In this document: positions 1 to 64,000 of the stretch, one piece after another
Layout of the letters: each line of letters starts with the position of its first letter
Numbering within the stretch: position 1 is the first letter of the stretch
Source: Faecalibacter sp. LW9
GTDB taxonomy: Bacteria; Bacteroidota; Bacteroidia; Flavobacteriales; Weeksellaceae
Assembly (NCBI RefSeq): GCF_034661295.1
Contig: NZ_CP141062.1
Span: 124,001-188,000, forward strand
Direction of reading: 5' to 3'
Length of the DNA: 64,000 nt
Translations under genes and position numbers: made by a program
Notes under the pieces: model-generated
What the model saw: only the letters and a program-made list of their open reading frames with translations
Told to the model about the DNA's origin: nothing
The model's database searches: none

Positions 1-353
1 ACTTGATAATAAAAGTTTGCTAGTTCATTTTTTATCTTATTTAGCTGTTCAAACTCTGGGATATTATATTTTTTATCAATTGATTTTAAGACTAAATTTC
101 TCTTATTTATTCCTTCAATCAAATTATAAACTTGATCAGCATTCTTAAAATCTTCTTGATGTAAAGATTGAATCTTTTCTAAATCACGTAAATTATTAAT
201 ATGCGTCGCTTGTTCTAATTTCACGAATTCAGATTTTGTTTTAAAAATATTATAATCCATCAAAGCTGATTCAAATGAAATTTGATTGATTGGATCTTGA
301 GCTGATAAGTGTATTGAACCCAATAATAAAATCGATAGTAGTATTTTCTTCAT
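1..353 (-). CDS. Exported protein of unknown function, 3' part beyond window edge
   Basis: The reading frame starts with ATG at 353 and runs off the left edge, leaving about 117 residues. The N-terminus (MKKILLSILLLGSIHLSAQ) is a clear Sec signal peptide ending in the S-A-Q cleavage context typical of flavobacteria. The rest is polar, charged and probably helical. I recognise no domain. It is followed upstream by an IS element in the opposite direction, so any promoter would have to lie in the 38 bases before the IS end or be supplied by the IS. Confidence 0.7.
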   Translation of the reverse strand, partial: MKKILLSILLLGSIHLSAQDPINQISFESALMDYNIFKTKSEFVKLEQATHINNLRDLEKIQSLHQEDFKNADQVYNLIEGINKRNLVLKSIDKKYNIPEFEQLNKIKNELANFYYQ

Positions 354-391
354 TGTATAGTGTTTTATTGAGTAAGATAACCAATTAAAAT

Positions 392-431
392 AAAAAAAGA
401 GGCTGTCTCAAAAGTGAGACAGCTTTTTTTT
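392..431. repeat. Left inverted end of the IS, forming a terminator-like hairpin
   Basis: The terminal repeat is 392-414. Inside the end, GCTGTCTCA (402-410) pairs with TGAGACAGC (415-423) across an AAAG loop, with a run of Ts at 424-431 and a run of As at 392-398. The end therefore looks like a bidirectional intrinsic terminator. Confidence 0.75.
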
Positions 432-487
432 AAGAAAAAAGGAAAGCCTAAGCTTTCCCAATTGGTGCAATTTTATTAAATTGCTGT

Positions 488-1825
488 GTGTATACTAGTT
501 CGAAAATAGTCTTTAAAGATTACAATCCCAAAGAAAATTTGCTTTTTCCTCCAAATTTATCGGAGTTGATAGAAGAAAAGCATCCTGTTAGAGTTATTTC
601 CAATATAATAGATGGTTTAGCAATTAAAAATCTTATTAATAGCTATAAACCATATGGAACATCATCTTATCACCCAAAAATGCTTCTGAAAGTGTTGATT
701 TATGGCTACCTAAGTAATATTTATTCAAGCCGTAAATTAGAACAAGCACTGAAAGAAAATATTCATTTTATGTGGCTTTCTGGAATGAATCGTCCTGACC
801 ATAATACGATAAATCGCTTTCGTAGCGAGCGATTAAAAGGTAAACTGAAATCTATATTCACTCAAATAGTCTTGCTTTTAGAAAAAGAAGGAATCGTTAG
901 TTTAACAACCACTTTTGTTGATGGGACTAAGATTGAGGCAAGCGCTAATCGCTATACATTCGTTTGGGGAAGAGCGATTAAAAAACACAAAGCTAGAATT
1001 TCTGAGCAGTTAGAAGACTTATGGAATTACGCAGAAAGTGTAGCAAAAGAAGAGCTTCAAAACACAGAAAATATTGAATTTAAAGAAATCGATTCTGAAA
1101 AAGTCACACAAACAATTGATAAGATAAATGAAGTTTTGAAAGATAAAAAAATCCCATCAAAGATTCGTCAAAAGCTCAATTATGGAAAGAGAAATTGGTC
1201 TAAGAATTTAGAAAAATACAAAAAACAAGAAGAGATTTTACAACAAAGAAATTCTTACTCTAAGACCGATACAGATGCTACATTTATGAGAATGAAAGAA
1301 GATCATATGAAAAATGGTCAGCTAAAACCCGCTTATAATCTGCAAATCTCCACGAATAAACAGTATATTTTACATTATTCTATTCACCATAATCCAACCG
1401 ATACAAAAACCCTAAAACCTCATTTAGCAGGTTTTGAGCAGCATTACCATAGAACTCCAAAAGAGCTTGTAGCCGATGCGGGCTATGGCTCAGAAGAAAA
1501 TTATAACTTGCTTAAATCAAAAAAGATAAAACCTTACGTAAAATACAATTACTTCAGAAAAGATCAAAAATCAGGACAAATTACTTCTTCAGAGAGCAAT
1601 CCCAAACTGGCTAAAATAAGAGAAAAAGTATATAAACTTCTCAATACAGTGAGAGGTATCAAACTCAGAAAACAAAGATGTCACGATGTTGAACCAGTTT
1701 TTGCCGAAATAAAACACAACAAAAACTTTAAACGATTTATGTTAAGAGGAGTTGATAAAGTCGAAATTGAAGTCGGCTTACTTGCTATTGCTCATAACTT
1801 AAAGAAAATGGCGAAAATCACCTGA
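488..1825 (+). CDS. IS1182-family transposase (DDE type)
   Basis: This 445-residue protein catalyses cut-and-paste movement of the surrounding IS. The N-terminal DUF772-type region carries the family's charged stretch with GMNRPDHNTINRFRSERL (about residues 97-114). The catalytic triad can be placed at D in FVDGTKIEA (about 139), D in VADAGYGSEENY (about 330) and E in VEPVFAEIKHN (about 404). The start is GTG at 488; no in-frame ATG lies before it in the IS, and the initiation codon is not certain. Length is normal for the family. It is the only gene of the IS. Confidence 0.9.
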   Translation: MYTSSKIVFKDYNPKENLLFPPNLSELIEEKHPVRVISNIIDGLAIKNLINSYKPYGTSSYHPKMLLKVLIYGYLSNIYSSRKLEQALKENIHFMWLSGMNRPDHNTINRFRSERLKGKLKSIFTQIVLLLEKEGIVSLTTTFVDGTKIEASANRYTFVWGRAIKKHKARISEQLEDLWNYAESVAKEELQNTENIEFKEIDSEKVTQTIDKINEVLKDKKIPSKIRQKLNYGKRNWSKNLEKYKKQEEILQQRNSYSKTDTDATFMRMKEDHMKNGQLKPAYNLQISTNKQYILHYSIHHNPTDTKTLKPHLAGFEQHYHRTPKELVADAGYGSEENYNLLKSKKIKPYVKYNYFRKDQKSGQITSSESNPKLAKIREKVYKLLNTVRGIKLRKQRCHDVEPVFAEIKHNKNFKRFMLRGVDKVEIEVGLLAIAHNLKKMAKIT

Positions 1826-1936
1826 AAAAAGTTTATTTTACCATCATTTTTACATTTTTTGCTTATTTAATTCAATTTTGAACTATTAAATTACAAAATT
1901 AGATTCATCAGATAAAATACAAAAAAAAGAGACTGT

Positions 1937-1959
1937 CTTTTGAGACAGCCTCTTTTTTT
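1937..1959 (-). repeat. Right inverted end of the IS
   Basis: This is the complement of 392-414. Together with the adjacent inner bases (1929-1936) it forms a second hairpin followed by a T run, lying immediately after the xpt stop codon. It could therefore act as the xpt terminator. Confidence 0.75.
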
Positions 1960-2544
1960 TTATTCTTCATCTACTGTTTGAACAAACTCGATTGAATTTT
2001 CACTTAACCAATCAATGCGTACCAACGATTCGACACGTACCCCTTGATCCATTAATCGACCACGACCTTCTTGAAAAGATTTTTCAATGATAAAGCCCAT
2101 TCCCATTAGATTTGCTCCTGCTTGTTTTATTAAATCTCTTACGCCCAATGCAGCATTTCCGTTTGCTAAAAAGTCATCGATGAAGATAACATTATCCCCT
2201 TCTCCTAAGAATTGATTGCTTACACAGACATCATACGTACGATCTTTCGTAAAAGAATAGACTTGGGTTGCATAAAAATCTTGCATGGTTTTAGGTTTTG
2301 CCTTTTTAACAAAAACTACTGGTAATTCCAATTCTAGCCCCACTAAAATGGCAGGTGCTATTCCGCTGGCTTCAATGGTGATTATTTTATTAATATTTAA
2401 ATCTGAAAAGCGTTTGACAAACTCAGCTGCGATACTTTTCATAAGAATAGGATCCATCTGATGGTTGATAAAACTGTCTACTTTTAAAATTCCACCATCG
2501 AAACTTTTTCCATCCTTTAGAATACGTTCTTTTAAAAGTTCCAT
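1960..2544 (-). CDS. xpt: Xanthine phosphoribosyltransferase
   Basis: Converts xanthine and PRPP to XMP in the cytoplasm (purine salvage). At 194 residues it has the usual Xpt length. The PRPP-binding loop [13 protein letters not shown] is at about residues 119-131. The N-terminal [28 protein letters not shown] is typical of the family. It lies 76 bp downstream of guaA on the same strand. A hairpin terminator sits between them, and I see no separate promoter, so it may depend on readthrough from guaA. An IS end sits directly at its stop codon. Confidence 0.95.
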
Positions 2545-2574
2545 TACTGCTATATTTAGTTTTTAAAGTTTACA

Positions 2575-2603
2575 AAGAAAAAAGTCAGCACGAATGCTGA
2601 CTT
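2575..2603 (-). terminator. Intrinsic terminator after guaA
   Basis: AAGTCAGCA (complement of 2595-2603) pairs with TGCTGACTT (complement of 2582-2590) across a TTCG loop, followed by a T run. It is oriented to end guaA transcripts and may attenuate xpt. Confidence 0.75.
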
Positions 2604-2620
2604 AAGACAACTATTTTTAT

Positions 2621-4153
2621 TTATTCCCACTCAATAGTTGCTGGTGGTTTTGAACTAATGTCATAAGCCACACGATTAATACCCTTCACTTCGTTAATGA
2701 TTCGGTTAGAAACTAATTCTAAGAATTCATAAGGTAATTTAGACCATGTAGCCGTCATAAAATCAATCGTATTAGCTGAACGAACAACCGCTGTATATTC
2801 GTATGTACGCTCATCTCCCATTACTCCAACAGATTTTACAGGTAATAATACCACAAAAGCTTGAGATACTTCGTCATATAAATTATGTGCATATAACTCG
2901 TCGATAAAGATTTGATCGGCTTCTTGTAAGATGCGTACTTTTTCTTCGTCCACTTCCCCTAACACTCGAATTCCTAATCCTGGTCCTGGGAATGGGTGAC
3001 GGTATACTAATTCGCGTGGAATACCTAATTCAACTCCTACTTTACGTACTTCATCTTTGAATAACTCACGTAAAGGTTCTAATAATTGAAGTTTCATATC
3101 TTCTGGTAATCCTCCTACATTATGATGTGATTTGATTGTTGCTGAAGGTCCTTTAACCGATTGAGATTCGATTACATCTGGATAAATTGTTCCTTGGGCT
3201 AAGAAAGATGCATCATCAAATTTCTTCGATTCTTCATCAAATACAGCCACGAAATCACGTCCAATGGCTTTACGCTTCGCTTCTGGTTCATTGATTCCTT
3301 TTAAACTATTTAAGAAACGAGCTGACGCATCTACCATTTTGATGTTCATGTTGAAGTGTTTCCCGTAATTTTCCATTACTTTCTTTCCTTCATCCTTTCT
3401 TAATAATCCTGTATCAACGAAAATACACGTTAATTGATCTCCAATTGCGCGATGAATTAACACTGCTGCAACCGATGAATCTACTCCACCAGAAAGTCCT
3501 AAGATAACTTTTTTATCTCCAACAACTTCTCGAATACGCTTGATTTCAGTTTCAATAAAATCGGTTAATACCCAATTTTTCTCTGCTTTACAAATGTTAA
3601 AAACGAAGTTTTCTAACATTTTAGAACCAAATTCAGAGTGTGTAACTTCTGGATGGAATTGAACTGCAAATATTTTTTGTTCTTCGTTTGCTAAAGCGGC
3701 AATATCAATATTTGATTTTCCTGTTATTGTAAAACCAGTTGGCGCTTTTACCACCTCATCAAAGTGGCTCATCCAAACAGTAGATACTTCAGGAACATCA
3801 TTAAATAAACTGTTTTGTGCTAAAACTGTTAATTCTGATTTTCCGTATTCACCTTTTTCTCCTTTCTTAACTTCTCCACCTAATAAATGTGAAATTAATT
3901 GCATCCCGTAACATATTCCTAAAACAGGAATACCTAATTCGAATAATTCTTTTTCTACCAAAGCAGCTTCGTCTCCAAATACTGAAGATGGTCCACCTGA
4001 TAATATAATTCCTTTAGGATCGTGTTTTTTGATTTCTTCCACAGAAGTGTGGTAAGGGATGATTTCAGTATAAACTCCGAATTCTCGAATTCGACGGGCA
4101 ATTAACTGATTATATTGCGAGCCAAAATCTAAAATGATAATTCCTTGCGTCAT
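2621..4153 (-). CDS. guaA: GMP synthase (glutamine-hydrolysing)
   Basis: Aminates XMP to GMP using glutamine and ATP. The 510 residues show an N-terminal class I glutamine amidotransferase with catalytic Cys81 in GICYGMQLI and the His/Glu pair in VQFHPEVTH. Next come an ATP-pyrophosphatase domain with P-loop LGLSGGVDSSVA (about 218-229) and the dimerisation domain ending KPPATIEWE, the family's normal C-terminus. The start ATG at 4153 follows a TAATTTTG -7 element by 16 bases. It leads the guaA-xpt pair. Confidence 0.97.
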   Translation of the reverse strand: MTQGIIILDFGSQYNQLIARRIREFGVYTEIIPYHTSVEEIKKHDPKGIILSGGPSSVFGDEAALVEKELFELGIPVLGICYGMQLISHLLGGEVKKGEKGEYGKSELTVLAQNSLFNDVPEVSTVWMSHFDEVVKAPTGFTITGKSNIDIAALANEEQKIFAVQFHPEVTHSEFGSKMLENFVFNICKAEKNWVLTDFIETEIKRIREVVGDKKVILGLSGGVDSSVAAVLIHRAIGDQLTCIFVDTGLLRKDEGKKVMENYGKHFNMNIKMVDASARFLNSLKGINEPEAKRKAIGRDFVAVFDEESKKFDDASFLAQGTIYPDVIESQSVKGPSATIKSHHNVGGLPEDMKLQLLEPLRELFKDEVRKVGVELGIPRELVYRHPFPGPGLGIRVLGEVDEEKVRILQEADQIFIDELYAHNLYDEVSQAFVVLLPVKSVGVMGDERTYEYTAVVRSANTIDFMTATWSKLPYEFLELVSNRIINEVKGINRVAYDISSKPPATIEWE

Positions 4154-4169
4154 TGTGTTTGTCTTTGCG

Positions 4170-4177
4170 CAAAATTA
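4170..4177 (-). promoter_or_regulatory. Promoter -7 element for guaA
   Basis: TAATTTTG matches the Bacteroidota -7 consensus TAnnTTTG, 16 bases before the guaA ATG. A TTG lies about 25 bases upstream, a slightly long spacing. The transcript would have a very short leader. Confidence 0.55.
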
Positions 4178-4269
4178 CATTATTTATACGTTTTATTAAA
4201 ATCAATTTACAAATAAAATTGTAGAATATCGAATGCATATCAATTGGATTGAAATGAAATATTTAAACT

Positions 4270-4298
4270 AAAAAAGGCCTGAAATACATCAGACCTTT
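4270..4298 (-). terminator. Intrinsic terminator after mtgA
   Basis: On the minus strand AGGTCTGA pairs (one G-T pair) with TTCAGGCCT across a TGTAT loop and is followed by T5. It lies just past the mtgA stop codon. Confidence 0.7.
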
Positions 4299-4303
4299 AT
4301 CTT

Positions 4304-4978
4304 TTATTGCTCACCGATCGCTTCAGCTAATCCTGGAGAACCTTGAATATTTCGCATTTGTCTTTCAATATGTCTTGCTCTCGAACTAATATATGACGAA
4401 GGTGGATTGACATTGTATTTTCTTGGACTAGGTAAGGCTGCAGCAATACGTGCTGCCTCATTTTTTGTTAAATCTTTAGCCGGCTTATTAAAATAATATT
4501 CAGAAGCAGCTTCAATACCAAAAACTCCAATTCCCATCTCTGCGACATTTAAGTACATTTCTAAAATTCGTTCTTTTCCCCAAATTTTTTCAATCATAAA
4601 TGTAAAATATGCTTCTAAACCTTTTCTAACATATGAACGCCCTTGCCAAAGAAATACATTTTTAGCGACTTGCTGAGAAATGGTAGAACCTCCTCTTAAT
4701 TTTTTTCCTTTTTGATTATGCTCAAATGCTTTTTGAATTCCATCCAAATCAAAACCATTATGTGTCGGAAATTTTTGATCCTCAGATCCAATCACTGCTA
4801 ATTTGATATTCTTCCCCATTTCATCACTGGAAATATAATCACGTTTGAACTTATTTTGTTCAACCATTTGAGTAATTTGAGTAATGGTGATAGGAGGATT
4901 AATCCATTTTAAGGCAACAATATAAAGCAAATGACCTACAAAAATGAATAGAATAATCTTTCGAATAAATTTAAACAT
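4304..4978 (-). CDS. mtgA: Monofunctional biosynthetic peptidoglycan glycosyltransferase
   Basis: Polymerises lipid II into glycan strands at the outer face of the inner membrane. It has 224 residues: one N-terminal membrane segment (about 5-25), then a GT51 domain. Catalytic Glu66 is in AVIGSEDQKFPTHNGFD, and the second motif is RGGSTISQQVAKNVFLW (about 95-111), followed by KERILEMYLNVAEMG. No transpeptidase domain follows, which separates it from class A PBPs. It is a single gene with its own terminator. Confidence 0.93.
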   Translation of the reverse strand: MFKFIRKIILFIFVGHLLYIVALKWINPPITITQITQMVEQNKFKRDYISSDEMGKNIKLAVIGSEDQKFPTHNGFDLDGIQKAFEHNQKGKKLRGGSTISQQVAKNVFLWQGRSYVRKGLEAYFTFMIEKIWGKERILEMYLNVAEMGIGVFGIEAASEYYFNKPAKDLTKNEAARIAAALPSPRKYNVNPPSSYISSRARHIERQMRNIQGSPGLAEAIGEQ

Positions 4979-5175
4979 TGTACTAGCTATAATTTGAAAT
5001 CAAATTTAATTGAAATATTATATTCCTTCCAATTTTATTCTTTAATAAATACTTTTAAAAATTTATTCATTCCTCTATTAGATTAAATACATTAATCCTT
5101 TTAATTTTAACATTTTTATTTTTAATAACTACCTATTATAATTTAATTTAGTGTACCAACCTAAAAGCAATCCGT

Positions 5176-5823
5176 ATGAGAAAAATTCTACAATTTTTCA
5201 ATCGTACCTATATCTTCTATAAAATAGATAAAAAAAGATTCATTTTTTGGATATTTTTCTTATCCGGGATTGCTTATTCTCAAATGAATTCCCAAGATTC
5301 CAATTTTATTGTAGTTGATACAATTGATATTGAAGAAAATAAATCAACTGTGATTATCACAGTAAAGAATGACGCCAAAATTTATATTACAGAAGGTACA
5401 GTAACTTCAAATTTTAACGAAGAATCTCTACCATCGGAACATATCGTTTATCTACGAACGAATTCCATCACAGAAACTTCTATAGAACACCCTTTTTCTG
5501 AGGAGAATCGTATTGTTACTGAAAAGACTACACCTAAAACTATTTCAGAACAAATAACAAAAATTCCAGAACCTCAAGAATCTGAAAAATTTCAATCCAT
5601 ACCTTATCGTAATCCATTTGGAATTTATAAAAATCCATTTCCTGTTGTATGTATTATAAACTATATATCGAATAATACACAAGCAGATCAAGTGACTTTT
5701 AATTTGAATTTTCCTAAGACCTACGAATACATTTATAAATCCATTGCGTATTCTTATATTTTTAATACTTATTCAAAATATATCTCCACGATTGAAATTC
5801 GTTCACCCGCTCTATTTATTTAA
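5176..5823 (+). CDS. Exported protein of unknown function
   Basis: 215 residues. The N-terminal hydrophobic segment FIFWIFFLSGIAYSQ (about 22-38) is a signal peptide preceded by an unusually long basic region. The middle is rich in Ser/Thr/Glu with a P-E-P-Q stretch, probably a flexible linker. The C-terminal 60 residues are aromatic and end hydrophobic. It matches nothing I know. It lies 49 bp upstream of the large repeat protein on the same strand, with a third exported protein behind, so the three probably form one operon. The sequence is noticeably AT-rich. Confidence 0.65.
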   Translation: MRKILQFFNRTYIFYKIDKKRFIFWIFFLSGIAYSQMNSQDSNFIVVDTIDIEENKSTVIITVKNDAKIYITEGTVTSNFNEESLPSEHIVYLRTNSITETSIEHPFSEENRIVTEKTTPKTISEQITKIPEPQESEKFQSIPYRNPFGIYKNPFPVVCIINYISNNTQADQVTFNLNFPKTYEYIYKSIAYSYIFNTYSKYISTIEIRSPALFI

Positions 5824-5872
5824 TTAATATTTCTACTACCCACTCAAGATGTATTAATTAAATAAAAAAATT

Positions 5873-8800
5873 ATGAAAAATATTTTACAAAAGATATTTC
5901 TCTTTTTCACACTACTCCTATTTGGTTGGGGGTATGGGCAAATATGTGTATCTACAGATATTCAAAAAATAGCCTCTGAAATTACATATCCGGGTATTGG
6001 AGCTACATTAAATTCACTAACTCCTACAGGAAGTGGAAATGACGCACCATTATCTTTAAATATTGCCAATATATATGATAATGATTTATCTAGTTATTAT
6101 TCATTACAAAGTACTTTACCTAAAAGCAGTGCCGCAGGAACAGTAAACGCTAATTTCTCAGTTAATAATTTAGATATTAAAGCAAATGAAAAAGTATATT
6201 TAGAATTAGGTGAATTTAATCGTGGAACGCTAAATGAAGTAACTATAACATATACAATCACTGCTTTTAAAAATAATACAAGTTTTAACATTTCGGCTAC
6301 AAATACTGTAACTGGTGGAAATAATAGAACTGGTAGTTTATCTTTTACAGCACCAAATGATATCGATAGATTAACTATACAAGTAAATGCATCTAAAACT
6401 TATATATTAACTTCAAACAGTAGGTTAGATATTCGATTTTATGGCATATATGTAAATCCATTATGTCAACCTACTCCATGCAATACAACAATTCCAATTA
6501 CAAAAGAATTTTACGGAGAAAATTTAACTTCAGGAGGAACAATTCTTTTACCCCATGAGAATTTAATAAACTCTGACACATCTGATGGTGTTACATTTGT
6601 TGCAATTGGAAATACTTGGGTAAAAAAAGCAACACCATTCAAACAAAACAGTTACGTTGGTTTTAATATTGACGAAGGATCATTATTATCACTAGCCACA
6701 CAATTTACTATTACAACTTCATTAAATAATGTAGATGTAGAAACTAGAACATTTACAAATGCTGGAATTAGTTTAATATCTGGAGGTAGTCGTTTAGTTG
6801 GTTTTAAAACTGAGCAACTGTTTGATCAGGTAAGAATAAACATTTTAGCATTTTCTGCTGGTGGAGTAACCGTTAAAAATGCATTTATCATAGAACCTTG
6901 TCCTGATGAATACGTAGTTGAATGTAACGTTAACACACCTTTGGTCCAAAGTGAATTCCCTGCTATAGTAGTAAACGAAAGATCAGGTAACACAGCATTA
7001 GCAACTGCAGGTAATATATTTTCAAATCCTACAAATATCATAGACAATGATTTAGATAATTATGCAACAATTTTTGCTGCAGCAGGAGCCGCATCTACAA
7101 GTAGTATCGCTGTTAAATCCATAGGACAAACATTCCCAGGTGGTTATTTTGCAGGATTTTTAGTTGAAAATTCAAATTTAGTCAATTTAGATTTATTAAA
7201 TAATATCCGTATTAAAACGTATTTAAATGGTAATTTAGTAGAAACTGCTCAAGGTAGTGCATTAGGATTAAATCTGCAATTATTACAAGGAACTAACAAA
7301 AGGGTAATTGGATTCAACACCACAGAAGGTGATGCTTATGATTTTGATGAAGTTGTTTTTGAAACATTTTCTACTGCAGATGTATCTTTAGGAGTGACTA
7401 ATATTTATCACGCAATTATCCGAAAAAATTGTTTTGGACCAGACTTAGTATGTAATACGGATACACGCGTGTCTCTACCAGAATATCCTGTTTCAATATC
7501 AAGTCGAACTGGAATTAATGGACTTGGTGTTGTAGGGCAAATTAATAATGCAGATAATGCATTAAATAGTAATCCTAATTCTTATGCATCAATATCCATT
7601 ACTGTAGGAGCAGGAGGTTCTGCTAATTTTGCAGTTGAGACAGGAAATCAAATATTTGATGGTGGTACTTTTGCTGGATTTGAAGTTGAATCTACGAGTT
7701 TATTGGATGTTGGTTTATTAAATGATATAACAATCAATACCTATCTGAACGGAACTTTACAAGAATCTTCGAACTCTGGAAATTTATTAATAGATGTTGG
7801 AGCCATTGGTTCAACACCAAAAGCTATTATAGGTTTTGAAACGACTTTACCATTTAATGAAGTTGAATATCGTATGGAAGTTACTGTAAATATTGATTTA
7901 TTAGGAGAAACACGTATTTATAATCTTGTACTGAAAAAATTCTGTGAACCTTCAGAGCCTTTAGTATGTAACGATTTAAGAACCTTAAAAGAGCAAGAAT
8001 TCCCTATTTCAGCTTATACTAAGGTAAGCTCAGCAGCCAATGTGAGTTTGATCGGAGATTTAGTTCAAAATATCGGATATCTATTGGATAATGATACGGA
8101 CAACTTCGTAACTTTAAATCCAACAGTTTCGGCATTAACTGAACTTACGATCGGGGTAAATAAAGCAGGTCTTCCATTTAAACCTGGCACATATGCCGAA
8201 TTTGAAGTTCAATCCTCTAATCTTATTGATGCATCCTTATTAAGTAATTTCTCTGTTCGTTTAATCAATAAAGAAGGTGAAATTGTTCAAACCATAAGCA
8301 GTGACGCATTACTTTTAGGGGTTGGTTTATTCCAATTTGGAACGCAAGAAACACAAAAAATCGGATTTAAATCAACAGTTGAATTCAGTAAAGCCGAATT
8401 GGTATACAATATTCCAGTCAATGCAACTTTGGGTACAACTAGAATATATCGTTTCAATGTGATGGAAACTTGCCCAATTGAATTGGTATGTAATGATTCA
8501 GACCCTATCACTACGGTTGATCGTCCTGTTATTATTAATGCAATTAATACCGGTACAGCTGGATTAGCATGTGTTGGATGTTCAGTCAATAACCCTGAAA
8601 ACTTAATTGATGGAGATCTTACAAATTCTACTCGATTAGTGGTTACGGCTGGAGTGGCTGCGAGAAGTGCTGTTAGTGTAAAAGACTTAGCTAATATTTA
8701 TCCTGCAGGTTCATCAGTTGGATTCGCAACTTCAGAAGCAAATCCAATTCTAAATGCAGATTTATTAAATACAATTCGTGTAACAACTTATTTAGACGGT

Positions 8801-9310
8801 GAGGAAGTGGAATCCGTTAGTGGAGCAAGTTTAATTAATTTAAATGCTTTATTTATTCAAATCTTCCCACAAAATCAAGTGTATGGGTTTAGAACAACTT
8901 CTAAATTTGATGAAGTTCAAATTTCAATCGGTTCATTAGCAAGTTTAATTAATGTAATCGACTTAAGTTCATTAGTTATAAGCACTCAAGGTGCCAACGA
9001 TCCTGACTTAGATTTTGAATGTCCAACGGATATCTGTGTCAAACCTGGAAATACAGAAGGACCTGGAGTTCCAACCCTAACAGGTATTTCAACGATTCAA
9101 AAACCACGCAGTACTTGGCCAAATGATATTCCAAATGGATTTATTGCTTTAGATTCTAAAAACAAAGGAATGGTTATTACGCGTGTTGCCAATACCGATG
9201 CAATTGCAACTCCTCTAGAAGGAATGTTGATTTATGACGTATCTGCTAATTGTGTAAAATTATACAATGGTACGACTTGGAAATGTTTAGAACAATCGTG
9301 TAACGAATAA
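5873..9310 (+). CDS. Large exported protein with repeated ~175-residue modules
   Basis: 1145 residues with a signal peptide (MKNILQKIFLFFTLLLFGWG, cleaved after YGQ). From about residue 340 four tandem modules are evident, each opening with a C..xVCN motif. They continue with an N-IID-D-DNYAT-like segment, a GTFAGFEVE-like segment, a TYLNG repeat and an IGF-T-FDEV segment, and close with RIY...C. A degenerate copy precedes them. Pairs of Cys at module borders suggest disulfides. The last 65 residues are a separate module (KGMVITRVAN...PLEGMLIYDVSANCVKLYNGTTWKC), also found in the next gene. No Por-type sorting signal is obvious. It is probably a surface or matrix protein; no function is assigned. 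Confidence 0.8.
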   Translation: MKNILQKIFLFFTLLLFGWGYGQICVSTDIQKIASEITYPGIGATLNSLTPTGSGNDAPLSLNIANIYDNDLSSYYSLQSTLPKSSAAGTVNANFSVNNLDIKANEKVYLELGEFNRGTLNEVTITYTITAFKNNTSFNISATNTVTGGNNRTGSLSFTAPNDIDRLTIQVNASKTYILTSNSRLDIRFYGIYVNPLCQPTPCNTTIPITKEFYGENLTSGGTILLPHENLINSDTSDGVTFVAIGNTWVKKATPFKQNSYVGFNIDEGSLLSLATQFTITTSLNNVDVETRTFTNAGISLISGGSRLVGFKTEQLFDQVRINILAFSAGGVTVKNAFIIEPCPDEYVVECNVNTPLVQSEFPAIVVNERSGNTALATAGNIFSNPTNIIDNDLDNYATIFAAAGAASTSSIAVKSIGQTFPGGYFAGFLVENSNLVNLDLLNNIRIKTYLNGNLVETAQGSALGLNLQLLQGTNKRVIGFNTTEGDAYDFDEVVFETFSTADVSLGVTNIYHAIIRKNCFGPDLVCNTDTRVSLPEYPVSISSRTGINGLGVVGQINNADNALNSNPNSYASISITVGAGGSANFAVETGNQIFDGGTFAGFEVESTSLLDVGLLNDITINTYLNGTLQESSNSGNLLIDVGAIGSTPKAIIGFETTLPFNEVEYRMEVTVNIDLLGETRIYNLVLKKFCEPSEPLVCNDLRTLKEQEFPISAYTKVSSAANVSLIGDLVQNIGYLLDNDTDNFVTLNPTVSALTELTIGVNKAGLPFKPGTYAEFEVQSSNLIDASLLSNFSVRLINKEGEIVQTISSDALLLGVGLFQFGTQETQKIGFKSTVEFSKAELVYNIPVNATLGTTRIYRFNVMETCPIELVCNDSDPITTVDRPVIINAINTGTAGLACVGCSVNNPENLIDGDLTNSTRLVVTAGVAARSAVSVKDLANIYPAGSSVGFATSEANPILNADLLNTIRVTTYLDGEEVESVSGASLINLNALFIQIFPQNQVYGFRTTSKFDEVQISIGSLASLINVIDLSSLVISTQGANDPDLDFECPTDICVKPGNTEGPGVPTLTGISTIQKPRSTWPNDIPNGFIALDSKNKGMVITRVANTDAIATPLEGMLIYDVSANCVKLYNGTTWKCLEQSCNE

Positions 9311-9321
9311 AATTAGAAATC

Positions 9322-9831
9322 ATGAAAAAGTTATTCTATATCATCGTCTTCATGGGTGGAATTGCAAATGCCCAAGTAGCAATTGGGAAAGAAGATGTAA
9401 CCAATGAGTCAATACTATTAGAATTTGACGATAACGAATCCAATACGCTTGGAATAATCTTACCATCTGTTTTGGATGCAAGTTCGATTACAGCACAGAA
9501 TGGAACCTTTTTATTCGATGTGGCTACAAAAAAAGTACGCATGTATGAAAACAGTGCATGGAAAGATTTATCTGCTGTTGGTGATGATAGCGCGGTTATC
9601 ATTGATCCATCCAGTGAAAATACCAATTCAACTGGGGTAATTTTAGGTTCTGACACCACTGCAACACCCGGAGTATTCGTATTAGAAGCAACGGATAAAG
9701 CCATGGTATTGCCTAAAATTGCTAATCCTCATCTTACGGTTGAAAGTCCGTATGCTGGAATGATGTGTTATGATACTGTGAGCAAATCATTAGCGGTATT
9801 TGATGGAGCCAATTGGAATTATTGGAAATAA
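9322..9831 (+). CDS. Exported protein with two copies of the GMLIYD-type tail module
   Basis: 169 residues with a signal peptide (MKKLFYIIVFMGGIANAQ). The mature part contains two related ~50-residue modules: LGIILPSVLDA...GTFLFDVATKKVRMYENSAWKDL and AMVLPKIANPH...AGMMCYDTVSKSLAVFDGANWNYW. The same module ends the preceding 1145-residue protein, 11 bp upstream, which implies duplication and co-transcription. Modules of this style are common at the end of flavobacterial surface proteins; the function is unknown. Confidence 0.75.
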   Translation: MKKLFYIIVFMGGIANAQVAIGKEDVTNESILLEFDDNESNTLGIILPSVLDASSITAQNGTFLFDVATKKVRMYENSAWKDLSAVGDDSAVIIDPSSENTNSTGVILGSDTTATPGVFVLEATDKAMVLPKIANPHLTVESPYAGMMCYDTVSKSLAVFDGANWNYWK

Positions 9832-9838
9832 TCTGAAG

Positions 9839-9870
9839 AAAAAAAGCCACCCTTTTAGGGTGGCTTTTTA
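9839..9870. terminator. Bidirectional intrinsic terminator
   Basis: AAAAAGCCACCC pairs with GGGTGGCTTTTT across a TTTA loop, with A and T runs on both sides. It serves the exported-protein operon on the plus strand and purD on the minus strand. Confidence 0.9.
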
Positions 9871-9895
9871 AATAATATAAACCTTTAAAATTTGA

Positions 9896-11149
9896 TTAAA
9901 TCACACCGATGTCAGTTCGGTAATATTCAAAATCAAAATTAATTTTCTTAATATTTTCATACGCAATTGAACGAGCGTCTTCTAATGAATCCCCTAACCC
10001 AACTACGTTAATAACGCGTCCTCCTGAAGTGACCATTTGATCGCCTTCTAATTTTGCACCTGCAATAAAGTTAGGACATTCCACTTTTTCTAGTCCTCTA
10101 ATTTCAAATCCTTTGTCATAGTTACCTGGATATCCTCCTGAAACCATAACCACACAACAAGCTGATTGATTTTTGAACTCTAAATTGAAATCTTCCCCAT
10201 TAATTGATTTGTTAACTGCTTCATATAAGTCAGTTTCTAATAAAGGTAAAGTCGTTTGTGTTTCTGGATCCCCCATGCGTAAATTATATTCTAATAAATA
10301 AACGCCTTTTGGTGTAATCATTAAACCAAAGAAAATCACTCCAGCAAATTCTAATCCCTCTTTGATTAAACCACATTTAGTTGGTTCCATAATCTCTTCT
10401 TCAAACATTTTGAAATGTTCTTCCGTAAATAATGGATTTGGAGCAATTACTCCCATTCCCCCTGTGTTTAATCCTGTTTCACCTTCACCAATTTTCTTGT
10501 GATCTTTGGCTGAGATAAACGGAACTATTTTTTTTCCGTTAAAAAAAGACAAAATTGATGCTTCAAATCCTTCAAGGAATTCTTCGATGACAACTTCATT
10601 TCCAGCCTCTCCAAACGTTTTATCTTCCATAATTTCATCCACTGCTTTCTCAGCTTCTTCTAAATTTTGGCAGATAATTACCCCCTTCCCTGCTGCTAAA
10701 CCAGAAGCTTTAACAACAATAGGAAATTCTTGCGTTTGTAGATATTCTTTTGCTAATTGTGAACCTTGGAAATTTTTATATACTGCTGTTTTTACGCCAT
10801 ATTTTGCCATAAAATCTTTGGCAAACGCTTTTGAAGCTTCCAATTGCGCAGCAGCTTTATGTGGTCCAAAAACCATTAAACCTTCTGCTTGGAAAAGATC
10901 TACAATACCTTCAGCTAATTCCGCTTCTGGACCTACAAATGTTAAATCAATTTGATTGTCTTTGGCGAAATCTTTCATTGCGCCTATAGAAGCTAATGAA
11001 ACATTTGTTCCGATTTGTGCTGTTCCTGCATTTCCAGGTGCAAAAAACAGTTCAACTGCCTCACCTTTTTGTTTAAAGTCATCAGCAAATTTCCATCCGA
11101 TTGCGTGTTCACGGCCACCTGAACCTATAATTAATATTTTTGTGTTCAT
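9896..11149 (-). CDS. purD: Phosphoribosylamine--glycine ligase (GAR synthetase)
   Basis: Second step of de novo purine synthesis: joins phosphoribosylamine and glycine with ATP. At 417 residues it is full length. The N-terminus has the nucleotide motif IIGSGGREHAIGWKF, followed by an ATP-grasp domain with VVKASGLAAGKGV (about 146-158) and the metal/ATP segment LLEYNLRMGDPETQ (about 287-300). It is the last gene of the minus-strand purine cluster, separated from purH by a four-helix-bundle gene. Confidence 0.96.
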   Translation of the reverse strand: MNTKILIIGSGGREHAIGWKFADDFKQKGEAVELFFAPGNAGTAQIGTNVSLASIGAMKDFAKDNQIDLTFVGPEAELAEGIVDLFQAEGLMVFGPHKAAAQLEASKAFAKDFMAKYGVKTAVYKNFQGSQLAKEYLQTQEFPIVVKASGLAAGKGVIICQNLEEAEKAVDEIMEDKTFGEAGNEVVIEEFLEGFEASILSFFNGKKIVPFISAKDHKKIGEGETGLNTGGMGVIAPNPLFTEEHFKMFEEEIMEPTKCGLIKEGLEFAGVIFFGLMITPKGVYLLEYNLRMGDPETQTTLPLLETDLYEAVNKSINGEDFNLEFKNQSACCVVMVSGGYPGNYDKGFEIRGLEKVECPNFIAGAKLEGDQMVTSGGRVINVVGLGDSLEDARSIAYENIKKINFDFEYYRTDIGVI

Positions 11150-11197
11150 TGTTTGTAATTTTAATGAAAAGTGAATAATGAAAAATTAAAAATTTAA

Positions 11198-11545
11198 TTA
11201 CGAATTCATTTTTGCAGTCTTGATTGAGCTTACAAGCATAGCGATTAATTCTAAATTTAAACTTTTAAGTTTTTGATAAATATTTAATTCGATAATTTCA
11301 GCATCTTTCAATAAATCTAACCAATACAAAGTTTCATTTGCTTCTTTTAGAGCAATACTCATTTTATTGATAAAATCTTTTTTAGATTGACCAAATTCAG
11401 CTTCACGTATTAAAGCTCCTACGGATGTCCCTGATCTAAGGATCTGTCTTCCCAGAACATATTCATTTTTATGATGAATTTTTCTTGAAAGTTTAATAAT
11501 CTCTAAGGCAAAACTATAACTTTTATCTTTTAATACATTTTTCAC
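11198..11545 (-). CDS. Four-helix-bundle protein (S23 / IVS-encoded family)
   Basis: 115 residues, nearly all helical. It carries the family hallmarks GRQILRSGTSVGALIREAEFGQSKKDFINKM and LKEANETLYWLDLL of the four-helix-bundle proteins first found in 23S rRNA intervening sequences. Their biochemical role is not known. Here the gene sits between purH and purD and has nothing to do with purine synthesis. The DNA on each side carries imperfect inverted copies of an AATGAAAA...GTGAA-type sequence, which suggests a mobile cassette. Confidence 0.85.
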   Translation of the reverse strand: MKNVLKDKSYSFALEIIKLSRKIHHKNEYVLGRQILRSGTSVGALIREAEFGQSKKDFINKMSIALKEANETLYWLDLLKDAEIIELNIYQKLKSLNLELIAMLVSSIKTAKMNS

Positions 11546-11573
11546 TTTTCGATTTTCATTAATAATTATAAAA

Positions 11574-13085
11574 TTAATGCATGAAATGTCTCATTCCTGT
11601 AACCACCATTGGAATACCCTGTTCGTTACAAGCTTGAACTGAATCTTCGTCTTTGATTGAACCTCCTGGTTGAATGATGGCTTTGATTCCGTTAGCAGCA
11701 GCAAAATCAACTACATCACGGAATGGGAAAAAGGCATCAGAAGCTAATACTAAATCATCTTGTACTTTTTCTTTTGCACGCTCAATGGCTTGTTGAGCAG
11801 CCCAAATACGGTTGGTTTGACCACCGCCAATACCGTATGCTTGACCATTTGTAGCCACAACAATTGCATTGGATTTTACCCATTTCACAATTTTTTGTGC
11901 AAACACTAAATCGGTCATTTGTTTTTCCGTTGGTTGAACTTCAGTCACAACTTTTAAATCGGTAGAAAATTGATTATCAGTTGACTGAACAATTAACCCA
12001 CCATCCACTTTTACGTAAGTAACTTTATCCAAAACTGGATTATTTACTTTGATGATACGTACATTTTTCTTTGCTTTAAAAATCTCTAATGCTTCATCTG
12101 TAAATGCAGGAGCGATAACAATTTCTAAGAAAATTTTATTTAATTCTACAGCTGTTTTACCATCTACTTCTTTATTGAAAGCGATAATTCCACCAAAAAT
12201 AGACATTGGATCACACTCATACGCTTTTTGGTAAGCTTCTACTACAGTTTCTCCTATAGCTACACCACAAGGCGTTGAGTGTTTCACTGCACAACACGTA
12301 GTTTCTTCAAATTCTGCAACAACTTTGTAGGCTAAATCCATATCGCGAATATTGTTGAAAGAAAGTTCTTTTCCTTGTAAATATTCGAAGTCTTTCATTG
12401 CACCATTTTTCGTTTTATCAACATAGTAAGCAGCCTTTTGGTGTGGGTTTTCTCCGTAACGTAAGTCCATCACTTTTTCGTAAGAAGACTCTAAGAATTG
12501 AGGGAAATCTTCCCCTAATAAATACGTAGAAATCGCTGCATCATATGCTGAAGTTAAATTGAACACTTTACCTGCACATAATTTACGAGTCTCGATTGAA
12601 GTGGCACCATTTTCACGAATTTCATCCATTACTTTTTGGTAATCGTTCACATCTGTGACTACAGTTACATCATAGAAGTTTTTCGCTGAAGAACGTAACA
12701 TCGATGGACCACCGATATCAATAAATTCAATCATTTCAGCTTCAGATAAACCGGTGTTCATCTTTTCAAAAAATGGATATAAGTTAACGATCACAATATC
12801 GATTGGATTAATTCCATGTTCAGCGATGGTTGCCATATGTTTTTCGTCTGAACGACGAGCCATAATTCCTCCATGAATGGCTGGGTGTAAAGATTTCACA
12901 CGCCCATCTAAAATTTCAGGGAAACCTGTAACATCTTTTACTTCTGTTACTTCAATTCCATTTTCTTGTAAATGTTTGTATGTTCCACCTGTAGATAGGA
13001 TGCTGTATCCTTGTTCTACTAAAAATTGAGCAAATTCTAATAAATTCGATTTATCAGAAACACTAATTAGCGCTTGTTTTTGCAT
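11574..13085 (-). CDS. purH: Bifunctional AICAR formyltransferase / IMP cyclohydrolase
   Basis: Performs the last two steps of IMP synthesis. The 503 residues show an N-terminal IMP cyclohydrolase (MGS-like fold) with [15 protein letters not shown] and GGTYKHL, and [14 protein letters not shown] at about 61-74. The C-terminal transformylase has catalytic Lys-His in [11 protein letters not shown] (about 264-274) and ends [15 protein letters not shown]. It lies 86 bp downstream of purN, with a large palindrome between them. Confidence 0.97.
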
Positions 13086-13136
13086 TTTGTTTAGTTTTTA
13101 AAGTTTATTTGTTTGTTTTTATAATCTGGAAATGAA

Positions 13137-13168
13137 AATGCCTCAAAGACACGTGTCTTTGAGGCATT
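13137..13168. terminator. Perfect 32-bp palindrome between purN and purH
   Basis: The 16-base half AATGCCTCAAAGACAC is followed by its exact complement, centred on CACGTG. The RNA would form a very stable hairpin. The T run on the minus side is short, so termination, mRNA processing or protein binding are all possible. Confidence 0.6.
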
Positions 13169-13171
13169 ATA

Positions 13172-13732
13172 TTATGCTTCGCTTAATTGCTTGATTGCCT
13201 GAATTAAGATTTGGCTTTCCACTTGCGCTACCTTTCGTTGTAAATCCGCCACTTGGTCATTTGGCTCCACTTCGAACGTGCCTTGAGTAATAATTTCACC
13301 TTCATCTACCCCAGCAGTTACAAAATGTACTGTAGCACCCGAAATCTTCTCACCTGCATCTATCACAGCTTGATGAACTTTGGCACCATACATTCCTTTT
13401 CCTCCAAATTTTGGTAATAAAGAAGGATGAATATTGATCATTTTATTTCCCCACTTTGCAGTAAATTCTGGAGATAAAATAGTTAGAAATCCTGCAAGAA
13501 CAATTAAATCAATTTCTTCATCGATTAAGTTATGTTCTGCATCTTCAGAGAAAGTTTTGCGATCTAAGACATAGGTTCTAATGTCTTTATCTAATGAACG
13601 CTCGATGGCATAGCAATCACGATCTGTCATTACCATTGAAATTTCAACATTTGGTAATTCGCCTGATTCAATCGCATCGATTATATTTTGGAGATTTGTT
13701 CCGCCACCGGATACAAATACAGCTATTTTCAT
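13172..13732 (-). CDS. purN: Phosphoribosylglycinamide formyltransferase (folate-dependent)
   Basis: Transfers formyl from 10-formyl-THF to GAR. At 186 residues it is normal for PurN. The phosphate loop is VSGGGTNLQNII (about 8-19). The catalytic residues are in place: Asn100 and His102 in MINIHPSLLPKF, and Asp143 in FVTAGVDEGEII. It is followed by purH in the same direction, and an FKBP gene with its own terminator lies upstream. Confidence 0.96.
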   Translation of the reverse strand: MKIAVFVSGGGTNLQNIIDAIESGELPNVEISMVMTDRDCYAIERSLDKDIRTYVLDRKTFSEDAEHNLIDEEIDLIVLAGFLTILSPEFTAKWGNKMINIHPSLLPKFGGKGMYGAKVHQAVIDAGEKISGATVHFVTAGVDEGEIITQGTFEVEPNDQVADLQRKVAQVESQILIQAIKQLSEA

Positions 13733-13865
13733 TCGTGTCTTTTGTGTGTAATTTTGTTGGGCAAAGATAAGATTTAACTTCCATCTAAACCCAATAATTT
13801 AACCTAGAATTCATCATGAATTTACAGAATCTTAAAGGTTAAATCATAAATACAAATAGGAGAAT

Positions 13866-13896
13866 GAAAAAAGGCTATTTCATTATGAAATAGCCT
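13866..13896 (-). terminator. Intrinsic terminator after the FKBP gene
   Basis: AAGGCTATTTCAT pairs perfectly with ATGAAATAGCCTT (13-bp stem, minimal loop), followed by a T run on the minus strand. Confidence 0.85.
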
Positions 13897-13903
13897 TGAT
13901 ATT

Positions 13904-14404
13904 TTAGTGAGCTTCTGTTCCGTCAGCACCATGAGCGTGTCCATGTACTAATTCTTCTTCCGTTGCTGGGCGCACATTTAAAATTTCAACATCAAATTCT
14001 AATGTCTTTCCAGCCATTGGAGGATTTAAATCAGCAATAACAACTTCATCCGTTACTTCTACAACTGTTGCACGAAATTGGTTTCCTGTATTGTCTGTTA
14101 ATGGTAAAACAGCTCCAACTGGTGGTAACCCAGATTCTTTGAACATATCTAAAGGTAATTGAGCAATTGCTTCTTCTACACGTGGTCCGTAACCTTCTTC
14201 AGGAGAAATCACAAATGATTTTTTATCTCCAGCTTGTAATCCTTGTAATTCTGCTTCAAATTTAGGAATCATCATTCCAACTCCATATAAGAAGCTTAAT
14301 GGATCTTGAGCATTTGATTGTTCAACAAATACTTTTTCACCATTCGCTTCAATGGTATGTAATGAGTAGTTTACAGAAACTACATGATTGTTTTCTATAG
14401 TCAT
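13904..14404 (-). CDS. FKBP-type peptidyl-prolyl cis-trans isomerase, SlyD-like
   Basis: 166 residues. The fold order matches SlyD. An N-terminal FKBP strand precedes the flap (insert-in-flap domain) in PLSFLYGVGMMIPKFEAELQGLQAGDKKSFVISPEEGYG (in pieces, about 32-71). Then come an IF chaperone-like domain and the returning FKBP strand VIADLNPPMAGKTLEFDVEILNV. The C-terminal tail is short and His-rich (HGHAHG), a reduced version of the SlyD metal-binding tail. Its role would be cytoplasmic protein folding. It sits between purN and the helicase but has its own terminator. Confidence 0.88.
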   Translation of the reverse strand: MTIENNHVVSVNYSLHTIEANGEKVFVEQSNAQDPLSFLYGVGMMIPKFEAELQGLQAGDKKSFVISPEEGYGPRVEEAIAQLPLDMFKESGLPPVGAVLPLTDNTGNQFRATVVEVTDEVVIADLNPPMAGKTLEFDVEILNVRPATEEELVHGHAHGADGTEAH

Positions 14405-14549
14405 AATTGTAAAATTGTGGATCTAATTCATGATCCATTAATATTGGTGAATAAATTCACGCCGAATAATTTTCAATTTACAACAATTATTCCTTTTAAA
14501 ATTTCTGACCTAATTGGGCAGAGTTCTCAAAACAGCTGACAAAAAAGGT

Positions 14550-16229
14550 CTAGTCGATGAATAATAACGCTTTTTTAATATCCTCATAACTGACATCCCC
14601 CCCTAAGAAGTCATAAATCGGTTTAAGCATTTTATTTTCTTCAAATTCAATTTCACTCAATGCTAATCTCACTTTTGCAATAATGGTATCTGATGGTTTG
14701 TATTTTGAGTAATCCAAATCGGGTTCAATCGCTTTGATTTTACCGATATGATCAACAATCGCTGAACTTGTTAAACCTCGTTTTTCAGCAATTTCATCCA
14801 ATGTTAATCCTTCTCTTACGTACTCTAAGGTAATTTCAACCGTTGATTTCTTTTGCCCCTTCTCTTTCGTTTTATTCTTTTCAATATTTTTTGCGATTTG
14901 CTTTTTATCCAATGTGCCTCCTGAATAGCGAATAAATGAAGCCCAAGAATCTTGTAATTCTTTTTCATCTAATTTTTCATCAATCAATTGGGACAACTCT
15001 TGGAAGCGGCGATCAGCTTTCATGGCTAGTGCATCAATTTCTAACGCAGTCTGATTTAATCCGTGTAAGGTTAGCGAATTTAAATCACGTAAACGCGATA
15101 AAGCGACATAGCCTTGTCCCTTTTCGAAAGCTTTGGATAAATCAATAAAGGCAGAATCCAAGGTCATCCCTTGTGATTTATGAATCGTAATTGCCCAAGC
15201 CAAACGCAATGGAACTTGTGTAAAGGATGCTAAAGCTTTCCCTCCTTCATCTTCAATAGCCCAAGTTTCAGGTTTGGCAATAAAGAATTCACCATCTAAT
15301 GATTTGATAATTGGCTCCTCTTTATCCGTATAGCCTGATACGGTTCCTATCGTTCCATTTACAAAACCAACATCAAAATTATTTCGAACAAACATAACTT
15401 TAGCTCCAATTTTAAGCTCTAAGATTTCATCCGCCAATACTGATTTTTTCAAGACCTCAACTAACGCAGGATTACCAGCTACTTTTGCCTCAAAAACCTT
15501 TGCTGAACTATCGATATTATGCAATTGGCCCTTGTTGATTCGATCCACATCCATATTATGTGTATACAAGCGTGTTTGTGAATCGATTTCATCCGGAAAA
15601 TATTCAATTCTCGATTCTAATAATTGAAGCGTACGATCTGAAATCATTCCAGAACGAATTTCATTCAAAATATCATTTAAGGCATTATTGGTTTGACGAT
15701 ATTGTTCCGTTAAATAACAAATATGTACTTTGGATTGTACCCATGCATCCGACATAAAGCAAAATTTATCTCGCGACTCTTCCCATTCCTCTCCAATGGG
15801 TGGTAGCTGGAAAAAATCTCCAGAAAATACCACTTGGACTCCACCAAATGGTTCGTCGTTTTGCTTGAAAAATTTAAGTACATAATCTACAGCATCCAAC
15901 TGATTTCGATGCAACATGGAAATCTCATCGATAATTAAGACTTTTACTTTATCCATCTTATCACGGAAATATTTCTTATCCCGCAGTGAGGCTAAATAAC
16001 GATCAGAGACGTAATCTTTTATTCCAATACCCGCCCAAGAATGTATGGTTTGCCCATTCATATGCGTTGCTGCAATTCCTGTAGAAGCGGTGATTGCCAC
16101 GGGAACACCATGCTGTTTCAGATACTTGATGTATTGATTTAAAACATACGTTTTACCAGCACCTGCAGAACCTGTTAAAAAGACATTTCGACCAGATTTT
16201 AAAATGGCTAAAGCTTTTGATTGTTGCAT
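14550..16229 (-). CDS. PIF1/RecD-like DNA helicase with C-terminal HTH
   Basis: 559 residues of a superfamily 1B 5'-3' helicase type. Walker A is GSAGAGKT (about 20-27), motif II is VLIIDEISML (about 97-106), then SGDFFQLPP. Near the end of the helicase core are RLAWAITIHKSQGMTLDSAFID and GQGYVALSRLRDLNSLTLHG. The C-terminal 110 residues carry a helicase-type HTH (EYVREGLTLDEIAEKRGLTSSAIVDHI). Such proteins unwind G-quadruplexes or R-loops in other organisms; the role here is inferred. It sits inside the purine cluster without a functional tie. Confidence 0.88.
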   Translation of the reverse strand: MQQSKALAILKSGRNVFLTGSAGAGKTYVLNQYIKYLKQHGVPVAITASTGIAATHMNGQTIHSWAGIGIKDYVSDRYLASLRDKKYFRDKMDKVKVLIIDEISMLHRNQLDAVDYVLKFFKQNDEPFGGVQVVFSGDFFQLPPIGEEWEESRDKFCFMSDAWVQSKVHICYLTEQYRQTNNALNDILNEIRSGMISDRTLQLLESRIEYFPDEIDSQTRLYTHNMDVDRINKGQLHNIDSSAKVFEAKVAGNPALVEVLKKSVLADEILELKIGAKVMFVRNNFDVGFVNGTIGTVSGYTDKEEPIIKSLDGEFFIAKPETWAIEDEGGKALASFTQVPLRLAWAITIHKSQGMTLDSAFIDLSKAFEKGQGYVALSRLRDLNSLTLHGLNQTALEIDALAMKADRRFQELSQLIDEKLDEKELQDSWASFIRYSGGTLDKKQIAKNIEKNKTKEKGQKKSTVEITLEYVREGLTLDEIAEKRGLTSSAIVDHIGKIKAIEPDLDYSKYKPSDTIIAKVRLALSEIEFEENKMLKPIYDFLGGDVSYEDIKKALLFID

Positions 16230-16331
16230 AATTTCTATTGGAATTTATTGGAAAGTAGATTAAAATGCGAAGATAAGGAAAAGTAAAGATTAAGAATAGA
16301 ATTTTGTAAATTAGCCTTAAACCTATTGCAT

Positions 16332-16547
16332 ATGATATTTATCGGCGGAATTACAGAAAAGGCTAAGAAAATTGCTGAAGGCTATTTTCAATGTCCAATT
16401 TGTCAGCAACAAAGACAATATATTCATCGTGAATATAGAAATTATGTTTCCTTATTTTTCATACCGATTATCCCAATTAATAAAACGGGAGAAGATGTGA
16501 CTTGTGCTTATTGTAAAACTGCAATGCCTACACATGTATTAAAATAA
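16332..16547 (+). CDS. Small zinc-ribbon protein
   Basis: 71 residues from the ATG at 16332; an in-frame TTG six bases earlier is less likely. Two CxxC pairs, CPIC and CAYC, with a hydrophobic LFFIPIIPI segment between them form a zinc-ribbon of the type seen in short Bacteroidota proteins. The segment could also touch a membrane. It is oriented opposite to all its neighbours. Function unknown. Confidence 0.7.
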   Translation: MIFIGGITEKAKKIAEGYFQCPICQQQRQYIHREYRNYVSLFFIPIIPINKTGEDVTCAYCKTAMPTHVLK

Positions 16548-16583
16548 AAAAAGCCGAATAAGCATTACACTTATCCGACTTTC
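16546..16583 (-). terminator. Intrinsic terminator after purM
   Basis: On the minus strand a 12-bp stem with two G-T pairs (AAGTCGGATAAG with CTTATTCGGCTT, loop TGTAATG) is followed by T6. Confidence 0.75.
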
Positions 16584-16600
16584 TTAAACTATTTAATCTA

Positions 16601-17593
16601 CTATTTCAATATAATCTTGGTAGAACCCTCTTGAATTTCTCCAATTACGGCACTTCCATCAATAATATTCAATACTTTTTCAGCGTCAGCTTGGTCTACA
16701 ATTACAACCATTCCAACACCCATGTTAAATGTTCCGAACATCTCATCTTCTGCGATGTTTCCTCTCTTCGCTAACTCTTGCATTACCGTCGGAACGTTGA
16801 TTTTATTTTTTTCGATAACAGCACATAAACCATCGTTGATGATACGAGGTACATTTTCATATAAACCTCCTCCTGTAATGTGAGCAATACCTGTCATTTC
16901 AATTCCAGCATCTTTTACTTTAAAGATATCGTTTTGGTATAATTTAGTCGGAACTAATAAAGTTTCGAATAACGGTTTACCTTCAAATTCTTCGTTGAAA
17001 TCTGGGAAAATTTTACGTACCAATGAAAAACCATTTGAATGGAATCCACTTGATGGTAAAGCAATAATTACTTGTCCTGCTTTGATTTTAGAACCATCGA
17101 TGATTTCATCACGTTCTACAACTCCAACACAGAATCCAGCAACATCGTAATCTCCTACTTGGTACATTCCTGGCATTTCAGCCGTTTCACCACCAATTAA
17201 AGCTGTTCCTGTTTCTTTACAAGCAGCAGCAATACCTCCAACGATTTCAGCAGCGATATCAGAATCTAATTTTCCACATGCTAAGTAATCTAAGAAGAAT
17301 AATGGTTTAGCACCGTGACATAAAATATCATTGGCACACATAGCGAAACAATCGATTCCAACCGTATCATAAATTTTAGAATCTAAAGCGACTCTTAATT
17401 TTGTTCCGACACCATCCGTACCTGAAACTAAAACTGGATTTTTGTATCCACCTAATTGATAGAATGCTCCAAAACTTCCTATTCCGTTTAAAACATTTGC
17501 GTTATGCGTTTCAGAAACTGCTTTTTTTATTTTCGATACTGTTTGGTAACCTTCTTCCTTGTCTACCCCAGCTTGTTTATATGTGTTGCTCAT
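16601..17593 (-). CDS. purM: Phosphoribosylformylglycinamidine cyclo-ligase (AIR synthetase)
   Basis: Closes FGAM to AIR with ATP. At 330 residues it is full length. Diagnostic stretches are SGTDGVGTKLRVA (about 58-70), DCFAMCANDILCHGAKPLFFLDYLA, GGETAEMPGMY (about 138-148) and ITGGGLYENVPR. It lies 86 bp downstream of purF and ends at its own terminator, so purL-purC-purF-purM behave as one segment of the cluster. Confidence 0.97.
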   Translation of the reverse strand: MSNTYKQAGVDKEEGYQTVSKIKKAVSETHNANVLNGIGSFGAFYQLGGYKNPVLVSGTDGVGTKLRVALDSKIYDTVGIDCFAMCANDILCHGAKPLFFLDYLACGKLDSDIAAEIVGGIAAACKETGTALIGGETAEMPGMYQVGDYDVAGFCVGVVERDEIIDGSKIKAGQVIIALPSSGFHSNGFSLVRKIFPDFNEEFEGKPLFETLLVPTKLYQNDIFKVKDAGIEMTGIAHITGGGLYENVPRIINDGLCAVIEKNKINVPTVMQELAKRGNIAEDEMFGTFNMGVGMVVIVDQADAEKVLNIIDGSAVIGEIQEGSTKIILK

Positions 17594-17609
17594 TTTTTTG
17601 TTGTATTAG

Positions 17610-17669
17610 TGTAAAATGTATGATGTATTAAGATTTCTACATTTTACATTAGACTTTTTACATTTTACA
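17610..17669. repeat. Three copies of an 11-base motif in the purF-purM gap
   Basis: TGTAAAATGTA at 17610-17620 is followed by its complement TACATTTTACA at 17638-17648 and again at 17659-17669. The result is an inverted pair with a 17-base spacer plus a direct copy. It may be an operator or hairpin; it may also be just AT-rich spacer DNA. Confidence 0.6.
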
Positions 17670-17679
17670 ATTATTCGAC

Positions 17680-19182
17680 CTAACAGCAAGAATTCGATTC
17701 TTCTTGATTAGTTAGATGACTATAATTGACAGGATATTTTTCTGTAAAACATCCAAAACAATGGTTTCTACTTCCTAATAATTCCGCTAAATTGTCTACA
17801 GATAAGAAATCTAACGAATCCACATCCAAGTAATCTTCCACTTCCTTGATTGATTTGTTTCCTGAAATCAAATCTGCTTTTGTGGGCATATCAATTCCTA
17901 AGTAACAAGGGGCGATAATTGGTGGTGATGCTGAACGGAAATGGATTTCTTTAGCGCCTGCTTCTTTTAAAATCTTAATTAATAATTTCGAAGTCGTTCC
18001 ACGTACTATCGAATCATCTAAGACCACTAATCGTTTTCCTTTGATACGATTTGCAATTGGATTCAATTTTAAGTTCACAACACGTTCACGCATTTCCTGA
18101 GATGGAACGATAAACGAACGTGACATATATCGATTTTTAACTAAAATTGGTTCGTATGGAATGCCTGAAGCTTCTGAATAACCAATTGCAGATGGAATAC
18201 CTGAATCCGGTACACCAATCACTAAATCAGCCTCAACTGGAGATTGTTCATACAATTTACGACCAGATTCAACACGTAAATCATAAATTTCTTTTCCTTC
18301 AATATTCGAATCAGGACGAGCGAAATAAATGTACTCAAAAGCACAAATATTTTTTTGAGAAGGTTGATTCAATGAATATGAATGCAATCCATCTTGGTTA
18401 ACAACAACGATTTCTCCTGGTTCTATATTGCGGATGAACTCTGCTCCAACTGCGTCTAAAGCACAGGTTTCAGAACTAAAGACATAAGCATCTCCTATTT
18501 TACCCATACAAAGTGGACGAATACCGTTTGGATCACGGAATGCCGCCAATTGATTATTGGCTAAAAGTAAAACGGAATAAGCTCCTTTGATCTTCTCAGT
18601 ACCTTTTTGAATAGCCTCTTGGATTTCTAAGTGTGAATATTTTTGGATTGAACGTAAAAGAACTTCTGTGTCAGACGTTGCTAAGAAAGGTAACCCTTCA
18701 GCTTCTAATTCTTTTCGTAATCCATCCACTTCGATTAAATTTCCATTATGCGCAATAGAAAAATGAGGTTTACCGTAAATGTTATACGTGTATAAGGGTT
18801 GAATATTACGACGGCTACCATCTCCTGCTGTTGTATATCGCGTATGTCCGATAGCGGCATTTCCTTGGTATTCCTCGATTTCATCCTCCATCGTTTTAAA
18901 CACATCTAAAACTAAACCCGCTTTTTTGACTGTCTTTAGGTTACCGTCTTTTAAGAAAGTAACCCCACACGCTTCTTGTCCACGGTGTTGTAAGGCAAAT
19001 AAACCAAACTGAGTGATAGAATATGTATTGATGTTGGTTGGTGAATAAATTCCGAAAACTCCGCATTCTTCATTCACCGAGTCAACCGTATCAGCTGCAT
19101 ATTTTTTTAGAATATTACGTTCGTAAAACGCTGTTAAATACTGAGCCTTTAATTGACTTTTGTATGATTTCTTCGTAATCAT
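17680..19182 (-). CDS. purF: Amidophosphoribosyltransferase
   Basis: Commits PRPP to purine synthesis. 500 residues. The N-terminal nucleophile should be Cys40 (NEECGVFGIY), so the first 39 residues would be a propeptide, longer than the 11 residues of the B. subtilis enzyme; no later in-frame ATG lies before Cys40. The PRPP loop is VVLDDSIVRGTTSKL. Cysteines in ICAFEYIYFARPDS, PCYLGIDMPT and NHCFGCFTEKYP match the Fe4S4 ligands of the B. subtilis-type, oxygen-sensitive enzyme. It starts 21 bp after purC ends, so the two are translated from one message. Confidence 0.96.
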   Translation of the reverse strand: MITKKSYKSQLKAQYLTAFYERNILKKYAADTVDSVNEECGVFGIYSPTNINTYSITQFGLFALQHRGQEACGVTFLKDGNLKTVKKAGLVLDVFKTMEDEIEEYQGNAAIGHTRYTTAGDGSRRNIQPLYTYNIYGKPHFSIAHNGNLIEVDGLRKELEAEGLPFLATSDTEVLLRSIQKYSHLEIQEAIQKGTEKIKGAYSVLLLANNQLAAFRDPNGIRPLCMGKIGDAYVFSSETCALDAVGAEFIRNIEPGEIVVVNQDGLHSYSLNQPSQKNICAFEYIYFARPDSNIEGKEIYDLRVESGRKLYEQSPVEADLVIGVPDSGIPSAIGYSEASGIPYEPILVKNRYMSRSFIVPSQEMRERVVNLKLNPIANRIKGKRLVVLDDSIVRGTTSKLLIKILKEAGAKEIHFRSASPPIIAPCYLGIDMPTKADLISGNKSIKEVEDYLDVDSLDFLSVDNLAELLGSRNHCFGCFTEKYPVNYSHLTNQEESNSCC

Positions 19183-19203
19183 TTTTTATAGCGCGAAAGG
19201 TGG

Positions 19204-19926
19204 TTATTTTAAAACTTCAGAAAGACGATTGTACACTTCGTGGTATGCCTCAGATACATCACCTAAGTCACGACGGAAACGGTCTTTGTCTAATTTTTTT
19301 CCAGTTTCTACATCCCATAAACGGCATGTATCTGGTGAAATCTCGTCTGCTAAGATGATGTTTCCATCCATATCTTTACCAAACTCGATTTTGAAATCGG
19401 CTAAGATTAATCCAGCTTTTAAGAATAATTCTTTTAAAGCTTCGTTAATTTTATCTGTTATAGCGTATAATTCTTTTAATTCTTCATACGTCGCTGCTCC
19501 TAATAAAACGGCATGGTGATCATTAATTAACGGATCGCCTAATTCGTCTTTTTTGTAGCAAATGTCGAAAATTGTTACCGGAGATTTAGCGCCTTCTTCT
19601 AATCCTAAACGTTGTGCCATTGATCCTGCAACGTAGTTACGAACAACCATTTCAATTGGAATAATGGTTACTTTTTTCACTAATTGCTCACGATCATTTA
19701 ATTGTTCGATGAAGTGTGTTGGGATTCCTTTTTCAATTAAGTAGTTGAAAATTAAAGTAGAAATCTTGTTGTTCATTTCTCCTTTGTCTTCTACTGTCCC
19801 ACGTTTTTGAGCATTGAAAGCTGTTGCATCGTCTTTGTAGTATACGATTACTTTGTCTGCCTCTTCTGTAGCGTAAACTTGTTTCGCTTTTCCTTCGTAA
19901 ATGAATTCTTGTTTTGTTAAGCTCAT
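19204..19926 (-). CDS. purC: Phosphoribosylaminoimidazole-succinocarboxamide synthase
   Basis: Joins CAIR and aspartate to SAICAR with ATP. 240 residues, the short bacterial form. It begins [34 protein letters not shown], with [19 protein letters not shown] (about 95-113) and [15 protein letters not shown] (about 185-199). The leader just before the ATG is a long C-A-A rich stretch with few Gs, as is common for well-translated Bacteroidota genes. An array of stem-loops lies 89 bases further upstream. Confidence 0.97.
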
Positions 19927-20014
19927 CGTTGCTGTTCTTGTTGTTGTTTGTTGTTTTTGGTTTTGTTTGAAATGAAAAAGTCCACTTCGGTGTTTGTTGT
20001 TGTTTGTTTTGAAA

Positions 20015-20184
20015 GATAACTTGTTCAGGGTTATCTCCTTTTTGTGTGTTGGATCAGTTGCTTGTTCAGGGCATTTGATCAGTGTTTTTGTTTGTCATTA
20101 AAAACCTGTTCAAGGTTTTTAATAATTTGATTTCAATTGGTTCAGGATTGAAATCTGTTGTGTTTGCTCTGATAAATCTGAGCA
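20015..20184 (-). other. Array of stem-loops sharing one nine-base loop, upstream of purC
   Basis: Four hairpins follow one another at 20015-20035, 20052-20080, 20097-20123 and 20129-20155. Their stems differ completely (6, 10 with two mismatches, 9 and 9 bp). Each has a loop of exactly nine bases, and read in the purC direction these are CCTGAACAA, CCTGAACAA, CTTGAACAG and CCTGAACCA. A fifth hairpin at 20165-20184 has a different loop. The linkers are A/C-rich. This pattern of free stems with a fixed loop is what a structured RNA recognised through its loop would look like. The function is unknown, and derivation from interspersed palindromic repeats is possible. Confidence 0.7.
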
Positions 20185-20260
20185 GTATATTTGTTTGTTG
20201 TTTGTTCTTTTCTTAGTAGTAAGATATTAGATGTTAGTATTTAGATCTCTTCAATAATCG

Positions 20261-20895
20261 TCAGTTCGAGTGTTTCAAGTCCTTGACAAAGGATTTGAAA
20301 TATATCGAGAACTTAGACGATGATTATTTTCATCTTACTTCTCGATACGATTTTCTTTTTCATACGAAACGAAAATCACTCGAAGTGACGAAAATTTAAG
20401 TTCTAAGATTCTTCGACAAGCTCAGAATGACAAATTAATCTTGTTTAGTGATTAGCTTAATCATCAGTTCGAGTGTTTCAAATCCTTGACAAAGGATTTG
20501 AAATGTATCGAGAACTTAGACGATGATTATTTTCATCTTACTTCTCGATACAATTTTCTTTTTCATACGAAACGAAAATCACTCGAAGTGACGAAAATTT
20601 AAGTTCTAAGATTCTTCGACAAGCTCAGAATGACAAATTAATCTTGTTTAGTGATTAGCTTAATCATCAGTTCGAGTGTTTCAAGTCCTTGACAAAGGAT
20701 TTGAAATATATCGAGAACTTAGACGATGATTATTTTCATCTTACTTCTCGATACGATTTTCTTTTTCATACGAAACGAAAATCACTCGAAGTGACGAAAA
20801 TTTAAGTTCTAAGATTCTTCGACAAGCTCAGAATGACAAATTAATCTTGTTTAGTGATTAGCTTAATCGTCAGTTCGAGTGTTTCAAGTCCTTAA
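20261..20895. repeat. 203-bp tandem repeat, three full copies and a partial fourth
   Basis: Copies start at 20261, 20464, 20667 and 20870, a constant period of 203. The last copy breaks off after about 25 bases. I find only three differences, all in copy 2; copies 1 and 3 look identical. Each unit contains a strong hairpin (TTTCAAATCCTT...AAGGATTTGAAA), a second imperfect palindrome (TTCTCGATACGATTTTC...GAAAATCACTCGA) and a short TTCTTCGACAAGCTCAGAA hairpin. These resemble interspersed palindromic repeats common between genes in flavobacteria. No reading frame runs through it. Confidence 0.9.
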
Positions 20896-21083
20896 TAATC
20901 CTTATCTATATCTCTTACTTTTTTAGGATGAGATCCTGTACTTCGACTTTGCTCAGTAACCAGTTCAGGATGACTCAACCTTTTATTTCAATGATCATTC
21001 TGTATTAAAAAATCTTTTTAGATTCTTCGATAAACTCAGAATGACAAACGTCTCAATTCTAATTTCTAGTTTCGAAAAACTAA
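20896..21083. repeat. Further REP-like palindromes before the purL stop
   Basis: ATCCTG at 20933-20938 pairs with CAGGAT at 20966-20971 around a long loop. A further copy of the ATTCTTCGA...CTCAGAATGACA hairpin found in the 203-bp unit lies at about 21021-21045. There is no coding capacity. Confidence 0.55.
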
Positions 21084-24000
21084 TTATTCTCCTCTAAAAT
21101 ACTTCACAGCATTCGCGAAGATATTCATATAGCTTACACCTGGAATATTTTTGTATAAACCTTCTTCGTAACGCTCTGGGTGTCCCATTCTTCCATAAAC
21201 TTTTCCACAAGGAGAAACTATTCCTTCCACTGCGAAAGTCGATCCATTTGGATTGTAGGGCATTCCAGCTGCTAATTCACCATCTAAATTCACATACTGT
21301 GTTGCGATTTGTCCATTGTCAATCAACTTTTGTAGTTCGACATCATTCGCTACAAAACGTCCTTCTCCGTGAGAAAATGGAATCCAATATTCTTGTCCTT
21401 CCATTCCTTGTAACCAAGGGGAGTGCGATTTGTTGACACGAACCTTCGCTAATTGCGTGATGTGACGACCGATTTCGTTAAACGTTAGGGTTGGTGTATC
21501 CTCTTCTAACGTTTGGATTCTACCGTATGGTAATAATCCCGATTTAATTAAGCCTTGGAATCCGTTACAAACGCCTAAAACTAATCCGTCACGATCTAAT
21601 AACTGATGAATCGCCTCTTTTATTTTCTCGTTACGTAAAACTGTTGCAATAAATTTTCCTGATCCGTCTGGTTCATCTGCAGCAGAGAATCCTCCTGGAA
21701 CGAATAAAATATTGGCTTGGTTGATTTCATTGACAAAAGCTTCAACCGAATCCTCAACATCTTGTTTCGTTAAGTTCTTGAATGGAATCGAAGAAACAAC
21801 TGCTCCTTCTCTTCGGAATGCTTTTGCTGAATCGTATTCAGAATTTGTACCTGGGAAGATTGGAATGAAAACACGAGGATTTTCCACCTTAACTTTCGCA
21901 GTTGCAATTGGATCTTTTGCGACTAACGATTGATCTTCGATTGTACCTTCTGCTTTTGATTTATATGGGAATAATGAATGGAATGTTTCTTTCCATTGTT
22001 GTTTTAATTCAACTAAGTCGATTGTTTCACCGTTAATGACAAAAGATTTTTCTGCTTGTGTCGTTCCTAAAACTGTATAGTTTGATTGGATTGACGCAGG
22101 AATTTCGAAATCTGTTGTATGTTCGATGATGATTGCTCCTGGGTAGTATTTTGCTAAATCTAAATCAGAATTAATATTAAATCCGATTTCGTTACCAAAA
22201 GCCATATTGGCTAATGTTTCTGCAATTCCTCCAAATTTCACCGTCATCATTGATTTTACGTTGGTACGATCTAAAGATGAAATGAAGGTGAAAATTTCTT
22301 TTACATTTTCAGCATCTAATAAATAATCTTCGTTTTGTGATGGAACGAAAACTGAAATTTTAGAATTTGGTTGAGCGAATGTACCAGCAACAATTTGATC
22401 ATCTGTTGAAGGCGCTACAGCAAACGAAATTAACGTTGGTGGCACATCAATATCTTGGTATGATCCCGACATTGAATCTTTTCCTCCAATCGCTGGGATT
22501 CCGAATTGTCGTTGTGCTTCAATTGTACCTAAAATTGCTGCAAATGGTTTTCCCCAACGTGTTGCTTCGTCTCTTAACTTTTCAAAATATTCTTGGAAAG
22601 TTAATCGAATATCTTCGTATTTTGCTCCAGCTGCAACAATTTTCGTCATCGAATCTACCACTGCGAAATAACCACCGTGGTAGTTTGACCATCGAGAAAC
22701 CATTGGATTAAATCCGTAAGAAGCAACAGAAACCGCATTTGTAAATCCGTCTGTTGGGAATTTTTGTACGGAAACATCTTCTGGTGTATCCATAAATTGA
22801 CCACCAAAAGCATTTAAAATTGTAGAACGTCCAACATTGTTGTCAAACATTTCTACCATTCCTTTTTGAGATGCGTGATTCAATTCTTGCATCATCGCAA
22901 CAAACGCTTCTTTATTAAAAGGTTTATTCTCAAAAGGATTATGATCTTCTCCGTTCGCAACCTCAACTTTCGCTTGTTTACGAACGCCATTTGTATCTAA
23001 GAATTTACGATCTAATTCAACAATTTTAGTTCCTTTCCAAACTAAAGTCATTGTATCGTCTGCTGTAACTTCCGCTACACAAGTTGCATCTAAATTTTCA
23101 GTTTTTGCTAAAGCGATGAATTTCTCCACGTCTTTTGCTTCTACTGCAACCGCCATACGCTCTTGTGATTCAGAGATGGCTAATTCAGTTCCGTTAAGAC
23201 CTGCATATTTCAATGGAACTTTGTCTAAATCAACATTGATTCCTCGAGCAATTTCTCCGATTGCTACTGAAACCCCACCCGCTCCGAAATCGTTACATTT
23301 TTTAATTAATGCTAAAACTTCTGGATTACGGAATAAACGTTGAATTTTACGTTCAACAATAGCATTTCCTTTTTGTACCTCAGCCGATAAATCGTCTAAT
23401 TTTAAACCGTCGTGCGTTTTTGATGAACCTGAAGCTCCTCCTACTCCATCCCGACCTGTTGCACCACCTAATAAGATGATTTTGTCTCCAGCAAGCGGTT
23501 CTTCACGGCGAACATATTCTTTTTTTACTGCTCCAGCCACAAAACCAACTTCCATGCGTTTTGCTTTGTATCCTTCGTCGTAAATTTCTTTTACGAATGT
23601 TGTCGCTAAACCAATTTGGTTTCCGTAAGAACTGTACCCATTTGCTGCTTCTTTCGAAATTTTACGTTGTGGTAATTTACCTGGTAACGTCTCTTCAATT
23701 TTTTCTAAAGGATTGGCAGCTCCTGTAATACGCATGGCTTGGAAAACATAAGCACGACCACTTAAAGGGTCACGAATTGCTCCACCCACACATGTGGAAG
23801 CACCTCCATAAGGTTCTACTTCTGTTGGGTGATTATGTGTTTCATTTTTGAATTGTAATAACCAATCTTCTTCTACTCCGTCCACAGCAATTGGAACAAC
23901 AATAGAACAAGCATTGATTTCTTCTGAAACGTCAATATTTTTAACAACACCTGTACGCGATAAGTATTTCCCCATAATCGTTGCTAAGTCCATCATACGA

Positions 24001-24794
24001 ATTGGTTTCGTAATGCCTAACTCTTCACGGATTTTTAAGTAATAATCGTACGTGCGTTGGATAGTTTCGTTGAATTGAGAATTAAATTGTACATCTGTAA
24101 TTTCTGTCTCAAACGTCGTATGACGACAGTGATCAGACCAGTATGTATCTAAAACTTTTAATTCTGTATCGGTTGGATTACGGTCAATCGATTTGAAGTA
24201 ATCTTGGATGAATAATAAATCATCCATTTCCATCGATAACCCGTATTGGTTATAGATTTCTTTTAAACCTTCTTCATTGGCCGTTGTAAATCCTTCGATA
24301 ATGGGCACCTCAGTTGCTTCTGGGTTCGATCCGATTTCTAATTGATTTAAATCTTTAACACGCGATTCGATCGGATTAATTAAGTATTCTTGTACTTTTT
24401 GTACATCCTCTTTCGATAAATCGTTATTAAAGACATATAATAAACCTGATTTTACCGTTACATTCTCCACATTCATTAACACTAAGCATTGCTCAGCTGA
24501 ATCGTCGCGTTGATTGTATTGCCCTGGTAAAAATTCTGTTGCGAAATAGTTTTGTGTTTGCGGAAATGAATTGTCTAAAACTTCATTCAAATCAGTATAA
24601 ATAATATCCGTTACAGGATCTGCAAATACGTTATTTTGAGTCAATTGCAACTCATTTTCAGTAATACCAAATAGGTCATAAATAACAAAAACCTTGCACA
24701 CAATTGTAGGTACAAGGTTTTGTAATTCTATCGTAGTATTCTGACTAATAACGTCAAAATTAAGTTTTTTCTGAATGAATAGTCGTTTGTTCAT
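21084..24794 (-). CDS. purL: Phosphoribosylformylglycinamidine synthase, single-chain form
   Basis: Converts FGAR to FGAM using glutamine and ATP. The 1236 residues are the large single-chain type with all domains fused. These are an N-terminal PurS-like region, a linker (DIQDYFK...DTELKVLDTYWSDHCRHTTF, in pieces), and two AIR-synthetase-like halves with FKNETHNHPTEVEPYGGA and GGKDSMSGSY. The C-terminal class I amidotransferase has LFVPGGFSAADEPDGSGK, catalytic Cys in GVCNGFQGLI, FSHGEGRF and GHPERYEEGLY. It leads the purine cluster and is preceded by a riboswitch-like leader of about 215 nt. Confidence 0.97.
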   Translation of the reverse strand: MNKRLFIQKKLNFDVISQNTTIELQNLVPTIVCKVFVIYDLFGITENELQLTQNNVFADPVTDIIYTDLNEVLDNSFPQTQNYFATEFLPGQYNQRDDSAEQCLVLMNVENVTVKSGLLYVFNNDLSKEDVQKVQEYLINPIESRVKDLNQLEIGSNPEATEVPIIEGFTTANEEGLKEIYNQYGLSMEMDDLLFIQDYFKSIDRNPTDTELKVLDTYWSDHCRHTTFETEITDVQFNSQFNETIQRTYDYYLKIREELGITKPIRMMDLATIMGKYLSRTGVVKNIDVSEEINACSIVVPIAVDGVEEDWLLQFKNETHNHPTEVEPYGGASTCVGGAIRDPLSGRAYVFQAMRITGAANPLEKIEETLPGKLPQRKISKEAANGYSSYGNQIGLATTFVKEIYDEGYKAKRMEVGFVAGAVKKEYVRREEPLAGDKIILLGGATGRDGVGGASGSSKTHDGLKLDDLSAEVQKGNAIVERKIQRLFRNPEVLALIKKCNDFGAGGVSVAIGEIARGINVDLDKVPLKYAGLNGTELAISESQERMAVAVEAKDVEKFIALAKTENLDATCVAEVTADDTMTLVWKGTKIVELDRKFLDTNGVRKQAKVEVANGEDHNPFENKPFNKEAFVAMMQELNHASQKGMVEMFDNNVGRSTILNAFGGQFMDTPEDVSVQKFPTDGFTNAVSVASYGFNPMVSRWSNYHGGYFAVVDSMTKIVAAGAKYEDIRLTFQEYFEKLRDEATRWGKPFAAILGTIEAQRQFGIPAIGGKDSMSGSYQDIDVPPTLISFAVAPSTDDQIVAGTFAQPNSKISVFVPSQNEDYLLDAENVKEIFTFISSLDRTNVKSMMTVKFGGIAETLANMAFGNEIGFNINSDLDLAKYYPGAIIIEHTTDFEIPASIQSNYTVLGTTQAEKSFVINGETIDLVELKQQWKETFHSLFPYKSKAEGTIEDQSLVAKDPIATAKVKVENPRVFIPIFPGTNSEYDSAKAFRREGAVVSSIPFKNLTKQDVEDSVEAFVNEINQANILFVPGGFSAADEPDGSGKFIATVLRNEKIKEAIHQLLDRDGLVLGVCNGFQGLIKSGLLPYGRIQTLEEDTPTLTFNEIGRHITQLAKVRVNKSHSPWLQGMEGQEYWIPFSHGEGRFVANDVELQKLIDNGQIATQYVNLDGELAAGMPYNPNGSTFAVEGIVSPCGKVYGRMGHPERYEEGLYKNIPGVSYMNIFANAVKYFRGE

Positions 24795-24906
24795 TGGTGT
24801 GTTTGTCTGTTGTTTGGTTTCATATCTCCAACATATGTATCTACATCAACAAACAAATACTTTTTCTGAGAAGGCGGTTCATACTTTATGTAGTAGAAAA
24901 AAAATT

Positions 24907-24974
24907 CATTTGTAGTGGCAATTTTTTACGGTCTGCCGTAGAGACGCTCAACCTTATTATGAGCTATACAAATG
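24907..24974 (-). promoter_or_regulatory. Purine (guanine-type) riboswitch aptamer in the purL leader
   Basis: Read on the minus strand this 68-nt segment folds as the purine three-way junction. P1 is CAUUUGUA with UACAAAUG, and P2 is GCUCA with UGAGC closing loop UAAUAAGGU. J2/3 is GUCUCUAC, P3 is GGCAG with UUGCC closing a loop with CCGUAAA, and J3/1 is AC. The conserved core is present: UnUCUAC in J2/3, the GG (L2) to CC (L3) kissing bases, CCGUAAA, and the C that selects guanine in J3/1. J1/2 and P2 are shorter and L3 longer than in B. subtilis xpt, so it is a divergent member. P1 is followed by AA and U8 (24897-24904), so ligand-stabilised P1 may itself terminate transcription. Confidence 0.82.
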
Positions 24975-25018
24975 TTGTAAACTTTAAAAACTAAATTCAC
25001 CTCTTTAAAAGTGAAGTG

Positions 25019-25050
25019 CAAATTTAAAAATTAAAAACGGAATAAACCAA
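25019..25050 (-). promoter_or_regulatory. Promoter of purL
   Basis: TTG (25050-25048), a 21-base spacer, then TAAATTTG (25026-25019) match the Bacteroidota -33/-7 consensus. The expected start near 25012 places the riboswitch about 38 nt into the transcript. The rest of the gap (25051-25293) is AT-rich with no gene or structure I can support. Confidence 0.7.
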
Positions 25051-25293
25051 CTAAAATTGAAATAAAAATCAACATTTATGAGTGATTTAAAATTTCACGC
25101 GAGAGCGCTGAATAAAAGAAATGCAAGTTTAGAATTTAACTGATTCATTTTATTCAAATTCCGTTCGTTTTCATTTCATTTTTTATAGTCTAAAGTTGAT
25201 TTTCTTAAATGAAATAAAATCATTCTTTTCTTGAATTTATAGATAATTTAAAATGTTCCTACGTTCCAACGAAGAATTAAAACATCATTAATT

Positions 25294-26004
25294 TTAAAAT
25301 TCTGCGAAACTTAAGCGATGAATCAGCTCTAAAAAACTTGAAGCATTCGTTTTATTTAAGATATTTTTACGATGGGTATCAATCGTATATTTACTAATGT
25401 TTAATTTATCTGATATTTCTGCACTATTCATTCCTGCTTTGATTAATGTTAAGATTTCGAATTCACGATTCGATAGATTATAACAGTTATCCGAATCAAT
25501 ATAAATCCCTCTAGTCTTATCAAAAATCTTATGATCATTTGCCGGACGGACTTTATAATCGTCCACAATTTGATGCGTAACTAAAGTTTTACTTAAATGT
25601 CCTTGAGTTGTCACCTCAATTGCTTGACATTTTTGTTGAATCGTAATCACCTCTCCATTAGCTTTTACAATACGATAAGTGTAAGAAAACAAGAATTGAA
25701 AATGTTGATTAAACATTAATTGATTGGTAATCTCTAAATCCTTTTCCTCACACTTAAAAAAATAATCCAAATCATCTGGATGAATGATTTTAATCAATTG
25801 ATCCAAATTAAAAGTTTTATTATCGTAGCCGGTGATGGTCTGGAAAGCATTGTTTACAAATGCGATTTCATTTTCTACACAATCATAAATAAAGTAGTAA
25901 TTATCTATTAAATCAGGCTGAAGAGGATCAGTCTTTTCATTCATTTTGGAACTTTGCTTTTGAAAAAGCTCTTGCCATTTTTCATTTTCAATCTTTTTCG
26001 CCAT
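25294..26004 (-). CDS. PAS-domain transcriptional regulator, LuxR family
   Basis: 236 residues. A PAS domain (about 35-145) carries AFVNNAFQTITGYDNKTF and IHPDDLDYFFK. The C-terminal LuxR-type HTH (about 172-232) has LSNREFEILTLIKAGMNSAEISDKLNISKYTIDTHRKNIL (in pieces). There is no receiver domain, so the signal is probably sensed directly by the PAS domain. It stands alone between purL and a small membrane protein on the same strand. The ligand and targets cannot be told from the sequence. Confidence 0.85.
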   Translation of the reverse strand: MAKKIENEKWQELFQKQSSKMNEKTDPLQPDLIDNYYFIYDCVENEIAFVNNAFQTITGYDNKTFNLDQLIKIIHPDDLDYFFKCEEKDLEITNQLMFNQHFQFLFSYTYRIVKANGEVITIQQKCQAIEVTTQGHLSKTLVTHQIVDDYKVRPANDHKIFDKTRGIYIDSDNCYNLSNREFEILTLIKAGMNSAEISDKLNISKYTIDTHRKNILNKTNASSFLELIHRLSFAEF

Positions 26005-26113
26005 AATTTTTATAGTTTATACCCATTTATTAGGTATTAATTTACAAATTAATAACTTCATACAAAAGGCTTATTGATAATTTAATAGATTTTAACAATA
26101 ACTCAATAGAGTA

Positions 26114-26680
26114 TTATATATCAACTATACGTACCACTTTAACTTCGGTAACTTCTGAATCATTGATGTTGGTTGATAATTTATATTTTATTTCATTTAT
26201 AAATAACTCTACCTCAATTTCATCCGTGGAATGAATCGATTGAATATCAAATTCTTCAAACTTAATATTTCGAATTAGACTCATACCCGACAGTACTGTA
26301 TTTTTAAGGATGAGATCGTTTGTCCCCATCGTAAAATCTAAATAGGAATAATCTCCATTATATTTTTTACCATTTCCTTGAATTAATGTAACCTTTTGAA
26401 AATCAATCTTAATGTAACGATCCGAATTATTTTTAAGTTCGATGACAAATTCAATATGATCCAACAAACGTGAAATCGATTGAATATTAATCACAAAATC
26501 CGACTGATCGAGGTGAACAGGATTTGTTCGATGAACTTTTTGAATCGGGAGATAGGTAATTTCTGACTTTTTTGAACTTAAAGGTTCAACTTCTTTCTTG
26601 GTACTCTTTTTTAACCAAATGAATAAATAACCAAACGCTAAAAGTGTACTAACGGCTAGAACTATAATTACGATTTCCAT
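26114..26680 (-). CDS. Membrane-anchored protein of unknown function
   Basis: 188 residues: one N-terminal transmembrane segment (IVIIVLAVSTLLAFGYLFIWL, about 3-23), a lysine-rich turn, and a soluble domain predicted as beta strands (FVINIQSISRLLDHIEFVIELKNNSDRYIKIDF and later strands). The alternating pattern resembles an immunoglobulin-like or LEA-like sandwich. I do not recognise the family. Confidence 0.65.
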   Translation of the reverse strand: MEIVIIVLAVSTLLAFGYLFIWLKKSTKKEVEPLSSKKSEITYLPIQKVHRTNPVHLDQSDFVINIQSISRLLDHIEFVIELKNNSDRYIKIDFQKVTLIQGNGKKYNGDYSYLDFTMGTNDLILKNTVLSGMSLIRNIKFEEFDIQSIHSTDEIEVELFINEIKYKLSTNINDSEVTEVKVVRIVDI

Positions 26681-26775
26681 AATGCAAAATTATAGAATAT
26701 TACGTTTAGTTTCAAGTGATATAAATACGAAAATATTCGAATCAACTATCAAAAAGTCAGGTTATAGCACTTTCT

Positions 26776-28035
26776 CTAGAAAATAATTTGATACATGAAT
26801 TGGAATAAAGCAGGAAGATTACTCGTTTCTTCTCTCTGTTTTATCCAAGATTGAATTTTTATTTTATCTTTTTCTGTTACGCGCTGAGGAGTCGGCAAAT
26901 CAATTCCGTTGAATTTATTGGATAATATTTCTAAAGGAGTAGAATTTGGATTATTCATTAGTTGCAATTTCCAATCATTTTTTTGATCCCCTTCGTATTG
27001 ATCCAATAAAACACCCGTCCAACCGCTTAACCAATATCCTTCGATTCCTAAACCGATTCCCTCAAACGGATTTGTATTTTGAGCAATCAATTTCAACCCT
27101 TCATACAAGTCATGTTCTGTTTTAATTTGATTCGGATAAGCACTATACAATGAGGTAATCATTTCAAAATAATAAGCACTTCCCTCGATGCGATCCATAA
27201 ATAATGAACTCTTATAGTCTTCTGCAAAGTTTTTTTGATAGTATCGATAACTACTCACAATAGCTTTAATATTTTCTTGTTTTCGAACCGTATCATTTTC
27301 TACTATTGCCTTTAAAACTTGTTGATAGATTAAATTTCGTTGCACACGGGCATCCAAATCTTCAAACCGATCGCTTCTCGAGGCATTGATTACTTTTTCT
27401 GGACTCTTCCATTTATTTTGTTCTGACATATGAAATAATTCGTGAGCATACGTAATAAATAGATCATACGTTCCTAAATGCGAATATTTTTCATATTGTA
27501 AAACATTAGTTAAATCTTTTTCAGATAACGCCAAATACATTCCTTTTTTCCCTTGATGCTCAAATTCAGAAAAACCAACAGAATATCTAGGACGACTATG
27601 AGTAATAGCTGTAATTTCTGCCGTCGTTAAATTCTGAATTTTTCCATCCGGGGAAATCAACCACCCCTTTTTATTTTCAATGCTTTCCACTAAAGCATAA
27701 TAATCTTTTACGCTATTATTCGGCCAATACGTGTTGGTTTCACTGTTATAACGCTTGATTTGAGCAGCTAAAATAGAAATATACCCTTCAGTAGTGGTTG
27801 GTTTTTCTTGACATTCTACTCCAAAACAAAACGAATGATTTACGATAGCCTCTTTTGTTGGAACTTCCGAATACTCCGGTTTAAAGAATACTTTATATCC
27901 TAAATATACGGTAGCTAAAAAAAGGAGAATAACAGCAAATAATGAGATAAAGAAGTACTTTAAAATTTTAATAGGGTTTTCATGAGGTTGGTTGTTGTTG
28001 GGTTGATAGAATACTTTTAAGGAATAAATTCTCAA
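26776..28035 (-). CDS. Membrane-anchored putative zinc metallopeptidase
   Basis: 419 residues. A transmembrane segment lies at about 26-48 (YFFISLFAVILLFLATVYLGY). Mid-protein, TYAHELFHMSEQNKW has the zinc-binding HExxH pattern. A downstream Glu in DRIEGSAYYFEMI lies where a gluzincin third ligand could be, though this is only positional reasoning. Two Cys in FCFGVECQE may form a disulfide outside the membrane. I do not know the family. It is the last gene before the accessory region. Confidence 0.65.
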   Translation of the reverse strand: MRIYSLKVFYQPNNNQPHENPIKILKYFFISLFAVILLFLATVYLGYKVFFKPEYSEVPTKEAIVNHSFCFGVECQEKPTTTEGYISILAAQIKRYNSETNTYWPNNSVKDYYALVESIENKKGWLISPDGKIQNLTTAEITAITHSRPRYSVGFSEFEHQGKKGMYLALSEKDLTNVLQYEKYSHLGTYDLFITYAHELFHMSEQNKWKSPEKVINASRSDRFEDLDARVQRNLIYQQVLKAIVENDTVRKQENIKAIVSSYRYYQKNFAEDYKSSLFMDRIEGSAYYFEMITSLYSAYPNQIKTEHDLYEGLKLIAQNTNPFEGIGLGIEGYWLSGWTGVLLDQYEGDQKNDWKLQLMNNPNSTPLEILSNKFNGIDLPTPQRVTEKDKIKIQSWIKQREETSNLPALFQFMYQIIF

Positions 28036-28139
28036 CTCAAATATTATAAATCACAATTATAAATTATAACTAACTGTGATAGAATAATAAAGTAAAATAT
28101 ACAAACAGGTAAAATAAAAAAATATTTGGAAAATACATT

Positions 28140-28583
28140 GTGGTAAAAACAGATAAGACAAATAAAACTGTTAACATACCATTACATTCAGATATCATTA
28201 GAATTTTAGAGAAATATGATAATAAATTTCCTGTTCCAAATAGTAATCCTCAATTTAATCAATACATAAAGGCGGTTTGTAAAAGAGCCAAAATAAACGA
28301 AAAATGTAAAGGTAAAATTCGTCAATCCATAATTATTAATGAAGGTAAAAAGAATGAGTATAAAACAACCAGAAACATTGAAGGATATTACGAAAAATGG
28401 CAATTGGTAAAAGCACACACTACTCGAAGAAGTTTTGCTACAAATATGTTTTTAGAAGGTCATTCTGTTTTTGAAATCATGCAAATTACAGGACATCAAA
28501 CAGAAGAGGTATTTTATAAATACATTAAAATGTCTCCGAATGAAAAAATTGAAAATATTTTCAAAAGATGGAATAAAGAATAA
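28140..28583 (+). pseudogene. C-terminal fragment of a tyrosine recombinase/integrase
   Basis: 147 residues from a GTG. The fragment has the catalytic HxxR (HTTRRSFATNMF, about 97-108), the later His in ITGHQTEEVFYKYI and the nucleophile Tyr in the same segment. The N-terminal core-binding domain and the first catalytic Arg region are missing, so it cannot be a working integrase. It marks the left edge of the accessory region. Confidence 0.8.
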
Positions 28584-28650
28584 CAACTGTTGGGGGTGCA
28601 CAATAAAAAGTAATTGTCATCCTTATGTACTTATATAGGGTTTTACCTAA

Positions 28651-28678
28651 TTGCATATGAAATAAAATATTAATTTTG
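28651..28678 (+). promoter_or_regulatory. Promoter for the exported protein at 28697
   Basis: TTG (28651-28653), a 17-base spacer and TAATTTTG (28671-28678) fit the Bacteroidota consensus. The expected start near 28685 rules out a coding start at 28676 and supports ATG 28697. Confidence 0.7.
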
Positions 28679-28696
28679 TCAATATATCTAAATCAT

Positions 28697-29200
28697 ATGA
28701 AAAAAATATTTTTACTATTTACAATTTTATTATCCTTTTCGGCATTTGCACAAAACCTAACATTAAGCGAGGTTTTAGCTATCAAAAAAATGGAATTAGG
28801 TGATGCTGATGATTATTTATCCAGAAAAAATTGGGAATATTTAGGAGTTGAGGAATTAGATGGCTTTAATGTAGTTAATTATGCATATAAGAAATCTTAT
28901 TATGATGATAAAGCAGAATCTTTTTTTAAATACATATATTTTGATTCTGTTGATATAAAATTAATAACTATTCAAGTAAATTCTAAAGAAAAATTTAATA
29001 CTTACATCAACCAAATTAAAGATTGGGGTGGTAAAATTATTAATACTTACATAAAGAATGGTGATATGGTAAAAATTTATCAAGGAAGTACGATGACTTA
29101 TAAGACAACAACATCAACACAACAGAATGAGTTTGATGCAACAACAAGTATTTATATAATAGAAATATTAACCAATTCTGAATATGAATTAACTTTATAA
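28697..29200 (+). CDS. Small exported protein of unknown function
   Basis: 167 residues from the ATG at 28697. The signal peptide is MKKIFLLFTILLSFSAFAQ. The mature domain is rich in Tyr, Lys and Asp, with alternating strands and helices, and has no cysteines. I do not recognise the family. It has its own promoter and a hairpin terminator, so it is a single-gene unit within the accessory region. The DNA is AT-rich like its neighbours. Confidence 0.7.
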   Translation: MKKIFLLFTILLSFSAFAQNLTLSEVLAIKKMELGDADDYLSRKNWEYLGVEELDGFNVVNYAYKKSYYDDKAESFFKYIYFDSVDIKLITIQVNSKEKFNTYINQIKDWGGKIINTYIKNGDMVKIYQGSTMTYKTTTSTQQNEFDATTSIYIIEILTNSEYELTL

Positions 29201-29206
29201 TATTCA

Positions 29207-29230
29207 ACCACCTTTAGAGGTGTTTTTTTC
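29207..29230 (+). terminator. Intrinsic terminator
   Basis: CACCT pairs with AGGTG across TTAG and is followed by T7. The stem is short but its position directly after the exported-protein gene fits. Confidence 0.65.
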
Positions 29231-29232
29231 AT

Positions 29233-29829
29233 TTAATAATCTTCCGATTCTTGATAATATCTAAAAGCAGGAACTTTTATAGATAATGGTTGTTTTAGTT
29301 GACATTCTGTATGATCCCCTTCATAACAATCCATTTCTCTTCTATATACTTCTCTGTTCGTTAAGTCAATTAAATAATGATAATACAAATGATTGCCTGC
29401 TGTACCACCAAAAATTTCAGAATAGAAATATAAAAATTTATTATCTATTAATTGAATATTCCCTATTAATCCTGCTGAATTTTGTATATTATGTTTCTGT
29501 ATTGTTTTATTTCCTTCTTTAATAAGTAATATACATTTGCCCCAAACATCATCATCACATTTAAATTCATAGGTATATTTCGAATTCAATTGTCCTTTTG
29601 GAAATTTAAGTTTTTTAACTCCTACTCCATCGGATTCTTTTACTTTCAAAGTTTCCTCTTTAACAACAAAATCTTTCAATGTAGTATTAGCTACAGCTTT
29701 AATGCTATCTAATCGAAGCTGTTTTTCCTTCAATTCCAATTCCTTTTCTTTCAATTGTAACTCCTTTTCTTTCGTATCATTACAACTAAACAATATCATC
29801 ACAGATAATAAAAATCCAAGTTTTTTCAT
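29233..29829 (-). CDS. Lipoprotein with N-terminal coiled coil
   Basis: 198 residues. A lipobox (MILFSC, Cys16) places it at the membrane surface. Residues 20-45 are a tandem KEKELQLKEKELELKEKQL heptad-like repeat, forming a short coiled coil. The C-terminal domain (about 75-198) has four cysteines (FKCDDDVWGKC and DCYEGDHTEC) and an aromatic-rich core. Function unknown. It converges with the exported protein to its left. Confidence 0.7.
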   Translation of the reverse strand: MKKLGFLLSVMILFSCNDTKEKELQLKEKELELKEKQLRLDSIKAVANTTLKDFVVKEETLKVKESDGVGVKKLKFPKGQLNSKYTYEFKCDDDVWGKCILLIKEGNKTIQKHNIQNSAGLIGNIQLIDNKFLYFYSEIFGGTAGNHLYYHYLIDLTNREVYRREMDCYEGDHTECQLKQPLSIKVPAFRYYQESEDY

Positions 29830-29998
29830 AAGTATATTTTTTTTAAACTAATTAAACATAAAACATTTACCGCTTACTACGTATTGCATAAAATCAATTA
29901 TACTTTACATTTTATTATATTTACCCTGATAAATTACACACATGTCAGAATAAAAAAAAATTCTACAAAATAAGCAGTTAAATTAACAGGGAAAATAA

Positions 29999-30121
29999 AT
30001 GCCAACAAATACCGAATTAGTAAATATTTTACAAGATAAAGCTTCCTTCAGAGAACGTAGAACCATTGGATAACGTTTAACAGAACGTGTGACGAATTTT
30101 GTAGATAGGTATTTGAAGTAG
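29999..30121 (+). pseudogene. Short broken reading frame
   Basis: ATG at 29999 opens 24 codons (MPTNTELVNILQDKASFRER...), then TAA at 30071. The same frame continues with RLTERVTNFVDRYLK to a TAG. Codon pattern and continuity suggest one small helical protein interrupted by a stop. I cannot name it. Otherwise 29830-30137 holds nothing recognisable. Confidence 0.4.
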
Positions 30122-30137
30122 AATAAAATCAAAACAT

Positions 30138-30686
30138 ATGACTAACCTAAAACAACTTGATGAAAAGCTAACTGCTTTAGATATTGATTTAAAATCTATG
30201 GTAAATGAAATCCAATTCAAAGAAATTGGAATTTATACATACGAAGATTTTGTAAGTCAAGATTTAAATTTCAATGAATTTAATTTTAAAGGATTATATA
30301 TGTTTGAAATTAGAAATAATGGAAATTTTGAAGATATTCAAGATTGGAAGATTGATTTTATAACCAAATGGAATGATGATGATTTTTTTGTAAAGTCCGT
30401 ACCCAAGATCATTAAAGAGAGAATTAAAAATCTTAATAAATACGAGGAATGGATTCCTCTTTATATTGGTAAATCACAAACTGTAGGAAGTAGAATTAAA
30501 GAACATATATACTTAACGTTTAATAAAACTACTTCAGCACTGAAATTAAATGCAAGGCATAATTTAAAAGGAGAAACTTTTAGAATATCTGTAGCGGAAA
30601 TTAACGTAAATAATTACAATTGGATAGTCCCTGTATTAGAGAATGAATTAAGAAAAAAATTAAACCCAATAGTTGGAAAACAATAA
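30138..30686 (+). CDS. GIY-YIG-like nuclease-domain protein
   Basis: 182 residues. The motif order fits the GIY-YIG fold: GLYMFEIRN (about 54-62, GIY strand), then WIPLYIGKSQTVGSRIKEHI (about 112-131, YIG strand with the conserved Arg), and VPVLENELRKKLNPIVGKQ (about 164-182, catalytic Glu in ENELR). No further domain is fused. A stand-alone protein of this kind may be a mobile-element endonuclease or part of a defence cargo; which one is not evident. Confidence 0.7.
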   Translation: MTNLKQLDEKLTALDIDLKSMVNEIQFKEIGIYTYEDFVSQDLNFNEFNFKGLYMFEIRNNGNFEDIQDWKIDFITKWNDDDFFVKSVPKIIKERIKNLNKYEEWIPLYIGKSQTVGSRIKEHIYLTFNKTTSALKLNARHNLKGETFRISVAEINVNNYNWIVPVLENELRKKLNPIVGKQ

Positions 30687-30689
30687 AAT

Positions 30690-30824
30690 ATGAAAACATA
30701 TATTCTAGATATAATTCCAAAATTAGAACGTCATAGTAAAAAATTAAATGATTTAACTAAATTTCATAATACCCACTGGATTTTACTTGAAGAAAATTCA
30801 AATATATCGTTTAAAAAAGTTTAA
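30690..30824 (+). pseudogene. N-terminal fragment of a flavobacterial hypothetical protein
   Basis: 44 codons starting MKTYILDIIPKLERHSKKLNDL then TAA. The beginning resembles the start of a longer hypothetical protein I associate with flavobacteria, so this is probably a truncated copy. It starts 4 bases after the GIY-YIG gene ends. Confidence 0.45.
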
Positions 30825-30874
30825 ATGATAAAATTTTAATAAACGATTAATGCAATTCATTATTAACTAATCCT

Positions 30875-31090
30875 ATGAAAATCTTTTTTCATCTATTTAT
30901 TTACGCTTTACTATTAATTAGTTGCAGACAAGCTAAATATGATTATAATTACAAATTTATAGGTGAAAGTTCTGAAATATTAGACGGTGATTATTGCGCT
31001 GAAATAAAGTATTACAATCCAGATACAGGAACCAACAGTACATATACCCTCCCCATTGAAGTAGTTGAGGGCGCGGGTTCAGAAAACTAA
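30875..31090 (+). pseudogene. Small lipoprotein gene truncated by an IS30 element
   Basis: 71 residues with a lipobox (LLLISC, Cys17) and the segment DGDYCAEIKYYNPDTGTNSTYTL. The reading frame ends with a stop codon supplied by the first bases of the IS30 element (inverted end at 31087). Past the IS the frame gives only a few residues before another stop. Confidence 0.65.
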
Positions 31091-32159
31091 TGCAACACTA
31101 TAAATTATTAATTTAGTGTTGTTATGAGCCAAAATTATACAAGATTACCCCTTCAAGAACGATTTAAAATTGAAAAATATTTAGATCAAAAACTTTCTAT
31201 TTCATCCATTGCTGTTTTATTAAATCGAAACAAAAGCACTATCTCCAGAGAAGTAAAAAAGTAAAAAAAAAGGTGTTATGATGTGTTTATTTCACATCAA
31301 ATTGCCTTTGAAATTTCAATGAATAAAAACTATGGGATAAGCAAAATTCTAAGCAATAAAAAGCTCTTAAAAATTGTGCATTCTAAACTCAAAAAAAGAT
31401 GGTCGCCTGAACAAATTTCTATATTTTTAAAACATAATTTCCTTCACAATAATGCAATGAATGTAAACCACGAAACCATTTATTTTTATATCTATTTGCA
31501 CAGTAAAAGTCACCTAAAAAAGGAACTAATTGACTCGCTAAGACAAAAGAAAAAAACTAGAGGACCTGATCACTCGAAAGAGTCGAAAGACATTAAAATT
31601 AAAGATCGTATTTCTATCGATGAAAGACCTCAAGAAATGATAGATAGAGAGATTCCTGGACATTGGGAAGGAGATTTAATTATCGGTAAAGACCATAAAT
31701 CGGCCATTGGAACCTTGGTAAAGATCTACTCGGGCAGTTATTTTAGTGCATCTAAAAGACAAAAATGCAGAGACCGTTCGAAAGGCTTTTGAAAAGGAAT
31801 TTAAGAAACTGCCAAAGCTGATGAAAAAGTCTTTGACATAAGATAACGGTACTGAAATGGCTCAGCATAAATGATTCACCAAAAACACGAAGGTCCAAGT
31901 CTATTTTACACATCCGTATTCGCCTTGGGAAAGACCTACAAATGAAAATACAAATGGACTTTTAAGAGATTATTTTCCAAAAGGAACTGACCTGTCAATT
32001 TACTCTGAAAAAGAACTTAAAAAAGTGCAAAGGGAACTTAATGAAAGACCTCGAAAAGTACTTGATGGATATTCGCCTGCACAAGTTTTTAATCGAATGA
32101 TTATTCAAAAAAATCAAATAATCAAAATTTTTACTATTTTTATAAAAACGTTGCATTAG
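31087..32159 (+). mobile_element. Decayed IS30-family element
   Basis: Inverted ends CTAATGCAAC at 31087-31096 and its complement at 32150-32159 bound about 1.07 kb. AAA on both sides may be the short target duplication. The transposase is broken, so the element is not autonomous. Confidence 0.8.
31124..32159 (+). pseudogene. IS30-family transposase, broken
   Basis: Pieces of one transposase can be followed across frames. An N-terminal HTH (LPLQERFKIEKYLDQKLSIS...RNKSTISREVKK) ends in a stop near 31261. The middle part at 31283-31792 has WSPEQIS and GHWEGDLIIGKD (first catalytic Asp). After a frameshift near 31720-31740 come TRAVILVHLKDKNAETV and DNGTE (second Asp, flanked by stops), then ERPTNENTNGLLRDYF (catalytic Glu) to a TAG at 32159. 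At least one frameshift and three stops. Confidence 0.85.
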
Positions 32160-32356
32160 AAACTTGAAACCGCCTTTCCATTTATGAGTACAAACTGCGT
32201 ATTATTTACAACTAATTTGGATTAAGGGTTGTTATAGCGATCTTCGCCTTTATCGGAATACTTGTTTTGATAAATTGTACAAGCGATTATTTTTGTTAAA
32301 TCGGTTAAAAATAAAGCCATTGAAACCCTCTGCCATTATTATTCCCTTCAAATCTT

Positions 32357-32723
32357 TTAATAGTGAAGAGGCAATATCCTATGAATTGCATTATGATGAA
32401 GTTCATTTAGAATAATAATTTCTTCTTTTTTACTTCGCTCAAGTATATACTCTTTTGCAGAAACAGAAGTGCTGTTATAAAAAAATAGAATCATATGTGT
32501 TTAACACAAGCTGTTTTTGATTAGGTCTTTGTTGATTCCATGTTTTAGTGCATAACTATAATCTCCTTTAAAACAAATCGGTTGCTGCTCACTGCAAGGC
32601 AAAAGCATTTTGTTTTTCATCTATTTGAGCAATGATGTCTTTTGAAAATTTATAAGGAATTTCCTGAGTATTTGCATAACTCAAAATCATCAAAATGAAG
32701 AGTAACACTATCTGTCGGGTCAT
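32357..32723 (-). pseudogene. Remnant of an exported-protein gene
   Basis: ATG at 32723 opens a signal peptide (MTRQIVLLFILMILSYANTQ) and about 44 codons, then a stop. Other frames continue with KGDYSYALKHGINKDLIKNS and further on with YILERSKKEEIIILNELHHNAIHR. Multiple frameshifts mark a dead gene. The stretch 32160-32356 holds nothing I can identify. Confidence 0.6.
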
Positions 32724-32730
32724 ATGCAAT

Positions 32731-33669
32731 TTATTGTTCAATAGCTCCCCAACCGCTCATCATAATAGCTAAAGCTTTTAAACCCCAATTCATATCATCG
32801 CTAGAATAAATAGGTGCACTCGTTTTACTTGTTAAATCTTGCTGATTTATGACTTGTTCTTTTATGGCTTTTGGTTTCATTACTAACGTTGGTTCTTCAT
32901 TATTTAGGTAATAAATATCCAAACGCAAGATCCCATTATTTTCTTCTAAATAGAACGGATGTGTAAAATTGATGGTATTGCTAAATAACGGCGAAGTGTA
33001 AACAGCTATTTTTTGCAACTGCATAGGCATTGTGTTATCTACTCTTTTTGGTGTGTAAATAATGACATCACATTCATAACCCAGAACATGTTGTTTTTTA
33101 GGTTCAACTTGACGATTAAACTCGCTAAAATCAATCGTATTTGTTGCATTTGCACCTGCATTCTCTGAAGGCTTGAACTCGGTATATATTTTTCTGTCTT
33201 GTTCGGCAATTTTATCCAATTGGGTAACTGTTTCTAAATAGATACTACCTTTGTCTTCAGCTGTATTATGGTAATTATGCATATTCCAACCAAAACCACG
33301 AACATTTCCCAAAACTACCTTGTCTTTTATAAAATAAGTACATTCTGAAATATTCATTGACATCGCCCAAGCGACTAACGGATTTTGATTACTTGTGTTT
33401 TCAATAACCTCAAAAATGGTTTTGGCATCGGTATCATTTGCGACTAAAGCTTCGTATTGTTGCTTAATATCGTCTCTTGAAAAATCTATTTTACCAATGA
33501 TTTTTCCTAAATCAACATCATTGCTGAAAATTCCCATTTCAACAATACCTTCAGTAAAAGGTTTGTTGATGACGGTATTATTGTCTTCTGTTGGTTTGGT
33601 TTCGTCTGACGAGTTACAGCTAAACAGGAAGAATACCGATACTAAACTACTTATAATTACTTTTTTCAT
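32731..33669 (-). CDS. Lipoprotein of unknown function
   Basis: 312 residues with a lipobox (VFFLFSC, Cys18) followed by a Ser/Thr/Asp-rich linker (about 20-35). The body (about 40-312) is a mixed alpha/beta exported domain with ECTYFIKDKVVLGNVRGFGWNMHNYHN, and a Cys in VLGYECDVIIYTPKR that could pair with Cys of ECTYF. The layout resembles the DUF4412-like lipoproteins of Bacteroidota that bind or shield small molecules, but I cannot confirm this. It lies downstream of the OmpA-like gene on the same strand, beyond a terminator hairpin. Confidence 0.7.
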   Translation of the reverse strand: MKKVIISSLVSVFFLFSCNSSDETKPTEDNNTVINKPFTEGIVEMGIFSNDVDLGKIIGKIDFSRDDIKQQYEALVANDTDAKTIFEVIENTSNQNPLVAWAMSMNISECTYFIKDKVVLGNVRGFGWNMHNYHNTAEDKGSIYLETVTQLDKIAEQDRKIYTEFKPSENAGANATNTIDFSEFNRQVEPKKQHVLGYECDVIIYTPKRVDNTMPMQLQKIAVYTSPLFSNTINFTHPFYLEENNGILRLDIYYLNNEEPTLVMKPKAIKEQVINQQDLTSKTSAPIYSSDDMNWGLKALAIMMSGWGAIEQ

Positions 33670-33680
33670 TACTATACTTT

Positions 33681-33718
33681 AAAAAAAGCTGCATCTTGGT
33701 TTGAAGAAGCAGCTTTTC
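33681..33718 (-). terminator. Intrinsic terminator after the OmpA-like gene
   Basis: AAAAGCTGC pairs with GCAGCTTTT around a loop that itself has short complementarity, followed by T7 on the minus strand. Confidence 0.65.
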
Positions 33719-33721
33719 ATA

Positions 33722-34729
33722 TTAATTAACTTTTACTAATTCTACCCTACGGTTTCTAGCTTTATTTTCTTCGGAATCGTTTGCTACCAAAGGTTTTTCA
33801 GCACCGAAACCTTTTGCGGTTACTCGAGATTTGTCAATTCCATTTGTTATCAAAGCGTTCATCACAGAATTTGCCCGAGCATCAGATAGCTTTTTATTGT
33901 GTAATGCATCGCCTGTATTGTCGGTATGCCCTTCAATAGCAATTTTCAGACTTTTATCGTTTTGCAATGCTTCTGCAATTTGCGTTACCACTTCTTTTCC
34001 TTCGGTAGTGATATTTGCTTTATCTACATCAAAATTGATATATAAAATCGACTTCCCTTTTTCGGTCAAGTCTTTCGCAATATCGTCAGCCGTTACTTTA
34101 GTAATGGTTTGTTGAAAAGCTTCTTCTTGTAATACATTTAATGTTCCTCCCGCATTATTGGAAGTGAATTGAATATAAACATTCCCTTTTTCCTTGGTAC
34201 GAATAACATAAAACTTCATATTTTGATCCCAGTACCCCATATCTCCAGAAGCACCTTTATTAGGGTCTTGTTTGTTATAACGTTCGTATTCTTCTTTGGT
34301 GATTTCGCCATCAAAAACCTTAACCGCTCCGACGGAAAGCAAATAATCCTCCATGCTTTTCTCAAAGTAGCGTTGCGAATATTCTTCGCCTTGAACTGCA
34401 GTAACATTTGCTTTATACAATTTACCTTCAAAAGGTGTCATTACACCATTTATAGGAAAGAAACAAACATCAAAGTTTTTTTGTATGGCACCTTTTCGAG
34501 CTTCTAATCCTTTAGGTAAATTAATAAAGGGAAAATCGCCAATATCGGCAGTAGAAAATGGAATGTTTTCAATATTGAATTCAGTAGAAGCTTGAGTATC
34601 TTCTGTTTTTACGTCTTTGGTTTCAATAGTATTTTCTTGTGCATCTGATGTACTTTCCTGTTGTTTTGTGGATTGATTACAAGAAACAATGAAAGCTGAA
34701 AATGCAAAAATAAGGGCTGTTTTTTTCAT
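33722..34729 (-). CDS. OmpA-family lipoprotein
   Basis: 335 residues. A lipobox (AFIVSC, Cys17) is followed by a Gln/Thr/Glu-rich linker and a central domain (about 55-210). The C-terminal OmpA domain (about 222-335) has INFDVDKANITTEGKEVV, IEGHTDNTGDALHNKKLSDARA and GFGAEKPLVANDSEENKARNRRVEL, the peptidoglycan-binding signature. It probably tethers the outer membrane to the cell wall. It is the middle of three lipoprotein-type genes on the minus strand. Confidence 0.88.
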   Translation of the reverse strand: MKKTALIFAFSAFIVSCNQSTKQQESTSDAQENTIETKDVKTEDTQASTEFNIENIPFSTADIGDFPFINLPKGLEARKGAIQKNFDVCFFPINGVMTPFEGKLYKANVTAVQGEEYSQRYFEKSMEDYLLSVGAVKVFDGEITKEEYERYNKQDPNKGASGDMGYWDQNMKFYVIRTKEKGNVYIQFTSNNAGGTLNVLQEEAFQQTITKVTADDIAKDLTEKGKSILYINFDVDKANITTEGKEVVTQIAEALQNDKSLKIAIEGHTDNTGDALHNKKLSDARANSVMNALITNGIDKSRVTAKGFGAEKPLVANDSEENKARNRRVELVKVN

Positions 34730-34788
34730 TTTTATATCTTTTTGATAGGATAAAGATAAACGTTTTACTTTCTAAAAAAGTATTTAAT

Positions 34789-35256
34789 CTATTGTTTTAC
34801 GCCATCAAAACGAAAATGAACATCTGTTGCGGATTGCTCATCTGTACTCACACTAATGTTTTTATTAGAACCATAATAATGAAAAATACCTTCTAAACTA
34901 CCTGTTAAGGAAACAACATCCTGTGTGTTTTCGCCAAAACAAGCACAAGTTTCAACAGTGAAAGTTTTAGGAGTTACAAACGAGTAAGATTCGTTTGGTT
35001 TTGGAGCAACTTTTAATTTGTTATCTCCTTCTTTGGTCACTATAACTATAGCATCAAACCATTCGTTTTGATCACCTGGGTTATAAGATGGTGAATATAA
35101 CTTACCTTTATACGTTCCCACAGCAGCATCAATAGTTCCTTGCGCTGGTTGTTCGTATCCGTTGTCATCATCATTACTACAGCTTGTGGTTAATGTTCCC
35201 AATGTTAATACCGATGCAAGTGCTAAAAGAGCAAATTTTGTGTTTACATTTTTCAT
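34789..35256 (-). CDS. Exported lipoprotein of unknown function
   Basis: 155 residues from ATG 35256; a TTG 12 bases upstream is unlikely. The leader (KFALLALASVLTLGTLTTSC) ends in a lipobox, with a DDDNG-rich spacer behind. The mature domain is beta-rich, with GTYKGKLYSP, an ETCACFG cysteine pair and VHFRFDGVKQ at the end. It resembles calycin-like small lipoproteins but I cannot assign it. It is divergent from the kinase gene at 35421. Confidence 0.7.
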   Translation of the reverse strand: MKNVNTKFALLALASVLTLGTLTTSCSNDDDNGYEQPAQGTIDAAVGTYKGKLYSPSYNPGDQNEWFDAIVIVTKEGDNKLKVAPKPNESYSFVTPKTFTVETCACFGENTQDVVSLTGSLEGIFHYYGSNKNISVSTDEQSATDVHFRFDGVKQ

Positions 35257-35420
35257 GATTATTTTCAATATTTATGATGAAAAACAAATTTCAATATAAT
35301 ATAGAATCAAGACAATCATCGAAAACCTTGATATTTTTTCTAATGGTTTACCATGATTTTTTTGGAGAACAGAAAATGACAGCTCTTTTATTTGGATATT
35401 TGCGGTTTAATTATTTAGTG

Positions 35421-37382
35421 ATGTATAGAAACTCTCTGATCATAATAGTTATGCTGTTTTTAGGCAATATGATACAAGCCCAACAACTGGTTCCTTTAGA
35501 CGAAGTAGCTTATGTAAAACAAATTAATCGTACCATTGAAAATACGAAAAGTGATAGTGATCGCTTGTATAATACGCTATTACTGTCTGAATATTGGGCA
35601 CAAACAGATAGTTTAAAAAGTAAACAAGCACTTGATAAAGTCCTATCATCTTCTCAAAAAAACTCATTAGCTAAAGGAATTTTAGAATACTATCAAGGGG
35701 TTTTCTATGCTAACCAAGGTAGTAAATCACAAGCAAAAACATATTACGAGCAAGCTATAAAAGCTCTTGAAAACGACTCGATCAACATCGCTTTTTTAAT
35801 TAAATCATGGTATAATTATGCTTACATACAAGTAGAAGACAAAGGATATGATTATATGGTTAAAACGCTGACAGAATATTGTATTCCGTTGAGCAAAAAA
35901 AGTAATAACATAGAACTGTTAGCCTATAGTTATACACAACTAGGATTAACATTTATGTCGGTTGGGCAATTTGACAAGGCTGAAGAATATCACAAAAAAG
36001 CCTTAGAACAACTTGAAAAAATAAAAAACAAAAATAGTGTGCATGTGGTTACTTACTTAAATTTGGTAAGTAATTATTGCTACAAACCCGATAGTAAAAC
36101 AGCTAAGATATATTTAGATCAGGCAAAAGAGCTTCTGAAGCCTTTTCCTGAATCACAGCATTATCCGAATTATTATTATCAGGAAGCGATGTATTATACT
36201 ACTATTCAGGATTTTGATAATGCATTAGCCAGTCTAAGTAAAGGAGCCAAATTAGCCAAAGAGAGCAATCAAACCAAATTATTGCACATGTTGCATTTTA
36301 GAATGTACAATGTGTATTTGATGCAAAAAGATTATCGCAAAGCGAAAGCACAATTAGAGCATATTTTGGCTGAAAAAGTATTGGCTAAAGAAGCTGTAAA
36401 TCGCAGAATAACTTATACCCAATTGGCAGCAGTTAACGATGTTTTGGGCGAACATAAAGAAGCCTATCAATGGATGAAGCAAGCGAGTTTGTTAAGTGAC
36501 AGCTTGCAACAAAACAAGTTGTTAGAAAAAATGAACGAATTGGAAATTTTGCATCAAACAGCTGACAAACAACAAAAAATAAACGATTTAGAAAAAGAAA
36601 AAAAAGCAAATGAATTATTGAGTAAAAACAAAAATCTACGAATGACTATTTTGGTTATTGCTCTTATATTAAGCTTGGTTATTGCTTTTTTAATTTTTAT
36701 CAATTACAAGAAACAACAAAAGTTAAACAAGCAAATCAGTCTGAGTCATGAGCAGGATTTACTTCATATAGAAAATCAACGTAAATACGAAGCAACACAA
36801 GCCATATTACAAGGTGAAGAGCAGGAACGCCAACGAATTGCACAGGATTTACACGATAGCATGGGCGGTATGTTAGCAAATATACGAATGTCTATTTCAT
36901 CAAATGATTCGTTTAATAAAGAAAACGTAATTGAAAAATTAGATAAATCTATTGTTGAAATGCGTCGTATTTCCAGGAATCTGATGCCCGAAACACTGAA
37001 AAACCTTGGTTTGGAAATCGCTCTTAAAGAATTGTGTGAAACCATGACACAGAAATATTTTACCATTCAGTTTGAAGCTTTTAATTTGTCAGAAAATATT
37101 CCGTTTAAAACGCAAATAGCGTTATATCGTATTGCTCAAGAAAGCATTAGCAACGTTACAAAATATGCTCAGGCAACTAATGTTATTGTGCAAATCAGCC
37201 AAAATAAGAATATACTGAATTTAACCATTGAAGATGACGGAATAGGCTTTGATAAATCTGAAATCGTATATGGATTAGGTTTAAAAAATATACAAAATAG
37301 AGTTCAATTGATTAACGGAACGGTTGAAATTGTATCGAATAAAGGAGAAGGAACTACCATAAATGTGGAATGCTATGTATGA
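35421..37382 (+). CDS. TPR-containing sensor histidine kinase (NarL/DesK type)
   Basis: 653 residues from ATG 35421. I chose this start because it opens a signal peptide (MYRNSLIIIVMLFLGNMIQAQ); the frame is open further upstream. Periplasmic TPR helices fill about 25-390, then a transmembrane segment (MTILVIALILSLVIAFLIFI, about 407-426) and a coiled coil. The HisKA_3 box is ERQRIAQDLHDSMGGML with phospho-acceptor His478. The ATPase domain ends YGLGLKNIQNRVQLINGTVEIVSNKGEGTTI. It overlaps by 8 bp the response-regulator gene, which is truncated. Confidence 0.9.
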   Translation: MYRNSLIIIVMLFLGNMIQAQQLVPLDEVAYVKQINRTIENTKSDSDRLYNTLLLSEYWAQTDSLKSKQALDKVLSSSQKNSLAKGILEYYQGVFYANQGSKSQAKTYYEQAIKALENDSINIAFLIKSWYNYAYIQVEDKGYDYMVKTLTEYCIPLSKKSNNIELLAYSYTQLGLTFMSVGQFDKAEEYHKKALEQLEKIKNKNSVHVVTYLNLVSNYCYKPDSKTAKIYLDQAKELLKPFPESQHYPNYYYQEAMYYTTIQDFDNALASLSKGAKLAKESNQTKLLHMLHFRMYNVYLMQKDYRKAKAQLEHILAEKVLAKEAVNRRITYTQLAAVNDVLGEHKEAYQWMKQASLLSDSLQQNKLLEKMNELEILHQTADKQQKINDLEKEKKANELLSKNKNLRMTILVIALILSLVIAFLIFINYKKQQKLNKQISLSHEQDLLHIENQRKYEATQAILQGEEQERQRIAQDLHDSMGGMLANIRMSISSNDSFNKENVIEKLDKSIVEMRRISRNLMPETLKNLGLEIALKELCETMTQKYFTIQFEAFNLSENIPFKTQIALYRIAQESISNVTKYAQATNVIVQISQNKNILNLTIEDDGIGFDKSEIVYGLGLKNIQNRVQLINGTVEIVSNKGEGTTINVECYV

Positions 37383-37623
37383 TAAAAACAATATAAAACT
37401 TGCCATAGTTGATGACCATCCAATGATTTTAGAAGGATTGAAATCACTATTAGAAAAAGATTCGAAGTTTCACGTTTTTTCTTTTACCAAAGGAGCTGCT
37501 GTCATAGATTTTATTCAGGAAAACAAAATAGATGTCGTTTTGCTGGATATTGTTTTGAGCGATGGAAACGGATTGGATTTTTGCAAAATAATCAAACAAA
37601 AAGCACCTAGGGTTTGGTGTTGA
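37375..37623 (+). pseudogene. LuxR-type response regulator, truncated after the phospho-acceptor region
   Basis: 82 residues from ATG 37375, overlapping the kinase stop. The receiver start is intact: LAIVDDHPMILEGLKSLL (acidic pocket) and DVVLLDIVLSDGNGLD (phospho-acceptor Asp). After KIIKQKAP the sequence switches to unrelated DNA (RVWC, stop). The rest of the receiver and the HTH output domain are gone, so the kinase has lost its partner here. Confidence 0.85.
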
Positions 37624-40433
37624 TTTTGTTGTTTCTTAAACATTAGGATATTGGTATCAACCGTTGCAGAATCAAATATTTGAATCCCACCAAAATCAAT
37701 TAAAATTTTAGGATTTGTTTTCTCTATAAAATATTGTCTTAAACTTTCTCCATAGGCTGCACGCATCCATTTATTGGATGTGATAAATATTAAGCAACCG
37801 TTTGTATTTAAAATATTATTACCCAATTCGTAAAACAAACTGTAGATATCGCCTGTGCGCGCAAACGATGCATACCCTAATTTTTGAAGCATTTCGCTTG
37901 CTTCCTTCATTTTCTGTAATTGAATATAAGGCGGATTCCCAATGATGACATCAAAGCCTAGGTAAGAACCATCATCGGCTAGAACTTCCGGAAACTCGAA
38001 ACGCCACTCGAAACTATTCTGGAACATTACGTTATCCAAAATTTCTTGTTTCTCTTTTTCTAGTTTTTCAGCTTTAAGTTTTAATTTTTTTAAATTGTCT
38101 TTGTCCGCTTTTTTAATCTTTTCGCCAAATAATACTAAGTTATCTAAACGAAGCTTTTCATTTTCGAACTCACCAATGGCTTTTGAAATTTTTTCTTTGA
38201 TTTTAGCATCTAAAGTTGTTCTGAAATTATTTTTGATGTTTCGGATAATGGTTTCAACTTCCCCTTTTTTCGCCTTGCTATTGGTTTGTTTATACTCGCT
38301 TACGGCTGCTTTATAATCTTCAATCGAATAGCCCACTTCTTTGTTTTTGAAGGCTTGTTTTAAACTATCGTCTAATTTAAAACGGCTTACTAATGAGTTC
38401 CCGCATTTGATGTTGATGTCAATATTCGGTAAAGTTTGTAGTTCTCCTTCAGAAGTGTAATATGCATTCTTTAACAACTCTATCCATAAACGTAAACGAC
38501 AAATATTTACTGAATTTGGATTGATATCTACTCCAAATAAACAATTTTCGATTAGCGTTTGTTTCTCATGGAATAATGTTTTCTGAATGCGTAGGCTATT
38601 TACATCTTGGCGATTGTATTCGAATAATTCGCCTTCGTTGTATGCAATGTATAATTCATCGTTCTCTACCGTCACTTCACAAGGAATTTTTTCACCATGT
38701 TCATTTGCTAAAATCCCTAATTCGCTTTTCACTGCAATTAATTCGTTTAAAGCCGAAACTAAGAAATGTCCAGAACCAACTGCAGGATCACAAATTTTTA
38801 AATTATTGATGGTATTGTTGAACTTGATGCGATCATCTTTTTTAAAGAAATTTTCACAGTAATCTTTTACATCATCAAAAGTTTCGATAGATGAATGATG
38901 TTCCTCTTTAAATTTATCTACCACAGCCTCTCTAATGGCTTCTTTGCACATAAACATCGTTATATATCCAGGTGTATAGAAGGAACCGTCTTTGTATCCG
39001 TTGATTTTTTCGAAGATAAGACCTAAGACCGAAGCATTGATTAATGTTTTCCCATTTTGTTCTTCTTCGATATCTGTATTGGCATCCGCAGAAAAATCGT
39101 AAGCATCTAAAAACCTAAAAATGTAATCGAGCGTATTTAGTTTACCGGTTAATTTTTTACCGTTGTTATCTTTTAACACTGTACCTGAATAGACTTGCAT
39201 TTCTTCGTCTTTCAGTGCCGTAATATCGAATGTTAAACGCTCCATTTCACTATGTTCGAACAAGCTACTGTTTAAGTATGGAATATGTTTGAAACGTTCT
39301 TTGTATTTGTCGTGACGTTCGTTTAATGGTTTTGCCAATGCTGAAAAGAATAAATCATTTAATGCATCGTATCCATTAAGAAAATCGAAGTTTAGGAATT
39401 TATAATCTTTGGACTTGTTGTAACTGACCAATTGAGATTCTAATAACTTTAGAAATAAGATACGATTGATCCAATTGATGCATAATTCTAATCCTACATT
39501 AAACGCTTTTTCTGGCGAGTTTGGAATATGAGTTACACGGTCTAAATAATTTTTATCTTCTAAAGTAAAAATGGTATTCTCTAGTATCGATGCATAATCA
39601 CGTTCTTTTACTTCTTTACGAACAATTACCTTTTTAGAACCCGTTTTTTCTTTGATTTCTTCTAGCCCAATGATATGGAGTAATTCTTTGTAGAAATCAT
39701 TATTTAACTTATTGCTATCGTTACCAAATGCTTTACCTAATAAATGTGTATCTGAAAATAGTTTATACAGGTTACTGATCTTTGTATCGTTGTATTTGGT
39801 AATTTCTTTTGCCTCTAGTTTAACGTGTACATAAGGTAAAACATCTTTTACCTGTTCAATATAAGTTGCAGCAATTTCTTTGTAGAAAAGTTCGTTTTTT
39901 GCGGTGTCTTTTAACCCATCACGGAAACGGGCATATTCTTTCACTAACTCCGCATTTTTGTAAAAATAATCGTAGAAGTCTTCACCCTTGAAAAAGAACC
40001 ATTCGAATCCATTCGTTACAATAATCTGTTTGATGTTATTATTCTTGTAATCGATACGTTCGCGTAGGTAGTATAAAAGGACTTCCTGTAATGCTTTTTT
40101 ATTGATGTTAGCCGTAGAAATAAATTCGGCTTTGTTGCTTGGTCTTTTTGCTTCTATAATCACGCCTACATCGCTTTTAGCTGTATTATCTAAGTAAATG
40201 GCTAAGTCGATACGATCTTTGGTATTGATTAAGTTTTTTTGGTAAAAAGTATTCGTTAAAAAGCGCTTAATCGGTTCTTTAAGATGTTCCTCCGATTCGT
40301 TTCTGTTGTCACTGATTTCAATGGACTCTAAACAGGCTAATAATTCAGATTTAAAATTATCAACGTCTTTACGGATTGGTTTAAATTGACGATAAGCAGG
40401 ATTTAAAGCTTTAACGATAGTTACCATTTTCAT
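37515..40433 (-). pseudogene. Type IIG-like restriction-modification enzyme, C-terminus cut off
   Basis: About 970 codons from ATG 40433; 12 codons of open frame precede it. An N-terminal nuclease-like region has DVGVIIEAKRPS (PD-(D/E)XK type, about 80-91). The methyltransferase core has ICDPAVGSGHFLVSALNE (SAM motif, about 545) and DVIIGNPPYIQ (catalytic NPPY, about 830). After NILMFKKQQNQHQT the homologous sequence stops near 37612, and the last ~33 residues are antisense to the response regulator. The target-recognition domain is therefore missing. It is an Eco57I/PglX-like single-chain enzyme, now probably inactive. Confidence 0.82.
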
Positions 40434-40557
40434 ATTAGTTTTGAAAAGTAAATATATAAAACAATACAATAATAACGAAAATTTAATCGAAAGTAACTAC
40501 CTAAAAGATAAAATTTTGATTATATAAATAAAACAGAGAATCCTAAAATTCTCCATT

Positions 40558-40920
40558 TTATTTTAAATATTTACTATTGTGTAAATATTTATGGCACTCG
40601 TGATGAACCATTACTGTTCTTTTACTGCAACCAATGAAAAAATTTGGACAGATTGATTTACATAATTTACAATCTTGTAGTCTTTTTAGTTTATATAACT
40701 GGCATCCGTGATCGTAATCGATATGATGTAATGTTGAATGATGAAATATCTCTTCTTCGCAAATTGGGCAGATATATTTTTGCTCTGCTAATTTTTGATT
40801 TCTAAAATCAATATTAAATTGAATTTTAGTAGCAAATAATTGCCATGAAATTTTATTATTATATTTTAATTTCATTTTCTCTAAGCGATTCTTCGCTGAA
40901 TATTTTGCTAAATTTTTCAT
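40558..40920 (-). CDS. HNH-type zinc endonuclease-like protein
   Basis: 120 residues. After a basic helix, CPICEEEIFHHSTLHHIDYDHGC and later CKLCKSIC and VMVHHECHKYLHN give two CxxC zinc pairs with a His-His-Ile-Asp-Tyr-Asp-His core, as in HNH nucleases that recognise foreign DNA. It follows the restriction gene's start by 125 bp on the same strand, so it could be a partner of the restriction system or cargo of the mobilisable element. The upstream gap 40921-41060 shows no gene I trust. Confidence 0.7.
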   Translation of the reverse strand: MKNLAKYSAKNRLEKMKLKYNNKISWQLFATKIQFNIDFRNQKLAEQKYICPICEEEIFHHSTLHHIDYDHGCQLYKLKRLQDCKLCKSICPNFFIGCSKRTVMVHHECHKYLHNSKYLK

Positions 40921-41062
40921 AACATTTTTTGCAAAATGCTAAAATCAAAAAGCAGTAAAATTCAAGAATGAAATACCTTTCATTTACGTGTTCTTGAAAT
41001 TCACGATGTTGATTTAAATTCGCTAAAACTGGAATGAATAAAGCCACTTCCTTATTGGAAAA

Positions 41063-41091
41063 AATAAAGGCAAGATTTCCCTTGCCTTTAC
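41063..41091 (-). terminator. Terminator of the mobilisation operon
   Basis: AAAGGCAAG pairs with CTTGCCTTT across six bases, followed by a T-rich run on the minus strand, just past the last gene. Confidence 0.8.
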
Positions 41092-41093
41092 TA

Positions 41094-41588
41094 TTATCTT
41101 TTATTATAAATCTTTAACACATCTTCATTCGATTTAATAAAGTTTCTATAATGTTCCTTTTCTTCTCTCTCTTTTATTTTTTCAGCATATTGATTTCCTG
41201 CAAAAAATAATGATAGAAGCGAAACACAGATCAACGAAATAATGAAGTATAAAAAATAATCAAATCTATATTTTGATATTTTACTTAATGACTTATCTAT
41301 AATTATAAATTCTTGTTTTAATTTTAAAGATGCTTCTTTTGAAGTATCTATTAAATTTTGGTTAATTATTTTCGTTTCAGATTCTAATTTGGATAAATTA
41401 ATTTCAAATTTCAACTGTTTTAACTGATAGATTTTTTTATCAATTTCATTAATAAAATTATCGCTTTTTCTATCTATATTTTGATGTAATTTTTCTAGTT
41501 TTAATATTGATTTTTCAATTGATTCTACTCTATCTATAAATATATCTAAAGTGTCTGTTAGTTTTGGTTGTTGCTTTTTATAACTCAT
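41094..41588 (-). CDS. Coiled-coil membrane protein of a mobilisation operon
   Basis: 164 residues: a long coiled coil (about 15-100, many Lys/Glu/Leu heptads), one transmembrane segment (YFLYFIISLICVSLLSLFFAG, about 112-132) and a basic-acidic tail. It starts 3 bp after the relaxase gene ends. Proteins of this layout commonly follow the relaxase in Bacteroidota mobilisable elements; a role in docking the relaxosome at the membrane is inferred. Confidence 0.7.
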   Translation of the reverse strand: MSYKKQQPKLTDTLDIFIDRVESIEKSILKLEKLHQNIDRKSDNFINEIDKKIYQLKQLKFEINLSKLESETKIINQNLIDTSKEASLKLKQEFIIIDKSLSKISKYRFDYFLYFIISLICVSLLSLFFAGNQYAEKIKEREEKEHYRNFIKSNEDVLKIYNKR

Positions 41589-41591
41589 AGA

Positions 41592-42443
41592 TTATCGTTT
41601 ATATTTATAAGTTTCAGATTTACCTTCAAATAGAAGTAACTGTTTCAAACCCTCATCAAAAGGATTTTCTAAAGTCTTATGTAACATTTCATTCTTATCA
41701 GGTAAAATTCCTGATTTCATTATGTTACTTAAACTTAATGAACGATGGATATCACTCGCTTTATAGTCAATCCCTGTATGTAAATCAATAATTCGATGCC
41801 CTTGTAACTGATCTTGTTTATTTAGAAATGGCTTAACTTTAAAACCATGCTCAAACATTTTTAGTTTATACTCTTCATAATTAACAGAACAAGAAGTAAT
41901 CAATTTATGAGCATTTAATATTTGTTTCTGAACTGAATTAATTTGATTCTTTTCTATTTCAATTGTTTTGATTTTATCAATCATTACTTGTTTCGCAGAG
42001 ATAAATCCTCTTTTTTCTGCTACCCGATGAGCTGCCCATTGTGCTTTTTTACCAATATGATTATCTTTTATCAAACTTCCGTCATCTCTAACTCTTGAAA
42101 ATAATATATGGATATGATTATGCTTCTTTTCAGTATGTAGAAATGCGACATAAGGTTGATTTTTATAATCTATATCTAATTCTTTTAAGAATTCCCTTAT
42201 TAATGATTTAAAATCATCTTTTTGCATATTATTTCCATCTTTTATATCAGGGCTTAAAACCATTGATAAAATTTTATTTGTTGCTCTTTGATTTTGCTCG
42301 ATATAAAGCTTAAAATCATCGTATATTTCTTTAGAATTTATTCCAGATATTAAGTTTCGATCTACTTCATATCCTTTTTCAGGATTACATACATAATTGA
42401 AAAGTGTGCCTCCTCCTGAAACTGATTTTGCCATTCCGATCAT
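41592..42443 (-). CDS. Relaxase / mobilisation nuclease
   Basis: 283 residues. The N-terminal domain carries a metal-binding triad region EKKHNHIHILFSRVRDDGS (about 105-123, HxH) typical of MobA/VirD2-like relaxases. The nicking Tyr would be Tyr17 in GGTLFNYVCN. The protein nicks oriT and stays attached to the 5' end during transfer. It overlaps mobC by four bases and lies upstream of the coiled-coil membrane protein. Length is at the short end for the family because no helicase or long C-terminal domain is present. Confidence 0.87.
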   Translation of the reverse strand: MIGMAKSVSGGGTLFNYVCNPEKGYEVDRNLISGINSKEIYDDFKLYIEQNQRATNKILSMVLSPDIKDGNNMQKDDFKSLIREFLKELDIDYKNQPYVAFLHTEKKHNHIHILFSRVRDDGSLIKDNHIGKKAQWAAHRVAEKRGFISAKQVMIDKIKTIEIEKNQINSVQKQILNAHKLITSCSVNYEEYKLKMFEHGFKVKPFLNKQDQLQGHRIIDLHTGIDYKASDIHRSLSLSNIMKSGILPDKNEMLHKTLENPFDEGLKQLLLFEGKSETYKYKR

Positions 42444-42739
42444 AATTTTAATCTATTTAAATGTTCACGAATAAGTTGAGCAGTTTCAATTGAAATTTCT
42501 TTTACTTTGGTTGAATCTCCCAATTTGAATAAATTGCCGATTCGTCTAAAGTTATCAGCATACTTATTTAATTCTTTATAGATTTCTATTTCTTCATTGG
42601 TTAATTTGTAAGATAAATTATAGTCTAAAGCGATTGCTCTTAAAAATTCTGATGTTGAAATTCCAGCCTGTTTTGCTTTTTTATGAATGATATAAAATTC
42701 AGAATTTGATACTCTTATTTGTATTTTTTTTGATTTCAT
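42440..42739 (-). CDS. mobC: Relaxosome accessory protein MobC-like
   Basis: 99 residues from ATG 42739; open frame upstream to 42814 looks non-coding. The N-terminus is a ribbon-helix-helix (KSKKIQIRVSNSEFYIIHKKAKQAGISTSEFLRAIAL, in pieces). The C-terminal helix has LNKYADNFRRIGNLFKLG, the MobC hallmark. It would bind oriT and help the relaxase. A candidate oriT inverted repeat lies 55 bases upstream. Confidence 0.8.
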   Translation of the reverse strand: MKSKKIQIRVSNSEFYIIHKKAKQAGISTSEFLRAIALDYNLSYKLTNEEIEIYKELNKYADNFRRIGNLFKLGDSTKVKEISIETAQLIREHLNRLKL

Positions 42740-42793
42740 ATTTAAATATTTTATCAAGTTTTTAAATCTTTTGCGACTGTATAGGAGAAAAAG

Positions 42794-42849
42794 CGAGATT
42801 GTATTTGGTAACAAGAATCGAAGATTTGTAGGTACAAATACACATCTCG
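42794..42849. other. Candidate oriT inverted repeat
   Basis: CGAGATtGTATTTG (42794-42807) is complemented by CAAATACacATCTCG (42835-42849) with one bulged position and a 27-base spacer. The position directly upstream of mobC and relaxase is usual for oriT. The nic site is not identifiable. Confidence 0.45.
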
Positions 42850-42853
42850 ATTA

Positions 42854-43768
42854 CTAAGTCTTATTAATCTTTAAATTTTCAATTATAAAATCTCCTAAAT
42901 CATATTGATTTTCTTTTTGAGAAACAGAACCCAAATCTTCTAATAAAGTAGAAATTGAAATAGAACAATTTACTTCTTTTGCTATTTTTTCAGCTTTATT
43001 TTTCCAATAATTGAATGCAGAATTTTTAGTATTAATTGGAGATAAATCTGGCATCAATATTATTTCTTTGCCATTCAATTGATATAATTTTTCAGTTGTT
43101 AAATTCATCATTCCTCCAGAAGCTAAAAACAAATATTGATCGAAATATAGCATACCTATAATTGCTGTCTTTTCTGATTCTACTATAACAATTTTAGATT
43201 TTAAATAAGTTGGATGATTTATTAAGTGTAAACCAAAAAGACATTGTTTTAAATAATTTTTATTAGGATTGTACCATTGAAAAAAACTCTTATTTCGTTT
43301 ACCTGTTTGCGAATTGTATCTCATCTTCTTTAATGCTCTAAGATTAAAATCTTGATCGAATTGAGGAAAAATTGTTAGATAATTTTCATAATATTTTTCA
43401 GTTTTAACTTGATATAATTCAAAAATTTTCTGAACCTTTATCTCATCAAAATATGATTTTAAAAAGGTAAAAAGTGGATTTTTAAAATTTGAATTTTCAA
43501 AATCATTTAATATATCTTGATCTAAATATTCTATAACTTGCAACTGATTATCAACATTATTTTCTAAAATTGTATTAATATTTTGTGAAGGATATTTTTT
43601 GTAACCACATTTTATCAAACGATTACAAATTCCATACTCATAAGGCAAATATTCATTCGTTTCAATATTTTTATAACGTGTAAACTCTTTACGCTTACAG
43701 TTAGGACAATTAAATCGAGATTTAGAGCCAGAGTATTTTTCTAAAACATACTTATAATTTTTATACAT
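42854..43768 (-). CDS. Primase-like zinc-ribbon/Toprim protein of a mobile element
   Basis: 304 residues. The N-terminal zinc ribbon has FNCPNCKRKEF and CNRLIKCGYKKYP (CHC2-like). A Toprim-like part has IVIVESEKTAIIGML (catalytic Glu) and the acidic IILMPDLSP segment. This matches the DUF6371-type proteins of Bacteroidota mobilisable elements. It probably helps second-strand synthesis or replication of the excised circle. It lies upstream of mobC on the same strand, separated by the candidate oriT. Confidence 0.75.
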   Translation of the reverse strand: MYKNYKYVLEKYSGSKSRFNCPNCKRKEFTRYKNIETNEYLPYEYGICNRLIKCGYKKYPSQNINTILENNVDNQLQVIEYLDQDILNDFENSNFKNPLFTFLKSYFDEIKVQKIFELYQVKTEKYYENYLTIFPQFDQDFNLRALKKMRYNSQTGKRNKSFFQWYNPNKNYLKQCLFGLHLINHPTYLKSKIVIVESEKTAIIGMLYFDQYLFLASGGMMNLTTEKLYQLNGKEIILMPDLSPINTKNSAFNYWKNKAEKIAKEVNCSISISTLLEDLGSVSQKENQYDLGDFIIENLKINKT

Positions 43769-43853
43769 AAATTCCGAATTTATCCGATTATATTAATTAA
43801 TTTAAATTAGATACAGATCTTATTTCCTGTACTTTAAAGGCTATTTTAATAAA

Positions 43854-43917
43854 TTCGGATTCGGACTACAATAAATTAACTCGTTTAATAACAAAATAAG
43901 AAGTGTCCGAATCCGAA
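43854..43917. repeat. TCGGA/TCCGA inverted repeat, possible replication or operator site
   Basis: TTCGGATTCGGAC (43854-43866) and its exact complement (43905-43917) are 38 bases apart. Each half is itself a repeat of TTCGGA. More TCCGA/TCGGA copies lie at 43770-43788 and 43983-43999. The spacing and location between the ATPase/HTH gene and the primase gene suggest an iteron-like origin or a binding site of the HTH protein. The rest of 43769-43979 is plain AT-rich DNA. Confidence 0.6.
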
Positions 43918-43979
43918 AATAAAAAACAAATAGATAAAATACTGTATTATTGATATTTAACTAAAGTTTCCAAAAAAAA

Positions 43980-44237
43980 TTAATCGGAAATATTCGGACT
44001 TTCAGACTCATTAGTTTTTAATGATTTTATTCGATTTCTAATCGTTTTTTCATTAACCCCGAGAATTTGAGCAATAGTTGTATTAGTCATTTTCAAAAAT
44101 TTACATTTTTGAATTATATCAATTTCTGAAATCATTTTCTCATTATCATTTGTATTAAATGAGTGTTTTGATATTAAATGATTTTCTTCAACATCTTGTC
44201 TTAAATATGAAAAAATTGGTATTCCTTGAACATTTTT
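43980..44237 (-). pseudogene. HTH tail of the AAA ATPase, separated by an in-frame stop
   Basis: After the ATPase stop codon (TAA at 44240-44238) the same frame stays open for 85 more codons. It encodes a helix-turn-helix: KCKFLKMTNTTIAQILGVNEKTIRNRIKSL, ending at the TAA 43982-43980. AAA ATPases of related elements commonly end in such an HTH. The natural product was therefore probably one protein of about 340 residues, now split by a stop, unless readthrough occurs. Confidence 0.7.
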
Positions 44238-45008
44238 TTATTCTAGTATAATAACATTTTCAGAATTGAAATTATTAATATCCATTCTTGTTTTTAACAA
44301 CTTCAGAACAATTTCGGAAGGATTGGATTTAGATTTTCTTAATCCAAGTGCATAATCCAAGAAATTCCCAATATAGCTACTTCCGTATGTATCTTCTAAA
44401 TCCATTTTTTCCGATAACTCAATTCCTTTTCTTGGATGTCCAATTAATAATATCGATATAAATGTATCTTCTTGTAATTTCTTAATATGAACAAAAAAAT
44501 CAAGAACTAAAGAAGGTTTATTTAGATCATATATAATACTCATCAAATTATCAATAATTAAAAATTTAATCTCATATTCGATGATAGATAATTTGATACT
44601 ATCAATTAATTTTTTGAGAAAGTTTTTTTCTAAAATATTTACTTTCAATTTTGAACGATAGAAATCATTACTAAATTGATAAAAGTCCCCATCTGAATAT
44701 TGATATCTATTTGCAATTTGCCGATCTGTCATTTCACAATCAATAATCATTACTCTATTCTTCGTAGTAGATAGCAATTCAAAAACTTTAGTTCCACTTG
44801 ATATATTATTTCCAATTTGAACTGCACAAATAGACTTACCAACATTACTTTTACCAAGTAAAAGCCCAATACCAGGTTCTATCAAATTATCAACTATATA
44901 TTCAAGTATTGGTTGATTTGATCCGTCTTTAATACAATCATTAAATGATCTTATTTTCAATACCGATTCTCTTATAGGTATTAATTTATTTTCTATATCT
45001 AAATTCAT
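44238..45008 (-). CDS. RepA/DnaB-like AAA ATPase of a mobile element
   Basis: 256 residues from ATG 45008; ATG 45038 in the same frame is an alternative. Walker A is GKSNVGKS in GIGLLLGKSNVGKSICAVQIG, the Walker B region is FLIIDNLMSI, and DCEMTDRQIANRYQ lies between. This is the hexameric RecA-fold helicase type found in Bacteroidota mobilisable elements, used for replication after excision or transfer. Its C-terminal HTH is cut off by a stop codon but still visible downstream. Confidence 0.8.
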   Translation of the reverse strand: MNLDIENKLIPIRESVLKIRSFNDCIKDGSNQPILEYIVDNLIEPGIGLLLGKSNVGKSICAVQIGNNISSGTKVFELLSTTKNRVMIIDCEMTDRQIANRYQYSDGDFYQFSNDFYRSKLKVNILEKNFLKKLIDSIKLSIIEYEIKFLIIDNLMSIIYDLNKPSLVLDFFVHIKKLQEDTFISILLIGHPRKGIELSEKMDLEDTYGSSYIGNFLDYALGLRKSKSNPSEIVLKLLKTRMDINNFNSENVIILE

Positions 45009-45079
45009 ATAACATTCATTTTTAATAGAAAAAAGCATTAAATTTGTGCTTTAATCTATTGATTAAAAAATTCTTTTTT

Positions 45080-45106
45080 AAAGCAGGTAAGTGGGTTACC
45101 TGCTTT
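45080..45106. terminator. Hairpin overlapping the stop codon of the HTH gene
   Basis: AAAGCAGGTAA (45080-45090) pairs with TTACCTGCTTT (45096-45106), an 11-bp perfect stem with a 5-base loop. The stop codon of the minus-strand gene lies in the stem. T runs flank the plus side best, so a role in either direction is possible. Confidence 0.6.
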
Positions 45107-45395
45107 TTCTTTTTCCGTTATATGATTGATATAGCCTATCTGCATCACTTTCACTATGCACACCGTATTGCATAATCCATTCGTGAATTTCATCTTTCTT
45201 GAAGATCCTAGCTCCATTTGTAGGTTTGTAGAATGGTATAAGTTTATTTGCAGTAAGTTTATTTAGTTTACTTTCTGAGAAATCTAAATAAATTTGTAAT
45301 TCTTTAGCCGTTAATACTGGCTTTTCATTAATGTAGTTTTGCTTAATAAGCTTCTTAAGCTCATTAATTTCTTGTAAAAGTTTAATTTCTGACAT
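45096..45395 (-). CDS. Excisionase-type helix-turn-helix protein
   Basis: 99 residues. The helix-turn-helix (VLTAKELQIYLDFSESKLNKLTANKLIPFYKPTNGARIFKKDEIHEWI, about 27-75, in pieces) is the MerR_17/excisionase-like type found at the head of Bacteroidota mobilisable elements. An N-terminal helical stretch precedes it. It probably controls the AAA-primase-mob genes downstream or takes part in excision. It is the first gene of the mobilisation block. Confidence 0.82.
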   Translation of the reverse strand: MSEIKLLQEINELKKLIKQNYINEKPVLTAKELQIYLDFSESKLNKLTANKLIPFYKPTNGARIFKKDEIHEWIMQYGVHSESDADRLYQSYNGKRKSR

Positions 45396-45494
45396 AGTTA
45401 CTTATTTAATTGTTAACTATGACGAAAGTAGATAGAATGCAGCCGAATGTTAGGCCATTATTAATCTACAAAATAAAAAAGTTAATATAATTTA

Positions 45495-46217
45495 TTAACT
45501 TTTCAAAAGTCTATTTAATTGAGAATAAGCAGAGTTTATGGTATTCATGTTTATATTTAAATACTCACCTGATTTTTTTTTAATATAGAATAATTTAGAT
45601 AATTCTAACTGAGGTATACTTGTTATTTTATTCAATTCAATTAATAATTCCTTAATATCAATTAAAGAAAGTTCTGAAAAAAGACAAATTCGATCATTTA
45701 AATCTAAATATCTTTTTTGAAAGAATAAATCTTCGACAAATTTAAAATTAAGAGTATCAAAATACTTTTTGGCATCTTTATTAAAAAAAGTATTTAATTC
45801 CTTAATTTTTTTTATTGTTTTATATTTTTTAGGATTATAATGAATCAAGTTATTATTAGATAATCTTAATATATATAATTTACTTTTAGAATTATTAGAA
45901 ATAGAATTGTATTCTATACTATTTGGTGAAAAATCTTCACTAACAATAAAATCAACCTTTGATATATTCTTATTTAAATTTCTATATAAGAAGAATATTT
46001 TATTATAAACAGCTGGAAGAAATAAAGTTGGAGAAAATATAACCATACAGAATATAGCTATATAAGTTAACATACCAGAATTAGTATAAATTAATGAAGA
46101 AATTATAATTGGAAAATACATTAACATTAATACTCTTCGAATATTATTTTGAGAAAATAACTTTATTCTATAAAGATTTTCAAGTACAGTAAAATAATTA
46201 TTTAGTAAGCTTTCCAT
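45495..46217 (-). CDS. Membrane protein of unknown function
   Basis: 240 residues with two adjacent hydrophobic segments (VLMLMYFPIIISSLIYTNSG and MLTYIAIFCMVIFSPTLFLPA, about 29-70) and a charged cytoplasmic part rich in Asn, Lys and Leu. Base composition is very AT-rich, like the mobilisable genes beside it. No family is recognised. It lies between the HTH gene and the tRNA and may be element cargo. Confidence 0.6.
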   Translation of the reverse strand: MESLLNNYFTVLENLYRIKLFSQNNIRRVLMLMYFPIIISSLIYTNSGMLTYIAIFCMVIFSPTLFLPAVYNKIFFLYRNLNKNISKVDFIVSEDFSPNSIEYNSISNNSKSKLYILRLSNNNLIHYNPKKYKTIKKIKELNTFFNKDAKKYFDTLNFKFVEDLFFQKRYLDLNDRICLFSELSLIDIKELLIELNKITSIPQLELSKLFYIKKKSGEYLNINMNTINSAYSQLNRLLKS

Positions 46218-46350
46218 AGATTCAGTAAATTTTGATACACTTAAATATACTAAAAAATGAAGTAGAATATACTAAAATGAAAATTATAACTATCTTTGAA
46301 TCAGTTTAATCTGTTGTACTAATGTTGTACTGATAGGTTAAAATGAAATC

Positions 46351-46383
46351 AAAAAAAAGACGCTTACATTACTGTAAACGTCT
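46351..46383 (-). terminator. Terminator of the tRNA transcript
   Basis: AGACGTTTACA pairs with TGTAAGCGTCT (one G-T pair) across GTAA and is followed by T8 on the minus strand. Confidence 0.85.
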
Positions 46384-46397
46384 GATAGTCAATAAAG

Positions 46398-46471
46398 TGG
46401 TCCCACTTGGGCTCGAACCAAGGACTTGCTGATTATGAGTCAGCTACTCTAACCAACTGAGTTATAGGACC
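46398..46471 (-). tRNA. tRNA with CAT anticodon (Met, possibly Ile2)
   Basis: A 74-nt cloverleaf. The acceptor stem is GGTCCTA with TGGGACC, discriminator A, no encoded CCA. The D arm has CTCAGTTGGTTAGAG. The anticodon stem GCTGA with TCAGC encloses loop CTCATAA with anticodon CAT. The T arm has GGTTCGAGCC. It is not the initiator type by its A1-like features (normal G1-C72 pair). Lysidine-type isoleucine tRNA cannot be excluded. Its 3' end faces the mobilisable element. Confidence 0.92.
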
Positions 46472-46560
46472 GGAATTGGAGCAAATCTTGTTTAAGACAA
46501 ACAAGCAGTTGATTGCTTAATTCGAGTGCAATATTAAAGCATATTTTTTAAAAAACAAAA

Positions 46561-46959
46561 TTATTTTACATCTTCGCAAAGCTCGACCAATACGCCGTTT
46601 GTTGATTTAGGATGTAAAAACACAATTCGTTTATTGTCTGCCCCTAATTTTGGTGTTTCATTAATAAAAATAAACCCCTCATTTTTAAGTCGTTCAATTT
46701 CTTTTTCAAGATTATCAACTCCAAAAGCCAAGTGATGGATACCTTCTCGATTTTTTTCTAAATATTTTTCAATCGCACTCCCATTTTTTTCAGATCCGAC
46801 CAATTCGATCTTTGATTCACCTGCAGAAAAGAATGATGTCCTTACTCCTTCCGAACTAACAGATTCTTCTTTATATGGTTCTTTTCCTAATAATTTTTCA
46901 AAGATTTCATTGGAAATATTCAAATCTTTTACCGCTATTCCAATATGTTCTAATTTCAT
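46561..46959 (-). CDS. mce: Methylmalonyl-CoA epimerase
   Basis: Interconverts the epimers of methylmalonyl-CoA in propionate metabolism. 132 residues of a glyoxalase/VOC fold. Metal ligands are His5 (LEHIGIAV), His in GIHHLAFGV (about 75) and Glu in GVLVELCE (about 127). Length and motif order are typical of Mce. It stands alone, divergent from the TPR gene. Methylmalonyl-CoA mutase is not in the window. Confidence 0.93.
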   Translation of the reverse strand: MKLEHIGIAVKDLNISNEIFEKLLGKEPYKEESVSSEGVRTSFFSAGESKIELVGSEKNGSAIEKYLEKNREGIHHLAFGVDNLEKEIERLKNEGFIFINETPKLGADNKRIVFLHPKSTNGVLVELCEDVK

Positions 46960-47035
46960 TGTGATTTCTTAATATTGTTGATAAATTTAGCAAAAGTTTT
47001 AAAATAGATATTAATTCTTATTGTAATATTGAATC

Positions 47036-47815
47036 ATGAGTTTTTATGAACAAGGAAGAGCTTATCTTCAGAAGGGACAGTATAGAAAAGCATTAGACTA
47101 CTTTTCACTATCGATTAAACGTAAAATTGAAGTAACGAATTCGTATTTTCATCGTGGATTGGCTCAATACCACATGAAACAATATACAGATGCAATCAAA
47201 GATTTTGATCTTGCATTAGCTGATCAACCAGAAAACATTGATTTTTTGTTTTACAAAGCAATGGCCAATTACAATCGTTTTAATCCAACGATTGCTAATG
47301 AAATTTTTGATCAAATTTTAGCTATTAAACCTGATCATTATGTGGCAATTCATCAGAAAGCATTTATCCAAATGAATTTGAAGAATTACCAAAAAGCGAT
47401 TGAATTATATAATGAGGCTTTGAAATTAAAAGAAGATTACGATTCATGCTATCACAATCGTGCCTTTTGCTACGATCAATTAAAAGAATACGATAAAGCA
47501 ATTGCAGATTACACGAAAGTCATTGAATTAAACCCTCATTTCTTATCGTATTACAATCGTGCAAATACCTACGTATTATTGGAAAGATATGATGAAGCTT
47601 TAGAAGATTTTGAATCTTCATTAAAAATTAATCCGAACTATTTCTTAACCCACTACGGTAAAGGTGTAATTTTAGAAACACGTGGTGAAATTGATGAGGC
47701 CATCCGTTGTTTCCAAATCGCATTAATGCTTAACAATCAATTTGATTTGGCAGCACACAAGCTAAACTATTATGCGCAATTGGCAACTGAGAATCAAGAA
47801 AACATAGAAGAATAA
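47036..47815 (+). CDS. Tetratricopeptide-repeat protein
   Basis: 259 residues consisting of about seven TPR units (for example YFHRGLAQYHMKQYTDAIKDFDLAL and CYHNRAFCYDQLKEYDKAIADYTKVIELNP) with no signal peptide and no other domain. It is a cytoplasmic protein-protein interaction scaffold; the partner is unknown. Confidence 0.85.
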   Translation: MSFYEQGRAYLQKGQYRKALDYFSLSIKRKIEVTNSYFHRGLAQYHMKQYTDAIKDFDLALADQPENIDFLFYKAMANYNRFNPTIANEIFDQILAIKPDHYVAIHQKAFIQMNLKNYQKAIELYNEALKLKEDYDSCYHNRAFCYDQLKEYDKAIADYTKVIELNPHFLSYYNRANTYVLLERYDEALEDFESSLKINPNYFLTHYGKGVILETRGEIDEAIRCFQIALMLNNQFDLAAHKLNYYAQLATENQENIEE

Positions 47816-47835
47816 TCGAAAATCAACCCCATAAT

Positions 47836-47867
47836 AAAACCCCTATTTGAAAACCAAATAGGGGTTT
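47836..47867. terminator. Bidirectional intrinsic terminator
   Basis: AAAACCCCTATTTG pairs with CAAATAGGGGTTTT (14 bp, loop AAAA). It serves the converging TPR and lipoprotein genes. Confidence 0.9.
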
Positions 47868-47884
47868 TGTATGTAATAAAAAGC

Positions 47885-48283
47885 TTATTTAATTAAACTT
47901 GTAATTATCGCTCTTGTAGCGTCAGAAACAGTAGTATTGTTTGCAGATGTTTTTAAAGCAGAAATGAATTGACCATATTTCGATTCTCCAATTCCTGTTT
48001 TAATCTCATTTAAAGCATTTGTTTTATATCCTTCTAATAACGATTGATAATTTTCTTTCGTTGTATCTAAACTGTTGTAATTTGTAATATACGATTTTAA
48101 CGCATTGGCAACAGTTGATGTTTGTGCTTGATTTAAGTTCAACCCACCTAATAAACCAGTGATTTCTGAAATCGCGCTAGAAATTTGAGCGACTTTTGTG
48201 ATTGTCCCTACTGTTCCAACAGCACCTGTAGAACAGCTTGCTAAAGCCAATACTACACCTAATCCTAAAACAATTTTTTTCAT
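47885..48283 (-). CDS. Small lipoprotein, DUF2780-like
   Basis: 132 residues from ATG 48283; an ATG two codons earlier is possible. The lipobox is LALASC (Cys17). The mature part is helical and Ala/Ser/Thr-rich (ISSAISEITGLLGGLNLNQAQTSTVANALKSYI, in pieces), and ends with a further helix pair. This resembles short helical exported proteins in Bacteroidota; the DUF2780 link is a loose impression. Confidence 0.65.
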   Translation of the reverse strand: MKKIVLGLGVVLALASCSTGAVGTVGTITKVAQISSAISEITGLLGGLNLNQAQTSTVANALKSYITNYNSLDTTKENYQSLLEGYKTNALNEIKTGIGESKYGQFISALKTSANNTTVSDATRAIITSLIK

Positions 48284-48454
48284 ATTCATAAAAATTTGTG
48301 CAAATGTAGTTTTTAGGAGGTTGCAAAATATTCTTTTAATATATTTTAAGAAAAAACATAAACATTTTATTCATTTTGAGACATCAATAACTTAACGTAC
48401 ATCAAGAGATTTCGCCAACCTATTGCAGTAATTTGTACTTTATTTGAATAATTT

Positions 48455-48778
48455 ATGATGATGATATATGGCAAAAATGAAGAAATTACACAAACGTTAG
48501 CACGAGTGATCCAAAGGACGTATGCAGTATCCTGTTCAGTCCCTCAAAATTTAACTTGTCTGAACCAAATTTTATCCTCTTCTGCAGTAGAAGTCATTAT
48601 TTTGAGTAGCGGAGTAGGTCAATCTGAAATCGAATTACTTTACCAAATGGTCGATGGTCGTTGTAAAATTATTCATCATTATGGTGGAGGAAGTGGATTA
48701 TTGAAATCTGAAATCGAGTTATCGAGAAGAAACATACAATCATCTTCATGCATTATTAGCAATAATCATTTGTTATAA
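48455..48778 (+). CDS. Small hypothetical protein
   Basis: 107 residues; the first three codons are ATG, so the exact start is uncertain. The pattern (MIYGKNEEITQTLARVIQ, then VEVIILSSGVGQSEIELLYQMV) suggests an alpha/beta fold like a receiver or Rossmann half, but no phospho-acceptor Asp is evident. No family recognised. Confidence 0.6.
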   Translation: MMMIYGKNEEITQTLARVIQRTYAVSCSVPQNLTCLNQILSSSAVEVIILSSGVGQSEIELLYQMVDGRCKIIHHYGGGSGLLKSEIELSRRNIQSSSCIISNNHLL

Positions 48779-48795
48779 CTCAATCGAATGCAACA

Positions 48796-48824
48796 AAAAA
48801 GGCTTAGCATATGCTAAACCTTTT
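48796..48824. terminator. Bidirectional intrinsic terminator
   Basis: AAAAGGcTTAGCAT pairs with ATGCTAAaCCTTTT, nearly palindromic, with A/T runs on each side. It lies between converging genes at 48455-48778 and 48830-49204. Confidence 0.8.
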
Positions 48825-48829
48825 ATTTA

Positions 48830-49204
48830 TTATAAGTCTTTGATGATCCAATATTCTCTTGACAATCCCACATCATTACGATTAATTTCGACTTCATCGC
48901 AGAAATCCAAAAATAATTCATCCTTTGTTTTATCAATTTTAGGCGTTGATCCTAAAATCTGATTAATTATAGCTAAGTTTTCATTTTCATCTTGATTCAA
49001 ATCAATTGTATCGAAATTCTGGTCTTTAACAGCTAAAAATTGACTTGGTATAAAGAAATTTACTTCTTCTGAAAGAATCGCTAAAAAAACATTAGATGTT
49101 TTGATCAATTGTATGGCTTTTGCATGATCAGCAACATTCTCTCCTTCCAAACCTTCTAAGAATACTTCAACATTATCTAAAATTTCATCTCTATTCGATA
49201 CCAT
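48830..49204 (-). CDS. Small acidic protein of unknown function
   Basis: 124 residues, strongly acidic (DTIDLNQDENENLAII, DELFLDFCDEVEINRNDVG), no signal peptide, mostly helical. It follows the TPR-like gene at 49243 by 38 bp on the same strand, so the two are probably co-transcribed. Function unknown. Confidence 0.65.
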   Translation of the reverse strand: MVSNRDEILDNVEVFLEGLEGENVADHAKAIQLIKTSNVFLAILSEEVNFFIPSQFLAVKDQNFDTIDLNQDENENLAIINQILGSTPKIDKTKDELFLDFCDEVEINRNDVGLSREYWIIKDL

Positions 49205-49242
49205 TATGATGTATTATAATTTTTTGCAAAGGTATTAATATT

Positions 49243-50127
49243 CTACAAATCTTCTCTTACCAATGCCTCTACCTCCGTATATTCAGCATAGCTCTTTACG
49301 AAATGATGGTTAAAATCAATTTCTTCCCATAAAATATTAACTTCATGATCTTGTACTGCAATGTAATTTAAAATGGTTTGAACCGTATAAGTATCTATAA
49401 ATTCATAAATTGGATAGGCCTTCACGTTTTTTAAAATCAAGCCATGGAGAAAACAATTGATGGAATCGTAGTTGATGCCTTGATCTTGGTGCCATGAATA
49501 ATGTTTAATTAAATTGGTTTTTAATTGAAGATTATAATTGATGCTTTTTAATTTGAAATTCTTTAATGTTAAGCGGTTCGTGGTATGATTTACGATAGCT
49601 TCCGTAATGGATAAATTACGACGAAGCAATTGTATCAGTTGTCGTTCAGATGTAATTTTCTCCAATTGATTCAAGTACCGTTTTGCAGCATCAAATTCAA
49701 ACATTTCGATATGAACCAAGGCTAATAAAAAAACTATTCTTGGATTGGAATTATAAATTTTATACACTTCATCCAAATAATGAAGGGCTTGATCAAATTT
49801 CAATTTATGAATATAAAATTCTGCCAAATAGATGTTGCAAGCATACAAATAGAAATCGTTGTCTTTGACTTGTTGAAAGGTTTCAATTGCTTCCTCGTTT
49901 TGATTCAATTGCCGTTGTACAATCCCTTTTAAAAAGAGGGATTTATAAAAATCGGGATTAAGATCTAACGATTGATCCAACTTTTGTTGCAGTTCTAACA
50001 ATTCTTCAATTGAGTGATTTTTGAAAGAAAATGATTTCCAAATCGGGAACAACTTCCCTTTATTTTGGCTATCCATCATCGTAAAAAAGGCATCATTAAA
50101 TAATTGATTCGAATCGGTCCAGATCAT
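49243..50127 (-). CDS. TPR-like helical protein of unknown function
   Basis: 294 residues. Residues about 40-165 contain TPR-like helical pairs (YKSLFLKGIVQRQLNQNEEAIETFQQVKDNDFYLYACNIYLAEFYIHKLKFDQALHYLDEVY, in pieces). The C-terminal part has an ordinary mixed composition and ends in an acidic stretch. There is no export signal. It is upstream partner of the acidic protein; a shared but unknown task is likely. Confidence 0.7.
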   Translation of the reverse strand: MIWTDSNQLFNDAFFTMMDSQNKGKLFPIWKSFSFKNHSIEELLELQQKLDQSLDLNPDFYKSLFLKGIVQRQLNQNEEAIETFQQVKDNDFYLYACNIYLAEFYIHKLKFDQALHYLDEVYKIYNSNPRIVFLLALVHIEMFEFDAAKRYLNQLEKITSERQLIQLLRRNLSITEAIVNHTTNRLTLKNFKLKSINYNLQLKTNLIKHYSWHQDQGINYDSINCFLHGLILKNVKAYPIYEFIDTYTVQTILNYIAVQDHEVNILWEEIDFNHHFVKSYAEYTEVEALVREDL

Positions 50128-50250
50128 TAGATTTTATTTGTAATTATGGGTTCAAAATAAGTTAATTTTAAGAATAGTAGGTGAAAGATTTTTAAAATTA
50201 TTGAACAATTTATCAACCCCTTATCTTTTTAGTTATTTTTTGATAGCATA

Positions 50251-50284
50251 TAAAAAAAGTGATACATTATCGTATCACTTTTTA
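50251..50284 (-). terminator. Intrinsic terminator after menE
   Basis: AAAAAGTGATAC pairs with GTATCACTTTTT across six bases, with T7 on the minus strand. Confidence 0.85.
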
Positions 50285-50287
50285 ACG

Positions 50288-51304
50288 TTATAATACTATT
50301 TTATTCCGTTGAATTTTTCCACTTTCCGTTCTTGGAAATTGATCAACAAAGACTATTTCTTTCGGAAATTGATATTTCGTGAGTGGAGCCTTTGATAAAT
50401 CAATTGGATATTCCTTCCCTTCGACGACTAGAATTAACCGCTGTCCTAAACGTTCATCCGGTTTGGATGTGATGATATAAGGCGTCGATAGATATGGTTT
50501 TAGTACCTCCTCTATTTGCTCCGGAAATAATTTTATTCCTCCTGAATTGATGACATGATCTGCTCGACCAATCCAATTAAAATTACGATCATCTATTAAT
50601 TCAACGATATCGTTTGTCGTGACAATTAAGTCATCATACGGTGTTTCTATAACTAAACATCCACGATCATCTTGTTTGATATTAACCTCATCAAAAGCTT
50701 CGAAATATGGATTAACCTTTTGAAATTTTTGATTCGGAACTTGTTTAAAAGCGATATGCGTAATGGTTTCCGTCATCGCATACGTTTCATAAACTTCATT
50801 GGACATCGGATGCAAATCTTGTTTCACTTTATCTGATAATGGTGCGCCTCCTATAATTAACTTATCACAATGGGAAACAAAATCAATTGATTTTTCAACT
50901 TGCATTGGTGTTAAAGCAACAAAATCAATAGGATCTGCGTAGGGTTGAAAGATCGACCATTCCAAATGAGCTGATGGTTGTACACAGATTAATTTCATTC
51001 CAATTTCAGCAGCCCTCACCAACATCAATTTACCTGCAATATAATTGACAGGCATCGCCAATACTGCTGTATTGCCTTTTTCTAAACGTAAATATTTACA
51101 CGTCATGCGTGCACTTTTACGCATATTTTCTTTGGTTAACGTTATAGGCTTCGGCGTTCCTGTTGAACCAGAGGTATGAGCCATCATGACCGTGGAATCA
51201 TCGTACCAATTTTCTAAAAAATCAAGAACATCCTGCTCAAAAGGTGTCTTCGGATGGAATGCTTTATGATCAAATGACGATGAACTAAAATCAAGAATCA
51301 TCAT
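50288..51304 (-). CDS. menE: O-succinylbenzoate--CoA ligase
   Basis: Activates O-succinylbenzoate for menaquinone synthesis. At 338 residues it is shorter than the B. subtilis enzyme, as usual in Bacteroidota. The AMP-binding loop is MMAHTSGSTGTPKPITLTKEN (in pieces, about 40-60). The adenylate motifs are YAMTETITHIAFK, GRADHVINSGGIKLFPEQIEE (in pieces) and the C-terminal Lys in RTESGKIQRNKI. It is third in the menC-DUF1684-menE operon. Confidence 0.9.
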   Translation of the reverse strand: MMILDFSSSSFDHKAFHPKTPFEQDVLDFLENWYDDSTVMMAHTSGSTGTPKPITLTKENMRKSARMTCKYLRLEKGNTAVLAMPVNYIAGKLMLVRAAEIGMKLICVQPSAHLEWSIFQPYADPIDFVALTPMQVEKSIDFVSHCDKLIIGGAPLSDKVKQDLHPMSNEVYETYAMTETITHIAFKQVPNQKFQKVNPYFEAFDEVNIKQDDRGCLVIETPYDDLIVTTNDIVELIDDRNFNWIGRADHVINSGGIKLFPEQIEEVLKPYLSTPYIITSKPDERLGQRLILVVEGKEYPIDLSKAPLTKYQFPKEIVFVDQFPRTESGKIQRNKIVL

Positions 51305-51306
51305 AT

Positions 51307-51915
51307 TTATTTTTTATAGGTTACACCAGCTTCTATTCGGGTATCCAATGAATTTTCTCCTGGAGGTATTGGACAATTGTAGCGTTTACTATACGCACAA
51401 TATGGATTGTAAGCCTCATTAAAGTTAATGATAATTTGTCCTTCAGGTGTAAAAGACTTCGTTAAATCCAAATCGATGTAACGCCCTCCACCATAAGTAC
51501 CATCTCCATTTGTATCATCTGTAAAGGGTAGAAATAAATGGTCTTTATATTCTTCTTTAATGGGATGAGATTGATAAATTTTTAACGAATGCGTTTGCCC
51601 ATCTATTGTAAAAGTAGCCATTCCAAAGGCTGTGTAATATTGAATTTTTCCTGCTGACGTTGGAAAAGGGATAACATCTCCATCATTGATTGGAGTAAAA
51701 TCCGCTTTTACGTTGTACTTTTCTTGGTAGGGATAAAAGGTAATTCCTACAAAATTATTTTTCTCTTCTTGATTTAAAGGTGATGTACTTGTATTATTAT
51801 AGAATTCCACCAATTCTTTTTGAAAATCTGTCAATTGATTTTCTGAAGTAACTTTCGTTGCACAACTCCCCAAGGTCATCAATGCAACTAAAATTAAAAT
51901 AATATTTTTCATCAT
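51307..51915 (-). CDS. DUF1684 lipoprotein
   Basis: 202 residues with a lipobox (LMTLGSC, Cys18). The body has DUF1684 features: FYPYQEKYNVKADFTPI, TYGGGRYIDLDL and FNEAYNPYCAYSKRYNCPIPPGEN (in pieces). These proteins are usually exported and of unknown function. It lies between menC (overlapping by one base) and menE (3-base gap), so it is co-expressed with menaquinone genes without a known role there. Confidence 0.8.
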   Translation of the reverse strand: MMKNIILILVALMTLGSCATKVTSENQLTDFQKELVEFYNNTSTSPLNQEEKNNFVGITFYPYQEKYNVKADFTPINDGDVIPFPTSAGKIQYYTAFGMATFTIDGQTHSLKIYQSHPIKEEYKDHLFLPFTDDTNGDGTYGGGRYIDLDLTKSFTPEGQIIINFNEAYNPYCAYSKRYNCPIPPGENSLDTRIEAGVTYKK

Positions 51916-52949
51916 TATTTGTTACGATATAAATGTTCTCCTCTGACTTCTAAGCGAGTCGGAAAATTATTTGTAAATAAACTTCCTGTTCCCAAACCTT
52001 GAGGCATTTCAGGATAGAGGATAGCCGTCCATTGGGCAATAGCATTTAATCCTATGTTACTTTCTAACGCAGATGTAATCCAAAAATCTATTCCATTGTA
52101 ATCGCAGGCATCAATCCATTCTAACGAACCTCTTATTCCACCTACTAAACTTGGTTTTAAAATAACGAATTGTGGTTTTATTTTCTCGATTAATGCTAAT
52201 TTATCTTCACGCTCGAATACACCAATTAATTCTTCATCCAACGCAATTGGAATTGGTGTGTGAGCACATAATTCAGCCATTTGCTCTACGTTTCCAGCTT
52301 TTATAGGTTGCTCTATCGAATGAATTTTTAATTCAGCCAATTGTTGTAATACAACTTTTGCTTCTTCAAACGTAAATCCTCCGTTCGCATCTACTCGTAA
52401 TTCTAATTGTTCTGGAGAAAATTCCTCTCTCAACTGTTTTAGAATTTGGTATTCGGATTCCCAATTCACCCCAATTTTAATTTTGATGCATTTAAAACCT
52501 TCGGCTAACTTTTCTTGAATCTGTTGACGCATAAAATCCACATCCCCCATCCAAATTAAGCCATTGATTTGCATTCCTTTTTCACCATTTTTAAATGCTG
52601 ATTCAAATAAATCGGGATTATAAGGATCGTTATATTCATCTTTATAGCGATTAAAACTTAATGCTTGAAAAGCTTGTTCTAATCCAAATTGAATAGAAGG
52701 CCACTCTCGAAGTTGATCCCATAATACTTGAATTCCTAAATCGATGTGATCGCACACCCATTGTAATTTTTGTTCATAATCTTCACGATCATCAGCACTT
52801 AAGCCTTTGAATAAACCACATTCGCCTAAGTACGTTCTTCCATCCTCCTCTAAAGTAAGGATATACGTTAATTTTTCCGTTAAAACACCTCTAGAAGTTC
52901 CTCCAGGACGTTTAAATTTTAATACGTAAGGTTCAAATGTTGCTTTCAT
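51915..52949 (-). CDS. menC: O-succinylbenzoate synthase
   Basis: Dehydrates SHCHC to O-succinylbenzoate. 344 residues of the enolase superfamily. Catalytic Lys residues are in CIKIKIGVNWESEY (about 155-168) and ILKPSLVGG (about 262-270). Metal ligands are Asp in LRVDANGGF (about 188) and Glu in ALDEELIG. It starts the operon menC-DUF1684-menE. Other men genes are not in the window. Confidence 0.92.
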   Translation of the reverse strand: MKATFEPYVLKFKRPGGTSRGVLTEKLTYILTLEEDGRTYLGECGLFKGLSADDREDYEQKLQWVCDHIDLGIQVLWDQLREWPSIQFGLEQAFQALSFNRYKDEYNDPYNPDLFESAFKNGEKGMQINGLIWMGDVDFMRQQIQEKLAEGFKCIKIKIGVNWESEYQILKQLREEFSPEQLELRVDANGGFTFEEAKVVLQQLAELKIHSIEQPIKAGNVEQMAELCAHTPIPIALDEELIGVFEREDKLALIEKIKPQFVILKPSLVGGIRGSLEWIDACDYNGIDFWITSALESNIGLNAIAQWTAILYPEMPQGLGTGSLFTNNFPTRLEVRGEHLYRNK

Positions 52950-53083
52950 ACTTCAAATTTACAATGCATTCATTAGATATTAATTGATTTAAGCTAGTAT
53001 TTGTTATATATATCCATAATTTTTAGATTTCATAAATAAGAAAAAATATTTTCATTCGTTCTATTTATGAATTAACTCCCTGT

Positions 53084-54325
53084 ATGATAAATATTAATGA
53101 TCTTAATCTAAAATCGGATATTTTACCTTTCTATAATTTTACTAAAAATAAAATGAGTCTGCAACGATTAGAAGAATTTCTTTCGCGTAAACCTAATAGT
53201 TTAGAAATTGCAGTAGAAAGTCAGAAATTAATTCAATACGTTTTAAATCAAAAAGATTTCATTAATAATTATCATTACAATGTTCTTTATCTCTCGGAGG
53301 CTTATTATTTCATGCATCACCTTCAGGAATACGAAACAATTTATTTAAGATTCGTGAATCCTTTTAATGTTATCGATTATTCAAAAGTTATACAAACCTT
53401 GATGATTTTACATCAAATTAAAACAATTACTCAATTGTTAGAGGATCATGAAGCTCCTGAAAAGTTTAAAGAATTAAAGAAGAATAGCCATGATATTTTT
53501 GAACAATATGAAATTGAAAAACATTTAGAAATCCATCAGCAACAAATTCTTAAAAGAAAAGATTTCATCACGATTTATCAAAAACTATTTAAAGATCAAG
53601 AAATTATTAAGAATATTCTCAATGATTTTATGGATGTAGAAATTTATTATTCGATTGCTAAAGCAATACAAACTTATAATTACTCCATACCAACTTTAAC
53701 AATTGATGATTTAGACCTTAAACAATTTTATCATCCCAAATTAAAACATCCTGTAAAGAATGATTTTAAACCAACAAAACATTTAGTATTACTTTCTGGA
53801 GCTAATATGTCGGGAAAATCGACATTTTTTAAGTCAGTTGCATTGTGTATCTATTTGGGTAATTTAGGATTACCCATTCCTGCAGAATCTTCAAGAATTC
53901 CATTTTATAATTCTATTAATATCCGTATTTCTCATCAAGATGATATTACAAATGGATATAGTCATTTTATGAATGAAATTGTAAACCTAAAAGAATATAT
54001 CTTACAAATTAAAAGTCAAAACAACGTAATTGGATTTTATGATGAGTTATACAGCGGAACCAATACACATGACGCGATGGAGTTATTTTCTACAACTATA
54101 AAAGGGTTATCTAAAATTAATAACGGTCTTACTTTTATTTCTTCTCACATCCACGAATTAAAGGATGAATTAGAGTTAAATGAACAGATCGAGATTTATC
54201 ATCTTGAATGTAAAATCAAAGATGAAAAACCATTGTACACATACCAATTAAAAGAAGGCTATAATGCAATGAAAATTGGACAAATCATATTTAGAAATGA
54301 AGGGTTATATCAATTATTACAATAA
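53084..54325 (+). CDS. MutS-family ATPase lacking mismatch-binding domains
   Basis: 413 residues. The N-terminal half is helical (a clamp/lever-like region). The C-terminal ATPase has Walker A in LLSGANMSGKSTFFKS (about 237-252) and GFYDELYSGTNTHDAMELF and FISSHIHEL, typical of MutS domain V. The mismatch-recognition domain I of MutS1 and the Smr nuclease of MutS2 are absent, as in a group of short MutS-like proteins common in Bacteroidota. Its role is not known from the sequence. Confidence 0.82.
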   Translation: MININDLNLKSDILPFYNFTKNKMSLQRLEEFLSRKPNSLEIAVESQKLIQYVLNQKDFINNYHYNVLYLSEAYYFMHHLQEYETIYLRFVNPFNVIDYSKVIQTLMILHQIKTITQLLEDHEAPEKFKELKKNSHDIFEQYEIEKHLEIHQQQILKRKDFITIYQKLFKDQEIIKNILNDFMDVEIYYSIAKAIQTYNYSIPTLTIDDLDLKQFYHPKLKHPVKNDFKPTKHLVLLSGANMSGKSTFFKSVALCIYLGNLGLPIPAESSRIPFYNSINIRISHQDDITNGYSHFMNEIVNLKEYILQIKSQNNVIGFYDELYSGTNTHDAMELFSTTIKGLSKINNGLTFISSHIHELKDELELNEQIEIYHLECKIKDEKPLYTYQLKEGYNAMKIGQIIFRNEGLYQLLQ

Positions 54326-54350
54326 AAAAAGAGCTCAGTTAATGGCTCTT
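54324..54350 (-). terminator. Intrinsic terminator after the acetyltransferase gene
   Basis: AAGAGC pairs with GCTCTT around ten bases, then T7 on the minus strand. It may also serve the converging MutS-like gene weakly. Confidence 0.65.
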
Positions 54351-54352
54351 AT

Positions 54353-54940
54353 TTATCCTATAATTTTTTCTTCCAGCTGAGATTTATAAATGGAATTCCA
54401 TTCCTCTTTTAACATACTAAACACAATCGTATCTCTTTTGTAACCGTCTGGAAGATACATGTGCTTTCTCAAAATTCCTTCTTGTTGAAAACCAATTTTC
54501 TTCATAGCGGCAATGCTTCGTTTGTTCCTTAAATCAGCATTCAACTCAATTCGTTCCAATTCCAATTGATCAAATGCCAATTGTAACATCAAATATTTCA
54601 CATGGGTATTAATTCCTGATCCTTGTTGTTCGACAGCATACCATGTGAAACCTATTTTTGCAGATTTATTTTTAGAATCAAAACCATACAATCTTGTCAT
54701 CCCTACCGGACGATCTTTTTGTAAATCATAAACGACAAAAGCTCTTAAAGATGTTTGTTTATCTAACGATAAAGCTTGATGAAAATATTCTTTAAAATCA
54801 TCTTCTGATGCAATTTTAATGGTCGAATAAGTCCATAGTTTTTCATTTAATGCATCCTTTAAAAGTGGTGTATAATATTTTTCATCGATTGGATCTAATC
54901 GAAAAGCATTGGTTGAGAGGTTTTCCATATCACTTACCAT
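54353..54940 (-). CDS. GNAT-family N-acetyltransferase (RimJ/RimL-like)
   Basis: 195 residues; ATG at 54928 is an alternative start. The fold order is visible: RLDPIDEKYYTPLL, VGMTRLYGFDSKNKSAKIGFTWY (strands 4-5) and INTHVKYLMLQLAFDQLELERIELNADLRNKRSIAAMKKIGFQQEG (acetyl-CoA and C-terminal strand, in pieces). The substrate is unknown; similar proteins acetylate small molecules or protein N-termini. It is convergent with the MutS-like gene. Confidence 0.85.
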   Translation of the reverse strand: MVSDMENLSTNAFRLDPIDEKYYTPLLKDALNEKLWTYSTIKIASEDDFKEYFHQALSLDKQTSLRAFVVYDLQKDRPVGMTRLYGFDSKNKSAKIGFTWYAVEQQGSGINTHVKYLMLQLAFDQLELERIELNADLRNKRSIAAMKKIGFQQEGILRKHMYLPDGYKRDTIVFSMLKEEWNSIYKSQLEEKIIG

Positions 54941-55097
54941 ATTCCCATGAATACAGCCCTAAATTATTTAATTTTTAAATTTAAACCCAATTTATTTTAC
55001 CCTTCTTGCCCCATCATATCTTAAAGGCTTCATTTTTTTTCAGTTATGTTGTAACAAATGAAGATATCTAACGTCTAATCATTGTATAACCAACGAA

Positions 55098-57494
55098 ATG
55101 AAAAAAATTCTAACACCTATTGCCTGCTTCTTTACGTTCTATGCTTATGCACAGACTGAAGTTAAAGGAAGTATTACTCTACATGATGGAAGCCCAGCTG
55201 CCTTTATTGATATACTGATTAAAAAAGATGAAAAATACATCGATGAAGTTTCAACCGATGAAAACGGCTTATATACAACCCTTTTAGAAGATGGAACATA
55301 TGAATTTTTCTTCTCTGATGCTGGTGTTCAAATTGCAAAACAAAATGTGAGTTTTCATCAAGATCAAGAAATTGGAGTATTAGTCCTTCCAAAACCTGAA
55401 AACATTGCCTTAAAAGAAACTGTAATCACCGGCCAAAAAAAGTTAATCGAAAAAAAAGTCGATCGTTTAGTCTTTAATACTGACTTGGCAGAAGGTGCTA
55501 AAGGTGGAAATGCATTAGATGCATTACGATTAGCACCACGGATTAAAGTAGACGAAAGCACTGATGCTATATCCATCATTGGAAAAGGTTCCATCAGTGT
55601 GATGATCAACGATCGATTGATGCAAATGAATAGCGACCAATTAGCCAGCTACTTAAAAACAATTCGAACGGAAGACATCGAAAAAATTGAAGTCATTACC
55701 AATCCTCCCGCTAAATATGATGCGACGGGAAATAGTGGAATCGTCAACATTGTTTTAAAAAATGCTAAATCTGAAAGTGTCAATGGATCTCTATCCGCAA
55801 GCTATAATCACCAAAAATATGGTGGATATAACCTTAGTGGTAATGTCAATGTACGCAAAGGAAAATGGACATTTACATCAACCGTATATAATGGATTAGG
55901 TAAATGGTACAATGAAAGTCTAACCCATACTTATTATCCGGATGAAACGTGGTCGAATGAAAGTTATAATTCCAACAACAACAAGTACATCGGTGGACGT
56001 ATTGGAGTAGATTATGAAATCAATAAAAACCTTATTACAGGATTCACATTTGATACTTCCAATGGTGATGGTGAAAATAATGGCCAATCGACTTCTACAA
56101 TTCGTGATCTAATTTCCAATGCACCGAAAAAGTATATTACCAACTTAAGAGACGGAAGCTTTTGGGATTGGAATTATATCGGATTCAACTACCATGTGAT
56201 TAAAAAATTTGGGACTGATGGAAAAAAATTAACGTTTGACTTTGATTATTCAGGGAACAACAATACATCAAATGATCAGACTATCAGTAATGAATGGGAT
56301 GCAAATTGGAATGCCTTCCCTAATACATATCAAGGAAATAAAACCTATACCTTTTCGGACTCTGATCGATTTAATGTGAGTGTGGACATGGAACATCCCG
56401 TAAAAGATTGGAAAATGAATTATGGTACACGTTTACGTTGGGCGACAGATCAAGCCAACAACACGCGCTACAACACTTCCTCTCCTGAAACCCCTTTTAT
56501 GGAACAACCTTCGCTTTTTACAGCATTTGAATATCGTGAGAATGTAAATGCACTTTATTACTCTGTTGAAAAAGAATTATCTGATCAATGGACGGCTAAA
56601 ATCGGTTTACGTTATGAAGGTGCAATAGTAAAGGGTATTAGTGATCAAGCCGAAGAGAATTATCGGAAGGAATTTCATGGGTTATACCCTTCAGCATATC
56701 TTATGTATCAAGCAGCAGAGAATCATTCCTTTTCTATAAATTATTCTCGTCGAGTCGATCGACCATTTATGTGGTACCTGAATCCTGCACGCGTTAAAAT
56801 GAATGACTATGCGTACAATGAAGGTAATCCTGATTTGACACCATCCAATTCGAATAATTTCGAATTAGAATATGCCTATAAAGATGTATCAGTATCGAGC
56901 ATCTATTATCGCAATCAAAATGATTTATTTGAACAAGTTCAAATTATTGATCCGGAAACAAAAATAGTAATCAACAAACCGTTTAATATTGGTAAAACGT
57001 ATAGTATCGGTTTTAGCGAAAACCTAAATATAAAACCGTTGAAATGGTGGAAAATCAATGCTTCTGCAGATGTATTTTATCGTAAAACAACTGGTGGTAT
57101 CCCAGAATTAAGTTATTCTATTGATGGAATAACGGGAGAATTTAGAATAACGAACAATTTTGATCTGAATAAAAAGAAAACTTTATTTGCCAATTATACC
57201 TTTAATCATGAAACAAAAAATGTATATGGCTTAGATCAATTTGGTGCTTATTCTCGTCATAATGTAGGTTTCAGAGCCATGTTATGGGATAAAAAATTAC
57301 AGTTATCTGCAAACATTAATAATTTATTCGAAAATAAAAATTCAACGTATAGATCGCGATCAAATGAAATTGAAACATTTGGTACAAATACAGCGTTTCG
57401 ATCATTTCGAATTGGTATTGCCTATAATTTTGGAAAATATTTCAATATTGAACGATCAAAATCCAACCAAGAACAAGCGGGTGGAAAAGCTTAA
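55098..57494 (+). CDS. TonB-receptor-like outer-membrane beta-barrel protein
   Basis: 798 residues. A signal peptide (MKKILTPIACFFTFYAYAQ) is followed by a carboxypeptidase-regulatory-like fold (about 22-105). The plug-like domain (about 115-215) has ALDALRLAPRIKVDE and IEKIEVITNPPAKYDATGNSGIVNIV. The rest is the barrel of the OMP_b-brl_3 type, with aromatic girdle strands to the end. These proteins resemble TonB receptors but often lack a TonB box; the cargo is unknown. It is a single gene followed by a terminator. Confidence 0.88.
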   Translation: MKKILTPIACFFTFYAYAQTEVKGSITLHDGSPAAFIDILIKKDEKYIDEVSTDENGLYTTLLEDGTYEFFFSDAGVQIAKQNVSFHQDQEIGVLVLPKPENIALKETVITGQKKLIEKKVDRLVFNTDLAEGAKGGNALDALRLAPRIKVDESTDAISIIGKGSISVMINDRLMQMNSDQLASYLKTIRTEDIEKIEVITNPPAKYDATGNSGIVNIVLKNAKSESVNGSLSASYNHQKYGGYNLSGNVNVRKGKWTFTSTVYNGLGKWYNESLTHTYYPDETWSNESYNSNNNKYIGGRIGVDYEINKNLITGFTFDTSNGDGENNGQSTSTIRDLISNAPKKYITNLRDGSFWDWNYIGFNYHVIKKFGTDGKKLTFDFDYSGNNNTSNDQTISNEWDANWNAFPNTYQGNKTYTFSDSDRFNVSVDMEHPVKDWKMNYGTRLRWATDQANNTRYNTSSPETPFMEQPSLFTAFEYRENVNALYYSVEKELSDQWTAKIGLRYEGAIVKGISDQAEENYRKEFHGLYPSAYLMYQAAENHSFSINYSRRVDRPFMWYLNPARVKMNDYAYNEGNPDLTPSNSNNFELEYAYKDVSVSSIYYRNQNDLFEQVQIIDPETKIVINKPFNIGKTYSIGFSENLNIKPLKWWKINASADVFYRKTTGGIPELSYSIDGITGEFRITNNFDLNKKKTLFANYTFNHETKNVYGLDQFGAYSRHNVGFRAMLWDKKLQLSANINNLFENKNSTYRSRSNEIETFGTNTAFRSFRIGIAYNFGKYFNIERSKSNQEQAGGKA

Positions 57495-57499
57495 AATAT

Positions 57500-57530
57500 A
57501 AAAAGCCTGAAGAAATCTTCAGGCATTTTT
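57500..57530. terminator. Intrinsic terminator between converging genes
   Basis: AAAAGCCTGAAGA pairs with TCTTCAGGC and is flanked by T6 on the plus strand and A4 on the minus side. It serves the barrel-protein gene and probably yggS. Confidence 0.85.
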
Positions 57531-58189
57531 TATATGTTATAATTTCGATGTCCAAAAATCGAACTACCAATTCGTACCATTGTACTTCCTTCTTCAATAG
57601 CGATTGCATAATCACCACTCATCCCCATAGAAAGAATTTTAAGATCAGGATGTGTTTTTTGATGCAAATCAAATAAGTTTTTTAATGTTTTAAACTCTTC
57701 TCGTATTTGATTATTATCCTCTGTAAATGTTGCCATCCCCATCAATCCAACCACCTTTACATGAAGCAAATTTTGAATTTCGTCAGTTAAAATATGTTCT
57801 AATTCCGTAGCGTCTAATCCAAATTTGGTTTCTTCATCCGCGATAAACACCTGCAATAAAACATCGATTACACGATTGTTTTTTTCAGCCTGTTTATTGA
57901 TTTCTTTAAGCAATTTTAAACTGTCAACTCCATGAATCAAATGAACAAATGGCGCCATGTATTTTACTTTATTGGTTTGGACATGACCAATCATATGCCA
58001 ACGAATATCTTTGGGTAAGATTTCGTATTTATCACACATTTCTTGAATCTTATTTTCTCCAAAATCACGAATTCCTGCATCATATGCTTGCTGTAAATCT
58101 TCCACTGGTTTAGTCTTCGAAACAGCTACTAATGTAACAGGAGAAGGAATCGTTGATTGAATTTGTTTTAAATTATCTTGAATACTCAT
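57530..58189 (-). CDS. yggS: Pyridoxal phosphate homeostasis protein
   Basis: 219 residues of the YggS/PROSC family, which binds PLP without known enzymatic activity and balances B6 and amino-acid pools. The PLP Lys is in TLVAVSKTKPVEDLQ (about 19-33). Further family stretches are FGENKIQEMCDKY, WHMIGHVQTNKVKYM and LSMGMSGDYAIAIEEGSTMVRIGSSIFG (in pieces). It lies 3 bp downstream of the DUF1015 gene, probably co-transcribed with serC-serA. Confidence 0.93.
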   Translation of the reverse strand: MSIQDNLKQIQSTIPSPVTLVAVSKTKPVEDLQQAYDAGIRDFGENKIQEMCDKYEILPKDIRWHMIGHVQTNKVKYMAPFVHLIHGVDSLKLLKEINKQAEKNNRVIDVLLQVFIADEETKFGLDATELEHILTDEIQNLLHVKVVGLMGMATFTEDNNQIREEFKTLKNLFDLHQKTHPDLKILSMGMSGDYAIAIEEGSTMVRIGSSIFGHRNYNI

Positions 58190-58192
58190 GGT

Positions 58193-59440
58193 TTAATCTT
58201 TTAAATCAAAAATTGCAAATCCACTTAAAGGCTTAGGCTCAATATAAGTTGACTTTGGTGGCATTTTTAACCCCAAATCAGCAATCAACTGCAAATCAGA
58301 AACATTGACCGGATAAAATGCAAATCCAACCACATAATGATCTTGATCTACTTTTTGTTTTAATCGCTCAATTCCGTCTTTATCTTTCGTTCCATGAACA
58401 AACCCAATGCGTTTATCATTTCGGGTATCATGAATATCTAAAATAGGTTTTAACAAATGTTCTTCAAAAATATAAGTATCCAACTCTTTTAAACCTTCGA
58501 TTTCATGATCTAAAGACTTGGTAAATAAGCTATAAAACTCATTCTCCAAATACATCACAATATGATGCTTTTTTGTAGGCAAAATGGGGTCATTACCTTT
58601 CGGTATCACTTCAAAATATTCGGATAATTGCTTTAAAAATTCCTCTTTTGATAATCCATTTAAATCACTCACCACTCGATTATAATCATTAATAATCAAT
58701 TCGTCGTGAGAAACCAAAAGGGCTAATGTATAATTAAATGTTTCATCCCCATAGACTTTTTCGTCATAAGTATTGGCAACATTTTCGGTATACTTTAAAG
58801 AAGATTCCATGCGATGGTGCCCATCTGCAATATAAAGACCTTCTAACTTTTCAATCGAATCTTTAAATTGTTTTAAATTCAAACGATTATCCACACGCCA
58901 TAGCAAATGTTCGATCCCATCATCATCTTTTAACCGAAGCGTGGGCTTACGTTTCATTTCTGTCTCTATTAACAAATCAACACGCTGTGCTGGTTTATGC
59001 GTTAATAAAACGGGTTCGGCATGGAAGTGAGAACCATTTAAATAATTCGCAAATAAATCCACACGTCGAGCAATCGTTTCTTCATGCTTTTTGATGGTAT
59101 TTGCTTTATAATCATTGATATTCACCAAGCCTAACAGCCCTTTGGTTTGACGACCATTGGGCTGTATCACTTGATAAATGTAAAATGATGCTTTATCTTG
59201 TACCAATACCTTTTGGTCCATATAATTTTCTAAATTGGTTCTTACCTTAGAAAAACGTTCGGATACGTTTTCAATGGCATTATCCCAAGTGGGTTGAATC
59301 ACATGTAAAAACGAATGTTCACGCTTATTTATATTTTCCTGAATTTCATCCATGGAATAACGATCTACTGATTTGGTTACAAAATCAGAAACCGATTCTT
59401 CCGTAGGACGTATCCCCTTAAAAGGTCTAAATTGTGGCAT
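58193..59440 (-). CDS. DUF1015 family protein
   Basis: 415 residues beginning FRPFKGIRPTEESVSDF. The most conserved stretch is YIADGHHRMESSLKY (about 210-224), the family's DGHHR motif. Proteins of this kind accompany serine biosynthesis genes in many Bacteroidota and have no proved function. Here it lies 19 bp downstream of serA and 3 bp upstream of yggS. Confidence 0.85.
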   Translation of the reverse strand: MPQFRPFKGIRPTEESVSDFVTKSVDRYSMDEIQENINKREHSFLHVIQPTWDNAIENVSERFSKVRTNLENYMDQKVLVQDKASFYIYQVIQPNGRQTKGLLGLVNINDYKANTIKKHEETIARRVDLFANYLNGSHFHAEPVLLTHKPAQRVDLLIETEMKRKPTLRLKDDDGIEHLLWRVDNRLNLKQFKDSIEKLEGLYIADGHHRMESSLKYTENVANTYDEKVYGDETFNYTLALLVSHDELIINDYNRVVSDLNGLSKEEFLKQLSEYFEVIPKGNDPILPTKKHHIVMYLENEFYSLFTKSLDHEIEGLKELDTYIFEEHLLKPILDIHDTRNDKRIGFVHGTKDKDGIERLKQKVDQDHYVVGFAFYPVNVSDLQLIADLGLKMPPKSTYIEPKPLSGFAIFDLKD

Positions 59441-59459
59441 TGGCTAAGCTATTAAATGT

Positions 59460-60410
59460 TTATTTTCCGTAGAATTCCGCAATCTGCGCTGCTAATTCTG
59501 TACCGATTCTGCTTTGTGCTTCTTCAGTTGAACCTGCAATATGCGGAGACAAAGATAAACTTTCGTTCATTAATAACCCCATTTCTGGTTGAGGTTCTTT
59601 TTCAAACACATCTAAACCTGCTCCTAAAACTTTACCGTCTTCAATCGCTTCGGTTAATGCTTTTTCATCAATCACTCCTCCACGAGCTGTATTAACGATT
59701 ACGACACCATCTTTCATTTTCGCTAATTCTTTTGCTCCGATGATGTATCCATTTTGTGCTGGAACGTGTAACGTAATGAAATCTGCTTTTGTAATAACTT
59801 CTTCAAAATCTGTAGATGCTAACGTAAATTTCAATTTTTGTCCGTCGAAGAAATCCAATTCAATTTCGCGTGTTGCAGGAAATTTATCATAAACGACAAC
59901 GTTCATACCTAAACCAATTGCAATTTTGATCACTTCCACTCCAATTCGCCCAAATCCAATAACCCCCATCGTTTTACCACGTAATTCGTAGGCTTTTGCA
60001 TAAGCTTTCTTTAGCCCATTGAAGTTGGTATCCCCTTCTAATGGCATATTACGGTTGGCCTAATGTAAATTTCTTACGATAGAGAATATATGAGCAAATA
60101 CGAACTCTGCTACTGATTGTGATGATGATGCAGGAGTATTGATCACTTGGATTCCTTTTTCGCGTGCATATTCTACATCAATGTTATCCATTCCTACTCC
60201 ACCACGTCCAATCATTTTTAAATTCGTTGCATCAATTAAATCTTGACGAACTTTTGTTGCTGAACGAACCAATAATACCTCAACTTCTTTTTCGTTGATG
60301 TAATTTGCTAATTGTTCTTGGGCAACATGTGTTGTAATGACTTCGAAACCTTTTGCTTCTAATGCTTCTTGACCTGCTTTAGAGATTCCGTCGTTTGCTA
60401 ATATTTTCAT
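59460..60410 (-). pseudogene. serA: D-3-phosphoglycerate dehydrogenase with an in-frame TAG
   Basis: SerA oxidises 3-phosphoglycerate, the first step of serine synthesis. From ATG 60410 the substrate/nucleotide domain is normal (MKILANDGISKAGQEAL, VLLVRSATKVRQDLI, GRGGVGMDNIDVEYAREKG). After SIVRNLH the codon TAG occurs at 60062-60060. The same frame then continues ANRNMPLEGDTNFNGLKKAYAK, GVIGFGRIG (NAD loop), VNTARGGVIDEKAL and LSPHIAGSTEEAQSRIG to a stop at 59460. One base change (CAG to TAG, for example) explains it. Uninterrupted length would be 316 residues, as usual in Bacteroidota. It is either a real null allele, a recoded stop or a sequencing error. Confidence 0.88.
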
Positions 60411-60494
60411 TGTTATTATAGTATTGAGATGTGAGTTATTAGAAGCTAGAAAGAATCTCAATTCTGATATCTAACTTCTAGTATCGAATTATTT

Positions 60495-61565
60495 TTATCC
60501 AAATTTTTGTTCAAATTGTTTCATGACTTCCACTAAAACCTGAACCGATTCTAATGGTAAAGCATTGTACATTGATGCACGGTATCCACCTACATCACGG
60601 TGACCATTTAATGAAACGATACCTGCTTCTTTTAATAATGCTTCAAATTCAGCTTTTAACTCTTCGTTGTTTAAAACGAAAGTCGCATTCATTTGAGAAC
60701 GATCTTCTACATTAGCTGTACCCGTGAATAATCCGTTGCGGTCAATTTCACCATACATGGCTTCAGCTTTGGCGGTGTTCACTTTTGCAATCGCTTCTAC
60801 TCCACCTTGTTCTTTTAACCATTGTAAGTTCAACATCACACCATAGATTGCAATTACTGGCCAAGTATTAAACGAAGATTCTTTGGCAATATGCGTAGCA
60901 TAGTTTAAGTAATCTGGAATATTACGTCCTGTTTTGCCTAATAAATCTTTTTGAACAATGGCAACCGCAGAACCTGCAGGTCCCATATTTTTTTGAGCTC
61001 CAGCGTAAATTACACCAAATTTAGAAACGTCGATTGTTCGCGATAAAATATCCGAAGACATATCACATACCACTGGAACTTCTGTCGTTGGAAATTCTTT
61101 CATTTGCGTTCCAAAAATCGTATTGTTCGATGTGCAGTGAAAATAATCGACATCCGTAGGGATGTTGTATCCTTTAGGAACGTTATTGTAGTTATCTGCT
61201 TTAGACGATGCTACCACTTCAATTTCTCCGAAACGTTTCGCTTCTTTAATAGCATTCGCTGCCCATTTCCCTGAATCTAAATAAGCGGCTTTTCCTCCTT
61301 CTCTTAATAAGTTATAGGCAACAGTAGGAAATTGTAATGAAGCTCCTCCTTGCATAAATAAAACATCGTGTGATTCGGGAACGTTCATTAATTCCTTTAC
61401 TAATGCACGTGCTGTATCGATAACTTCGACAGCATCTTTACGACGATGAGAGATTTCTAAGATTGAAGTTCCTGAGTTGTTGAAGTTTAAACATGCTTCT
61501 GCCATTTTATCAAACACCACTTGTGGTAAGATACATGGACCTGCGCTAAAGTTGTGAACTTTCAT
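60495..61565 (-). CDS. serC: Phosphoserine aminotransferase
   Basis: Second step of serine synthesis. 356 residues from ATG 61565, chosen because KVHNFSAGPCILP is the true SerC N-terminus; open frame continues 23 codons upstream. The PLP Lys is in YAGAQKNMGPAG (about 190-201). Other marks are GTSILEISHRRKD and LNGHRDVGGYRASMYNALP. It precedes serA by 84 bp and has a TATATTTG promoter element. Confidence 0.95.
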   Translation of the reverse strand: MKVHNFSAGPCILPQVVFDKMAEACLNFNNSGTSILEISHRRKDAVEVIDTARALVKELMNVPESHDVLFMQGGASLQFPTVAYNLLREGGKAAYLDSGKWAANAIKEAKRFGEIEVVASSKADNYNNVPKGYNIPTDVDYFHCTSNNTIFGTQMKEFPTTEVPVVCDMSSDILSRTIDVSKFGVIYAGAQKNMGPAGSAVAIVQKDLLGKTGRNIPDYLNYATHIAKESSFNTWPVIAIYGVMLNLQWLKEQGGVEAIAKVNTAKAEAMYGEIDRNGLFTGTANVEDRSQMNATFVLNNEELKAEFEALLKEAGIVSLNGHRDVGGYRASMYNALPLESVQVLVEVMKQFEQKFG

Positions 61566-61604
61566 AATTTTTTTTGTATTTGTTTGTGTTGTATAATGTG
61601 ATAA

Positions 61605-61612
61605 CAAATATA
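61605..61612 (-). promoter_or_regulatory. Promoter -7 element for serC
   Basis: TATATTTG matches TAnnTTTG, 39 bases before the serC ATG. I find no convincing TTG at the -33 distance. Confidence 0.5.
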
Positions 61613-61670
61613 TGAAATGCTTAGGCACGGACATTAAAAAAAAGATTGACTTTTTAACATATTTTGAACA

Positions 61671-61706
61671 AAAAAAGCCTTAAACAATAAGATGTTTAAG
61701 GCTTTT
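61671..61706 (-). terminator. Intrinsic terminator after the alpha-oxoamine synthase gene
   Basis: AAAAGCCTTAAACA pairs with TGTTTAAGGCTTTT across TCTTAT, followed by T-rich sequence on the minus strand. Confidence 0.9.
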
Positions 61707-61726
61707 GATATTTTATTTAAAGAATA

Positions 61727-62986
61727 TTAATATTGTACGAAGTCAATGTTTAGTTCTTCAGCTTTTCTTTTGTAGTATCCATCTTCTAATTTACCACGGA
61801 TTTCAGCAAATGAATTTAATGTGTATTCAATGTGCTCATCTTCGTGTGCAGCAGTAGGGATGATACGGAAAATAATCATTCCTTTTGGAATTACTGGGTA
61901 AACGACCACAGAAACGAAAATTCCGTACTCTTCACGCATTTCTTTTGCTAAAACAGTAGCTTCAATTGGAGAACCGTTTAATACAATAGGTGTTACACAA
62001 GTATTAGATCCACCAATATCAAATCCACGTTCTTGTAAACCTTTTTGAATTTTCTCTACATTGTGCCATAATTTATCTTTTAATTCTGGCGATTTTCTTA
62101 ATAATTCTAAACGTTTTAAACCTCCGATAACCATTGGCATTGTCAATGATTTTGCGAAAATTTGAGAACGTAAGTTGTATTTTAAAATGCGGATAATTTC
62201 TTTATCTCCAGCGATAAATGCTCCGAAACCAGCCATTGATTTTGCAAAAGTTGAGAAATAAATATCAATTTTATCTTGACATCCTTGCTCTTCTCCAGCA
62301 CCAGCTCCTGTTTTACCTAAAGTACCAAAACCGTGAGCATCATCTACTAATAAACGGAATTTATATTCATCTTTGAAAGCAGCGATTTCTTTTAAAATCC
62401 CTTGTTTACCTGTCATACCGAATACACCTTCAGTAATCACTAAGATTCCTCCTCCTTGTTTATCTGCTAATTTACGAGCACGGATAATTGTTTTTTCAAA
62501 ACTCTCAATGTTATTGTGTTGAAAGATAAAACGTTTTCCGAAGTGTAAACGAACTCCATCCACAATACAAGCGTGACATTCTGCATCATAAACAATTACA
62601 TCGTTTTTAGATACTAATGCATCGATTGTAGATACCATCCCTTGGTATCCGAAGTTCATTAAATATGATGATTCTTTTTGTACGAAGTCTGCTAATTCTT
62701 GCTCTAATTGGGCGTGGTAATCTGTTTGACCAGACATGGCGCGAGCACCCATTGGATAAGCCATACCATATTCCGCTGCCGCATCTGCATCCGCTTTACG
62801 CACTTCTGGATGATTGGCTAACCCTAAATAGTTATTGATTGACCAAGTAATCACTTTTTTTCCTTGAAATTCCATTACTGGACCAATTTCCCCTTTTAAT
62901 TGAGGGAAAACGTAGTAACCTTCACCGTAATCAGCAAATTGTCCTAATGGACCAGGATTTTGTTTTAATCTTTCAAAAATATCCAT
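61727..62986 (-). CDS. Alpha-oxoamine synthase, probably serine palmitoyltransferase
   Basis: 419 residues of the PLP-dependent class II family that condenses an amino acid with acyl-CoA. The PLP Lys is in YFSTFAKSMAGFGAFIAG. Other marks are YPMGARAMSGQTDYHAQLEQELADFV (in pieces), IVYDAECHACIVDGVRL, LVDDAHGFGTLG and RIIPTAAHEDEHIE. In Bacteroidota this type is commonly the sphingolipid enzyme Spt; KBL (glycine C-acetyltransferase) and BioF are the alternatives. Placement beside serine genes fits a serine-using enzyme. Confidence 0.72.
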   Translation of the reverse strand: MDIFERLKQNPGPLGQFADYGEGYYVFPQLKGEIGPVMEFQGKKVITWSINNYLGLANHPEVRKADADAAAEYGMAYPMGARAMSGQTDYHAQLEQELADFVQKESSYLMNFGYQGMVSTIDALVSKNDVIVYDAECHACIVDGVRLHFGKRFIFQHNNIESFEKTIIRARKLADKQGGGILVITEGVFGMTGKQGILKEIAAFKDEYKFRLLVDDAHGFGTLGKTGAGAGEEQGCQDKIDIYFSTFAKSMAGFGAFIAGDKEIIRILKYNLRSQIFAKSLTMPMVIGGLKRLELLRKSPELKDKLWHNVEKIQKGLQERGFDIGGSNTCVTPIVLNGSPIEATVLAKEMREEYGIFVSVVVYPVIPKGMIIFRIIPTAAHEDEHIEYTLNSFAEIRGKLEDGYYKRKAEELNIDFVQY

Positions 62987-63011
62987 TGTAAATATCTTGT
63001 ATTTTAAGTTA

Positions 63012-63047
63012 AAAAAGTAGAGCCTAATACGATTAGATTCTACTTTT
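63012..63047 (-). terminator. Intrinsic terminator after the cysteine synthase-type gene
   Basis: AAAAGTAGA and TCTACTTTT enclose a second, inner stem (CTAAT with ATTAG), followed by T-rich sequence on the minus strand. Confidence 0.75.
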
Positions 63048-63065
63048 CAAATATATTCAAATTAT

Positions 63066-64000
63066 TTATTTATTAATGTACTCAACAGTAGCGCGAGATT
63101 CTAACCCATTCAATTTACTGTTTGTAAATCCTTGTTCCGCCATCCATTCATCGCTAAATACTTTCGTAATATAACGCGAACCGTGGTCTGGGAATAAAAC
63201 TGCAACAACTGAATTTTCATCAAATTCACCAGCTTCTGCTAATTGTTTTAAGGCTTGAGTTGCTGCTCCTGAAGTGTAACCAACCATCAATCCTTCTTTT
63301 AAAGCTAATTCTCTTGTACGGTATGCTGATTCTTCATCAGTTACCTTTACAAACTTATCGACTACTGAAAAATCCAATGCACCAGGAATTAAATTTTTCC
63401 CCATCCCTTCAATACGATAAGGATGAATTTCATTTGGATCTAAAACCCCTGTTTCATGGTATTTTTTCAATACCGAACCATGTGCGTCTACACCGATCAC
63501 TTTTACATTAGGGTTTTGTTCCTTAATGAAACGTCCACTTCCAGTTAATGTACCACCTGTACCAGTACAACCAATCAGGTGTGTAATTTTACCTTCTGTT
63601 TGTGCCCAAATTTCTGGACCAGTTGTTAAATAGTGAGCCTCAGTATTTCCTTGATTGAAGTACTGATTGATATAAATTGAATTTGGTGTTTCTGCAGCGA
63701 TTCTTTTTGCTACTTCGTAATACGAACGTGGATCATCTGCAGGTACATTCGCAGGACAAATAAATACTTTAGCGCCTAATGCTTTTAAATAAGCAATTTT
63801 CTCCGCTTTCGTTTTATCTGATACTGCTAAAATACACTTGTATCCTTTTACAATACTAACCATAGCAACCGCAAATCCAGTGTTTCCTGAAGTTGTTTCT
63901 ACAATTGTTGCTCCTGGCGTTAATAAACCTGTTTTTTCAGCCTCTTCTATGATATGTAAAGCTATCCTATCTTTGGTTGAATGTCCGGGATTATAACACT
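63066..64000 (-). CDS. Cysteine synthase / cystathionine beta-synthase family enzyme, 5' end outside window
   Basis: About 311 codons are visible; the frame is open to the right edge, so the start is missing. The PLP Lys is in [15 protein letters not shown], and the phosphate/substrate loop is [14 protein letters not shown]. Later features are the PLP-binding [16 protein letters not shown] and [22 protein letters not shown]. No CBS-domain pair follows. Activities in this family include CysK and CBS; which one applies is not decided by what is visible. It precedes the alpha-oxoamine synthase gene. Confidence 0.85.

Follow-up and report, generated by a model that had tools for sequence, protein, structure and literature searches.

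The window, a 64 kb stretch of a 3.17 Mb genome, carries the purine synthesis gene purL on its minus strand, preceded by a leader in which a promoter box, an 18-nt element that we call E, a guanine-type purine riboswitch and a run of eight U residues follow one another. Two further purine genes of the window, purH and xpt, carry the reverse complement of E a few nucleotides before their start codons. These features are as follows.

25026-25019, minus strand: TAAATTTG, sigma-A type promoter box (-7) in the leader of purL (consensus match, PMC6847099)
24897..25014, minus strand: predicted 118-nt RNA, from +1 to the end of U8, with 5' hairpin, element E, aptamer and U-run (fold)
24978..24995, minus strand: element E, UUUAGUUUUUAAAGUUUA, in sense orientation between promoter and aptamer (exact 18-mer search)
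24893..24991, minus strand: purine riboswitch of the guanine type, over the span matched by Rfam (RF00167 search)
24974-24967, minus strand: P1 5' strand CAUUUGUA, pairing with the P1 3' strand
24914-24907, minus strand: P1 3' strand UACAAAUG, pairing with the P1 5' strand
24904-24897, minus strand: U8, separated from P1 by two A (sequence)
24848..24868, minus strand: anti-P1 strand, pairing with the P1 3' strand and U8 (-13.3 kcal/mol against a shuffled mean of -6.0, p 0.002)
24801..24812, minus strand: start-proximal strand, CAACAGACAAAC in the RNA, able to pair with the anti-P1 strand once P1 has formed (alternative folds)
21084..24794, minus strand: purL, phosphoribosylformylglycinamidine synthase (TIGR01857, 1682.8 bits, cut-off 1057.05)
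13090..13107, plus strand: E sequence, so that the purH leader reads anti-E, ending 4 nt short of its AUG (exact reverse complement, 18 nt)
11574..13085, minus strand: purH (TIGR00355, 621.5 bits, cut-off 528)
2555..2572, plus strand: E sequence, so that the xpt leader reads anti-E, ending 10 nt short of its AUG (exact; 22 nt with flanks)
1960..2544, minus strand: xpt, xanthine phosphoribosyltransferase (TIGR01744, 282 bits, cut-off 164.45)

The Bacteroidetes -7 consensus is given in PMC6847099 as TANNTTTG, or TAHHTTTG, with a spacing of -12 to -5; the position of the TAAATTTG box and this spacing place the predicted +1 at about 25014. The purL open reading frame, assigned by NCBIfam, encodes 1236 amino acids and starts 98 nt past the end of the RF00167 match. 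Directly upstream of the purL leader lies a minus-strand ORF (25294-26004) ending in a LuxR-type helix-turn-helix, all of whose profile matches fell below the curated cut-offs. At the other end of the window, the 15-mer GTCTTTAAAGATTAC (509-523, inside the ORF 488-1825) has some thirty copies in the genome by approximate count, and these repeats probably belong to a multi-copy insertion element.

The element belongs to the RF00167 purine riboswitch class, as the preliminary description of this DNA had proposed: the Rfam Purine model matched 24893-24991 over its full length (model positions 1-102 of 102), scoring 53.1 bits where the gathering score is 37, with an E-value of 3.3e-6 calculated over the window; nowhere else in the 3.17 Mb genome was there a match at E<=0.001. 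All the parts of the three-way junction listed in that description (P1, P2, J2/3, L3, L2 and J3/1) were found, the core comprising GUCUCUAC in J2/3, CCGUAAA within L3, GG in L2 and AC in J3/1. Positions 46-53 and 74 are cited here in what we take to be the B. subtilis xpt numbering. With numbers so assigned, U51 and C74 are present and position 48 is a C, as it is in 14/14 members of the genus, so that the core bases C74 and U51 identify the riboswitch as guanine-type, with guanine as the predicted ligand, in agreement with the first assignment. The oddities noted there are also real: P2 has 5 pairs, J1/2 is one base short and L3 is enlarged. Relative to genus member L014, which has the usual J1/2 and L3 spacing, and to most relatives in groups g10 and g17, the window aptamer has one base fewer in J1/2 and two more in L3, a spacing common to 13/14 genus members and to the purL-proximal copies L084 and L052. 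(Here and below, g1 is the genus of the window, and g10, g17, g28 and g12 are other groups of relatives in the counts.)

Thirty-three distinct Bacteroidota guanine-type aptamers were aligned, and RNAalifold, predicting its structure from that same alignment, recovered P1, P2 and P3 with two-sided compensatory changes in all three stems. The pair types were U-A, C-G and U-G at P1 columns 3-67; U-A, C-G and U-G at columns 14-28 and A-U and G-C at columns 16-26 of P2; and C-G, A-U and U-A at columns 41-57 and A-U, U-A and G-U at columns 42-56 of P3. Non-standard cells occurred in 4/17 pairs, one to four in each (3-67, 1/33; 12-30, 4; 39-59, 2; 40-58, 1). By eye, GG in L2 and CC in L3 recur across the alignment rows, an observation on the sequence of the L2-L3 loops alone. 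The Rfam search and the covariation check in relatives that had been suggested for this locus gave a match above the cut-off and compensatory changes in P1-P3. A chance origin was rejected on the RF00167 score and the genus-wide conservation; it is unlikely given this score, the presence in 14/14 genus members and the two-sided changes in the P1-P3 pairs.

All 14 genomes of the genus have an RF00167 match, in every case before purL, which bears out the placement in the purL leader of a Bacteroidota host. Across Bacteroidota the presence of RF00167 matches is patchy: they were found in 30/296 genomes and 5/33 genera of the family, in 3/395 genomes of an order sample (all three from the family of the window) and in 5/395 genomes of a phylum sample, one of them the genome of the window. 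A pattern scan of named genomes returned 48 stretches, among them stretches from Empedobacter, Faecalibacter, Chishuiella, Algoriella, Weeksella, Vaginella and Amniculibacterium, and from six assemblies, labelled Chitinophagaceae or Bacteroidetes, in which a purL-like start follows; the remainder were mostly Clostridia-type records, and a small number were Mycoplasma-type or fusobacterial. The family to which one of these six assemblies belongs gave an RF00167 match in 3/294 genomes, that assembly counted. Group g12 contains guanine-type aptamers that are not placed before purL (L030 and L024, at 1501-1598), the former preceding, by eye, a transporter-like ORF. Among the matches listed from the open-licence literature, there was no report of a guanine riboswitch before purL in Bacteroidota.

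The other four genomes of the phylum sample contributed five loci (L031-L035) with, by eye, C51 and extra bases in J3/1. These loci, at 1501-1606, resemble the 2'-dG-II type and lie before genes that look by eye like endonuclease I genes. The 2'-dG-II riboswitch of Bacteroidetes is described in PMC8872408 by C51, a two-nucleotide insertion in J3/1 and a G-C junction pair, and it shares family and phylum with the window element. That such relatives exceed the RF00167 gathering score could suggest that the window aptamer senses 2'-deoxyguanosine, or adenine, instead of guanine. We regard this as very improbable, and both types were rejected by the core bases: the window has U51, C74, an A-U junction pair and a J3/1 of AC only, and of the 2'-dG-II features given in PMC8872408 (C51, the two J3/1 bases, the G-C junction pair and the endonuclease I-type genes) it has none.

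How might guanine binding reach purL? The preliminary description had suggested that there may be no separate expression platform. This was unsupported by our analysis, as the P1 3' strand, together with the U-run itself, can form a helix with the anti-P1 strand (window p 0.002). In 34 distinct purL leaders we compared the duplex between the P1 3' strand with its following bases and the rest of the leader against 500 dinucleotide shuffles, and it beat the shuffles at p<=0.05 in 29/34: 11/12 in g1, 5/5 in g10, 2/6 in g17, 3/3 in g28 and 8/8 in Chitinophagaceae. The helix was not significant in the remaining 4/6 g17 leaders and in the g1 leader L027 (p 0.096). In four leaders (L025, L026, L028 and L029) changed bases after P1 were matched by a changed partner strand. 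The first tandem aptamer of Vaginella (L005/L085) was omitted from this test, from the alternative folds and from the shuffle test of the start that follows; the duplicates L017 and L023, L024/L030 of g12, and L031-L035 were left out, as were the orphans L018 and L019 wherever purL was needed.

Alternative folds, computed without the L2-L3 contact and the ligand energy, suggest what the helix may do: forcing P1 frees the anti-P1 strand, which can then pair immediately ahead of purL, and blocking P1 opens the start region in the majority of Weeksellaceae leaders. When accessibility of the start in the absence and presence of P1 was compared against 40 spacer shuffles in 26 Weeksellaceae and 8 Chitinophagaceae leaders, opening reached p<=0.05 in 19/26 of the former (g1 9/12, g10 4/5, g17 4/6, g28 2/3) and in 0/8 of the latter. 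The leader of the window itself failed this test (effect 0.05, p 0.20), as did the genus leaders L014 and L027, and its unconstrained fold retains P1 (0.95); since the window leader is among the failures, the start-closing step proposed for it rests on its relatives.

Together, these results lead us to propose, with a probability of roughly 0.7, that the element is a guanine-class purine riboswitch whose predicted function is to turn purL down when guanine is plentiful. Guanine binding would close P1; the downstream anti-P1 strand, left free, would then pair beside the purL start codon and reduce translation. When guanine is absent, the P1 3' strand and the U-run would instead be taken up by the anti-P1 strand, and the purL start would stay open. 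Structure around the start partly tunes translation in F. johnsoniae (PMC6847099).

The run of P1 straight into AA-U8, seen also in the first description, invites another explanation, namely that ligand-bound P1 and U8 form a terminator near 24897 and need no other platform, an arrangement compatible with a translational layer. A U-run of at least 6 directly follows P1 in 14/14 g1 and 6/6 g28 aptamers (20/20 for the two groups), and elsewhere in 0/5 of g10, 0/6 of g17 and 1/8 of Chitinophagaceae, whereas 20-nt windows across the 64 kb contain such a run in 2-3% of cases; in two Weeksella-type genomes, aptamers without a gene end likewise, in P1 and then a U-run. Against this, P1 has 7-8 pairs, of which one or two are G-C, around a loop of about 52 nt, and the U-run also belongs to the anti-P1 helix, whose partner strand varies with it in the four leaders named above. 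On this ground we rejected the idea that U8 serves solely as a terminator. Moreover, a strand made about 30 nt later could not undo termination at U8, which implies that the conserved anti-P1 helix would have to serve a step after or besides termination. We consider P1-U8 as a self-sufficient terminator somewhat doubtful. The U-run is a matter of conservation within one clade, and termination near 24897 a possible, predicted event: in the Empedobacter-Weeksella-Vaginella clade P1 and its immediate U-run may stop transcription there in addition to the translational control proposed for purL. The purL leaders also offer concrete cases for asking whether an aptamer stem can double as a terminator stem.

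A stop near 24897 would release the 118-nt RNA, and an element in its 5' part is complementary to the leaders of purH and xpt. This element, E, was absent from the feature list of the preliminary description and is new here. The exact 18-mer occurs at three sites in the whole genome, namely the purL leader, purH and xpt, and sites with up to two mismatches are about as frequent as those of a reversed-pattern control. In a duplex ranking over the 57 ORF start regions of the window (mechanical ATG ORFs of at least 100 aa), the 5' part of the purL leader paired best with the xpt start (-25.9 kcal/mol, rank 1/57) and second best with the purH start (-17.6 kcal/mol, rank 2/57), the energies across the 57 starts having a mean of -10.8 and an s.d. 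of 3.3. The predicted fold of the 118-nt RNA shows a 5' hairpin, E mostly unpaired (mean unpaired probability 0.74), the aptamer and U8; in the folds of four distinct g1 5' regions the hairpin likewise forms and E is unpaired. Of the two Weeksella orphans, L018 has much of E paired in its best local fold and L019 does not.

A 12-nt core of E is present in 14/14 g1 leaders, in two g10 genomes (G009 and, further upstream, G038) and in three g28 genomes, and its complement precedes purH in 18/19 of these genomes, G121 having the complement with one base deleted. The complement was found before purH in 0/7 genomes that have the riboswitch, have an identified purH start and lack E in the ~85 nt before P1, and in 0/13 further purH leaders (two of them from g12, with an RF00167 match elsewhere). 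As the genomes are nested by descent, these counts represent few independent gains or losses of E and anti-E. The distance from the end of the anti-E core to the start codon is 6-14 nt, except for 23 nt in G028. In the xpt leader the core is exact in 5/12 g1 genomes and differs by small changes or more in the others. Starts of purH were found in 26/27 genomes (not in G107), and none for L139, L144 and L154; an xpt start was not found in G061 and G049, G092 has no close xpt, and G079 has no purH match.

Pairing between E and each leader was evaluated per genome with 200 shuffles. For purH the duplex reached p<=0.05 in 13/14 g1 genomes (G061, 0.065) and in G028 (0.050), G049 (0.005) and G064 (0.010), and did not in G009 (p 0.090); the p of 0.96 for G038 says nothing on E, as the 48-nt window missed its further-upstream copy. 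Among genomes without E the purH values ran from 0.065 (G055) to 0.950. For xpt, 10/12 g1 genomes reached p<=0.05, the values not significant being those of G109 (0.065) and G021 (0.617) in g1, and of G064 (0.577). When partners were permuted among ten chosen genomes of the 19, the own-genome pairing was at least matched by 121/10000 permutations, a result that shared ancestry or a shared operator could give equally.

Two g28 (Weeksella-type) genomes carry a promoter box, E, an aptamer and a U-run with no purL or other convincing same-strand gene downstream. These gene-less units, for which L018 and L019 are the orphan loci, are located as follows.

L191, ~1946-2045: gene-less unit
L192, ~2030-2129: gene-less unit

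In G049 the unit follows an ORF that looks by eye like mpl/murC, and is itself followed by the 3' end of an opposite-strand ORF that looks like a histidine kinase; a mechanical 108-codon TTG ORF begins within its aptamer. The corresponding region of G064 is about 92% identical in alignment, the differences being, by eye, few through E and the aptamer and more frequent immediately upstream of them. Both genomes have another aptamer at purL, 4.4 kb further along in G049 and 5.2 kb in G064, and this copy does not contain the E core. Vaginella massiliensis has tandem guanine aptamers before purL, 217 bp apart (L041 2517-2759, L085), of which the first carries E and the second has its own TAATTTTG box.

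Two explanations of E appear to us possible and of equal weight, each falling somewhat short of even odds. In one, the leader yields a guanine-responsive small RNA: with P1 closed and the transcript ending at U8, the 118-nt product with its exposed E would pair over the purH and xpt starts, so that a single aptamer would switch purL in cis and purH and xpt in trans. In the other, E and the anti-E copies would act as DNA, serving a hypothetical purine regulator as operators or parts of promoters, and the antisense orientation would be incidental. An RNA role is consistent with the position of E downstream of the promoter box, its predicted mostly unpaired state in the window and the antisense copies near both start codons. 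Under it, Weeksella would split the jobs between the gene-less unit of E, aptamer and U-run and the separate E-less aptamer before purL. The occurrence of E without a U-run in g10 genomes weakens the tie between E and termination. An operator would explain the joint gain and loss of E and its partner and needs no pairing; in support of it, the exact 18-mer sites of the genome are confined to purL, xpt and purH, and E contains a loose direct repeat (AGTTT twice, by eye). In addition, hairpins that look by eye like terminators stand immediately upstream of xpt and, for most g1 genomes, of purH. With so little space left, a promoter may lie near or over the anti-E site; otherwise xpt and purH may depend on read-through.

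Against the operator, a TAHHTTTG box within 200 nt was found in 0/12 cases before xpt and in 1/19 before purH, at -196, although a promoter could exist there despite the missing box, since flavobacteria also use other sigma motifs, about 7% of F. psychrophilum promoters falling outside the sigma-A motif (PMC9723704). A promoter at the anti-E site would also give an almost leaderless mRNA, whereas most F. johnsoniae transcripts are leadered (PMC6847099). The absence of a TAHHTTTG match, the short distance of 6-14 nt from core to start codon and the prevalence of leadered transcripts led us to reject anti-E as a plain sigma-A promoter. Furthermore, E lies inside the predicted transcript, its core stands at distances ranging from ~6 to 36 nt from the promoter box between genera (by eye), and the gene-less RNA unit of Weeksella retains it. 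Wobble-compatible drift in anti-E, scored by eye, involved too few changes to separate RNA from DNA. If E acts as RNA, this would be a purine riboswitch working in trans inside its own pathway, and in Weeksella the gene-less unit would represent a small RNA that senses a metabolite in nature. Among the matches listed from the open-licence literature, no title dealt with a guanine riboswitch that acts in trans.

The closest relative in structure is presumably the guanine riboswitch of the B. subtilis xpt-pbuX type (RF00167): both have the three-way junction, the J2/3 and L3 core, C74, U51 and a downstream purine gene. The window element differs from it in its 5-pair P2, short J1/2, enlarged L3, Bacteroidota host, U-run after P1 and element E.

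For the part proposed in trans, the nearest parallel is the SAM riboswitch SreA of Listeria, which once terminated yields an RNA that acts on prfA in trans; as presented in PMC8079631, it is a leader RNA that combines cis control with a proposed pairing to the leader of another mRNA. Complementarity to distant mRNA leaders is likewise present here, over 18 nt for purH and 22 nt for xpt. The window element differs in ligand class and phylum, and in having two candidate targets from the same pathway, with pairing beside the AUG predicted from sequence. Short RNAs also arise from the SAM-II riboswitches of metZ and metA, which yield the sRNAs RZ, RA1 and RA2, the metA riboswitch controlling translation as well (PMC9373788); the ligand there is another one, and the account in that source, as far as it extends here, names no trans target. 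SreA and the SAM-II RNAs provide precedent for riboswitch leaders that yield separate RNAs (PMC8079631, PMC9373788).
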